Source: a virus. Taken from it: DNA of 33,384 bases. The position numbers and the translations under genes are program-made. The notes below the pieces were generated by a model. It was not told the origin of the DNA, did no database searches, and was given only the letters and a program-made list of their open reading frames with translations. Within the stretch, counting starts at the first letter, position 1. Every line of letters begins with the position of its first letter. The DNA is taken from positions 1 to 33,384 of IMG/VR virus record IMGVR_UViG_3300010160_000016. The stretch is one strand, 5' to 3'. Positions 1 through 33,384 of the stretch are shown here, one piece after another.

Positions 1-123
1 GCGCCAATTGCTGAAATTGTTGACTTGTACAACAGCCGCTTGCCAATGTTGCCAAGGGTGACTGTGGTCAGCGACTCCCGAAAGCGTTTGGTTGCGGCAA
101 GATGGCGGGATGTGGTTTCTGCC
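1..123. repeat. Terminal direct repeat, left copy
   Basis: These 123 bases are identical to 33262-33384. The DUF1376 reading frame is continuous whether the right copy is followed by base 124 or the left copy is preceded by base 33261. This is the signature of a circular or circularly permuted molecule assembled with an overlap, giving a unique length of 33,261 bases. A true short terminal repeat of a linear phage cannot be excluded from sequence alone, but its position in the middle of a gene argues against it. Confidence 0.95.
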
Positions 124-300
124 GACAAGCTGGACAGGGAAAGAGGGTTAGAGTTTTTTGATTGGTTTTTTGTCCATGTAGGCAAATCCAAGTTTTTGAC
201 AGGCAGATCAAAAGATTGGAAAGCCAACTTTGAGTTTCTTTTTACGGCAAGCAAATTCCCCCGAATTGTTGAAGGCGCATACCATCAGGAGCAAACATGA
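1..300 (+). CDS. DUF1376 (YdaU-like) replication protein, C-terminal part
   Basis: This is the 3' part of the gene that begins at 32830; position 1 is the first base of a codon, in frame with the right end. The joined protein has 243 residues. This part carries the end typical of phage replication or primosomal proteins of this group: a basic stretch with DSRKRLVAARW, then GLEFFDWFF, a conserved Trp-rich turn (KDWKANFEFLF) and the closing SKFPRIVEGAYH, which matches the 'F.kIlEG.Y' ending seen in lambda O/DnaT-type proteins. The stop TGA overlaps the next start as ATGA (297-300), implying coupled translation. Confidence 0.85.
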   Translation, partial: APIAEIVDLYNSRLPMLPRVTVVSDSRKRLVAARWRDVVSADKLDRERGLEFFDWFFVHVGKSKFLTGRSKDWKANFEFLFTASKFPRIVEGAYHQEQT

Positions 301-686
301 GCTACGTTCAAGCAAAACAGAAACACGAATCCCAAACCGAAGACAACCACAACGACCTGCAATGCACGGTTTTTGAATGCCCGAATCGGTGGTCGGTGGA
401 TAAGGGCAGAAAATTGTGTAGCGCACACGCATGGTCAGAACCGCACGAATGGGCGAAAATTACCCAAGGCCTGTACTCTGCCGCCATCGTCAAAATTAAA
501 CGCAACCAAGACCCGATTAGACCCCTTACTGAGCAAGAAAAAAGGGAGGCAATCCAGCGCATCCACAACTTGCCGCCAGTTGACCCCAAAAAGTGGGCTT
601 ACAAACTTAAAAACCGTGAAGAAAGTGGCGAGCATTTAAGCCAGCTACAGAAAAAGGCATGGCGTGAAGCCTTGAGGGTGGCATGA
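297..686 (+). CDS. Small zinc-binding-type phage protein, function unknown
   Basis: 129 residues. Cys23, Cys28, Cys41 and His44 sit in a CxxxxC...CSAH arrangement that looks like a single zinc site, with the segment CPNRWSVDKGRKLC familiar from phage hypothetical proteins next to DUF1376 genes. The C-terminal half is charged and helical. The start overlaps the DUF1376 stop (ATGA) and the stop overlaps the methyltransferase start (ATGA), so it belongs to the rightward early operon. A role in replication or as an adaptor is plausible from context only. Confidence 0.8.
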   Translation: MSYVQAKQKHESQTEDNHNDLQCTVFECPNRWSVDKGRKLCSAHAWSEPHEWAKITQGLYSAAIVKIKRNQDPIRPLTEQEKREAIQRIHNLPPVDPKKWAYKLKNREESGEHLSQLQKKAWREALRVA

Positions 687-1666
687 ATGAGTTGGCTCTT
701 TTCGCAGGCGCTGGTGGAGGAATACTTGGGGGACATCTGCTTGGATGGCGAACAGTCTGCGCCGTTGAGTGGGAGCAATATCCAGCAAGCGTACTGTGTG
801 CCCGACAAAATGACGGTCTTCTCCCGCCTTTCCCGATTTGGGATGACGTACAAACCTTTGACGGAAAGCCGTGGCGAGGAATTGTTGACGTTGTTTCGGG
901 AGGATTTCCATGCCAGGACATTAGTGCCGCAGGAAAAGGTGCAGGAATTGACGGAGAACGAAGCGGAATGTGGGGAGAAATGGCGCGCATCATTCACGAA
1001 GTACGACCCCGATACGTCTTTGTGGAAAACTCACCAATGCTCACTTCTAGGGGACTTGGACGAGTTCTTGGAGACTTGGCCACAATGGGGTTTGATGCGA
1101 GATGGGGAGTGTTGGGAGCAGCGGACGTTGGAGCAAACCATCAGAGGGACAGAATATGGATTGTCGGAAAAGCTACCAACCCCTTGCGCTGGAGATCACA
1201 AGAGCAAACCAACGAGCACATCTTGGAAAGCCAAGGGAGCAATCAACTACAGTTTAGCGAACCCAGAGATTCAGGCGAAATGGGCTACTCCAACCACTAT
1301 GGACAGACTGCCTCCAAAATCGGCTCAAGCGTTATTAAAGGAAGCGACATTTGCAAGACCTGGCAGGAGCAAGCCAGCAAATCTACGCGATCAAGTGAGC
1401 AATATGAAGAATTGGCCAACACCTGTGAAATCAGACCATGCAGCAAGGAGGCCAAGCAAAGGGTGGCAGGGGAATTCAGATTTGCCGAGTGTGGTGTGGA
1501 CAGAAACTGGTGGCAAACAGAACCCCGAAATGTCCCCCGCATCACTCAACGCAACTTGGGTAGAGTGGCTGATGGGATGGCCGCTAGGGTGGACAGACTT
1601 AAAGCCATTGGCAACGGACAAGTGCCACTCTGTGCAGCAACAGCTTGGAGAATCTTAAGCCAATGA
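683..1666 (+). CDS. dcm: Phage DNA cytosine-5 methyltransferase
   Basis: 327 residues with the C5-MTase motif set in order: motif I FAGAGG (7-12), the catalytic PCQDIS loop (76-81, nucleophile Cys77), ENS (115-117), QRDRIW (154-159) and the closing RLKAIGNGQVP (305-315, motif X-like). The target-recognition region falls between about 165 and 295. It should transfer a methyl group from SAM to cytosine in DNA, probably protecting phage DNA from host restriction; the target site cannot be read from sequence. The ATG overlaps the previous stop (ATGA) and lies 4 bases after GAGGG (674-678). Nearly its whole length also encodes the frame at 687-1658, which restricts how either protein can change. 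Confidence 0.93.
   Translation: MNELALFAGAGGGILGGHLLGWRTVCAVEWEQYPASVLCARQNDGLLPPFPIWDDVQTFDGKPWRGIVDVVSGGFPCQDISAAGKGAGIDGERSGMWGEMARIIHEVRPRYVFVENSPMLTSRGLGRVLGDLATMGFDARWGVLGAADVGANHQRDRIWIVGKATNPLRWRSQEQTNEHILESQGSNQLQFSEPRDSGEMGYSNHYGQTASKIGSSVIKGSDICKTWQEQASKSTRSSEQYEELANTCEIRPCSKEAKQRVAGEFRFAECGVDRNWWQTEPRNVPRITQRNLGRVADGMAARVDRLKAIGNGQVPLCAATAWRILSQ
687..1658 (+). CDS. Overprinted protein nested in the methyltransferase gene (PTP-repeat / WVEWLMGWP family)
   Basis: 323 codons, open in the next frame almost end to end with the methyltransferase. Signs that it is real: an ATG 8 bases from the same GAGGG that serves 683; no stop in 972 bases; three spaced copies of [LW]-[PA]-T-P-x3-D at residues 163-170, 199-206 and 243-250; and a distinctive aromatic segment WVEWLMGWPLGWTDL (291-305). 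From memory, proteins ending in WVEWLMGWP-x-GWT, with repeated PTP segments, are common unassigned phage and prophage proteins, which suggests a conserved dual-coding arrangement. Function is unknown. The alternative is that it is a passive open frame produced by methyltransferase codon bias; the repeated PTP motif argues against that. Confidence 0.6.
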   Translation: MSWLFSQALVEEYLGDICLDGEQSAPLSGSNIQQAYCVPDKMTVFSRLSRFGMTYKPLTESRGEELLTLFREDFHARTLVPQEKVQELTENEAECGEKWRASFTKYDPDTSLWKTHQCSLLGDLDEFLETWPQWGLMRDGECWEQRTLEQTIRGTEYGLSEKLPTPCAGDHKSKPTSTSWKAKGAINYSLANPEIQAKWATPTTMDRLPPKSAQALLKEATFARPGRSKPANLRDQVSNMKNWPTPVKSDHAARRPSKGWQGNSDLPSVVWTETGGKQNPEMSPASLNATWVEWLMGWPLGWTDLKPLATDKCHSVQQQLGES

Positions 1667-1947
1667 ACTACTACCAAGCCCATGCCATCCTTGACGGGGT
1701 AAAAGATGGTACAAATTACCCCCCACAAATCGTATTACAGGCATTGGAGATGACAGGTGACGCACGAGCAGATAGAACACATGAGGGATTGCGAAGCGAG
1801 AGAATGGATGAGCAGGTACAGAAAAAGGATGATGGAAATGGGCGATGCCCGAAGCTGGTGGCAAAAAATGTCATCAGACATAGCCAAATTTCGTGGGGAA
1901 TCGGCATTAGCCGACCTGCGGAGCAGAATGAATCGGTTGAGGCATGA
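1663..1947 (+). CDS. Small early protein, conserved N-terminus, function unknown
   Basis: 94 residues. The first 33 residues (MNYYQAHAILDGVKDG and ...QALEMTGD) look like a short phage protein family normally ending soon after the TGD; here the frame continues with a basic, low-hydrophobicity tail. The start overlaps the methyltransferase stop (ATGA, 1663-1666) and the stop overlaps the VRR-NUC start (ATGA, 1944-1947), which supports the whole frame. From 1757 it shares its DNA with another reading frame, so the tail may be a by-product of that gene. No function can be assigned. Confidence 0.6.
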   Translation: MNYYQAHAILDGVKDGTNYPPQIVLQALEMTGDARADRTHEGLRSERMDEQVQKKDDGNGRCPKLVAKNVIRHSQISWGIGISRPAEQNESVEA

Positions 1948-1963
1948 GGGCGGCACGGACTGA
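1757..1963 (+). CDS. Small CEAR-motif protein (DUF7696-like), function unknown
   Basis: 68 residues from a GTG start that lies 7 bases after GGAG. The sequence MRDCEAREWMSRYRKRM, then ARSWWQKM and RGESALADLRSRMN, resembles a family of small phage proteins with a CEAR-W core and a closing basic helix (DUF7696-like, from memory). The frame overlaps 1663-1947 over 191 bases and the VRR-NUC gene over 20 bases. Family resemblance makes this the better-supported product of the shared stretch. It may be a small nucleic-acid-binding protein, but nothing in the sequence proves this. Confidence 0.6.
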   Translation: MTHEQIEHMRDCEAREWMSRYRKRMMEMGDARSWWQKMSSDIAKFRGESALADLRSRMNRLRHEGGTD

Positions 1964-2228
1964 TGCCAACCATGTCCAGGTTGTATCGGCTCTACGTGCC
2001 GCTGGCGCTACGGTTCAATCCCTGGCTGCTGTTGGCAAAGGCGTACCTGACCTTTTGGTTTCGTTCAAGGGTGTAAACCTTTTGATGGAAGTCAAAGATG
2101 GCAACAAATCACCATCACGACAAAAACTTACAGAAGACCAAATCAAATTTCATGGCACATGGCAAGGCCCCATTTCTGTTGTTGACGGGCCTGAAGCGGC
2201 TTTAAGAGCATTGGGGGTGATTAAATGA
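1944..2228 (+). CDS. VRR-NUC domain nuclease
   Basis: 94 residues, a minimal PD-(D/E)XK nuclease of the VRR-NUC family (resolvase-like, also found in FAN1). The active site is visible as GVPDLL (Asp36), the E-V-K pair (Glu49, Lys51) and a following Gln (EDQIKFH, Gln66). N-terminal ARTDANHVQVVSALRAAGA is the usual helix of phage versions. It probably cuts branched DNA during phage replication or recombination. Both ends use ATGA overlaps with neighbours, so it is translated within the rightward early operon. Confidence 0.88.
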   Translation: MRAARTDANHVQVVSALRAAGATVQSLAAVGKGVPDLLVSFKGVNLLMEVKDGNKSPSRQKLTEDQIKFHGTWQGPISVVDGPEAALRALGVIK

Positions 2229-2551
2229 TTGAGCAAAAAACTCAGGACATTCGGGACAAAGCCCCCGCCTACGGCGCAGCCAAAGCGCAACGGGTGTATC
2301 TTGAAGAATTTAGGAAATCCAAGAAAGCCCTGCTTATGAAAGAAGCCCTAACAATGGGCTATGAAGCCGCCAACGCACAAGAGCGTGAAGCCTATGCTGA
2401 CCCTAGCTATCAACAGCTTCTTAAAGGCTTGGCGGCGGCTATAGAGCAGGAAGAAACCCTACGGTGGGAAATTGAGGCGGCAAGGCTAGACGTAGAGATT
2501 TGGAAAACACAATCCTTTTTAGACAGAAAGGTTGATAGAAGTCATGAATGA
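2225..2551 (+). CDS. Conserved phage protein with helical, charged sequence, function unknown
   Basis: 108 residues, mostly long amphipathic helices rich in Glu, Lys and Ala (YLEEFRKSKKALLMKEA, then YQQLLKGLAAAIEQEETLRWEIEAA). This pattern is familiar from unassigned phage proteins that follow VRR-NUC genes. The start overlaps the nuclease stop by ATGA. The gene normally next in this type of operon appears to be the YbcO-like nuclease; here an HNH endonuclease gene sits between them. Coiled-coil or oligomer formation is likely; function unknown. Confidence 0.8.
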   Translation: MIEQKTQDIRDKAPAYGAAKAQRVYLEEFRKSKKALLMKEALTMGYEAANAQEREAYADPSYQQLLKGLAAAIEQEETLRWEIEAARLDVEIWKTQSFLDRKVDRSHE

Positions 2552-3017
2552 AGATGTAAAAAAAATTTACAGATATGAAGATGGAAATCTTTACAGATTA
2601 CATTGTTCAGGCGGTCAAAAAGTCAATTCTGTTGCTGGTTGGGAAACAGTTTGCAATGGGAAAAAATACAAAAAAATTAACATAAAAAACAAAACATACT
2701 ATTTGCACCAAATTATTTTTTTGTACCATCATGGTTTCATTCCCAAATACATAGACCATGCTGATGGCGACAGTCTTAACAACAAGATTGAAAATTTGCG
2801 TGAAGCCACTCAAAGTCAAAACGTTCACAATTCAAAATTAAGAAAAACAAACAAGTCGGGCTACAAAGGTGTGGCTTTCTATAAAAACAAGTGGAAAGCC
2901 GCCATCATGGTGATGGGAAAAAACATTTCTTTGGGTTCTTATGAAAAAATTGAAGATGCAGTTGTGGCTTACAAGCAAGGTTGCGAAAAGTTCTATGGGC
3001 ATTTTGCCAAGCCCTAA
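2544..3017 (+). CDS. HNH-AP2 homing-type endonuclease
   Basis: 157 residues from the ATG at 2544 (a TTG at 2532 is a weaker option). Residues 54-98 form an HNH_3 domain, with His55, DHADGDSLNNKIENLR and a closing Asn-rich stretch. Residues 104-155 form an AP2 DNA-binding domain (SGYKGVAFYKNKWKAAI, ISLGSYEKIEDAV). This architecture is typical of free-standing homing endonucleases in phages. The gene is visibly more A-rich than its neighbours (many Lys/Asn AAA/AAC codons) and is wedged between 2225-2551 and the YbcO-like gene, abutting the latter, so it is probably a recent insertion. Confidence 0.9.
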   Translation: MNEDVKKIYRYEDGNLYRLHCSGGQKVNSVAGWETVCNGKKYKKINIKNKTYYLHQIIFLYHHGFIPKYIDHADGDSLNNKIENLREATQSQNVHNSKLRKTNKSGYKGVAFYKNKWKAAIMVMGKNISLGSYEKIEDAVVAYKQGCEKFYGHFAKP

Positions 3018-3332
3018 ATGATTCCCAAACACCAATACGTCCGAAGCCGAAAACTGCTAAAGCTGGTGACTGAGCTACCTTGCCAGCATTGCGGTACAGA
3101 ACACATGGTGCAAGCCGCACACAGCAATTGGGGCAACGGCAAGGGCAAAGGCGTAAAGGCTGACGACAACTTGGTGGCTGCACTTTGCCTAAACTGCCAT
3201 TAAGAAATAGACCAAGGCAAAGATTTAAACAAGCTAGAACGTCAAGTGATGTGGAACAACGCCCATAGAGCCACAGTATTTTTGCTATGCAAGCGTGGGC
3301 TATGGCCTGCTGATGTGCCTTTACCCGTGTAG
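3018..3332 (+). pseudogene. YbcO/DUF1364-like HNH nuclease interrupted by in-frame TAA
   Basis: The first 61 codons carry a full zinc/HNH-type signature: Cys22-x2-Cys25, AAHSNWGNGKGKG (His35) and CLNCH (Cys57, Cys60, His61). A TAA follows at 3201-3203. The same frame then continues without any shift to TAG at 3330-3332, encoding EIDQGKDLNKLERQVMWNNAH and GLWPADVPLP, which is the expected C-terminal half of this family. One base change at codon 62 (perhaps a Tyr or Lys codon) therefore splits the gene. It could be a dead gene, a sequencing or strain variant, or a readthrough product; the truncated 61-residue form (3018-3203) lacks the usual C-terminal half. Confidence 0.8.
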
Positions 3333-3353
3333 AATAGTGTTGCAGTTGTCTTA

Positions 3354-3378
3354 GGGGGGCAGCACGCCCCCCATTTTT
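3354..3378 (+). terminator. Rho-independent terminator ending the rightward early operon
   Basis: A 7-bp perfect stem GGGGGGC/GCCCCCC (3354-3360 with 3366-3372) with loop AGCAC is followed by ATTTTT. It lies between the YbcO-like gene and the start at 3390, separating early genes from the packaging and head genes. The opposite strand lacks a comparable U-run, so it works for the plus strand. Confidence 0.9.
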
Positions 3379-3389
3379 AAAGGGATGTT

Positions 3390-3767
3390 ATGGCTTACGA
3401 AAAAGACCCAAACCAAAAAGACGTAGCTGACTTCATCAGCACATTGCTGCACTCAGGAACAATTACGCATTTCATGCACTTGGCAACCGATTCATTTGCC
3501 GTGCATATGGCATTGGGCGCGTTTTATAAGGAAATCATTGAGCGAACTGATGATTTTGCCGAAGCCTACGCAGGCTGTTACGAAAAAATCAAAACATTTC
3601 CCGAAAACTTCCACAATGCCAAAGACCCCGTGCGTTACTTGGAAAGCCTAAAGGATTACGTTGAGAAAAACCGCAAGGCCATGCCCAAAGAATCCGAACT
3701 GCAGAACATCATTGACGAAATAGCCGCACTAATTGACAGCACGTTATACAAACTGACCCTTAAATGA
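3390..3767 (+). CDS. Dps/ferritin-like protein (DUF5856 type)
   Basis: 125 residues, all helical. The stretch from His27 to Gly62 (HFMHLATDSFAVHMALGAFY, then EIIERTDDFAEAY) mirrors the first helices of Dps and ferritin proteins, with His30, His39, Glu51, Asp54/55 and Glu58 placed like ferroxidase ligands. Phage proteins of this kind fall in DUF5856. The strong AAAGGG (3379-3384) precedes the ATG, directly after the terminator. Iron or DNA binding is inference; it could have lost metal binding and serve as a structural or inhibitory helical protein. Confidence 0.75.
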   Translation: MAYEKDPNQKDVADFISTLLHSGTITHFMHLATDSFAVHMALGAFYKEIIERTDDFAEAYAGCYEKIKTFPENFHNAKDPVRYLESLKDYVEKNRKAMPKESELQNIIDEIAALIDSTLYKLTLK

Positions 3768-4444
3768 TTCGGATATTTGCAGGCTACGACCCAAGAGAGG
3801 CCGTAGGCTTCCATGTGTTTTGCCAATCCCTGATAGAGCGCACATCAGAGCCTGTAGCCATTACACCCTTTTACGGAAGCCAAAGGGACGGTACAAACGC
3901 ATTCATCTATCAGCGTTTCCTGGTGCCTTACTTCACAAACTTCAAAGGCAAAGCTATCTTCATGGATGCAAGTGATATGTTAATGCTTGCTAACATTAAA
4001 GACCTGAATGACCTGTTCGACCCCACAAAAGCCGTGCAGGTCGTCAAGCACAATTACGTGACCAAACACCCCAAAAAGTACATAGGGACAGCTATGGAGG
4101 CCGCCAACAGAAACTACCCTAGAAAGAATTGGTCAAGCCTAATCCTATGGAATTGCGCCAACCCAATGAACAAAGTGTTGACACCTGAATATGTAAACGC
4201 AAACGATGGCACATTTCTGCACCGATTCGGTTGGCTTACCGATACGCAAATCGGTGAACTACCGAAAGAATGGAACGTATTGGTAGGGGAAGAACAAAAC
4301 CCTAACGCTAAGATAGCCCACTACACCTTAGGCATTCCTGAGTTCGACCACTACAATAATTGCGACTTCAGCAAGCAATGGTTCAACACCAAGAATAGGA
4401 TGCTTAACGGCTTAATTAAAATGCGGGAGACGGTTGATGGCTGA
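3764..4444 (+). CDS. Glycosyltransferase-like protein (GT-A fold, GT8-like)
   Basis: 226 residues. It begins with a short beta strand (MIRIFAGYDPREAVGFHV), as in phage GT8-like enzymes that start with I-F-x-G-Y/F-D. The FMDASDMLM segment (66-74) is a DxD-type metal and nucleotide-sugar site (D68-A-S-D71). The end contains a conserved IAHYTLGIPEF motif. It should transfer a sugar from a nucleotide sugar; the acceptor is unknown (phage DNA, capsid or host envelope). The start overlaps the Dps-like gene by ATGA. Together with 14269-17059 it suggests a phage investing in glycan chemistry. Confidence 0.75.
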   Translation: MIRIFAGYDPREAVGFHVFCQSLIERTSEPVAITPFYGSQRDGTNAFIYQRFLVPYFTNFKGKAIFMDASDMLMLANIKDLNDLFDPTKAVQVVKHNYVTKHPKKYIGTAMEAANRNYPRKNWSSLILWNCANPMNKVLTPEYVNANDGTFLHRFGWLTDTQIGELPKEWNVLVGEEQNPNAKIAHYTLGIPEFDHYNNCDFSKQWFNTKNRMLNGLIKMRETVDG

Positions 4445-5219
4445 TTACCGAGATTTAGCAATTGCGTTAGGCGGCGGGTATGGACAAGATACTGGCCCGA
4501 TCACGCCTGACACTTTAATAACGCTAAAAGGCGGCAAGAAAGCAACGGCATCTGACTTGTTGGGCATGATTAAAGAGATTGGCGCTGGATCGTTAAGCAA
4601 TCTTGAATCATTGGTAAGAGGTGGTGTGGCGCAAGTGCCTGGCGCGGGTGGCGACCTAGAGGGCTTGGCTCGCATGGGCATAAACAAGGCATTTGGTGCG
4701 GGTGGGGTAAACGTAAACCCAACCCCTGTATTGCCAACCACCACAGACATTTTGGGCATGATGCCAAGAAAAACAGCAGCAAGACCCGAAACCGCAGGCA
4801 TGGAAGAGTTGGGCGGTTTTATGGCTCCAGCAACCGCTAAGTTGGCGGGTAAAGCAATTAAAGCCACAGAGGGTTTGCCTGTTGGAATGGGTATCAAGGA
4901 TGTTGGAAAGTCTGCCATAACAAAAGAGGGAAACCCGCCTACTCAATACCCATTAGCCCCCGCTGGTACAAGATATGAAGAATTTGGTGGAAAATTAACA
5001 TATATGACCCCTGATGAATTTTTGCAACAAGTAAGGCCATTAAAACTTGATGCAGAATCATTGGACAATATTGCGGCATTGAAAAGCCATGTGGAAGCTG
5101 GAGGCAAGTTAGATCCTTTGCATATATACGCATCAGGTAAAGAAGATGGTAGACATCGGGCGTATTTAGCAAAGGAACTTGGAATAGATAAAATTCCAGT
5201 TGCTGTACATAAAAAATAA
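4437..5219 (+). CDS. Gly/Pro-rich protein with C-terminal ParB-like domain
   Basis: 260 residues from ATG 4437 (a TTG at 4434 is less likely), overlapping the glycosyltransferase stop by 8 bases. Residues 1-150 are rich in Gly, Ala and Pro with short helices (GGGYGQDTGPITPDTL, VRGGVAQVPGAGGDL), like N-termini of phage ejection or internal proteins. The last 60 residues end in LDPLHIYASGKEDGRHRAYLAKELG, which is the ParB/sulfiredoxin fold nucleotide-binding motif (G-x-HR). The gene sits just before terminase. DNA handling at packaging or virion content are both possible; function not known. Confidence 0.7.
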   Translation: MADYRDLAIALGGGYGQDTGPITPDTLITLKGGKKATASDLLGMIKEIGAGSLSNLESLVRGGVAQVPGAGGDLEGLARMGINKAFGAGGVNVNPTPVLPTTTDILGMMPRKTAARPETAGMEELGGFMAPATAKLAGKAIKATEGLPVGMGIKDVGKSAITKEGNPPTQYPLAPAGTRYEEFGGKLTYMTPDEFLQQVRPLKLDAESLDNIAALKSHVEAGGKLDPLHIYASGKEDGRHRAYLAKELGIDKIPVAVHKK

Positions 5220-5231
5220 TGCTAAATAACT

Positions 5232-5546
5232 ATGTCAACAACTAAAGTAGTTAAAAGTAGGAAGAAAGCAGGAGGGCGCACATCAGGAACGCCCAACAAG
5301 GTCACAGCGGCCGCTAGAGAGGCGATAGCGATGTTCGTGGACGGTAACGCGCACCGACTAGAAGAATGGCTAGATAGCGTTGCAAAGGGCATTCCTAAAG
5401 AAGGCATAAAACCCAACCCTGCAAAAGCCTTTGAGCTATTCCAAAGCGTAGTTGAGTACCATGTTCCTAAATTGGCTAGAACAGAAATCACAGGCGCAGA
5501 CGAAGGCCCAATAGAAATGGTTGTTAAGTGGGAAGCCGTGAAGTAA
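5232..5546 (+). CDS. terS: Terminase small subunit
   Basis: 104 residues. The basic N-terminus KSRKKAGGRTSGTPNKVTAA is typical of phage terminase small subunits of the type that precedes P22-like large subunits (DUF5681-like 'GRPKGTPNK' start); helices with AREAIAMFVDG and a central LEEWLDSVA follow. It would recognise phage DNA and recruit the large subunit for packaging. Position immediately before, and overlapping, the large subunit by 19 bases supports the call. Confidence 0.8.
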   Translation: MSTTKVVKSRKKAGGRTSGTPNKVTAAAREAIAMFVDGNAHRLEEWLDSVAKGIPKEGIKPNPAKAFELFQSVVEYHVPKLARTEITGADEGPIEMVVKWEAVK

Positions 5547-6850
5547 TCATTCCCTATGCGCCTAGAAGCGCATTTATGCCGTTTCATCTAAGAACGGAGC
5601 GTTGGGCGTGCTTAGTGGCACATCGAAGGGCAGGCAAAACCGTAGCCGCAATTAACGACCTAATCAAGCGTGCTATTACCGAAGGCAACAGGATTGCCCA
5701 ATACGCCTACATAGCGCCATTCAGAAGCCAAGCCAAGCGCGTAGCCTGGGACTACCTAAAGCACTACGCAGCACCAATTACCAAAAACACCAATGAAGCC
5801 GACCTGACGGTGGAGCTTATCAACGGTGCAAAGATCATGCTGTTTGGCTCAGACAACGCAGACGCTATGCGTGGTTTGGGCTTCAACGGCGTTTACCTTG
5901 ATGAGTATGGCGACTTCAAGCCTAGCGTTTGGGGAAACGTCATTCGCCCCACTTTGTCCGACAGGTTGGGTTGGGCTGTGTTTGGTGGTACGCCTAAAGG
6001 CAAGAACCAATTCCATGACATTTACCGTGTAAGCCAAAACACGCCTGATTGGTTTTTGTTGCGCTTGCCTGCAAGTGTTTCCCAACTTCTGCCAAACACA
6101 GAATTACAAGCCGCCCAACAGCAACTAAGCCAAGACCAATACGACCAAGAGTACGAATGCAGCTTTGATGCTGCCATCTTGGGTGCGTTTTACGGTCAAG
6201 AAATGCGGCAGGTTGACCATGATGGGCGCATTCGTGAGCTTAAATTTGACCCTGAAATGCCTGTTTTTACCGCCTGGGACTTGGGTTACAGGGACGACAC
6301 AGCTATTTGGTGGTATCAAGTCGTTAGAGGCGAGATACACGTAATGGACTATTACGCTGTCTCAGGCGCAAGTATTGAAGACATAGCGCGGGTGGTCGTT
6401 GACAAGGGCTATCGGTACACAAAGCACTTTTTGCCGCATGACGCACGGGCTAAAACTTTGGCAAGCGGCGGCAAATCCATTGTGGAGCAGTTGGCGGCGC
6501 ATCTTGGAGGCATGAGCAAACTAGCTATCGTGCCTGAGATTGGTGTGCAGGACGGTATTCAAGCCGTAAGGATGATTTTGCCCCGCTGTTACTTTGACCC
6601 GATTTGCGATGAGGGAATAGAAGCTTTGCGCCAATACCAACGTGAATACGATGAAGACAAGAAAACTTTTCGTCAAACACCCCGCCATGATTGGTGTTCT
6701 CACCCCGCAGATGCGTTTAGAATGTTAGCGGTGGCATACCGTCAAGATGAACGGGATAAGCCGCCACCTAAAGGCAAAACCCTGCAGACCATCACATTAG
6801 ATGAATTGTGGGAATACGAAATGCAACAACCTAGAGAGGTCAGAATATGA
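5528..6850 (+). CDS. terL: Terminase large subunit (packaging ATPase-nuclease)
   Basis: 440 residues. The Walker A is AHRRAGKT (31-38), Walker B VYLDE (122-126), coupling motif GGTPKGKN (153-160), and the RNase-H-like nuclease begins at TAWDLGYRDD (Asp251) and ends with HPADAFRMLA near 400. Length and motifs fit a complete headful-type terminase. The start is a GTG at 5528 inside the small subunit gene; this keeps the conserved REVIIPYAPR segment, which the ATG at 5576 would remove. The stop overlaps the next ATG (ATGA). Confidence 0.95.
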   Translation: MGSREVIIPYAPRSAFMPFHLRTERWACLVAHRRAGKTVAAINDLIKRAITEGNRIAQYAYIAPFRSQAKRVAWDYLKHYAAPITKNTNEADLTVELINGAKIMLFGSDNADAMRGLGFNGVYLDEYGDFKPSVWGNVIRPTLSDRLGWAVFGGTPKGKNQFHDIYRVSQNTPDWFLLRLPASVSQLLPNTELQAAQQQLSQDQYDQEYECSFDAAILGAFYGQEMRQVDHDGRIRELKFDPEMPVFTAWDLGYRDDTAIWWYQVVRGEIHVMDYYAVSGASIEDIARVVVDKGYRYTKHFLPHDARAKTLASGGKSIVEQLAAHLGGMSKLAIVPEIGVQDGIQAVRMILPRCYFDPICDEGIEALRQYQREYDEDKKTFRQTPRHDWCSHPADAFRMLAVAYRQDERDKPPPKGKTLQTITLDELWEYEMQQPREVRI

Positions 6851-7122
6851 GCCAGCCAGTAGCAGAAGTCGGTGCTTACAAGAACATGACGGCAACAGGG
6901 GCGGTTTCGACAGGCCCATGCCAACTGATCGGTTTTTACGTTAACAGCACTAGCGCAGGCACAATGGTTTTAACTGATGGCGGCGCAAGCGGCACAGTTG
7001 TATCAGGAACTATTACCCCTGCCGTAGGATTCCATCGTTTCCCTGCCAATATTGGAACAAGTCTTTACTTTACCGAGGGCGGGACATTAGATGTGACATT
7101 CTTCTTTGCAAGCGGTAACTAA
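6847..7122 (+). CDS. Small beta-rich virion-type protein, function unknown
   Basis: 91 residues with alternating small and hydrophobic residues (AEVGAYKNMTATGAVSTG, GTMVLTDGGASGTVVSGTI, GTSLYFTEGGTLDVTFFF), consistent with a compact beta sandwich like those of decoration or fibre-anchoring proteins. It sits between terminase and portal, starts with an ATGA overlap, and lacks signal or membrane segments. A head-decoration or small stabilising role is inferred only from fold type and position. Confidence 0.75.
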   Translation: MSQPVAEVGAYKNMTATGAVSTGPCQLIGFYVNSTSAGTMVLTDGGASGTVVSGTITPAVGFHRFPANIGTSLYFTEGGTLDVTFFFASGN

Positions 7123-7124
7123 TC

Positions 7125-9419
7125 ATGTACGAAGAAAACGGTGCGTATGAGGGTGAAGACCCAGGCCCTTATTGGCATGACCAAATAGAGGCGGCAACTA
7201 AAGTTTTTGACAAGTGGCAAAAGCGCGGTCAAAAGGTTGTCAAACGCTACCGTGATGAGCGCGATGCCATCGAAATGCCAAGGGTGAAATACAACATCCT
7301 ATGGTCAAACATCCAAGTTCTATTTCCTAGCCTCTATGGGCGCATGGCAAAGCCCGAAGTATCCCGCCGATACATGGACAGCGACCCGATTGGGCGTTTG
7401 GCATCTACCATGTTGGAACGTGTGATTGAGTACGAAACCACACAATTTGGTGATTTCGACAACGCAATGCGCGGCGTGGTGGAAGACCGTTTGTTGCCTG
7501 GTCGTGGCACGGCTTGGGTTCGATATGAGCCTGTAATTGTCAATGAGGCATTGGGCGAGCTTGAAGAAGGTCAAGTGTCCAACGTCCAAGAAATGCCTAA
7601 CGAACGCATAGATGCGGCGCATTCGCCAATTGATTATGTGTATTGGTGTGACTTCATGCATAGCCCTGCACGCACTTGGGATGAAGTGTGGTGGGTTGCA
7701 CGATGCGTTTACATGACCAAAGAAGAAGGTCTAGAGCGTTTTGGTGACGTGTTTGCCAATGTCAGCCTGACTAGCCAAAACACGGATTTGGACGGCAAAA
7801 ATCCAATGACCGCCAAATCGACCTATGAGAAAAAAGCCAAGGTCTATGAAATTTGGAACAAGCGCACCAAAAAGGTGTGTTGGCTTGCCGATAGTTATCC
7901 ACAGGCGCTAGATGAAAGGGACGACCCGCTAGAGCTTGAAGAATTTTTCCCGTGTCCGAAGCCTTTGCTTGCAACCACCACAACAGGGACAATGATTCCT
8001 GTTCCTGACTATTGCGAGTATGAAGACCAAGCACAGGAATTAGACAATCTTACCCAACGCATTTACCTGTTGACCAAGGCTTGCAAAGCCGTGGGTGTGT
8101 TTAATGCGGAATTTAAAGAATTGGGCAGGTTGTTTACAGAGGGTGTGGATAACAAGCTATTCCCTGTGACTGCTTGGGCGGCAATGTCAGAAAAAGGCGG
8201 TTTAAAAGGCGCTATTGATATGCTCGACACGTCACAAATCATTGTGACCCTGCGTGAGCTTTATACTGCTAGAGAGCAAGTTAAGCAGACCATTTACGAA
8301 ATCATGGGCATTTCGGACATTCTGCGCGGCTCAAGTAAAGCAACGGAAACTCTAGGCGCGCAGCAACTGAAGGCAAACTTTGGCAGCTTGCGTTTACGTA
8401 GCTCGCAGGGTGACGTGGCGCGTTTTGCTTCTGAGTTGTTCAAGCTAAAAGCGCAAGTAATCTGTAAGTTTTACCCGCCTGAACTGATTGTGGAAATGTC
8501 GGGCATTATGAATACGCCCGAAGGCCAAGACCCAATGGCCCTGCAGCAAGCGATTCAGATGCTGTCCAACAGCACCATTCGGGACTTCCACATTCAGGTA
8601 GAAGCCGATTCGTTAGCGCAAATTGACGACCAAGCAGAAAAGCAAGCCGCAAACGAAGCCATTGGTGCAATCGGCGCTTTCTTGCGTGAAGGCATACCTA
8701 TGGTGACTCAAGCGCCCGAAATGCTGCCTATGGTGTCTGAAATGCTGTTATTTTTGGTGCGGCGCTATCGTGCAGGGCGTGGGCTTGAAAGTTCAATTGA
8801 GCAAGCCATGAAGCAGTTGCAACAAAAAGCACAGATGGCGGCACAACAGCCCCCACAAAACCCTGAATTGATCAAAATGCAAGCCGACCAACAGGCAGAG
8901 CAAATGCGTCTGCAGGCTCACGCACAATCTGAGCAAATCAAGATGCAAGCGCAGGCACAACTTGAACAAGCTAAAGCGCAGTTTGAGATGCAAATGCAAC
9001 AAGCTAAAGTTGAATCACAAATGCAGCTAGAGCAAATGAAAGCGCAATTTGAGCAAGCCAAGCAGAACAACGAATTGCAAATCAAGGCGCGGGAAATGCA
9101 GGGGCGTGAAGAATATGAACGCTGGAAAGCCGAGCTTCAGGCCGCTACAAACATCATGGTGGCAAGGATTGGAGCAAACCCAGGCTTAGACCTGCCTTTA
9201 ATTGAAGCACAACAAGCTGCCTCTGAAAAGATTACGCAAGAGCTTGGTATGAACGTCCAAAACGCAGTAACTCAAATTGCACAGCTTGCCGACAACATGG
9301 CAAATATGCATGGCGAAGCGTTACAAGGGATTGGTGAAGCCGTTAAAAAGCTAAGTTCACCCAAAAAAGTGTTGCGCGGCCCTGATGGTCTAGTGATTGG
9401 TGTGGAAACTGTTGTATGA
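7125..9419 (+). CDS. Portal protein
   Basis: 764 residues, matching the size of P22-type portals. The N-terminal region has the expected RYRDERDAIE, KYNILWSNIQVLFPSLYGR and VVEDRLLPGRGTAWVRYEP segments; the middle contains YEIMGISDILRGSSKA, a conserved portal crown/stem signature. Residues from about 560 to 690 are a long Gln/Met/Ala coiled coil (repeated QMRLQAHAQSEQIKMQAQAQ) forming the barrel extension. It makes the ring through which DNA is packaged and ejected. Follows terminase as usual. Confidence 0.93.
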   Translation: MYEENGAYEGEDPGPYWHDQIEAATKVFDKWQKRGQKVVKRYRDERDAIEMPRVKYNILWSNIQVLFPSLYGRMAKPEVSRRYMDSDPIGRLASTMLERVIEYETTQFGDFDNAMRGVVEDRLLPGRGTAWVRYEPVIVNEALGELEEGQVSNVQEMPNERIDAAHSPIDYVYWCDFMHSPARTWDEVWWVARCVYMTKEEGLERFGDVFANVSLTSQNTDLDGKNPMTAKSTYEKKAKVYEIWNKRTKKVCWLADSYPQALDERDDPLELEEFFPCPKPLLATTTTGTMIPVPDYCEYEDQAQELDNLTQRIYLLTKACKAVGVFNAEFKELGRLFTEGVDNKLFPVTAWAAMSEKGGLKGAIDMLDTSQIIVTLRELYTAREQVKQTIYEIMGISDILRGSSKATETLGAQQLKANFGSLRLRSSQGDVARFASELFKLKAQVICKFYPPELIVEMSGIMNTPEGQDPMALQQAIQMLSNSTIRDFHIQVEADSLAQIDDQAEKQAANEAIGAIGAFLREGIPMVTQAPEMLPMVSEMLLFLVRRYRAGRGLESSIEQAMKQLQQKAQMAAQQPPQNPELIKMQADQQAEQMRLQAHAQSEQIKMQAQAQLEQAKAQFEMQMQQAKVESQMQLEQMKAQFEQAKQNNELQIKAREMQGREEYERWKAELQAATNIMVARIGANPGLDLPLIEAQQAASEKITQELGMNVQNAVTQIAQLADNMANMHGEALQGIGEAVKKLSSPKKVLRGPDGLVIGVETVV

Positions 9420-10834
9420 GCTTAGTGCTTGCCGACAGGGTTAGGCAAACCTCCACATCTACAGGGACGGGAACAATTACGCTAGATGGCACGGTAGTTG
9501 GCTACCAATCGTTTAGCGCCATTGGCAACAACAACACTACTTACTACACCATTAGCCTAGGGACGCAATGGGAAGTAGGCATTGGCACTTATTACGGTGG
9601 CACTCTATCAAGAGATACGGTAATTGCATCGTCAACAGGGTCAATCCTAAACTTGGCCGCAGGCACAAAAGATGTGTTTGTTTGCTACCCTGCTGAAAAA
9701 TCAGTCAATCAAGACGCAAACAATCGGGTATTGATTCCTTATACAACTGGAACAACAAATGTTGGTTCTTTGAATGTAGGGGATGCAACATCACACACAG
9801 ATTCGGGCGTTATCGCGGGATTTACTGCTAGTGAGCCGTTATATCTCTATACAAGTTTGCAAAATACAAGCACAGCAAACACAAGTTACGCAAGTTATGC
9901 TGTCAATGATGGTGGACATACGGCCTATGGCGAGTTAGGAATAAATAATTCCAATTACAGTTACTCGGCATCGGGGTTTCCTAATAATGGGTTTTCAACG
10001 CCATTGGCAACTTTTGTACAGTCCTATGGTGGGCCATTGGTCTTAGGTTCCTGGGATAACCAAAAGATAAGCATGATCATCAATGGTGCTGTTAGCACTA
10101 CGGATGCAATGACGATCAACACCAATGGGTCGGTAGCGTTTAATGGCCAAGTAGGGACTGCGGGTCAAGTCTTACAGTCAAACGCCACAAGCGCACCAAC
10201 TTGGGTAACTCCAAATGCAGGAACAGTTACTTCCGTATCAGGAACTTCACCAGTAGCGTCTAGTGGTGGCGCAACGCCTGCGATTAGCCTATCGGCAGCC
10301 TACGGAGATACGCTAAACCCTTATGCGTCTAAGACTGCCAAGTATGTATTGGCTGCACCCAATGGCGCAGATGGAGTCCCAACCTTTAGGGCGATTGTTG
10401 CATCTGACATTCCTACGCTAAATCAGAACACGACAGGAAGTGCGGGGACGCTGACAACCCCAAGGGCGATATACGGCAATAACTTTGATGGAAGCGCGGC
10501 TCTTACACAAATAATTGCCTCAACCTATGGCGGTACAGGAAACGGGTTTGCCAAGTTATCTGGGCCTGCAACCACAGAAAAGACTTTTACCCTACCAAAC
10601 GCTAGTGCAACGATCTTGACCGACAACGCGGCAGTCACAGTTTTACAAGGCGGTACAGGCGCAACAACCGCATCAGACGCAAGAACTAATTTAGGCGCGG
10701 CAGCTAGTGGCGCAAACTCAGATATAACCTCGGTTGCATTGACCACAGGCACTATAAGTACAGCACCAAGTGGCGGCACAGACATTGTGAACAAAACCTA
10801 TGCTGACGGATTGGCGGCAAAGTGGGGTACTTAA
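9416..10834 (+). CDS. Fibre-like virion protein between portal and scaffold
   Basis: 472 residues rich in Ser, Thr, Gly and Asn. The N-terminal 95 residues (MSLVLADRVRQTSTSTGTG, GTLSRDTVIASSTGS, FVCYPAEKSV) form a conserved attachment-type domain. The rest has trimeric fibre features, including TVTSVSGTSPVASSGGATP, STYGGTGNGFAKLSGP and LQGGTGATTASDARTNLGA, the common tail-fibre repeat. Its location between portal and scaffold genes is unusual for a tail fibre and suggests a head or neck fibre. Start overlaps the portal stop by ATGA. Confidence 0.8.
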   Translation: MSLVLADRVRQTSTSTGTGTITLDGTVVGYQSFSAIGNNNTTYYTISLGTQWEVGIGTYYGGTLSRDTVIASSTGSILNLAAGTKDVFVCYPAEKSVNQDANNRVLIPYTTGTTNVGSLNVGDATSHTDSGVIAGFTASEPLYLYTSLQNTSTANTSYASYAVNDGGHTAYGELGINNSNYSYSASGFPNNGFSTPLATFVQSYGGPLVLGSWDNQKISMIINGAVSTTDAMTINTNGSVAFNGQVGTAGQVLQSNATSAPTWVTPNAGTVTSVSGTSPVASSGGATPAISLSAAYGDTLNPYASKTAKYVLAAPNGADGVPTFRAIVASDIPTLNQNTTGSAGTLTTPRAIYGNNFDGSAALTQIIASTYGGTGNGFAKLSGPATTEKTFTLPNASATILTDNAAVTVLQGGTGATTASDARTNLGAAASGANSDITSVALTTGTISTAPSGGTDIVNKTYADGLAAKWGT

Positions 10835-11218
10835 ATGTTTGGCATTTCAGCATTTGCCGAGCTACCATTCTGTGCAATTACAGAAGCTGTAGTACCGCCT
10901 GCGCCTGAACTGCCGATTGGCGGTCACTTTGGTTTTGATGAAAAGAAGCGCAACAAACAATGGGAACGTGAGCTTGAACTAGAGGCGCAGCGTAAGCAAA
11001 CGCTAAAAGAAGCTTTGTTTGGCTTGCCGCCTGAAGCGCGTGAACAAATCACTTCTGCGCCTGATCAAACAATAGAAATTGCGGCAGCTAATAGAATTGA
11101 TTATGATGCGCTAATGCAAAGGGTTAAAGCCCTAGACATTCAGATCAAAGAGCAGGAACGCAAACGGCGATTTGATAGGGATGAACAAGACATTATGAGA
11201 ATATTGGAGTTGATTTGA
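10835..11218 (+). CDS. Conserved small protein of the head cluster, function unknown
   Basis: 127 residues. A short hydrophobic N-terminus (MFGISAFAELPFCAI) is followed by a proline patch and a charged coiled coil (KRNKQWERELELEAQRKQTLKEA, then RVKALDIQIKEQERKRRFDRDEQD). Proteins with the same MFGxxAFAxxPF start are found in this slot in related phages. ATG directly follows the fibre stop. Could be an assembly chaperone for the preceding fibre or a minor virion protein; not assigned. Confidence 0.75.
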   Translation: MFGISAFAELPFCAITEAVVPPAPELPIGGHFGFDEKKRNKQWERELELEAQRKQTLKEALFGLPPEAREQITSAPDQTIEIAAANRIDYDALMQRVKALDIQIKEQERKRRFDRDEQDIMRILELI

Positions 11219-11637
11219 AAACAACTTGGGTTTTCCCGTCTGATGGCTCTGAGCCATATGAAAAGCACAAAGGCCCAATGTATGACGGCACTATGGTGAT
11301 GGGTGACATTGCCCCGTTTATGTCTCCTGACGGCGTGATGATTACAGGCAGGTCGCAATGGCGGCAACACCTCAAAGATACCGATTCAATCGAAATGGGG
11401 CATTCTGATATAAAGTATGCACAAGCCGAATGGAACAAAAAGAAAGCGGCTCATGCAGAGCGTTTAAAGGGTCAAGTGGCACTAATACAAGAGTTTGACC
11501 GACCTGGCGCACCAATTGCCCCGCAAAGAATGTCGCAATTGAATGTAGAGATGGCAAATAGGTTGCATAATCGACCCATGCCTGAACGCAAAGAAATGCT
11601 GAAAATGACTTTGGAACAAATGAAAAGGATGAGGTAA
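11215..11637 (+). CDS. Conserved phage protein upstream of scaffold, function unknown
   Basis: 140 residues from a TTG start at 11215, overlapping the previous stop by 4 bases and preceded by TTGGAG. The N-terminal part MVMGDIAPFMSPDGVMITGRSQWRQHLK matches a small family seen before scaffold genes, where DGxxIxSRSxHREHLK is conserved. The C-terminal half is helical and basic (ERKEMLKMTLEQMKRMR). The ATG of the scaffold gene follows immediately after the stop, so both are co-translated. Confidence 0.75.
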   Translation: MKTTWVFPSDGSEPYEKHKGPMYDGTMVMGDIAPFMSPDGVMITGRSQWRQHLKDTDSIEMGHSDIKYAQAEWNKKKAAHAERLKGQVALIQEFDRPGAPIAPQRMSQLNVEMANRLHNRPMPERKEMLKMTLEQMKRMR

Positions 11638-12690
11638 ATGGAAAACGAAGTTGTCGCACCCGACACGCCAGTTGAAACAGTCGTTACCGAAACACCTGCC
11701 GAAACGCCATCAGAACCGTTAAGCAGGGCAGATACCATTCGTGAGGCGTTGGCTAAAACGCCAACCAATCGTGGCAAACACGCAGCCACACAACCAAGGG
11801 AAAGCGGCAAATTTGCCCCTAAATTCCCAACCCCACCATCTTCAGAGCCAGTAGAGCCAAAGGCAGAGGCGGCGCAAGCGCCTGATATGCCCAAGTCTTT
11901 GAAGCTTGAAATGAAGACGTATTGGGAAAAAGCACCTGCAGAATTGCGTCAAGCTATTGCACAGCGTGAGGCAGATTTTGAGCGCGGCATCAACACTTAT
12001 AAACAAAGGGATGCTGAAGCGAAAGCCATTACCGACTTGTTCCAGCCGTATGAATGGATGATGCGTAATGAAAACGCCACCCCTGCTACGGCAATTGGCC
12101 CATTACTTCAGACGGCGGCATTGTTAAGAACAGGCACACCACAGCAAAAATCACAAGCTGTGGCGCAAATGATTCAGCAATTCCAAATTCCATTAGACCA
12201 AGTGTCGGCTTACTTTTCAGGTGAAACCCCACAGGTAGATAATCAATACAATCAACTAGCGCAACAAGTACAGCAACTGACGCAACACATTACGCAGTCG
12301 CAATACGAAGCGCAGAAACAGAATGAAAGCCGAGCACTCTCGGTAATTCAGCAGTTTGCGAGCGACCCCGCAAATCTGCACTTTGAGGCAGTCCAAGACC
12401 GTATGTTGCAGCTTCTCCAAGCTCCACAAGTATTGGGCGACACAAGTCATTTGTCTGAGCGCGAGAAATTGCAATTGGCTTATGACACGGCGGTAAGGCT
12501 TGACCCTACTATTGCACAGCAGGTCTATGCTCAACAGCATCAAACCATGCAAGCGCAAAATCAGGTTCAAAGAGCAAGAACAGCGGCGGTACAAGTGCGA
12601 GGCGCACCTAGCGCAAGTGCGAATACTGCAATCAATCAAACGGATAGGCGTGCGGTAATAGCCAACGCTTTAAGGCAAGCAAACTTTTAA
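11638..12690 (+). CDS. Capsid scaffolding protein
   Basis: 350 residues, acidic and Pro/Thr-rich N-terminus, then long Gln-rich helices (VDNQYNQLAQQVQQLTQHIT, QAQNQVQRARTAAV) and a basic C-terminus (DRRAVIANALRQANF). This composition, length and position directly before the coat gene are typical of P22-type scaffolds, which guide procapsid assembly and leave before maturation. The MPKSLKLEMKTYWEKAPAEL segment (about 84-103) is a conserved feature of these proteins. Confidence 0.88.
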   Translation: MENEVVAPDTPVETVVTETPAETPSEPLSRADTIREALAKTPTNRGKHAATQPRESGKFAPKFPTPPSSEPVEPKAEAAQAPDMPKSLKLEMKTYWEKAPAELRQAIAQREADFERGINTYKQRDAEAKAITDLFQPYEWMMRNENATPATAIGPLLQTAALLRTGTPQQKSQAVAQMIQQFQIPLDQVSAYFSGETPQVDNQYNQLAQQVQQLTQHITQSQYEAQKQNESRALSVIQQFASDPANLHFEAVQDRMLQLLQAPQVLGDTSHLSEREKLQLAYDTAVRLDPTIAQQVYAQQHQTMQAQNQVQRARTAAVQVRGAPSASANTAINQTDRRAVIANALRQANF

Positions 12691-12700
12691 GGAGTAAATC

Positions 12701-13681
12701 ATGGCATACGCCAATAGTAATTACTCAGACGTTTTAGCCACTACCATTGAATCACGTTCAGGCATCGTTGCTGACAACGTGACCAAAAACAATGCGTTGC
12801 TGACTCGCCTGAGAGAGAAAGGCCGTTATAAGCCTTTCACAGGTGGTTCGACAATCTTGCAAGAGTTGTCATTCCAAGCTAACTCAACCGCTATGTACTA
12901 CAGCGGCGCTGAAGTCTTAGACATTAGCCCTGCAGACGTTATTAGCGCGGCTCAGTTCCCAATCAAGCAAGCGGCTGTAGCCGTGACCATCAATGGTTTG
13001 GAAATGCTCCAAAACAGCGGCGAAGAACAGATCATTGACCTGTTTGACGCACGTTTGGACGTTGCTGAAGCTTCCATTGAAAACTTGATCTCCACAGGTA
13101 TCTACTCGGACGGTACAGCCAACAACGGCAAGCAAATCACAGGTTTGCAAGCTATGGTGGTTGCTAACCCTGCGACAGGTGTTGTGGGCGGTATTGACCG
13201 TGGCACATGGTCGTTTTGGCGCAATCAGACTTTCGACTTTTCGAGCGACTTGGGTGCTTCTGCATCTAGTTCTAACATTCAAACAGGTTTTAACCGTTTG
13301 TATGCCAAGACAAGCCGTGGCTCTGACGTTGTTGACCTGATTTTGCTTGACAACAACCTGTGGGGCTTCTTTATGAGCAGCCTGCAAAACATTCAGCGTT
13401 TCCCTGGCTCTAGCAAAATGGCCGAACTTGGCTTTGTTGCATCTAAGTACATGAACGCTGATGTGGTGCTAGACGGTGGTATCGGTGGAAACATTCCTAC
13501 TTCTACAGGTTATTTCCTGAACACGAAGTACATTTTCTTCCGTCCACACGCAAACCGCAATTTCGTCCCAATCGGCGATGAGCGTATGAGTACCAACCAA
13601 GATGCCATCGTGCGCTTGATTGGATGGGCTGGTAATATGACTGCCTCGGGACTTCAGTTCCAAGGCATAATGACTGAATAA
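12701..13681 (+). CDS. Major capsid protein
   Basis: 326 residues, preceded by a strong AAGGAG (12689-12694). The sequence begins ANSNYSDVLATTIESRSG and includes GRYKPFTGGSTILQELSF and FPIKQAAVAVTINGLEML, which are characteristic of coat proteins of short-tailed phages with the HK97-type fold. The end (RPHANRNFVPIGDERMSTNQDAIV) fits too. It follows the scaffold and has the cleanest ribosome site in the head cluster, consistent with high expression. Confidence 0.92.
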   Translation: MAYANSNYSDVLATTIESRSGIVADNVTKNNALLTRLREKGRYKPFTGGSTILQELSFQANSTAMYYSGAEVLDISPADVISAAQFPIKQAAVAVTINGLEMLQNSGEEQIIDLFDARLDVAEASIENLISTGIYSDGTANNGKQITGLQAMVVANPATGVVGGIDRGTWSFWRNQTFDFSSDLGASASSSNIQTGFNRLYAKTSRGSDVVDLILLDNNLWGFFMSSLQNIQRFPGSSKMAELGFVASKYMNADVVLDGGIGGNIPTSTGYFLNTKYIFFRPHANRNFVPIGDERMSTNQDAIVRLIGWAGNMTASGLQFQGIMTE

Positions 13682-13693
13682 GGAGCAAATATC

Positions 13694-14227
13694 ATGGCAG
13701 ATTACGTCATTGACGGAAAAATCGGCATAGATTTGACAGCTACTTATGCGTCAACATCTGCTGGTTCTACTACCCTGTTTCCTGTAACCCCAGGGACTCG
13801 CGTATCAACATCCAACAACGGCGTGTACATTTTTGTGCGTGCCGAATCCACCATCAACCAATTTGATGCGGTAATCATGTCCACATTTGCAGATTCAGCG
13901 AGTTCAACTCCTGTGATGCGTGCTGTACCTGTTACCACCACCAATGCGGCTGCTTTGGGGTTTAACATGGTTGGCTTTGCACAAACCGCGATAGCTTCTA
14001 GCTACTACGGTTGGGTTGGCTTGAACGGCATATTGCGTGTTAACCTGTTGGTTTCTTGCAATCCTAAAGTGCCTTTGTACACCACTTCTACTGCGGGTTC
14101 GTTGGACGACACAACTGTGTCTGCTGGCTTCATTCAAGGTATTGTGGCTAATACATCTGCGACTTCTGCATCTGCACCATTCTGTATGGTCAACAATGCA
14201 GGCTTAATCATGGTTGGCGCAGGCTAA
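13694..14227 (+). CDS. Head decoration/stabilising-type protein
   Basis: 177 residues, beta-rich with many Ser, Thr and Gly, no charged helices. A strong TAAGGAG precedes the ATG, as for the coat gene just upstream. Segments such as RVSTSNNGVYIFVRAESTI and YYGWVGLNGILRVNLL suggest a compact beta fold. Position right after the coat gene, followed by a terminator, suggests a decoration or minor head protein made in similar amounts. The specific role is inferred from position. Confidence 0.75.
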   Translation: MADYVIDGKIGIDLTATYASTSAGSTTLFPVTPGTRVSTSNNGVYIFVRAESTINQFDAVIMSTFADSASSTPVMRAVPVTTTNAAALGFNMVGFAQTAIASSYYGWVGLNGILRVNLLVSCNPKVPLYTTSTAGSLDDTTVSAGFIQGIVANTSATSASAPFCMVNNAGLIMVGAG

Positions 14228-14239
14228 TCAAAAATGATG

Positions 14240-14267
14240 CCCCACTCACAAGGTGGGGTGTCTTTTT
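14240..14267 (+). terminator. Rho-independent terminator after the head genes
   Basis: Stem CCCCAC/GTGGGG (14240-14245 with 14253-14258), loop of 7 bases, then TGTCTTTTT. It ends the coat/decoration unit and separates it from the glycan cassette. Incomplete termination would give the falling expression expected for downstream genes. Confidence 0.85.
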
Positions 14268-14268
14268 A

Positions 14269-15897
14269 ATGAGTTTTTTACCGCTAAAAATTACGGGGCA
14301 ATGTGTCGAAAATGATGACACGTTATTTGCCCACATGGATGCCGCAATCGCAAGAGGCTATCCACAGGTCAAAGAAGCCCAAGACCCAAAACGTGGGCCA
14401 ATACTTTTAGTGGCAAGCGCCCCAAGTGTTAAAGGGCAAATAGAGCTTATTAGAAAGATGCAAAAGGCGGGAGCGCCTGTAGTTGCTATTAAAGGCGCAC
14501 ATGATTGGCTTATAGACAACGGCGTAGTGCCTGACTATGCCCTAGCCATAGACCCACAAGAGCATAGGATTGCCTTTTACAAGCCGCGTTCCGAAGTTCA
14601 ATACATGATTGCCAGCCAATGCCATAAGGCAATGTTTGACAATCTAGAGGGCTACAACGTCACTATTTGGCATCCATACATCACCAAAGGCCAAACGCAC
14701 CCTAAAAACTCCATGCTAATTGGTGGAGGCACAACATCGGGCTTGAGGGCAATTTCGCTGTTTTACGTTTTAGGATGGCGGCAATTTGAGCTATTTGGCT
14801 TTGACTCATGCAACGATGGTGAAACTTTGCGCGTCAATGGTGAAGGCATCAAGGAAGGCGATAAGCTGATTGAAGTCAGAATTGAGCCAAATGGTGAGGT
14901 GTTCTTTTGCAACCCCGCTATGGCGTTGCAGGCAGAGCATTTTCAAACGTACTACGACTACTTGCCTGATGCTGCGTTTAACGGACACGGGCGTGGATTG
15001 ATACAAGCCATCATAAAAAAGCGTGCCGACAACATGGCAGAGCTTCACGCTTTAAACAAAACCGAACCAAACAACAGGGTTTCGTTTATTCATTCGGGCG
15101 GCGACCAAATGGCAAGTTACCGCTACAGGGCAAAGATACCCGCAGGCGATTGGGCAAGCCTTAACGATTTGACTGCTGACACATTGGTTTTTTGTAAGCC
15201 CGTGCCTGAAGAACTAATGATGATGGCTCGCGCCAAAGCAAGGGGCGCAAGGGTCATTGTTGATTTTTGCGATGACCATTTTGATTGGATGCATTACGCT
15301 GAAGCCTTGCGCTTGGCTGATGTGGTCACTTGCCCAACCCAAGAAATGGCTAACCGCATCAAAGCGTTTGCGCGGGATGCCATAGTTATTCCCGACCCTT
15401 ATGAATACCCTGAAATGCCCCCGCATTGCAATGGGGTGAAGTGCCTATGGTTTGGTCATGCTGTCAACAAAGACAGTTTGCGCCGAATCTTGCCTGACTT
15501 AGACGGCTACCCGCTAAGTGTTGTTTCCAATTTTGGTGGTGCTATCCCTTGGTCGCACGAAACCATGCTAGAAGAATTTGCACAAGCTGACATTGTGGTG
15601 ATACCTGCCACCGAAACGTACAAAAGCCCCAATCGGGCCATAGAGGCGATTCGGCAAGGATGTTTTGTGGTTGCAGAGCCGCACCCCGCATTAGAAGGTT
15701 TCCCTGGCATTTGGATAGGCAACATAAAAGAGGGCATTGAATGGACACAACGGCAGAGCGTGAATCAAAATATTTTGGCGGCGCAGAAGTACGTGAGGGA
15801 AGAATACTCGCCTCAAACATTGATAAAAACGTGGAAGACAGTTACCCAACCGCCTACAACTTGGGATGTGGAAACAAGAAATGGGACGGATGGATAA
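14269..15897 (+). CDS. Fusion of DUF115 (MptE/MAF-like) domain and GT-B glycosyltransferase
   Basis: 542 residues in two parts. Residues 43-185 are a DUF115 domain (ILLVASAPS, GAHDW 76-80, IDPQEH, MLIGGGTTSGLR 149-160, FGFDSC), the family of MptE pterin kinases and MAF flagellin glycosyltransferases. Residues 285-520 are a GT4-like half (SYRYRAKIPAG, VIVDFCDDHFDWM, VTCPTQEMANRIK, ADIVVIPATETYKSPNRAIEAI, a typical GT-B nucleotide-sugar loop). It probably transfers a sugar, perhaps to a virion or host surface component. A second DUF115 protein follows at 16325. The 3' end overlaps the methyltransferase gene by 157 bases. Confidence 0.8.
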   Translation: MSFLPLKITGQCVENDDTLFAHMDAAIARGYPQVKEAQDPKRGPILLVASAPSVKGQIELIRKMQKAGAPVVAIKGAHDWLIDNGVVPDYALAIDPQEHRIAFYKPRSEVQYMIASQCHKAMFDNLEGYNVTIWHPYITKGQTHPKNSMLIGGGTTSGLRAISLFYVLGWRQFELFGFDSCNDGETLRVNGEGIKEGDKLIEVRIEPNGEVFFCNPAMALQAEHFQTYYDYLPDAAFNGHGRGLIQAIIKKRADNMAELHALNKTEPNNRVSFIHSGGDQMASYRYRAKIPAGDWASLNDLTADTLVFCKPVPEELMMMARAKARGARVIVDFCDDHFDWMHYAEALRLADVVTCPTQEMANRIKAFARDAIVIPDPYEYPEMPPHCNGVKCLWFGHAVNKDSLRRILPDLDGYPLSVVSNFGGAIPWSHETMLEEFAQADIVVIPATETYKSPNRAIEAIRQGCFVVAEPHPALEGFPGIWIGNIKEGIEWTQRQSVNQNILAAQKYVREEYSPQTLIKTWKTVTQPPTTWDVETRNGTDG

Positions 15898-16343
15898 ATG
15901 TTGACTTGCATTCAGACATTGCTGACATCAAGTGCGACCTAAGAAAGCTTGAAATAGCGTCAGATTCTGCTGATGCCGTAGCTGCCATTCACGTTTTAGA
16001 GCACTTCTATGAATGGGAAGTGTTTGATGTTTTAACCGAATGGAAGCGCATTCTTAAGCCTAATGGCAAGATGATTTTAGAGCTTCCATGCATGGACAAA
16101 GTGTTTGCCTATGTCCACAACTGCGTAGTCAACAAGCAGCCCCTACAGCCTTTTATGACCCTTTTGGCGCTGTATGGCGACCCCAAACACAAGCAGCCTG
16201 CCATGTGTCACAAGTGGGGATGGTTTCAAGAGCCATTGCGCCAAATGCTTGAATCTGTAGGCATGGAACGCATTGAGTTCTGTGTGCCTAAGTACCACTT
16301 CCCTTTTAGGGATATGAGAATCGAATGTTACAAGGCGCACTAA
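15741..16343 (+). CDS. SAM-dependent methyltransferase (class I)
   Basis: 200 residues. SAM-binding motif I is YNLGCG (39-44) with the acidic end of strand 2 at VDLH (54-57); AIHVLEHF (82-89) is motif II/post-I typical of Methyltransf_11 enzymes, and EWKRILKPNGKMILELP is motif III. ATG 15741 is preceded by AGAGGG at 6 bases, so translation really starts inside the preceding gene; a GTG at 15831 is a weaker alternative. In this cassette it could methylate a sugar or a glycosylated product; substrate unknown. Confidence 0.85.
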   Translation: MDTTAERESKYFGGAEVREGRILASNIDKNVEDSYPTAYNLGCGNKKWDGWINVDLHSDIADIKCDLRKLEIASDSADAVAAIHVLEHFYEWEVFDVLTEWKRILKPNGKMILELPCMDKVFAYVHNCVVNKQPLQPFMTLLALYGDPKHKQPAMCHKWGWFQEPLRQMLESVGMERIEFCVPKYHFPFRDMRIECYKAH

Positions 16344-17059
16344 GCAATGATGAGCGCCATGCACAAATGGCGCAAGCAAAAGGGCCAATGTTAAAAAAGA
16401 AGCCCAAGTTTAACGACAAATGGGCATCTATCGTTTGCTATGGCCCAAGTCTTTTGGACACTTGGAAAATCATAAAACGCCCAATCGTAACGGTATCGGG
16501 GGCGCATGACTTTTTAGTGGAGCGCGGCGTAATACCTGACTTTCATGTGGATTGCGACCCAAGAGAACACAAAGTCAAAATGCTAAAAATGCCACAAAAG
16601 GAAACAACCTACTTAATGGCAACGGTTTGCCACCCTAGTTGGTGGGAGGCGCTTAAAGATCAAAACATCAAGCTATGGCATTTGATAAACGGCAACGACA
16701 TGGAAACAATTGCTTGGGTAGCCAAAAATCACCCTGAAGGCATGGAGAGCATGATTGGCGGCGGGTCAACCGTGGGCATGAGGGCTATGAATGTTATGGC
16801 GGCACTAGGGTTTCGCAGGTTTAACTTTCACGGCATGGATTGCAGTTACACCACCCAAAGGCACGCAGGTGACCACACAGGTAAACCGCAAGATAGAATA
16901 TTTGTAAAGGTTGGCACTAGAATATTTCAAACAACGCGCCAAATGTTACAAGCAGCAATCGAGATGGAGGAATTCATCACGACTCAAGATGCAGAGGTTG
17001 CATTTTTTGGGGATGGTTTGATGCAAGAAACCGCACTACAACTGAAAGGACTGAAATGA
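16325..17059 (+). CDS. Stand-alone DUF115 (MptE/MAF-like) protein
   Basis: 244 residues. It parallels the N-terminal domain of the 14269 protein point by point: IVCYGPSL versus LLVASAPS, GAHDF (59-63) versus GAHDW, DPREH (78-82) versus DPQEH, TVCHPSWW versus SQCHKAMF, SMIGGGSTVGMR versus SMLIGGGTTSGLR-type loop, GMDCS versus GFDSC. So it is a diverged duplicate without the glycosyltransferase half. DUF115 members act as nucleotide-diphosphate transferases or glycosyltransferases. The start overlaps the methyltransferase end by 19 bases. Confidence 0.82.
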   Translation: MLQGALSNDERHAQMAQAKGPMLKKKPKFNDKWASIVCYGPSLLDTWKIIKRPIVTVSGAHDFLVERGVIPDFHVDCDPREHKVKMLKMPQKETTYLMATVCHPSWWEALKDQNIKLWHLINGNDMETIAWVAKNHPEGMESMIGGGSTVGMRAMNVMAALGFRRFNFHGMDCSYTTQRHAGDHTGKPQDRIFVKVGTRIFQTTRQMLQAAIEMEEFITTQDAEVAFFGDGLMQETALQLKGLK

Positions 17060-17643
17060 AAAGCGAAATAGCAGGATGGACAAACGACAGTTTTATGGAA
17101 GACAACAGGGGCAAGATGGCTGTTTTTTTCCATGCCGTACAAGTAAAAAACAACTTTAAATCGGACGTAGAAAAGCGCCCAATATTTGAAGAAAAGATTT
17201 TTATCAAAAAGCTAGTGCCAGGCGATTCAACCTTGGTGATTGATCGACCCGTGCGGGATAGCGATATTGAAGAATTCCCTGTGGAATGGGCAAGATTTGA
17301 GCAAAAGAAAGAGCAAAAGGTAGCAGGCACACCTATTGAGGCATGGACTATTGTTTCTGAAACGCAAAAAGCAGAATTCAAAGCTATGCACATCTACACA
17401 ATTGACCAATTTGCCAATCTTCCTGACAACGCAGGCGACAAAATCATGGGTTTTAACGATTTGCGAACCAAAGCTAGGGCGTTTATTGCTGCAGCGCAAG
17501 ATGCCGCCATGTTTGACAAAATTCGTGCTGAAACTGACGCAAAACTCGCCCAACAAGAGGAAGAAATGGCACAATTAAGGGCATTAGTCACAGAGTTGTC
17601 GGCTAAAAAAGCAGGCAGACCCAAAAAAGAATTGGTGGAATAA
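17056..17643 (+). CDS. Conserved phage protein with C-terminal coiled coil, function unknown
   Basis: 195 residues. The central region (RPIFEEKIFIKKLVPGDSTLVIDRPVRDSDIEEFP, in parts) is recognisable from many phage proteins found near the head-tail connector genes. A helix-hairpin-helix-like stretch (MHIYTIDQFANLPDN) follows, then a coiled coil (AETDAKLAQQEEEMAQLRALVTEL) and a basic end GRPKKE. ATGA overlap with the DUF115 gene. A structural or DNA-contacting role fits, but no function is proven. Confidence 0.75.
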   Translation: MKSEIAGWTNDSFMEDNRGKMAVFFHAVQVKNNFKSDVEKRPIFEEKIFIKKLVPGDSTLVIDRPVRDSDIEEFPVEWARFEQKKEQKVAGTPIEAWTIVSETQKAEFKAMHIYTIDQFANLPDNAGDKIMGFNDLRTKARAFIAAAQDAAMFDKIRAETDAKLAQQEEEMAQLRALVTELSAKKAGRPKKELVE

Positions 17644-18561
17644 ATGAACTACACATTACTGGGGTTGGTTGACCAAGTTTCCGCAGAATTGGGGCTTTCA
17701 CAACCAACTTCTGTAATTGGTAGCACAAACAACCAAACGGTTCAGCTTTTAGGGTTGGCGCAGCGTTTAGGCAAAGACTTGGTGCGCGACTTTGAATGGC
17801 AGAAGCTAGTCAAAGCATACATTTGGCAAACAGAAGCTGCCATCAACACCACAGGCAACATTACATCAGGCTCAAGAGTAATCACTAACATACCGTCAAC
17901 TACAGGGCTGCAAGTTGGCAATGTGATTACGGGCGTAGGACAAACACCTTACGCTGAAATTCTTACGATTGATTCTTCTACGCAAGTCACGCTGAATGCG
18001 CCTGTAAGCACTTCAACGGCATCGGTGTCTATGACCTTTGCCAAACAAGATTACGATGTGCCTAGCGACTATGACCGCATGATTTCGGATACAAATTGGG
18101 ACAGAACAGACCATTGGCGCAATTTAGGAACGAAATCAAGCCAAGATTGGCAATTCTTGCAGGGTGGCATCATTTCCATTGGCCCAAGAGAGCGTTACCG
18201 AATTTACAACGGCAAATTCCGAATTTTCCAAGCTTTGACGACTGTTTACAACTTTTCGTTTGAGTACGTTTCAAATTATTGGGTGTGTGCTACAGGGTCA
18301 GCTACAGGCTCAAAATCTGCTTACACGCTAGATACGGACACATCAGTTTTCCCTGATGACCTTATGTTGGCGGGTTTGAAGTTCTACTTCTTAAAAGCCA
18401 AAAAGCTTGACTATGGCATTGAGCTAGGCGAATTCACAAGGGCGTTGAGCTACAACAAGGCACAAGACGTTCCTGTACCAAGCATGAGCCTTGCACCTGT
18501 GGGCATGAACCAATTGGTCGGCCCTTGGAGCGTGCAAGACGGTAACTGGCCTACTGTTTAA
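17644..18561 (+). CDS. Head-tail connector protein (P22 gp4-like) with inserted beta domain
   Basis: 305 residues. The N-terminal helices (LLGLVDQVSAELGL, QLLGLAQRLGKDLVRDFEWQKLV) and the second part (DYDVPSDYDRMISDTNWDRT and SFEYVSNYWV) fit the gp4-like head-completion/tail-accessory family of podoviruses. An extra segment at about 70-135 (TGNITSGSRVITNIPSTTGLQVG) looks like a beta-rich insertion with the repeat often found in phage proteins. It would bind the portal ring and seal packaged DNA. ATG follows the previous stop directly. Confidence 0.8.
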   Translation: MNYTLLGLVDQVSAELGLSQPTSVIGSTNNQTVQLLGLAQRLGKDLVRDFEWQKLVKAYIWQTEAAINTTGNITSGSRVITNIPSTTGLQVGNVITGVGQTPYAEILTIDSSTQVTLNAPVSTSTASVSMTFAKQDYDVPSDYDRMISDTNWDRTDHWRNLGTKSSQDWQFLQGGIISIGPRERYRIYNGKFRIFQALTTVYNFSFEYVSNYWVCATGSATGSKSAYTLDTDTSVFPDDLMLAGLKFYFLKAKKLDYGIELGEFTRALSYNKAQDVPVPSMSLAPVGMNQLVGPWSVQDGNWPTV

Positions 18562-18572
18562 AAGGGGAACGT

Positions 18573-18731
18573 ATGAAACTAGACGGGCTTTATGCCAACA
18601 TTCAAGCAAAGAGGGCAAGAATAGCCGCAGGGTCAGGCGAAAAAATGCGTAAGCCTGGCACAGAAGGCGCACCTACCGCTAAAGACTTTAAAGAAGCGGC
18701 TAAGACTGCAAAGCCTGAGAAAAAGAAATGA
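18573..18731 (+). CDS. Small basic virion-cluster protein (52 aa)
   Basis: 52 residues, beginning MKLDGLYANIQAKRARIAAG and continuing SGEKMRKPGTEGAPTAKDF to a Lys-rich end. The SD AAAGGGG lies 5-6 bases upstream. The pattern 'YANIxAKRxRIAAGSGEKMRKPG' is familiar from small unassigned proteins in this slot of environmental podoviruses. It overlaps the next gene (ATG 18728) by 4 bases. Probably a small DNA-binding or head-completion protein; function unknown. Confidence 0.8.
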   Translation: MKLDGLYANIQAKRARIAAGSGEKMRKPGTEGAPTAKDFKEAAKTAKPEKKK

Positions 18732-19015
18732 CAGCCGCTTGGCAACGCAAAGAGGGCAAGAATCCTGAAGGCGGTCTAAACGCCAAGGGCAGAGCCTCTG
18801 CAAAAGCTGAAGGCATGAATTTGAAGCCGCCTGTGAAATCAGGCGACAACCCTAGACGGGCTTCATTTCTTGCACGGATGGGCAATATGCCTGGCCCTAT
18901 GGAAAAGAACGGCGAGCCAACCCGATTGGCCCTATCTCTAAAAGCTTGGGGCGCTAGTTCAAAAGAAGACGCTAGGGCAAAGGCAAAAGCCATATCAAAA
19001 AGAAACAAAGATTAA
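18728..19015 (+). CDS. DUF6321-like basic protein
   Basis: 95 residues. The segments AWQRKEGKNPEGGLNAKGRA, NPRRASFLARMGNMPGPM and LALSLKAWGASSKEDARAKA are those of the DUF6321 phage family (from memory). The protein is strongly basic and lacks hydrophobic core segments, suggesting nucleic acid or virion packing contact. It shares an overlap of 4 bases with the 52-residue gene upstream and 1 base with the gp10-like gene downstream. Confidence 0.8.
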   Translation: MTAAWQRKEGKNPEGGLNAKGRASAKAEGMNLKPPVKSGDNPRRASFLARMGNMPGPMEKNGEPTRLALSLKAWGASSKEDARAKAKAISKRNKD

Positions 19016-20562
19016 TGCTTAATTCATTCATCAAAGCCCCGCGCCAGCAAGCCTCACAAACGGTTACTGTTGCTGCGCCTATTGGTGGGTGGAATGCGCG
19101 CGATGCGTTAGGGGCAATGGAGCCTTTGGATGCCGTGACGTTGCAAAACTTTTGGCCTGGCACTAACTCGGTCATTCTGCGAAACGGTTACACCAAACAC
19201 GCCACAGGCTTGCCTGCCCAAGTGCAAACGCTGATGGCATATAGCTCGGGTACGGCTAACAAATTGTTTGCTGTATCTGATGGCAAGATTTACGATGCCA
19301 CTAGTGCAGGCGCTGTTGGCGCGGCGGCTGTAAGTGGTCTAACAAATTCAAAATTTCAGTACACAAACATCACCACACCAGCGGCGTCCTATTTGATGGC
19401 GGTCAATGGCGCAGACAAACTACGCACTTTTGATGGCACGAATTGGCATAAAGACGGTGACGGTGCGCCTTACGACATTACAGGCGTGGATTCGGCTACT
19501 TGTTCCAACATCGTGATTTTTAAAAACCGCATTTGGTTGGTGCAAACAGGCACATTAAAAGCATGGTATTTGCCTGTAAACAGCATTGGCGGCGCGGCTG
19601 TTGCGCTAGACATGACAAGCGTATTCCAATACGGCGGCTACATCATGGCAGGCATGACTTGGACGCTAGACGCTGGTTATGGCGTTGACGATTACTTGGT
19701 GTTTATTACAAGCAATGGCGAAGCTCTTGTTTGGCGTTTAACCGACCCAACGACTCCAACAGGAATTTCGCAGATTGGGCTTTATAAAGTTGGCGCACCT
19801 ATTGGCAGACGCTGTTATACAAAGTTTGGTGGCGACTTGCTGATCATTACTCAGGACGGTGTAGTGCCTATGAGTGGGGCATTGCAAAGCTCAAGGCTTG
19901 ACCCAAGGGTATCTATTACCAACAAGATTCAGTACGCCATGAGTACGGCTATATCAACTTATGGGGCTAATTTTGGTTGGCAGTTGCTGTACTACCCAAA
20001 AGAAAATCAATTGATTTTGAATGTGCCTTATGGCGAGGGCGAGCAACAACAATATGTGATGAACAACATCACCAAGAGTTGGTGTAACTTTACAGGCTGG
20101 TATGCCAATTGTTGGGAATTGCACATTGATGACCCTTACTTTGGTGGCGATGGCTATGTGGGTTTGGCTTGGAATGGCAACAAAGACGATACCTCAGACA
20201 TTGAAGGGTTTGGGCTTCAAAGCTTTCAGTCTTATGGAACAGCCCTACAAAAACAATGCAAGATGATTCGGTATCACTTGCAAAGCAATGGAACGCCTGC
20301 TGTTTTTGGCAACGTCAATGTGGACTACAACCTAGCGGATGAATCGGCACAGCTTAACTTCTCAACCAGCGTTTATGGCATATGGGATGCAGGGCTTTGG
20401 GATTCTGCCATTTGGGGGTCAGGCTTAGTGCCTAGCGCCGATTGGCAGGGGGCTACAAATATTGGTTACACGTTTGCCCCGCTGATAAAAACGGCAACAC
20501 AAGGGATACAATTGCAATGGGTCGCAACCGACTTGGTGTTTGAGGCAGGTGGTGTGCTTTAA
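19015..20562 (+). CDS. Tail/packaged-DNA stabilising protein (P22 gp10-like beta propeller)
   Basis: 515 residues with repeated beta-propeller blades: LMAYSSGTANKLFAVSDGKIYD, NIVIFKNRIWLVQTGTLKAWYL, DDYLVFITSNGEALVWRLTD, GDLLIITQDGVVPMS. The start PIGGWNARDALGAMEPLDAVTLQNFWPG is typical of phage tail hub proteins of the gp10 type that sit below the gp4-like ring. It should form part of the tail that closes the portal after packaging. Its length is normal for this family. Confidence 0.85.
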   Translation: MLNSFIKAPRQQASQTVTVAAPIGGWNARDALGAMEPLDAVTLQNFWPGTNSVILRNGYTKHATGLPAQVQTLMAYSSGTANKLFAVSDGKIYDATSAGAVGAAAVSGLTNSKFQYTNITTPAASYLMAVNGADKLRTFDGTNWHKDGDGAPYDITGVDSATCSNIVIFKNRIWLVQTGTLKAWYLPVNSIGGAAVALDMTSVFQYGGYIMAGMTWTLDAGYGVDDYLVFITSNGEALVWRLTDPTTPTGISQIGLYKVGAPIGRRCYTKFGGDLLIITQDGVVPMSGALQSSRLDPRVSITNKIQYAMSTAISTYGANFGWQLLYYPKENQLILNVPYGEGEQQQYVMNNITKSWCNFTGWYANCWELHIDDPYFGGDGYVGLAWNGNKDDTSDIEGFGLQSFQSYGTALQKQCKMIRYHLQSNGTPAVFGNVNVDYNLADESAQLNFSTSVYGIWDAGLWDSAIWGSGLVPSADWQGATNIGYTFAPLIKTATQGIQLQWVATDLVFEAGGVL

Positions 20563-20995
20563 GATAACCACAGACCATGCGGTAGGCCATTGGGTAGCCG
20601 CAAGGATTGAAGGCGGTTACCATGAAGAACGCAGCCGTGCCATTGGGTTAATGAAGAATGGCGAATACGTTGCTGGTGTGATCTACGAAAACTGGAACAA
20701 GCGTTCTATTTTTTGCCATATCGCAATAGATGGGCAAATTACCCCTAGCTATTTAGCCGCTATCTTTGATTATCCCTTTAATGTATGCGGCGTTGAAAAG
20801 ATTATTGTTTCTGTATTTGATACCAATGCAAAAAGTTTGACCTTAGTCAAAAAAATGGGTTTCAAAGAAGAAGCAAAGTTACAAGACGCGCAACCAAATG
20901 GGGACATAGTGTTATTAGTGCTAAACAAATCTAATTGCAGATTTTTAGGGGAAAAATATGGGAAAAAGTACACCAGCACCACCGCCAGCGCCTGA
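20552..20995 (+). CDS. GNAT-like acetyltransferase-fold phage protein
   Basis: 147 residues from GTG 20552, 6 bases after GAGG (20542-20545); a GTG at 20549 and TTG at 20540 are alternatives. The fold cues are GEYVAGVIYENW, FCHIAIDGQITPSYLAAIF, and the closing VEKIIVSVFDTNAKSLTLVKKMGFKEEAKL, the C-terminal part of the GNAT domain (N-x-x-x-x-x-x-x-K-M-G-F). Small GNAT-like proteins are common in this part of podovirus genomes; the substrate is unknown and it may be a virion component. It overlaps both neighbours. Confidence 0.8.
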   Translation: MCFKITTDHAVGHWVAARIEGGYHEERSRAIGLMKNGEYVAGVIYENWNKRSIFCHIAIDGQITPSYLAAIFDYPFNVCGVEKIIVSVFDTNAKSLTLVKKMGFKEEAKLQDAQPNGDIVLLVLNKSNCRFLGEKYGKKYTSTTASA

Positions 20996-22049
20996 TTACT
21001 TAGGGGCTGCCGCAGCACAAGGCGCAGCCAACGTAGAAACTGCGCGAGCTTCTGCAAAGCTATCCAATCCCAATGTTTATAGCCCTTACGGTACGCAATT
21101 GGTGTCGTATGAGGGCGATGTGCCGACCATACGGCAAAACTTAACCCCGCAGGCACAACAAACATTAGAGGCGCAACAACGGGTTCAGTCGGGCCTTGCG
21201 AACTTGGGCGAACAAGGGATTGGTACAGCTAGAAATGTTTTAAGTACGCCATTTGCGTTTGGCGGGCCTGATGTTCAGACATCGTTAGATTTAAGCAATG
21301 TAGCAAAGATGCCGATCAATGCTGGCATGACAGGCCAAGAGGCCATCATGCAACGCCTAGAGCCGTCTTTGGCAAGGCAACGCACCAGTACAGAAACGCA
21401 ATTGATTAATCAAGGATTACGACCAGGCTCAGAAGCGTACAACAACGCAATTAACCTACTTGGTCAGCAAGAGACAGATGCTAGAACCCAAGCGGTTTTA
21501 CAAGGTCTTAACCTTGATATTGGCGCAAATCAACAAGGGTTTAACCAAGCCCTACAAGGTGGACAGTTTGGAAATACTGCCCAACAACAAGCATTGGCTA
21601 AAGCCATCCAATTACGTCAATTGCCATTGAATGAGATCACGGCATTGATGTCTGGCTCGCAAATTCAAAACCCACAATTTGCAGCATATCAAGGCCAAAC
21701 CATTACACCACCCAACATTGCTGGCGCTGCAGCACAACAGGGCGCGTACAACCAAAATCTTTACAACCAACAGGTAGCAGGTCAAAACGCGCAAACAGCA
21801 GGTTTGTTCCAATTGGGCGGCGCTGCTCTTATGGCTCCTGCAGGTACATTTTCAATGTTTTCTGACCGTAGATTGAAGTCAAACATTGTGCAAATAGGGG
21901 TGCATCCAATCGGTGTTGGCATCTATGAATACGACATTTTTGGTGGTCGTCAGATTGGCGTAATGGCTCAAGAATTGGCGCAAGTTATGCCTGAAGCGGT
22001 ACATATGCATCCAAGCGGCTACTTAATGGTTGATTATGGGAGACTGTAA
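20958..22049 (+). CDS. Internal/ejection virion protein with C-terminal S74 chaperone-like domain
   Basis: 363 residues. The N-terminus is Pro/Ala-rich (MGKSTPAPPPAPDYLGAAAAQGAANVETARASAKL), then Gln/Asn-rich helices, as in podovirus internal proteins. The last 62 residues (from Ser302) are a peptidase S74 domain: SDRRLKSNI (Ser302, Lys307), YEYDI, GVMAQELAQVMPEAV and GYLMVDYGRL. S74 domains usually fold trimeric fibres and cut themselves off at the Ser. Here it caps a helical protein, so processing and oligomer assembly of an ejection protein is a possible role. Confidence 0.78.
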   Translation: MGKSTPAPPPAPDYLGAAAAQGAANVETARASAKLSNPNVYSPYGTQLVSYEGDVPTIRQNLTPQAQQTLEAQQRVQSGLANLGEQGIGTARNVLSTPFAFGGPDVQTSLDLSNVAKMPINAGMTGQEAIMQRLEPSLARQRTSTETQLINQGLRPGSEAYNNAINLLGQQETDARTQAVLQGLNLDIGANQQGFNQALQGGQFGNTAQQQALAKAIQLRQLPLNEITALMSGSQIQNPQFAAYQGQTITPPNIAGAAAQQGAYNQNLYNQQVAGQNAQTAGLFQLGGAALMAPAGTFSMFSDRRLKSNIVQIGVHPIGVGIYEYDIFGGRQIGVMAQELAQVMPEAVHMHPSGYLMVDYGRL

Positions 22050-23485
22050 TGGCTGATATAAATCTGAATCCCTACACAGCAGAAAGCGAAAGCATTGCCA
22101 AAAAACGGCGTTTGGCTGAACTTCTGCAACAGCAGTCATTGCAACCTATTGAAATGCCGCAACAAGCAGGTGTGCCTATAAGCCCCTATTCGGGATTGGC
22201 TAAATTGTTGAATGCATATGTTGGTACGAAAAAAGAACAAGAAGCCGTAACCGAACAAAAAAACCTTGCCCAGCAATATCAAAGGGATGTTGCAACCGAT
22301 TTGGCAAGCATCTTTAGGGACATGAGAGCGCCTGCCCAACCTGGGATGGTGATGGGTGATGACACCATGCAAGGGGCGCGTCCTGCAGGCTATTTAGACC
22401 CCGCAAACTTGCAAGCAATGAAAACGCCTATTGGTCAGCAGACTTACATGGCTCAATTGTTGGCTAAACCTGAAGCGCCCATTAAAGCATCGGCAGGGGA
22501 TGTTTTCTTTGACCCTAGAACAAAACAAGAAATCTTCCGTGCGCCTGAGAAATCCGAATTTGGCACAACGCCTCAATACGAAAAAGACCCTAACAGCCCA
22601 ACTGGTTTTGTTTCGGTGTTGTATGGAAAAAATGGCGAACGTAAGGTGGTTGGGCCTGCAAACCCAGTAAATCAATTTACCACCATTACAAAAGATACGG
22701 AAGCCACCATAAAACAACGGCGTGAAGACTCGGACAGAAACTTTACGCAATTGTCTGTATATCAAAGAGCGCAATTAGAGAACGATGCCAAGCGTTTAGG
22801 CATCAGCGCACAACAACTGTTCTTTGATACGGGCATGGGCGCACCTACTACAGGCGCACCTGTTGGCGCAGTAACGCCTAGACCAGCCCCGATTACAGCA
22901 GCACCTACAGGAATGCCTACAGCAGCACCCACAGCAGCACCTACAGCGGCATACACACCACTAGGTGCGCCACCTGCGCTATCCCCCAAAGCGCAACAAG
23001 ACATTGCAGTAGCTGCCGCAAAAGAAACAAACAAAAAAGAGCGTGAAATGGAAGGTTTGGGCAGCCTAATTGATGATGCGCGCAATTTGTTATCAGGTAA
23101 AGCTAAAAACGAACAAGGTGAAATTGTTAAAGCGCCTTTGCCTACTCAGAGCTTTTTGGGTGAAACCAAAAACGCATTGGCAAGAGTTTATGGCGGTTCA
23201 CCTGAAGGCGCTGCACAAGCTGATCAATTGCGCGTTTTAAGCGGAAGTTTGACCTTAAAAATGCCGCGAATGGAAGGCCCACAATCGGATGCAGATAGCA
23301 AACTATATAGAGAAATGGCTGGTCAAATTGGCGATAGCTCATTATCCGTTCAAAGGCGTTTAGCTGCATTGCAACAAGTTGAATCTTTGTACAGAAAATA
23401 CGATAAATCATCACCTACAACGCCTGCAATGCCTGATCAAATGTTTGCACCACCTCCACCTAATGCAGTACGGAGGGTTAAATAA
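22049..23485 (+). CDS. Internal virion/ejection-type protein, helical with Pro/Ala/Thr-rich linker
   Basis: 478 residues. The N-terminal helices (SIAKKRRLAELLQQQSLQ, NLAQQYQRDVATDLASIFRDM) and C-terminal helices flank a linker at about 265-315 built of repeated P-T-A-A units (APTGMPTAAPTAAPTAAYTP). It has no signal peptide or membrane segments. Length, composition and position among ejection genes indicate a DNA-ejection or internal core protein. ATG overlaps the preceding stop. No enzymatic motif was recognised. Confidence 0.75.
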   Translation: MADINLNPYTAESESIAKKRRLAELLQQQSLQPIEMPQQAGVPISPYSGLAKLLNAYVGTKKEQEAVTEQKNLAQQYQRDVATDLASIFRDMRAPAQPGMVMGDDTMQGARPAGYLDPANLQAMKTPIGQQTYMAQLLAKPEAPIKASAGDVFFDPRTKQEIFRAPEKSEFGTTPQYEKDPNSPTGFVSVLYGKNGERKVVGPANPVNQFTTITKDTEATIKQRREDSDRNFTQLSVYQRAQLENDAKRLGISAQQLFFDTGMGAPTTGAPVGAVTPRPAPITAAPTGMPTAAPTAAPTAAYTPLGAPPALSPKAQQDIAVAAAKETNKKEREMEGLGSLIDDARNLLSGKAKNEQGEIVKAPLPTQSFLGETKNALARVYGGSPEGAAQADQLRVLSGSLTLKMPRMEGPQSDADSKLYREMAGQIGDSSLSVQRRLAALQQVESLYRKYDKSSPTTPAMPDQMFAPPPPNAVRRVK

Positions 23486-25470
23486 TGGCTAAATTTGAAG
23501 TTGATATAGGAAATGCCACTTATGAAGTTGATGCCGCTGATGAAAAATCAGCATGGCAAATGGCAAATCAATTTCATGCCAAACAACCCACACAAAGCCC
23601 TTTGCCTGCACAAAGTTCTGTCTCAAGATATCCAAATTTGGCAAGAATAGGTGTTAACCCACCAATGGAAAACCAAACGGCTGTTGAAGGCTTTGCAAGA
23701 GGCATGGCAGACCCATTTTTAGGCGGTGCTCAATTAGCGGCAAGCGCATTCAGCCCAAGAGCTAAAGAATATATTGATCAAACCATAAACGAAGGCGAAA
23801 AAGCTTACAACCTACGAAGGCAGCAAGCAGGGGATACAGGTTTTGATGTAAGTCGTTTAGCAGGTAATGTTTTAAATCCTGCAAACTTAGCTCTTGCTGC
23901 ACGATTGCCTGCAGCTTTTGTGTCAACGCTTCCTAGATTGTTGGGGACGGGTAGCGTTTTGGGTGGCGTTTCTAGCGCATTGACTCCAATAACAGACGAA
24001 AAAGAACAACAAGACTTTGGAGAAGCGAAAAGAGGTCAAGTTGGTTTAGGCATGATGATTGGCCCTATAGCGCAAGGTGCTGGTAAAGCAATTAGTGCCG
24101 TGGGTGGAAACATTGCACAACGTGTAAGCGAATCGTCAGCCGCAAACGAAGCTAAATTAAAACTTGCTGAAGCTTTGCAAAGAAGCGGCATGGGTTCGTT
24201 TTTCCAAGGCGGCGGCGGCAATCCATTAAAGCAAGCAGAAGCAAGACTTTTGACTAGAGGCCCTGAAGCTACGGTGGCAGATGTATCAGGACAATCAGGA
24301 AAAACATTGTTGGATACATTGGCAAGCTTGCCAGGTCAAGCCAAAGACTTGACTGAGCAAATGATTAAAAATCGTCAAGCAACAAGATCAAAGCGATTGA
24401 TAACTGCCGCAGATGAAGCAATGGGTACAAGCGGCAAAACCTATACAGGCACATTGGACTCATTGATTAACGAAAAGAAAACTGCATCTAAACCTTTTTA
24501 CAATCAATTAGAAGGCGTGTCTTTTCGGGTAGATGATGAGCTTGCAAAGTTAATTAAAGCTTCTGAAACTGCACATGGAGGCGCAGAACTTCTTGCCAAG
24601 CTAAAACAAACTACACCAATAGACATATCCAAAATTAAAGTAGGTGATGATATACCTCTTGATTCTTTAGACAAAATAAAGCAAGCGTTATACGACCTTG
24701 GTGAAGAAACAAGAGGCAAGTTTGGACAAGCTACAACTTTAAGCAACGCTTATAACGATTTGCGAAATAAGTTAACTAACAAATTGGACAGACTTAGCCC
24801 AACAGATGATAAAGGGCGGTCTATTTATAAAATGGCAAGGGATTCTTTTGCAGGCCCTGCACAGCTTGAAACGGCATTAAGAAAAGGCCGTGATTCCATG
24901 AAAGAAGACGCAATTGCCATTAAGGAATTGACAAAAGACATGAGCGAAAGCGAGATATCTGCGTTTCGTTTAGGTGCTGTGCAAGCCATAAAGGACAAAG
25001 TAGGCACAGAAGCAGGTCAAACCGCTTTGACAAAAATGTGGAAAGAGCCTGCGACAAGTGGCAAATTAAAAGAAATATTTGGCCCTAATTACCGTGACTT
25101 TGCTGCAAGTGTAGCTAGAGAACAGCGGCTTAAAGAGCTTGAAACGGTGGGGCGCGGCTCGCAAACCATGTCAAGAATTTTTGCCGCAGGTGATTTGGAC
25201 AATCCCGCAAATTTGCTTAACGCAGGACAAGCAGCCGCAAGTGCCGCACAAGGCAACATAGCTCCAGCTATGGGTATGGCCGCACAGGCATGGAACAAAG
25301 TAAAAATGCCTGAACAAACAAGAAATGAATTGGCAAAATTGCTTTTACAAAAAGGCCCCGAAGCACGCCAAACAATTGCAGAACTTCCTACAATCGTAAA
25401 GCAGTACAACGAAGAACAGCTTAGAAAAGCTTTGTTAGCTAACGCCCTCGCACAACAACCCAATAGGTGA
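23485..25470 (+). CDS. Large internal/ejection-type virion protein
   Basis: 661 residues, mainly helical. It begins with a short beta unit (FEVDIGNATYEVDAADEKSAWQMANQ) resembling small N-terminal modules seen in uvMED-type ejection proteins, then a GFARGMADPFLGGAQLAASAF segment, an Ala/Gly-rich hydrophobic stretch (about 130-160, PANLALAARLPAAFVSTLPRLLG), and long helices to the end. Such amphipathic and Ala/Gly-rich parts suit proteins that cross the host envelope during DNA ejection. No lytic transglycosylase motif was seen. Function assigned from context. Confidence 0.75.
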   Translation: MAKFEVDIGNATYEVDAADEKSAWQMANQFHAKQPTQSPLPAQSSVSRYPNLARIGVNPPMENQTAVEGFARGMADPFLGGAQLAASAFSPRAKEYIDQTINEGEKAYNLRRQQAGDTGFDVSRLAGNVLNPANLALAARLPAAFVSTLPRLLGTGSVLGGVSSALTPITDEKEQQDFGEAKRGQVGLGMMIGPIAQGAGKAISAVGGNIAQRVSESSAANEAKLKLAEALQRSGMGSFFQGGGGNPLKQAEARLLTRGPEATVADVSGQSGKTLLDTLASLPGQAKDLTEQMIKNRQATRSKRLITAADEAMGTSGKTYTGTLDSLINEKKTASKPFYNQLEGVSFRVDDELAKLIKASETAHGGAELLAKLKQTTPIDISKIKVGDDIPLDSLDKIKQALYDLGEETRGKFGQATTLSNAYNDLRNKLTNKLDRLSPTDDKGRSIYKMARDSFAGPAQLETALRKGRDSMKEDAIAIKELTKDMSESEISAFRLGAVQAIKDKVGTEAGQTALTKMWKEPATSGKLKEIFGPNYRDFAASVAREQRLKELETVGRGSQTMSRIFAAGDLDNPANLLNAGQAAASAAQGNIAPAMGMAAQAWNKVKMPEQTRNELAKLLLQKGPEARQTIAELPTIVKQYNEEQLRKALLANALAQQPNR

Positions 25471-25474
25471 AATT

Positions 25475-27034
25475 ATGAGTTACAACGGCAGCGGTACATT
25501 TAACATCAACTCAGCAGGGCAACCTGTAGTTGCAGGCACAGTCATATCTGCAACCGCTTTTAACGCCCTTACAGCCGATTTAGGCGTGGGCTTAAGCACA
25601 GCTATCACTAAAGACGGTCAGACCACCACAACCGCTAGGATTACGTTTGCACAAGGTGTTACGTCAAGCCTAACTACAGATAGTTCATCTACAACCACAG
25701 GGTCAATCATTACTGCGGGTGGTGTAGGTATAGCCAAGGCGCTTTATGTGGGTACAAACGCCAATGTAGCGGGTACTCTTGCGGTTACTGGCGTTGCAAC
25801 ATTTAGCGCTGCGCCCATTTACTCTAGCTTGACTGCTTCAAGCGCGGTGGCAACAGATGCGTCCAAAGCACTTGTAAGCGTCACTAACACAGGCACAGGC
25901 AACAACGTATTAGCGACTAGCCCGACATTGGTAACGCCTATCCTTGGAACGCCAGCAAGCGGTAGTTTGGTAAATTGCACAGATACAAATTACACAGGCT
26001 TCAAGAACCGCATCATCAATGGTGCAATGGTGATTGACCAGCGTAATGCGGGGGCTGCGGTAACTGTAAACAACGCTACTGATTTTTACCCTGTTGACCG
26101 TTTTTTGGGCTTCGGTGAATTAAGTGATGGTGTTTATACGCTCCAACAATCTTCAACCGCTCCCGCTGGATTTGTTAATTCTATAATTGCAACAGTTACA
26201 ACGGCTGATGCAAGTGTAGGGTCTAGTCAATATTATTTTCTATCACATAGAATTGAAGGAACAAACTGTTCTGATTTTGGTTTTGGAACTGCTAATGCTA
26301 AAACTGTAACTTTATCTTTTTGGGTTCGTTCTAGTCTTACTGGTCAGTTTGGTGGCTCTCTAACAAATGGCGCTTTTAACAGGGCTTATCCATTTACTTA
26401 CACCATTAACTCGGCAAATACTTGGGAACAAAAATCAGTAACCGTTGCTGGCGATACAAGCGGAACATGGCTGACTACTACTGGTATTGGAATGCGAATT
26501 TATTGGGACATTGGTAGTGGTAGCAGTAATGTAGGAACTGCTGGCGCTTGGGGTTCTATTGGTTATGTTGGCGCAACAGGGGACACAAAACTTATTAGCA
26601 CAAACGGAGCTACGTTCTACATCACAGGCGTACAGCTAGAAAAAGGCAGCGTAGCCACATCGTTTGACTACCGTCCTTATGGGACTGAGTTGGCTTTGTG
26701 TCAGCGGTATTATCAAAAGTCATTTCCTCAAGGAACTGCTCCTGCACAAAACATTGGTGGCGTTGGCGCTGTATATTCGCAGTCTCCAGCAGCTTCTGGT
26801 TCGGCTCCTGCATGGGTTAATTTGCCTGTTGTAATGAGAGCAACGCCAACGACTATCACAACATATAACCCGTCTGCTGCAAACGCAAACTGGCGAAATA
26901 TAAGTGCAAGTTCAGATGTGAACTCGCAAATTTATTCATCAAGCCAAAGCAGCATTTATATTATTGGGACTACACAAACTGTTGGTCAGTATCAAATCAC
27001 GGCAATTCATTACACAGCAGAAGCGGAGCTATAA
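25475..27034 (+). CDS. Tail fibre / receptor-binding protein
   Basis: 519 residues. The N-terminal attachment part (MSYNGSGTFNINSAGQPVV, GTVISATAFNALTADLGVGL) is followed by Ser/Thr-rich beta repeats typical of fibre shafts. From about 178, FKNRIINGAMVIDQRNAGAAV starts a conserved domain with a jelly-roll/carbohydrate-binding look (TVTLSFWVRSSLTGQF, FYITGVQLEKGSVATSFDYRPYGTEL, then CQRYYQKSF). This is the widespread environmental-phage fibre tip. It should decide host binding. Five genes of ejection/tail parts precede it and a small downstream gene follows. Confidence 0.88.
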   Translation: MSYNGSGTFNINSAGQPVVAGTVISATAFNALTADLGVGLSTAITKDGQTTTTARITFAQGVTSSLTTDSSSTTTGSIITAGGVGIAKALYVGTNANVAGTLAVTGVATFSAAPIYSSLTASSAVATDASKALVSVTNTGTGNNVLATSPTLVTPILGTPASGSLVNCTDTNYTGFKNRIINGAMVIDQRNAGAAVTVNNATDFYPVDRFLGFGELSDGVYTLQQSSTAPAGFVNSIIATVTTADASVGSSQYYFLSHRIEGTNCSDFGFGTANAKTVTLSFWVRSSLTGQFGGSLTNGAFNRAYPFTYTINSANTWEQKSVTVAGDTSGTWLTTTGIGMRIYWDIGSGSSNVGTAGAWGSIGYVGATGDTKLISTNGATFYITGVQLEKGSVATSFDYRPYGTELALCQRYYQKSFPQGTAPAQNIGGVGAVYSQSPAASGSAPAWVNLPVVMRATPTTITTYNPSAANANWRNISASSDVNSQIYSSSQSSIYIIGTTQTVGQYQITAIHYTAEAEL

Positions 27035-27193
27035 ATGACCACATATAAATTGAACCCAATGGGAACATTTGCTCAAATGTTTGAAGACAACATTGCCACG
27101 GGTGATTGGGCAAATACGCAAACTAATGAAGCCTACCTAGCATGGCTTGCAGAAGGCAACACGCCTGAGCCAGCGGATGAGGTGACACCATGA
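27035..27193 (+). CDS. Small protein downstream of tail fibre (52 aa)
   Basis: 52 residues: MTTYKLNPMGTFAQMFEDN, then TQTNEAYLAWLAEGNTPEP and an acidic end. The AYLAWLAEGNTP segment is a familiar short motif of phage proteins that follow tail-fibre genes, where tail-fibre assembly roles are suspected. The ATG follows the fibre stop with no gap (TATAAATG), and the stop overlaps the next ATG, so it is translated from the fibre message. Function is inferred from position only. Confidence 0.75.
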   Translation: MTTYKLNPMGTFAQMFEDNIATGDWANTQTNEAYLAWLAEGNTPEPADEVTP

Positions 27194-27408
27194 CACCAAT
27201 CGTGACTATAGATGATGTTGAATACGATGCAAATGACTTCACAGAGAATCAAGTTGCGTTGTTCAACCATTGCGTAGATTTAGACCGAAAGATTGGCTCA
27301 ACCCAATTTCAACTTCATCAACTGGTGGTGGGTAAAGATGCGTTTTTAAAGATGCTGAAAGAAGCACTTAAAGACCAATTTGCCGAAGCCGCAGTAAAAG
27401 CAGACTAA
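27190..27408 (+). CDS. DUF6447-like small protein
   Basis: 72 residues. IVTIDDVEYDANDFTENQVALFNHC followed by a helical stretch and a Lys-rich end matches the general look of DUF6447-type phage proteins ('kITIDGkEYdxdxLsexa'). No membrane segment. It overlaps the previous gene by ATGA and lies just upstream of the lysis genes. Function unknown. Confidence 0.7.
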   Translation: MTPIVTIDDVEYDANDFTENQVALFNHCVDLDRKIGSTQFQLHQLVVGKDAFLKMLKEALKDQFAEAAVKAD

Positions 27409-27420
27409 AGAAACAGCCTC

Positions 27421-27636
27421 ATGGAAACGATACACGAACTCGCCAATGAAACCGATAAGCGTTTAAGCGTCCATGAGGCCGTCTGCGCCCAAAGATACGA
27501 AGGCATACAAGAGAGCTTTACTCAAGGCTCTAAGCGCATGGCCAAGATTGAGTACCTCTTGTATGTAGTGATTGCCGTGGTGCTGCTTGGCCCTGGCGTG
27601 GCTGCTGAGTTTGTTAAAAAACTACTGGGGATGTAA
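27421..27636 (+). CDS. Small single-pass membrane protein of the lysis cluster
   Basis: 71 residues: a charged helical part (1-43), one clear membrane segment (about 45-64, YLLYVVIAVVLLGPGVAAEF) and a short basic tail FVKKLLGM. The shape (soluble coiled part, C-terminal membrane helix) resembles XhlA-type holin-associated proteins. It precedes a second membrane protein and a 3TM holin-like gene. Accessory lysis role is inferred. Confidence 0.75.
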   Translation: METIHELANETDKRLSVHEAVCAQRYEGIQESFTQGSKRMAKIEYLLYVVIAVVLLGPGVAAEFVKKLLGM

Positions 27637-27960
27637 ATGGCTGAAGAATCCGCAAAAAACGCCTTAATTGAAAAAATCACGTTTGCAATTTTGCCTTTGC
27701 TTTTTAGCTGTGTAGTTTATTTAATGTCTGCGCTATCCAACTTAGCGCATGAAGTGACCATTCTGAACAGCAAGATTAGTTTGGTGGTTACATCTGACAA
27801 CAGGCAAGCACCCAATAGCGGGGCCGAACTTGCCCGTGAAAAACTACGCCAAGATTTGGAAAAAGAAATTCAACTTAACCGTGACCAAATCCATTACAAC
27901 AGGCAGTCCATTGCAATACTTGAAGAACGTGCCAAACACACTTGCGAGAAACCTAAATGA
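27637..27960 (+). CDS. Membrane protein with N-terminal anchor and coiled coil (possible inner-membrane spanin)
   Basis: 107 residues. One membrane segment at about 14-34 (ITFAILPLLFSCVVYLMSALS) is followed by a long amphipathic coiled coil (REKLRQDLEKEIQLNRDQIHYN...) and a Cys near the end (HTCEKP). This layout equals that of inner-membrane spanins, though similar DUF7201-type proteins have no proven function. It sits directly before the holin-like and lysozyme genes. A partner outer-membrane lipoprotein is not next to it. Confidence 0.7.
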   Translation: MAEESAKNALIEKITFAILPLLFSCVVYLMSALSNLAHEVTILNSKISLVVTSDNRQAPNSGAELAREKLRQDLEKEIQLNRDQIHYNRQSIAILEERAKHTCEKPK

Positions 27961-28472
27961 TTACTCTACTTTCAACTATCGTGTCATTCCTGATGGGCGG
28001 CTTGCCCAAGCTGCTGGATTTCTTTCAGGATCGTGCCGACAAAAAGCATGAGCTTGCCCTAGCCCAAATGCAGATTCAACGTGAGCTAGAGATGCGTAAA
28101 GCAGGGTTTGAGGCGCAGGAGCGTATTGAGCACATCAAGTCTGAACAACTGGAAATTGAAACAAAATCGTCAGAAAAAGTGGCTCTAATTGGGGCGCAGC
28201 AAGCTGAGATGCAAGCTATTTACGCCCATGACACCAGCCTGAACGAAGGGACTAGCCAATGGATGCACAATTTAAGAGCGTCAGTAAGGCCCGTTATCAC
28301 CTACGGATTCTTCTTTCTCCTGGTGGCAATCGACCTGACCCTAGCATGGCATGGTATTTCTACTGGCGTTACTTTTGAAAAGATGGCAGAGCAACTTTGG
28401 GATAACGAAACTCAAACCCTGTTTGCGTCCATCATAGCGTTTCACTTTGGTGGCAGAGCGTTTGGTAAATGA
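27957..28472 (+). CDS. Holin-like protein (3TM / GTA_holin type)
   Basis: 171 residues. A short hydrophobic N-terminus (ITLLSTIVSFLMGGLPKLLDFF), a coiled coil (about 25-95, ELALAQMQIQRELEMRKAG), then WMHNLRASVRPVITYGFFFLLVAIDLTLAW (in parts, one long membrane helix at about 108-135) and a last hydrophobic segment TLFASIIAFHFGGRAFG. The combination NLRASVRPVITYGFF with the final FHFGGRAFGK is characteristic of the GTA_holin_3TM family (PF11351). It would permeabilise the inner membrane before lysozyme release. ATGA overlaps at both ends. Confidence 0.85.
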   Translation: MITLLSTIVSFLMGGLPKLLDFFQDRADKKHELALAQMQIQRELEMRKAGFEAQERIEHIKSEQLEIETKSSEKVALIGAQQAEMQAIYAHDTSLNEGTSQWMHNLRASVRPVITYGFFFLLVAIDLTLAWHGISTGVTFEKMAEQLWDNETQTLFASIIAFHFGGRAFGK

Positions 28473-28948
28473 ACGTCAGCCCAAAAGCCCTTGCGGTCAT
28501 TAAACACCATGAGGGCATAAGACAAAACCCATATCGCTGCCCCGCAAAGTTGTGGACTATCGGTGTGGGCCATGTGCTTTACCCTGAACAGGGCAAGTTA
28601 AAGATAGAAGAACGTGACGCATATCCCCTGCGCCCTGAAGACAACCGCAAGTTTTCTATGGAAGAAGTGGATTCCATACTTGCTGCAGACTTACAGCGGT
28701 TTGAGCGTGGCGTAAAAAAGTTTGTGCCTGTACCCCTAACCCAAGGTCAGTTTGATGCCCTAGTGTCGTTTTCGTTCAATGTAGGGCTAGGCACACTCCA
28801 ACGGTCTACGCTACGTCAAAAAGCCCTGCGTGGAGATATGGCAGGCTCAGCAGATGAGCTACTCAAATATTGCATGGCAGGCGGTAAGATTCTAAAAGGG
28901 CTGCAAAACCGCCGTATTGATGAACGCGCCATGTTTCTTAGTCTTTAA
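28469..28948 (+). CDS. Endolysin, GH24 (T4-type) lysozyme
   Basis: 159 residues, full family size. The active site is Glu15-x8-Cys24-x5-Thr30 in HHEGIRQNPYRCPAKLWTIGVGH (parts), so the usual catalytic Asp is Cys, a variant known in GH24 enzymes. QFDALVSFSFNVGLGTL and LLKYCMAGGKILKGLQNRR are the other conserved parts of the fold. No SAR or signal segment, so it needs the holin. It hydrolyses the MurNAc-GlcNAc bond. The gene ends in a convergent overlap of 11 bases with the 28-residue minus-strand gene. Confidence 0.93.
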   Translation: MNVSPKALAVIKHHEGIRQNPYRCPAKLWTIGVGHVLYPEQGKLKIEERDAYPLRPEDNRKFSMEEVDSILAADLQRFERGVKKFVPVPLTQGQFDALVSFSFNVGLGTLQRSTLRQKALRGDMAGSADELLKYCMAGGKILKGLQNRRIDERAMFLSL

Positions 28949-29024
28949 AAATGTAAATTGCAATCAAAACCGAGACGACAAGAGCTAACCCGCCTAACAG
29001 CAAAAGTAAAAAGATTTCAAGCAT
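28938..29024 (-). CDS. 28-residue single-helix membrane peptide
   Basis: MLEIFLLLLLGGLALVVSVL then IAIYIFKD: one perfect membrane helix with a basic/charged C-end and almost nothing else. The ATG lies inside the end of the upstream gene (ATGCTTGA shared, 8 bases), and AAAAGAAAAG precedes it, so translation would be coupled. It is too short for gene callers. A random 28-codon frame rarely is so uniformly hydrophobic. Function unknown; regulators or exclusion proteins of phages sometimes look like this. Confidence 0.55.
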   Translation of the reverse strand: MLEIFLLLLLGGLALVVSVLIAIYIFKD

Positions 29025-29649
29025 TCTTTTCTTTTAAGTCGTAAAACCAATCGTCCCCTGCTGACCACTTGCGTGTGCCATCAACCGTGTAAAAGGTTTG
29101 AGCCGCCTGAAAATCAGGAAACTTTGTCTCTGCAGGAATTAGGCTTTGGTCATACCACAAACACCGATTGTTGGGTTGGCAAGCAAACTGTCCGTTATCT
29201 AGCGCAATCCAATTAAACGACTTGTGTTCTTCTGCTTGTTCGGTAAAACCTGTGTCCAAATCCATACCATCAGCGCAAAAGTCCACAGTAAACAAATAGC
29301 GTCCAAAGTTCCATTCTTTGTCTTTGCCTAGAAACTTCACGCCTAAATTGCGGAGGCCAATCTTTTCGCAAATGGTAAAGCGGTAGCCCATGCAATCCCA
29401 AAGCTGAAGTGTGTCAACAGGCAAATCACCATGTTCTGTTTTCCACACATAAGCGTGTATGGGCAGCTTGTCATACAAAGCCCCGTAGTTGGGCAGCAGG
29501 GACTCGATGCGAAACACCTGCCCCCGCAATGCCTTTAGACTCACCCAAATGGCAGGCTCTAGCTCACCATGACCTTTGGTGTGGTTGTACAAAAATTCTC
29601 GCCTAACAAAGCATTTAAGGGGCGGTAAGGGGGCGATGATGTAGCTCAT
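29017..29649 (-). CDS. Conserved phage protein of the leftward operon, function unknown
   Basis: 210 residues from ATG 29649, which overlaps the previous stop as ATGA (29646-29649); a start further upstream at 29667 would overlap more and adds an unconserved stretch. The sequence is rich in Trp, Tyr and Cys (PPLKCFVRREFLYNHTKGHGE, LPIHAYVWKTEHGDLP, LQLWDCMGYRFT). This N-terminal pattern recurs in phage proteins of this operon type. The last gene of substance in the leftward operon; no catalytic motif recognised. Confidence 0.8.
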   Translation of the reverse strand: MSYIIAPLPPLKCFVRREFLYNHTKGHGELEPAIWVSLKALRGQVFRIESLLPNYGALYDKLPIHAYVWKTEHGDLPVDTLQLWDCMGYRFTICEKIGLRNLGVKFLGKDKEWNFGRYLFTVDFCADGMDLDTGFTEQAEEHKSFNWIALDNGQFACQPNNRCLWYDQSLIPAETKFPDFQAAQTFYTVDGTRKWSAGDDWFYDLKEKNA

Positions 29650-29942
29650 GGTATTGCCAAGCGCCATTCACGTTCTTGGTTGCCTGTATTGGATTTAACG
29701 GTTTTGCCTGTAAGCAGAATCAACCCGTCTTTTTGCAGTTCGGGCAACCGCCTAGAAATTTGTACGCCATCAAGCCCTGTTAATTTGGAAATACCGTCTT
29801 TGCCTAGCGGCCCGTGCTTTGCCAAACACTCCAAAATCGTATTAACGTGCTTGTTGGTAAATTTAGGGGCAGCATCAGCCGCCAGGTAAGATGTGATGGG
29901 GTCATTAGACCTAGCTCTGATGTGTTCAAAACTCATCATCAA
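29646..29942 (-). CDS. Winged-helix DNA-binding protein
   Basis: 98 residues. NDPITSYLAADAAPKFTNKHV begins a family of small phage wHTH proteins; the DNA-binding part is HVNTILECLAKHGPLGKDGISKLTGLDGVQISRRLPELQ, with the recognition helix at GVQISRRL, and a wing at LILLTGKTV. Three consecutive ATGs lie at the start, and AGGG lies 4-10 bases upstream depending on which is used. It overlaps the preceding gene's end by 17 bases. Likely a regulator of phage or host genes; MarR-like fold. Confidence 0.8.
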   Translation of the reverse strand: MMMSFEHIRARSNDPITSYLAADAAPKFTNKHVNTILECLAKHGPLGKDGISKLTGLDGVQISRRLPELQKDGLILLTGKTVKSNTGNQEREWRLAIP

Positions 29943-30147
29943 ACCCTAAGTCTTTTGGTCGAGGGTCGTTCAGGTAAGCCCAACCGTCCCAACCGCCATC
30001 TTTAAGTGGGATAACGTCTAGCTTCAACATATCGCCATTCTTGGTTTCAATGATTGAGCCGATGCGTTGGTAGCGGTTCTTAGCCGCACCTTGGGCATTG
30101 GTGTACTGCCCTACGATGCACGATATTTCTTTTTTGAGCTTAGACAT
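29926..30147 (-). CDS. Small conserved protein beside exonuclease, function unknown
   Basis: 73 residues. A beta-rich pattern (EISCIVGQYTNAQGAAKNRYQRIGSII, GDMLKLDVIPL, GWAYLNDPRP) matches a small family of phage and plasmid proteins with 'GxYTdaqGxxKxR' near recombination genes. It overlaps the exonuclease stop by 8 bases. An OB-like single-stranded DNA-binding fold is conceivable but not shown. Confidence 0.75.
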   Translation of the reverse strand: MSKLKKEISCIVGQYTNAQGAAKNRYQRIGSIIETKNGDMLKLDVIPLKDGGWDGWAYLNDPRPKDLGFDDEF

Positions 30148-30772
30148 TTGGGTTTCCTAGTGAGTTGAGTAATTTGACTTTGTGATCGACTTCTTCAAGA
30201 AAAGTCTGAATTTCATCTTCTATGTGAGCAATGTAGTCTTCATCACGTTCTATGCGTGTGACGAATAACTGAAGGTGTTTAGGCATACGGGGGTCAAACA
30301 CCACATAGTCGCAAAACACCCTATCCGTACAGGCAAGCTGAAACTGGATTTGCGTAAAATATTTCTGTGGGCATTTCTTGGTCAGCAAGGTTTCAATCAT
30401 TGTGGCGGTGTTAGGGCACTTGATCTCTACTAGACCATTGACCCCCACAAACCCGTCAGGTGAAGCCCCTGCCATCGGAATGTTGGGGTGAGGCACAAAC
30501 CCCACTTCTTCCACAATAACGTCTTTGGCTAACTCATAAGCCGCTTTTGCAAACTTTTCCTGGTCTGTGCCCCATTGCATGGCTGCGTTGGAATAAGACT
30601 CTGTGGGCTTTTGCGTCATACGTTCTACGACCAGTTGCGCCATGTAGTTTTCCCTGCTAGTCGAATAACCCGTCTTGGTCTTGGCAATTACGTCAGCAAC
30701 CCTAGAGGCCGTGACTTTGCCTAATCGGGCGGCAAACCACTCATCCGTGCGTTGTTCAATCATTTCTATCAT
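30140..30772 (-). CDS. YqaJ-family phage exonuclease
   Basis: 210 residues. The YqaJ/lambda-exo fold is shown by EQRTDEWFAARLGKVTAS (5-22), AMQWGTDQEK (64-73), GASPDGFVG (102-110, Asp106) and VEIKCP (115-120, Glu116, Lys118), followed by QIQFQLACTDRVFCDYVV. It degrades one strand of double-stranded DNA ends to give the single strand used by the ERF annealing protein encoded upstream. The start overlaps the upstream gene by ATGA. Confidence 0.93.
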   Translation of the reverse strand: MIEMIEQRTDEWFAARLGKVTASRVADVIAKTKTGYSTSRENYMAQLVVERMTQKPTESYSNAAMQWGTDQEKFAKAAYELAKDVIVEEVGFVPHPNIPMAGASPDGFVGVNGLVEIKCPNTATMIETLLTKKCPQKYFTQIQFQLACTDRVFCDYVVFDPRMPKHLQLFVTRIERDEDYIAHIEDEIQTFLEEVDHKVKLLNSLGNPNV

Positions 30773-31023
30773 GTGTTTTTCTCCTTGAGTTTGGCTTCAA
30801 TGGCACAAGCAAACAATGAAAACCCTTGCGGAAGTCTCTTTGTTTCGGGGTCAATATCTTTCAATGCTTCAAACCAATCTGTCGGTGTTAGCCCTACCCA
30901 TGTGCGATTCTTTTTTCCATCATGTAAGCCACTCATGTAGGCAATGGTCAAATCATCAGGCTCTTGCTTTTCTGCCTCTGCGGTAGCCATTAACCCAGGC
31001 CATGTGGACGGAAGTTCTATCAT
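30769..31023 (-). CDS. Small protein between ERF and exonuclease, function unknown
   Basis: 84 residues: an acidic N-terminal half (MIELPSTWPGLMATAEAEKQEPDDL) then GLTPTDWFEALKDIDPETKRLPQGF and a helical end. ATG directly follows the ERF stop, and the stop overlaps the exonuclease ATG by ATGA. It belongs to the recombination operon and may assist one of the two enzymes; the sequence shows no known domain. Confidence 0.75.
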   Translation of the reverse strand: MIELPSTWPGLMATAEAEKQEPDDLTIAYMSGLHDGKKNRTWVGLTPTDWFEALKDIDPETKRLPQGFSLFACAIEAKLKEKNT

Positions 31024-31584
31024 TTATTGCTCCTTTGCTTTCTTGATACGTGCGGCCTTTGCTGCCATCACCCGTGATTGCCATGTTTGATCACCATTAC
31101 AGGCCTCATAAGCGGCGGCATAGGCGGTTTGCAGTTCTTCTTTGTTGGTGGTGGCATCTATCGCTGCAAGGTGGTCTGCCATAGCACTTGCGTTAACCTT
31201 TGGCTCTTGTTTGCGACTAGCGGCATTGCCATCATCATCTTCAGGTGCTTGCCCTGTTGCCGCCATCAAAGACGCGCGGCGAATGTAAGTCAAACATGAC
31301 ATGAAGCCTTGAGGGTCTTGCTTTGGAGCAGGAAAAAACAATTTCCCGCAATCAAGACGTTCACCCGACTCATGCAAGAAACTTGTCTCGCAGACAATCC
31401 CATCAGAATGTTCTGAAGTAGTCTGAAACAAGAATATCCCGTTTGTGTTTAAAGCGTCTATAACCGATTCCACACAAGATGCCAGGTCTACATATTTGCT
31501 GCGGAAATGAGGGTTCGTGGCGGTTTTTAAGGCTGGCGCAAAAGTTTTCTGCGCTTTGACTAGTGCTGTTGCAATTTTCTGCAT
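31024..31584 (-). CDS. ERF-family single-strand annealing protein
   Basis: 186 residues from ATG 31584, with AAGAAG about 6 bases upstream; an in-frame ATG at 31635 would add 17 unlikely residues and overlap the lipoprotein gene. KIATALVKAQKTFAPALKTATNPHFRSKYVDL is the ERF N-terminus, then IFLFQTTSEHSDG and the hallmark PKQDPQGFMSCLTYIRRASLMAATG. The last 60 residues are helical and Ala/Lys-rich. It anneals single strands made by YqaJ exonuclease, enabling recombination and replication restart. Confidence 0.93.
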   Translation of the reverse strand: MQKIATALVKAQKTFAPALKTATNPHFRSKYVDLASCVESVIDALNTNGIFLFQTTSEHSDGIVCETSFLHESGERLDCGKLFFPAPKQDPQGFMSCLTYIRRASLMAATGQAPEDDDGNAASRKQEPKVNASAMADHLAAIDATTNKEELQTAYAAAYEACNGDQTWQSRVMAAKAARIKKAKEQ

Positions 31585-31631
31585 AAAGTTCTTCTTTCTG
31601 TACTGTTTCGTAAAATTGTTGTTGGGACATA

Positions 31632-31898
31632 TCAATAGACGTATTTAGGGCCGCAAGTGACTTCTATTACGGTTTCCACCGAATAGCCACCGATACGGCG
31701 TTTAGCGTACAAAGGGATAGCACGTAAGCCTGATGTTTCGCATTGGCGAACAGCATCTATAACTTCATTGCGTCCCATTGGTTGCACACGGGCATCCACA
31801 ATTAGCTCTTGGTCAGGCGGTTTCGGCGGCTGAAAGTTAGAGCAACCTGTGGTGATTACAGCCAACCAGCAAAGTAGGGGGTAAGTAATCACTCGCAT
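31632..31898 (-). CDS. Small outer-membrane-type lipoprotein
   Basis: 88 residues. RVITYPLLCWLAVITTGCSN is a lipoprotein signal: short basic start, hydrophobic core, ITTG-C lipobox with Cys at 19. The mature part starts Pro-rich (FQPPKPPDQE), then forms a compact domain with two Cys (RQCETSG and VTCGPK). ATG 31898 lies 4 bases after GGAGGA, and overlaps the preceding stop by one base. Being in the early operon, a superinfection-exclusion role (as with T5 Llp or phi80 Cor) is a reasonable guess; an outer spanin is the other option. Confidence 0.8.
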   Translation of the reverse strand: MRVITYPLLCWLAVITTGCSNFQPPKPPDQELIVDARVQPMGRNEVIDAVRQCETSGLRAIPLYAKRRIGGYSVETVIEVTCGPKYVY

Positions 31899-32083
31899 CA
31901 ATCCTCCAAGATTTGTATGACTTCTTGAACTTCCTGTTGAAGGCTGTCAAGAAGGTAAACGTATTCACGTATCTTGGACTCCAGCATTCCGACTTGGAAA
32001 GCCAGGCGGTCAACAGGGGGTTGCCCTGCATACATACGGTCAGCCGTGGCTGATATGTTGGCAATTACTTGGTTAGCAGTCAT
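31898..32083 (-). CDS. Small coiled-coil early protein
   Basis: 61 residues from ATG 32083, which has a near-perfect SD (TTGGAGG, 5 bases away); a longer frame to 32143 is not needed. The sequence is a soluble helix pair: TANQVIANISATADRMYAG, then LAFQVGMLESKIREYVYLLD and SLQQEVQEVIQILED with heptad hydrophobics. No membrane part. Its start overlaps the stop of the 40-residue membrane protein upstream (TAATG). Function unknown. Confidence 0.78.
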   Translation of the reverse strand: MTANQVIANISATADRMYAGQPPVDRLAFQVGMLESKIREYVYLLDSLQQEVQEVIQILED

Positions 32084-32205
32084 TACGGCCTCCAAAGAAA
32101 AAGATCGAGGGCAACGATGGCAAGTGCCACTAGCGTGAGGCAAGTGATGATTCGGTCAACTTTTTTCTTGCGCTGATTGGGATATGGGCCTTGGATTTCA
32201 AACAT
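32083..32205 (-). CDS. 40-residue membrane peptide of the leftward operon
   Basis: MFEIQGPYPNQRKKKVDRII then TCLTLVALAIVALDLFLWRP: basic cytoplasmic N-terminus and one C-terminal membrane helix of about 18 residues. An AGGAG lies 6 bases before the ATG and the stop is fused with the next ATG (TAATG), so it is well supported despite its length. Topology N-in. Early timing and membrane location suggest host-membrane modulation; function unknown. Confidence 0.75.
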   Translation of the reverse strand: MFEIQGPYPNQRKKKVDRIITCLTLVALAIVALDLFLWRP

Positions 32206-32222
32206 GGTGTACTCCTAAAGAT

Positions 32223-32236
32223 GGGGCCGAAGCCCC
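32223..32236 (-). terminator. UUCG-capped hairpin between early leftward genes (attenuator-like)
   Basis: On the minus strand a stem GGGGC/GCCCC capped by TTCG (a very stable tetraloop) follows the stop of the 62-residue gene, then ATCTTTAGGAG. The U-run is short and the downstream SD begins at once, so it is more likely a partial terminator or mRNA-protecting hairpin than a full stop. Confidence 0.55.
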
Positions 32237-32242
32237 GTTTGG

Positions 32243-32431
32243 TTAAGCGTAAGTCAAGCCTTGAAATTCAAGACTATCGGCGATTTCAGGGGCCGCAGAC
32301 TTGCGGACTTGGATAGAAACGGCAGCAAAACCATACCGTTCTGCAAGGTACTGTTTGCCATCAGGCGTGTTAGCAACCAAGGTAATGGTTGTGGATGAAA
32401 AGTCAGAAGGGAGAAAAGTAAAATCGGTCAT
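32243..32431 (-). CDS. First gene of the leftward operon, 62-residue protein of unknown function
   Basis: 62 residues from ATG 32431, with AGGAGGT 4-5 bases upstream; a longer frame to 32506 would run through the promoter and is rejected. The sequence is beta-rich: TDFTFLPSDFSSTTITLVAN, GKQYLAERYGFAAVSIQVRKS, ending LEFQGLTYA. As first gene behind the leftward promoter it should be the most expressed early protein. No family recognised; phage inhibitors of host enzymes often look like this. Confidence 0.78.
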   Translation of the reverse strand: MTDFTFLPSDFSSTTITLVANTPDGKQYLAERYGFAAVSIQVRKSAAPEIADSLEFQGLTYA

Positions 32432-32478
32432 AAGACCTCCTAAAAAGACCCTTATGCGATTTGCTAGGGCATGGGTGA

Positions 32479-32506
32479 AGTATAAGCCAGCTTTACGGTA
32501 TTGCAA
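32479..32506 (-). promoter_or_regulatory. Leftward early promoter (sigma-70 type)
   Basis: On the minus strand: -35 TTGCAA (32501-32506), 16-base spacer, -10 TATACT (32479-32484). Transcription would start near 32472 and leave about 40 bases before the ATG at 32431. It is the only good promoter found upstream of the leftward operon, and lies 9 bases from the operator palindrome. Confidence 0.7.
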
Positions 32507-32515
32507 GTCTTTTTT

Positions 32516-32533
32516 ATTAGGACAAACCCTAAT
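32516..32533. promoter_or_regulatory. Operator-like inverted repeat ATTAGG-N6-CCTAAT
   Basis: A perfect 6-6-6 palindrome lies between the leftward promoter and the Cro-like gene. Its 18-base length and symmetry suit a dimeric HTH repressor such as the Cro-like protein encoded next to it. It touches the presumed -35 area of the rightward promoter, so binding could repress Cro itself and influence the leftward promoter. Confidence 0.6.
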
Positions 32534-32563
32534 TGTGGCTTTTTTGTCAATCTAGCTTACAAT
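32533..32563 (+). promoter_or_regulatory. Rightward promoter for the Cro-like gene
   Basis: A -10 TACAAT (32558-32563) lies 7 bases before the ATG at 32570, so the transcript would begin at or next to the start codon. The -35 is weak (TTGTGG, 32533-32538, spacing 19). No SD precedes the ATG, consistent with leaderless translation as in several phage repressor messages. Confidence 0.45.
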
Positions 32564-32569
32564 GGCGGC

Positions 32570-32728
32570 ATGGAAAAAGAAAAAGCAATTCAACTGGCTG
32601 GAGGCGTTACGGCGCTTGCAGCTTTGCTTGGCATCAAAAGGGCTGCTGTGTACCAATGGGGCGACAGCTTGCCACAAGCTAGGGTTTGGCAATTAAAGAT
32701 TTTGAAGCCTGAATGGTTTAGTATTTGA
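32570..32728 (+). CDS. cro: Cro-like transcriptional regulator
   Basis: 52 residues: EKEKAIQLAGGVTALAALLG, then IKRAAVYQWGDSLPQARVWQ and LKILKPEWF. The helix-turn-helix is residues 12-31 with AVYQWG as recognition helix, as in small Cro proteins of phages and prophages. It is divergent from the recombination operon and has the operator-like palindrome in front. ATG 32570 is chosen because a -10 box sits 7 bases upstream; the longer frame to 32501 runs through the promoter. No CI partner gene is present. Confidence 0.85.
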   Translation: MEKEKAIQLAGGVTALAALLGIKRAAVYQWGDSLPQARVWQLKILKPEWFSI

Positions 32729-32743
32729 GTTTGAAACACGGCT

Positions 32744-32783
32744 AGGTGGGGGGTAGCTACCCTGCCGAAAAGCAAGCCCACCT
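32744..32783 (+). other. Compact three-way-junction inverted repeat between cro and the replication gene
   Basis: Outer stem AGGTGGG/CCCACCT (32744-32750 with 32777-32783) encloses a perfect 12-base palindrome GGGTAGCTACCC (32751-32762) and a small TGC/GCA hairpin (32763-32774). All parts pack without spare bases, apart from AG. T-rich sequence (32795-32805) follows but is too far for a normal terminator. It could be an RNA element in the leader of the replication gene or a DNA structure near the origin. Confidence 0.45.
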
Positions 32784-32829
32784 GCCTGCCGTTCGTTTCT
32801 TTTTGTGTGGGACGGTTTTGGGAAAAATT

Positions 32830-33384
32830 TTGCACTACTATCAATTCAACATAGGGGACTATGCGTCCCACACACGGCATTTGACCGTCATTGAAGATGC
32901 TGCCTACAGAAGGCTTCTAGACTTCTACTATCTTCACGAAAAACCCATAAAAGTTCACGACATTGCCAGGCAAATTGGCATGAGGGAATACGAAGCTGAA
33001 GTTTTTAGCGTGTTGGATGAGTTTTTTTTGTCAACACCTGATGGCTTTGTGAACAGCAGAGCAGACAAGGAAATAGCCCATTTTCACTCTAAGATTGAAC
33101 AAGCGTCCAAGGCTGGTAAAGCATCCGCTGAACGCAGGCTCAACGCCCGTTCAACGGACGTTCAACCAACCAATAACCAAGAACCAATAACCATAAACCA
33201 AGAACCAATAAATACAGAGACTACGTCTCTTGTTGTCTCGCCTAGCGAGAAAACGCCATCAGCGCCAATTGCTGAAATTGTTGACTTGTACAACAGCCGC
33301 TTGCCAATGTTGCCAAGGGTGACTGTGGTCAGCGACTCCCGAAAGCGTTTGGTTGCGGCAAGATGGCGGGATGTGGTTTCTGCC
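32830..33384 (+). CDS. DUF1376 (YdaU-like) replication protein, N-terminal part (gene continues at base 1)
   Basis: The N-terminus (HYYQFNIGDYASHTRHL followed by EDAAYRRLLDFYY) is the hallmark of DUF1376/YdaU proteins, which occur beside helicase loaders and are thought to act in phage replication initiation. I chose a TTG start at 32830 because the family normally begins at this HYYQ segment, no ATG lies upstream in frame, and GGGA precedes it at 6 bases. Residues 1-65 form the domain. A low-complexity linker follows (about residues 108-135, with two QEPI repeats), whose DNA carries iteron-like repeats, and then the C-terminal domain wraps to 1-300. Total length is 243 residues. Function as initiator is inference from family and position downstream of Cro. 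Confidence 0.85.
   Translation, partial: MHYYQFNIGDYASHTRHLTVIEDAAYRRLLDFYYLHEKPIKVHDIARQIGMREYEAEVFSVLDEFFLSTPDGFVNSRADKEIAHFHSKIEQASKAGKASAERRLNARSTDVQPTNNQEPITINQEPINTETTSLVVSPSEKTPSAPIAEIVDLYNSRLPMLPRVTVVSDSRKRLVAARWRDVVSA
33148..33211. other. Iteron-like repeats inside the replication gene (candidate origin)
   Basis: A 16-base direct repeat (AACCAAGAACCAATAA) occurs at 33175-33190 and 33196-33211, 21 bases apart (two helical turns). Its 9-base core AACCAATAA occurs a third time at 33168-33176. Just before lie two copies of CGTTCAAC, 11 bases apart (33148 and 33159). The strand is strongly A/C-skewed. Lambdoid origins likewise lie as iterons in the initiator gene. It could alternatively be simple low-complexity coding for repeated QEPI. 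Confidence 0.55.
33262..33384. repeat. Terminal direct repeat, right copy
   Basis: Exact copy of bases 1-123; see the left copy. It lies in the C-terminal half of the DUF1376 replication gene, and joining the two copies restores that gene in frame. Confidence 0.95.

Follow-up and report, generated by a model that had tools for sequence, protein, structure and literature searches.

The window analysed here, the whole stretch of 33,384 nucleotides, comes from a phage whose genome has genes for a terminase, a portal protein, an amidase and tail fibres, and at 3390-3767 it encodes a protein matching phrog_858, a starvation-inducible (Dps-like) regulator. On its plus strand two open reading frames share almost the same bases. 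One of them, which we call alpha, runs from an ATG at 683 to 1666 (327 aa) and is the catalytic subunit of a C5-methyltransferase with motifs I-VIII and X. The other, beta, lies in the +1 frame at 687-1658 (323 aa, ATG start), and we propose that it is a target-recognition/motif IX subunit. The same-strand overlap is near-complete, 972 of 984 nt, and both reading frames were found where a first-pass annotation of the sequence had placed them. So was the GAGGG that it had assigned to both starts: this Shine-Dalgarno-like element, at 674-678 on the plus strand, is 4 nt from the ATG at 683 and 8 nt from the ATG at 687. The beta start codon (687-689, plus strand) is contained in codons 2-3 of alpha, within AATGAR, and an upstream ORF (297-686) ends in the frame of beta with a TGA at 684-686, plus strand, that overlaps the alpha ATG (ATGA) and abuts the beta ATG (TGAATG).

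The beta ATG is found at alpha position +4 in 161 of 161 loci, and likewise in 126 of 126 aligned sequences, 125 of which have AATGAR at alpha codons 2-3. Asparagine codons inside alpha are mainly AAC (991 AAC against 597 AAT), in contrast to the fixed AAT at the start, and where the beta ATG is fixed the alpha start itself varies across the relatives between ATG, GTG, TTG or none there. A TGA or TAA immediately precedes the beta ATG in 117 of 133 relatives, and termination-reinitiation may couple the upstream ORF to the start of beta.

Alpha has a C5 cytosine DNA methyltransferase domain (PF00145, E=6.3e-32) and matches phrog_363 with E=9e-67. In its translation PCQ of motif IV is found at residues 76-78, ENS, a variant of the usual ENV of motif VI, at 115-117, QRDR at 154-157 and GNG at 310-312. 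A recognisable motif IX is absent from the alpha translation, and the chain does not combine motif IX and target recognition with the catalytic motifs. The first-pass annotation had credited the methyltransferase with all catalytic motifs, which is right for I-VIII and X but not for IX, since this motif sits in the other frame.

Beta belongs to phrog_1008 (E=2.3e-28, residues 60-306). The three [LW][PA]TPxxxD units and the WVEWLMGWP-type segment that had been described for it can all be read in its translation, on the plus strand: LPTPCAGD at 1173-1196 (residues 163-170), WATPTTMD at 1281-1304 (residues 199-206), WPTPVKSD at 1413-1436 (residues 243-250), and the motif-IX-like segment LNATWVEWLMGWPLGWT at 1545-1595 (residues 287-303). 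Among 120 relatives P244, T245 and P246 of the third unit are almost invariant, and E293, W294, L295, M296 and W298 of the motif-IX-like segment are invariant; in a profile alignment this segment aligns to LNAAFAEWMM..P of single-chain methyltransferases. Searches of Pfam, NCBIfam and PDB with the beta sequence gave no convincing match, and the structure predicted for beta alone was poor (pLDDT 55, pTM 0.23) and was not taken to a fold search. Residues 1-120 of beta overlie alpha motifs I-V, and a counterpart to them was looked for in the betas of actinophages and in fusions, where none was found. A profile comparison with the actinophage betas gave E=7e-11, confined to the SxxETxP..GxMxxG region, and is not our main evidence.

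Relatives were gathered in two ways, by beta, which is biased towards an open beta frame, and by alpha, where beta is not selected, and openness was counted in 71 distinct genes picked by the alpha frame only. The +1 frame was free of stops in 69 of these. Stops in the 687 frame of homologues had been named by the first-pass annotation as the result that would speak against a second gene, and the frame was instead open essentially to the end in 70 of the 71; the two genes with stops were L108, with a single internal +1 stop, and L100, with stops in the last 15 codons only. The expected number of stops per gene is about 5.8 when synonymous codons are shuffled and 8.7 when codons are resampled from the usage of flanking genes, while the +2 frame has a mean of 18.6. 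When the window gene alone was shuffled among its own synonymous codons the mean was 5.7 stops, with a probability of 0.00035 for none. The +1 frame is open far beyond chance.

Selection in both frames was estimated with our own OLGenie-like script from 61 disjoint pairs, which are not phylogenetically independent, using the Jukes-Cantor correction. The count gave dNN 0.073, dNS 0.166, dSN 0.269 and dSS 2.48, the last from few sites that are near saturation. Over the same pairs alpha has an overall dN/dS of 0.27, and the per-frame check that had been suggested for the 687 frame revealed purifying selection there too, beta having a dNN/dNS of 0.44 (0.39-0.50) and a dSN/dSS of 0.11. As a control, the +2 frame gave 1.17 and 0.96 for the same two ratios, and evolution simulated under constraint on alpha only gave beta ratios of 0.83 and 1.15, with 3.7 stops. 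The constraint on the two frames follows the domains. Alpha residues 1-180 with motifs I-VIII (683-1222, plus strand) are strongly constrained, with an alpha dN/dS of 0.10-0.32 by segment. The linker of residues 181-299 (1223-1579, plus strand), which corresponds to the TPxxxD region of beta, is near neutral in alpha (0.86-0.96) and strongly constrained in beta (0.29-0.33), and in residues 300-327 with motif X, AIGNGQVP (1580-1663, plus strand), the alpha dN/dS is 0.12. Beta residues 60-120 are also constrained, with a dSN/dSS of 0.13 against 1.11 simulated for residues 1-120. At 75-80% identity the third positions of alpha are little more divergent than the first (0.298 vs 0.231), and divergence at its 4-fold silent sites is 0.039 in residues 180-300, compared with about 0.22 near both alpha ends; in residues 180-300 a silent site of alpha is at the same time the second position of a beta codon, which keeps it from changing. 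Both frames are thus under purifying selection, in complementary segments divided by domain. That the second frame is a real gene, so that there are two genes in one stretch as had been claimed, is strongly supported by the openness, by the selection and by the conserved beta ATG.

In annotated actinophages the same two families occur in other gene arrangements. In Gordonia phage Sanjuju gp4, prophi_GD43-6 gp22 and McProf gp6 they form single-chain ORFs with the order motifs I-VIII, LLPTPxxxD repeats, LNxxFxEWMM..P (motif IX) and motif X, and these proteins match phrog_363 and, in their C-terminal part and in frame, phrog_1008. Sanjuju gp4 and McProf gp6 are thus like the window in combining motifs I-VIII (phrog_363) with TPxxxD and motif IX (phrog_1008), and unlike it in having one ORF in one frame, with no overlap. 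In Ovechkin the families lie side by side, gp69 being alpha (phrog_363) and gp70 beta (phrog_1008) with 82 bases between them, KBurrousTX gp79 and gp80 are neighbouring alpha and beta genes with a 17-base overlap, and LoneWolf gp85/84, Mundrea gp78/77, Peaches gp77/76 and Andrew gp43/44 have partial +1 overlaps. Profile to profile, beta residues 197-310 align with the part of the single-chain enzymes that reaches from the repeats to motif IX (E=2e-8), and this match is not a shadow of the conservation of alpha, because the single-chain enzymes use one frame. Single-chain methyltransferases have a homologue of beta as their C-terminal half. Weak +1-frame matches over the alpha motif VI-VIII region in single-chain phages were set aside as evidence, since conserved alpha codons alone suffice to produce them. 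An AlphaFold model of one single-chain relative (L286) has a pTM of 0.73; confidence is good for the catalytic and C-terminal parts and low for the repeat region, and the top PDB matches of the model are M.HhaI entries (E=6e-14). Both phrog_363 and phrog_1008 carry the label DNA methyltransferase, and the labels are silent on the origin of the two from different frames of one stretch and on their complementary domains.

A census of layouts by a motif rule covered 363 loci, a non-random sample with some contigs fetched twice, and in 214 of these the +1 overlap is full, with motif IX in beta and X in alpha. In a further 18 full overlaps a GN[GAS] motif is close to each end; 45 loci are partial overlaps with IX and X both in beta, and about 26 are single chains. 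The rule flagged 27 single chains, of which L043 was rejected as a false positive; L281 and L282, joined only via a frame switch close to a run of G, were not accepted as fusions and were omitted together with the uncertain L173, which left 23 in the tree. In this alpha tree, made by a quick method and midpoint rooted, the single chains all fall in one clade, mixed with partial overlaps, and the full overlaps fall outside it. It requires 12 layout changes against 38.9 with shuffled labels. A scan of genome contigs gave 144 relatives, of which 80 were kept, nearly all with the +1 layout, and these include Pseudomonas, Acinetobacter, Verrucomicrobia, Planctomycetota, Spirochaetia, Chloroflexi and Nitrospirota as well as contigs binned as Poseidoniaceae archaea. 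The overlapped layout, an economical one, is found again in hundreds of phages and prophages, usually without annotation; most inspected records annotate one frame only, and we found no description of overlapping alpha and beta genes in phages in the open-licence literature. Close to the window is, for instance, E. coli NZ_CP090448.1 (1254489-1255210), where alpha is annotated and the beta frame is not, and the record of Salmonella phage S9-5, another close relative, also annotates only alpha in the overlapped stretch. In Xanthomonas phage PhiXhv-28 both frames are annotated (1782-2774 and 1864-2769), each as a DNA methyltransferase.

The small domain of M.HhaI and M.HaeIII contains the variable region as well as motif IX, and in the model of M.SssI motifs I-VIII and X fall in the large domain, with IX and the TRD in the small one (PMC3404938). 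Artificial fragments of C5-methyltransferases are able to complement, and two natural two-polypeptide enzymes are M.AquI, with I-VIII on one chain and IX-X on the other, and M.EcoHK31I, with I-VIII and X on one chain and IX on the other (PMC3404938). From its published description M.EcoHK31I (YGGCCR) is like the window in having I-VIII and X on a large chain and IX on a second one. M.AquI (alpha/beta, CYCGRG) resembles it as a natural split into a catalytic and a small-domain chain, but its small chain has both IX and X, while the window has X in alpha (residues 310-312); the actinophages LoneWolf (gp85/84), Mundrea (gp78/77) and Peaches (gp77/76) are split as in M.AquI, both IX and X being part of beta. 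The beta gene of M.EcoHK31I also lies in another frame within its alpha, but it is shorter, 176 aa, and placed in the later part of alpha, unlike the beta of the window, which spans all of it. A second difference is that the TRD of M.EcoHK31I has been predicted on the large chain, whereas in the window the constrained TRD-like region is that of beta and the variable region of alpha drifts (for residues 180-300, dN/dS 0.86-0.96 in alpha and 0.29-0.33 in beta). This suggests that the target recognition region of M.EcoHK31I-like enzymes may be on the small chain.

Judged by its sequence, the stretch very probably encodes a two-subunit phage C5-methyltransferase in the style of M.EcoHK31I and M.AquI, with the subunits on nearly the same ~970 bases. 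The two frames split at the boundary between large and small domain, and split enzymes exist in nature, and we therefore propose a mechanism of co-translation and assembly. Alpha in frame 0 would be the large catalytic domain, in which a free linker separates motif X from the AdoMet and catalytic motifs I-VIII, and beta in the +1 frame the small domain, with a TPxxxD target-recognition-type region and motif IX as a candidate TRD. Ribosomes would start at either ATG 683 or ATG 687, one GAGGG serving both, and initiation is probably aided when the upstream gene terminates at the TGA that lies between the starts. Made together, alpha and beta would assemble into one enzyme that methylates the phage DNA, most likely to escape host restriction. 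We infer the translation of beta in vivo, its complex with alpha, target recognition by beta and the anti-restriction role of the enzyme from these features.

A different reading takes beta as a genuine protein that has nothing to do with methylation, for example an anti-restriction protein or a regulator, and that has been overprinted on the methyltransferase. The N-terminal part of about 120 residues, missing from the actinophage betas, and the lack of a Pfam or PDB homologue in the searches would fit such a protein, but about 26 loci have the beta family joined in frame to alpha, Ovechkin and KBurrousTX have it next to alpha as a gene of its own, and alpha itself has neither motif IX nor a constrained variable region, so we consider this improbable. 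The first-pass annotation had left a methyltransferase partner, an anti-restriction protein and a protein acting elsewhere as roles for beta; the last two have no support, and partner is the role we favour, because the beta family is the C-terminal half of, or adjoins, C5-methyltransferases of other phages.

Even less probable is a single polypeptide produced by a programmed frameshift from frame 0 to +1, and back again for motif X. In phages with partial overlaps the single-chain order I-X would indeed be restored by a +1 shift close to where alpha ends, but beta has its own universally kept ATG, usually just after an in-frame stop, its N-terminal part over motifs I-V is constrained (dSN/dSS 0.13), Ovechkin gp69 and gp70 do not overlap, and the group of the window would require two shifts. 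An untranslated +1 frame, open through accident or composition, is hardly credible, in view of the null for openness, the +2-frame control, the alpha-only simulation, the conservation of the start, and the stand-alone and fused homologues of beta.

Returning to the two-subunit enzyme, this kind of two-polypeptide C5-methyltransferase is already known, and our results suggest that it is far more widespread than the characterised examples imply. Hundreds of phage contigs, and prophage-like contigs from several phyla, keep a near-complete overlap with domain-resolved selection. We lean, if only narrowly, towards a more general hypothesis: in a large group of phages and prophages from multiple phyla the normal C5-methyltransferase gene would be a near-complete dual-frame gene, with the catalytic and the sequence-reading domain on the same bases, the constraint being divided so that the reading domain diversifies under the unconstrained alpha linker and the catalytic domain stays fixed, and with the beta N-terminus over motifs I-V as an extra, undescribed domain. 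The annotation of many "phage methyltransferases" omits their probable DNA-reading half, and cloning, specificity prediction and anti-restriction studies that build on one-frame annotation would therefore be misled. The single-chain, side-by-side, partly and fully overlapped forms of one enzyme are also a natural series for gene fission, fusion and overprinting.

Some loci depart from these layouts. Seven (L018, L019, L021, L203, L222, L235 and L251) have a nonsense codon in alpha with beta still open, in most of them in the linker and in L018 before the ENS motif, which may be due to sequencing error, decay or real truncation; L108 is the reverse case, with the stop in the beta frame. In three bacterial contigs (L216, L226 and L253) alpha ends after motif VIII and the beta ORF goes on alone, with motif X falling in the beta frame in L226. 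The uncertain L173, Rhodococcus phage ReT1v-1 (1888-3087), has PCQ and motifs IX and X in one frame and the TPxxxD repeats in +1; its record contains a frameshift or, alternatively, its layout is mixed in an unusual way. In both L042 and L049 the overlapped gene is broken beyond about locus position 3800, where a third-frame ORF that resembles an HNH endonuclease separates the motif IX region from motif X and interrupts the two frames together. Downstream of it the motif X region resumes in L049, and the insertion is possibly a homing intron.
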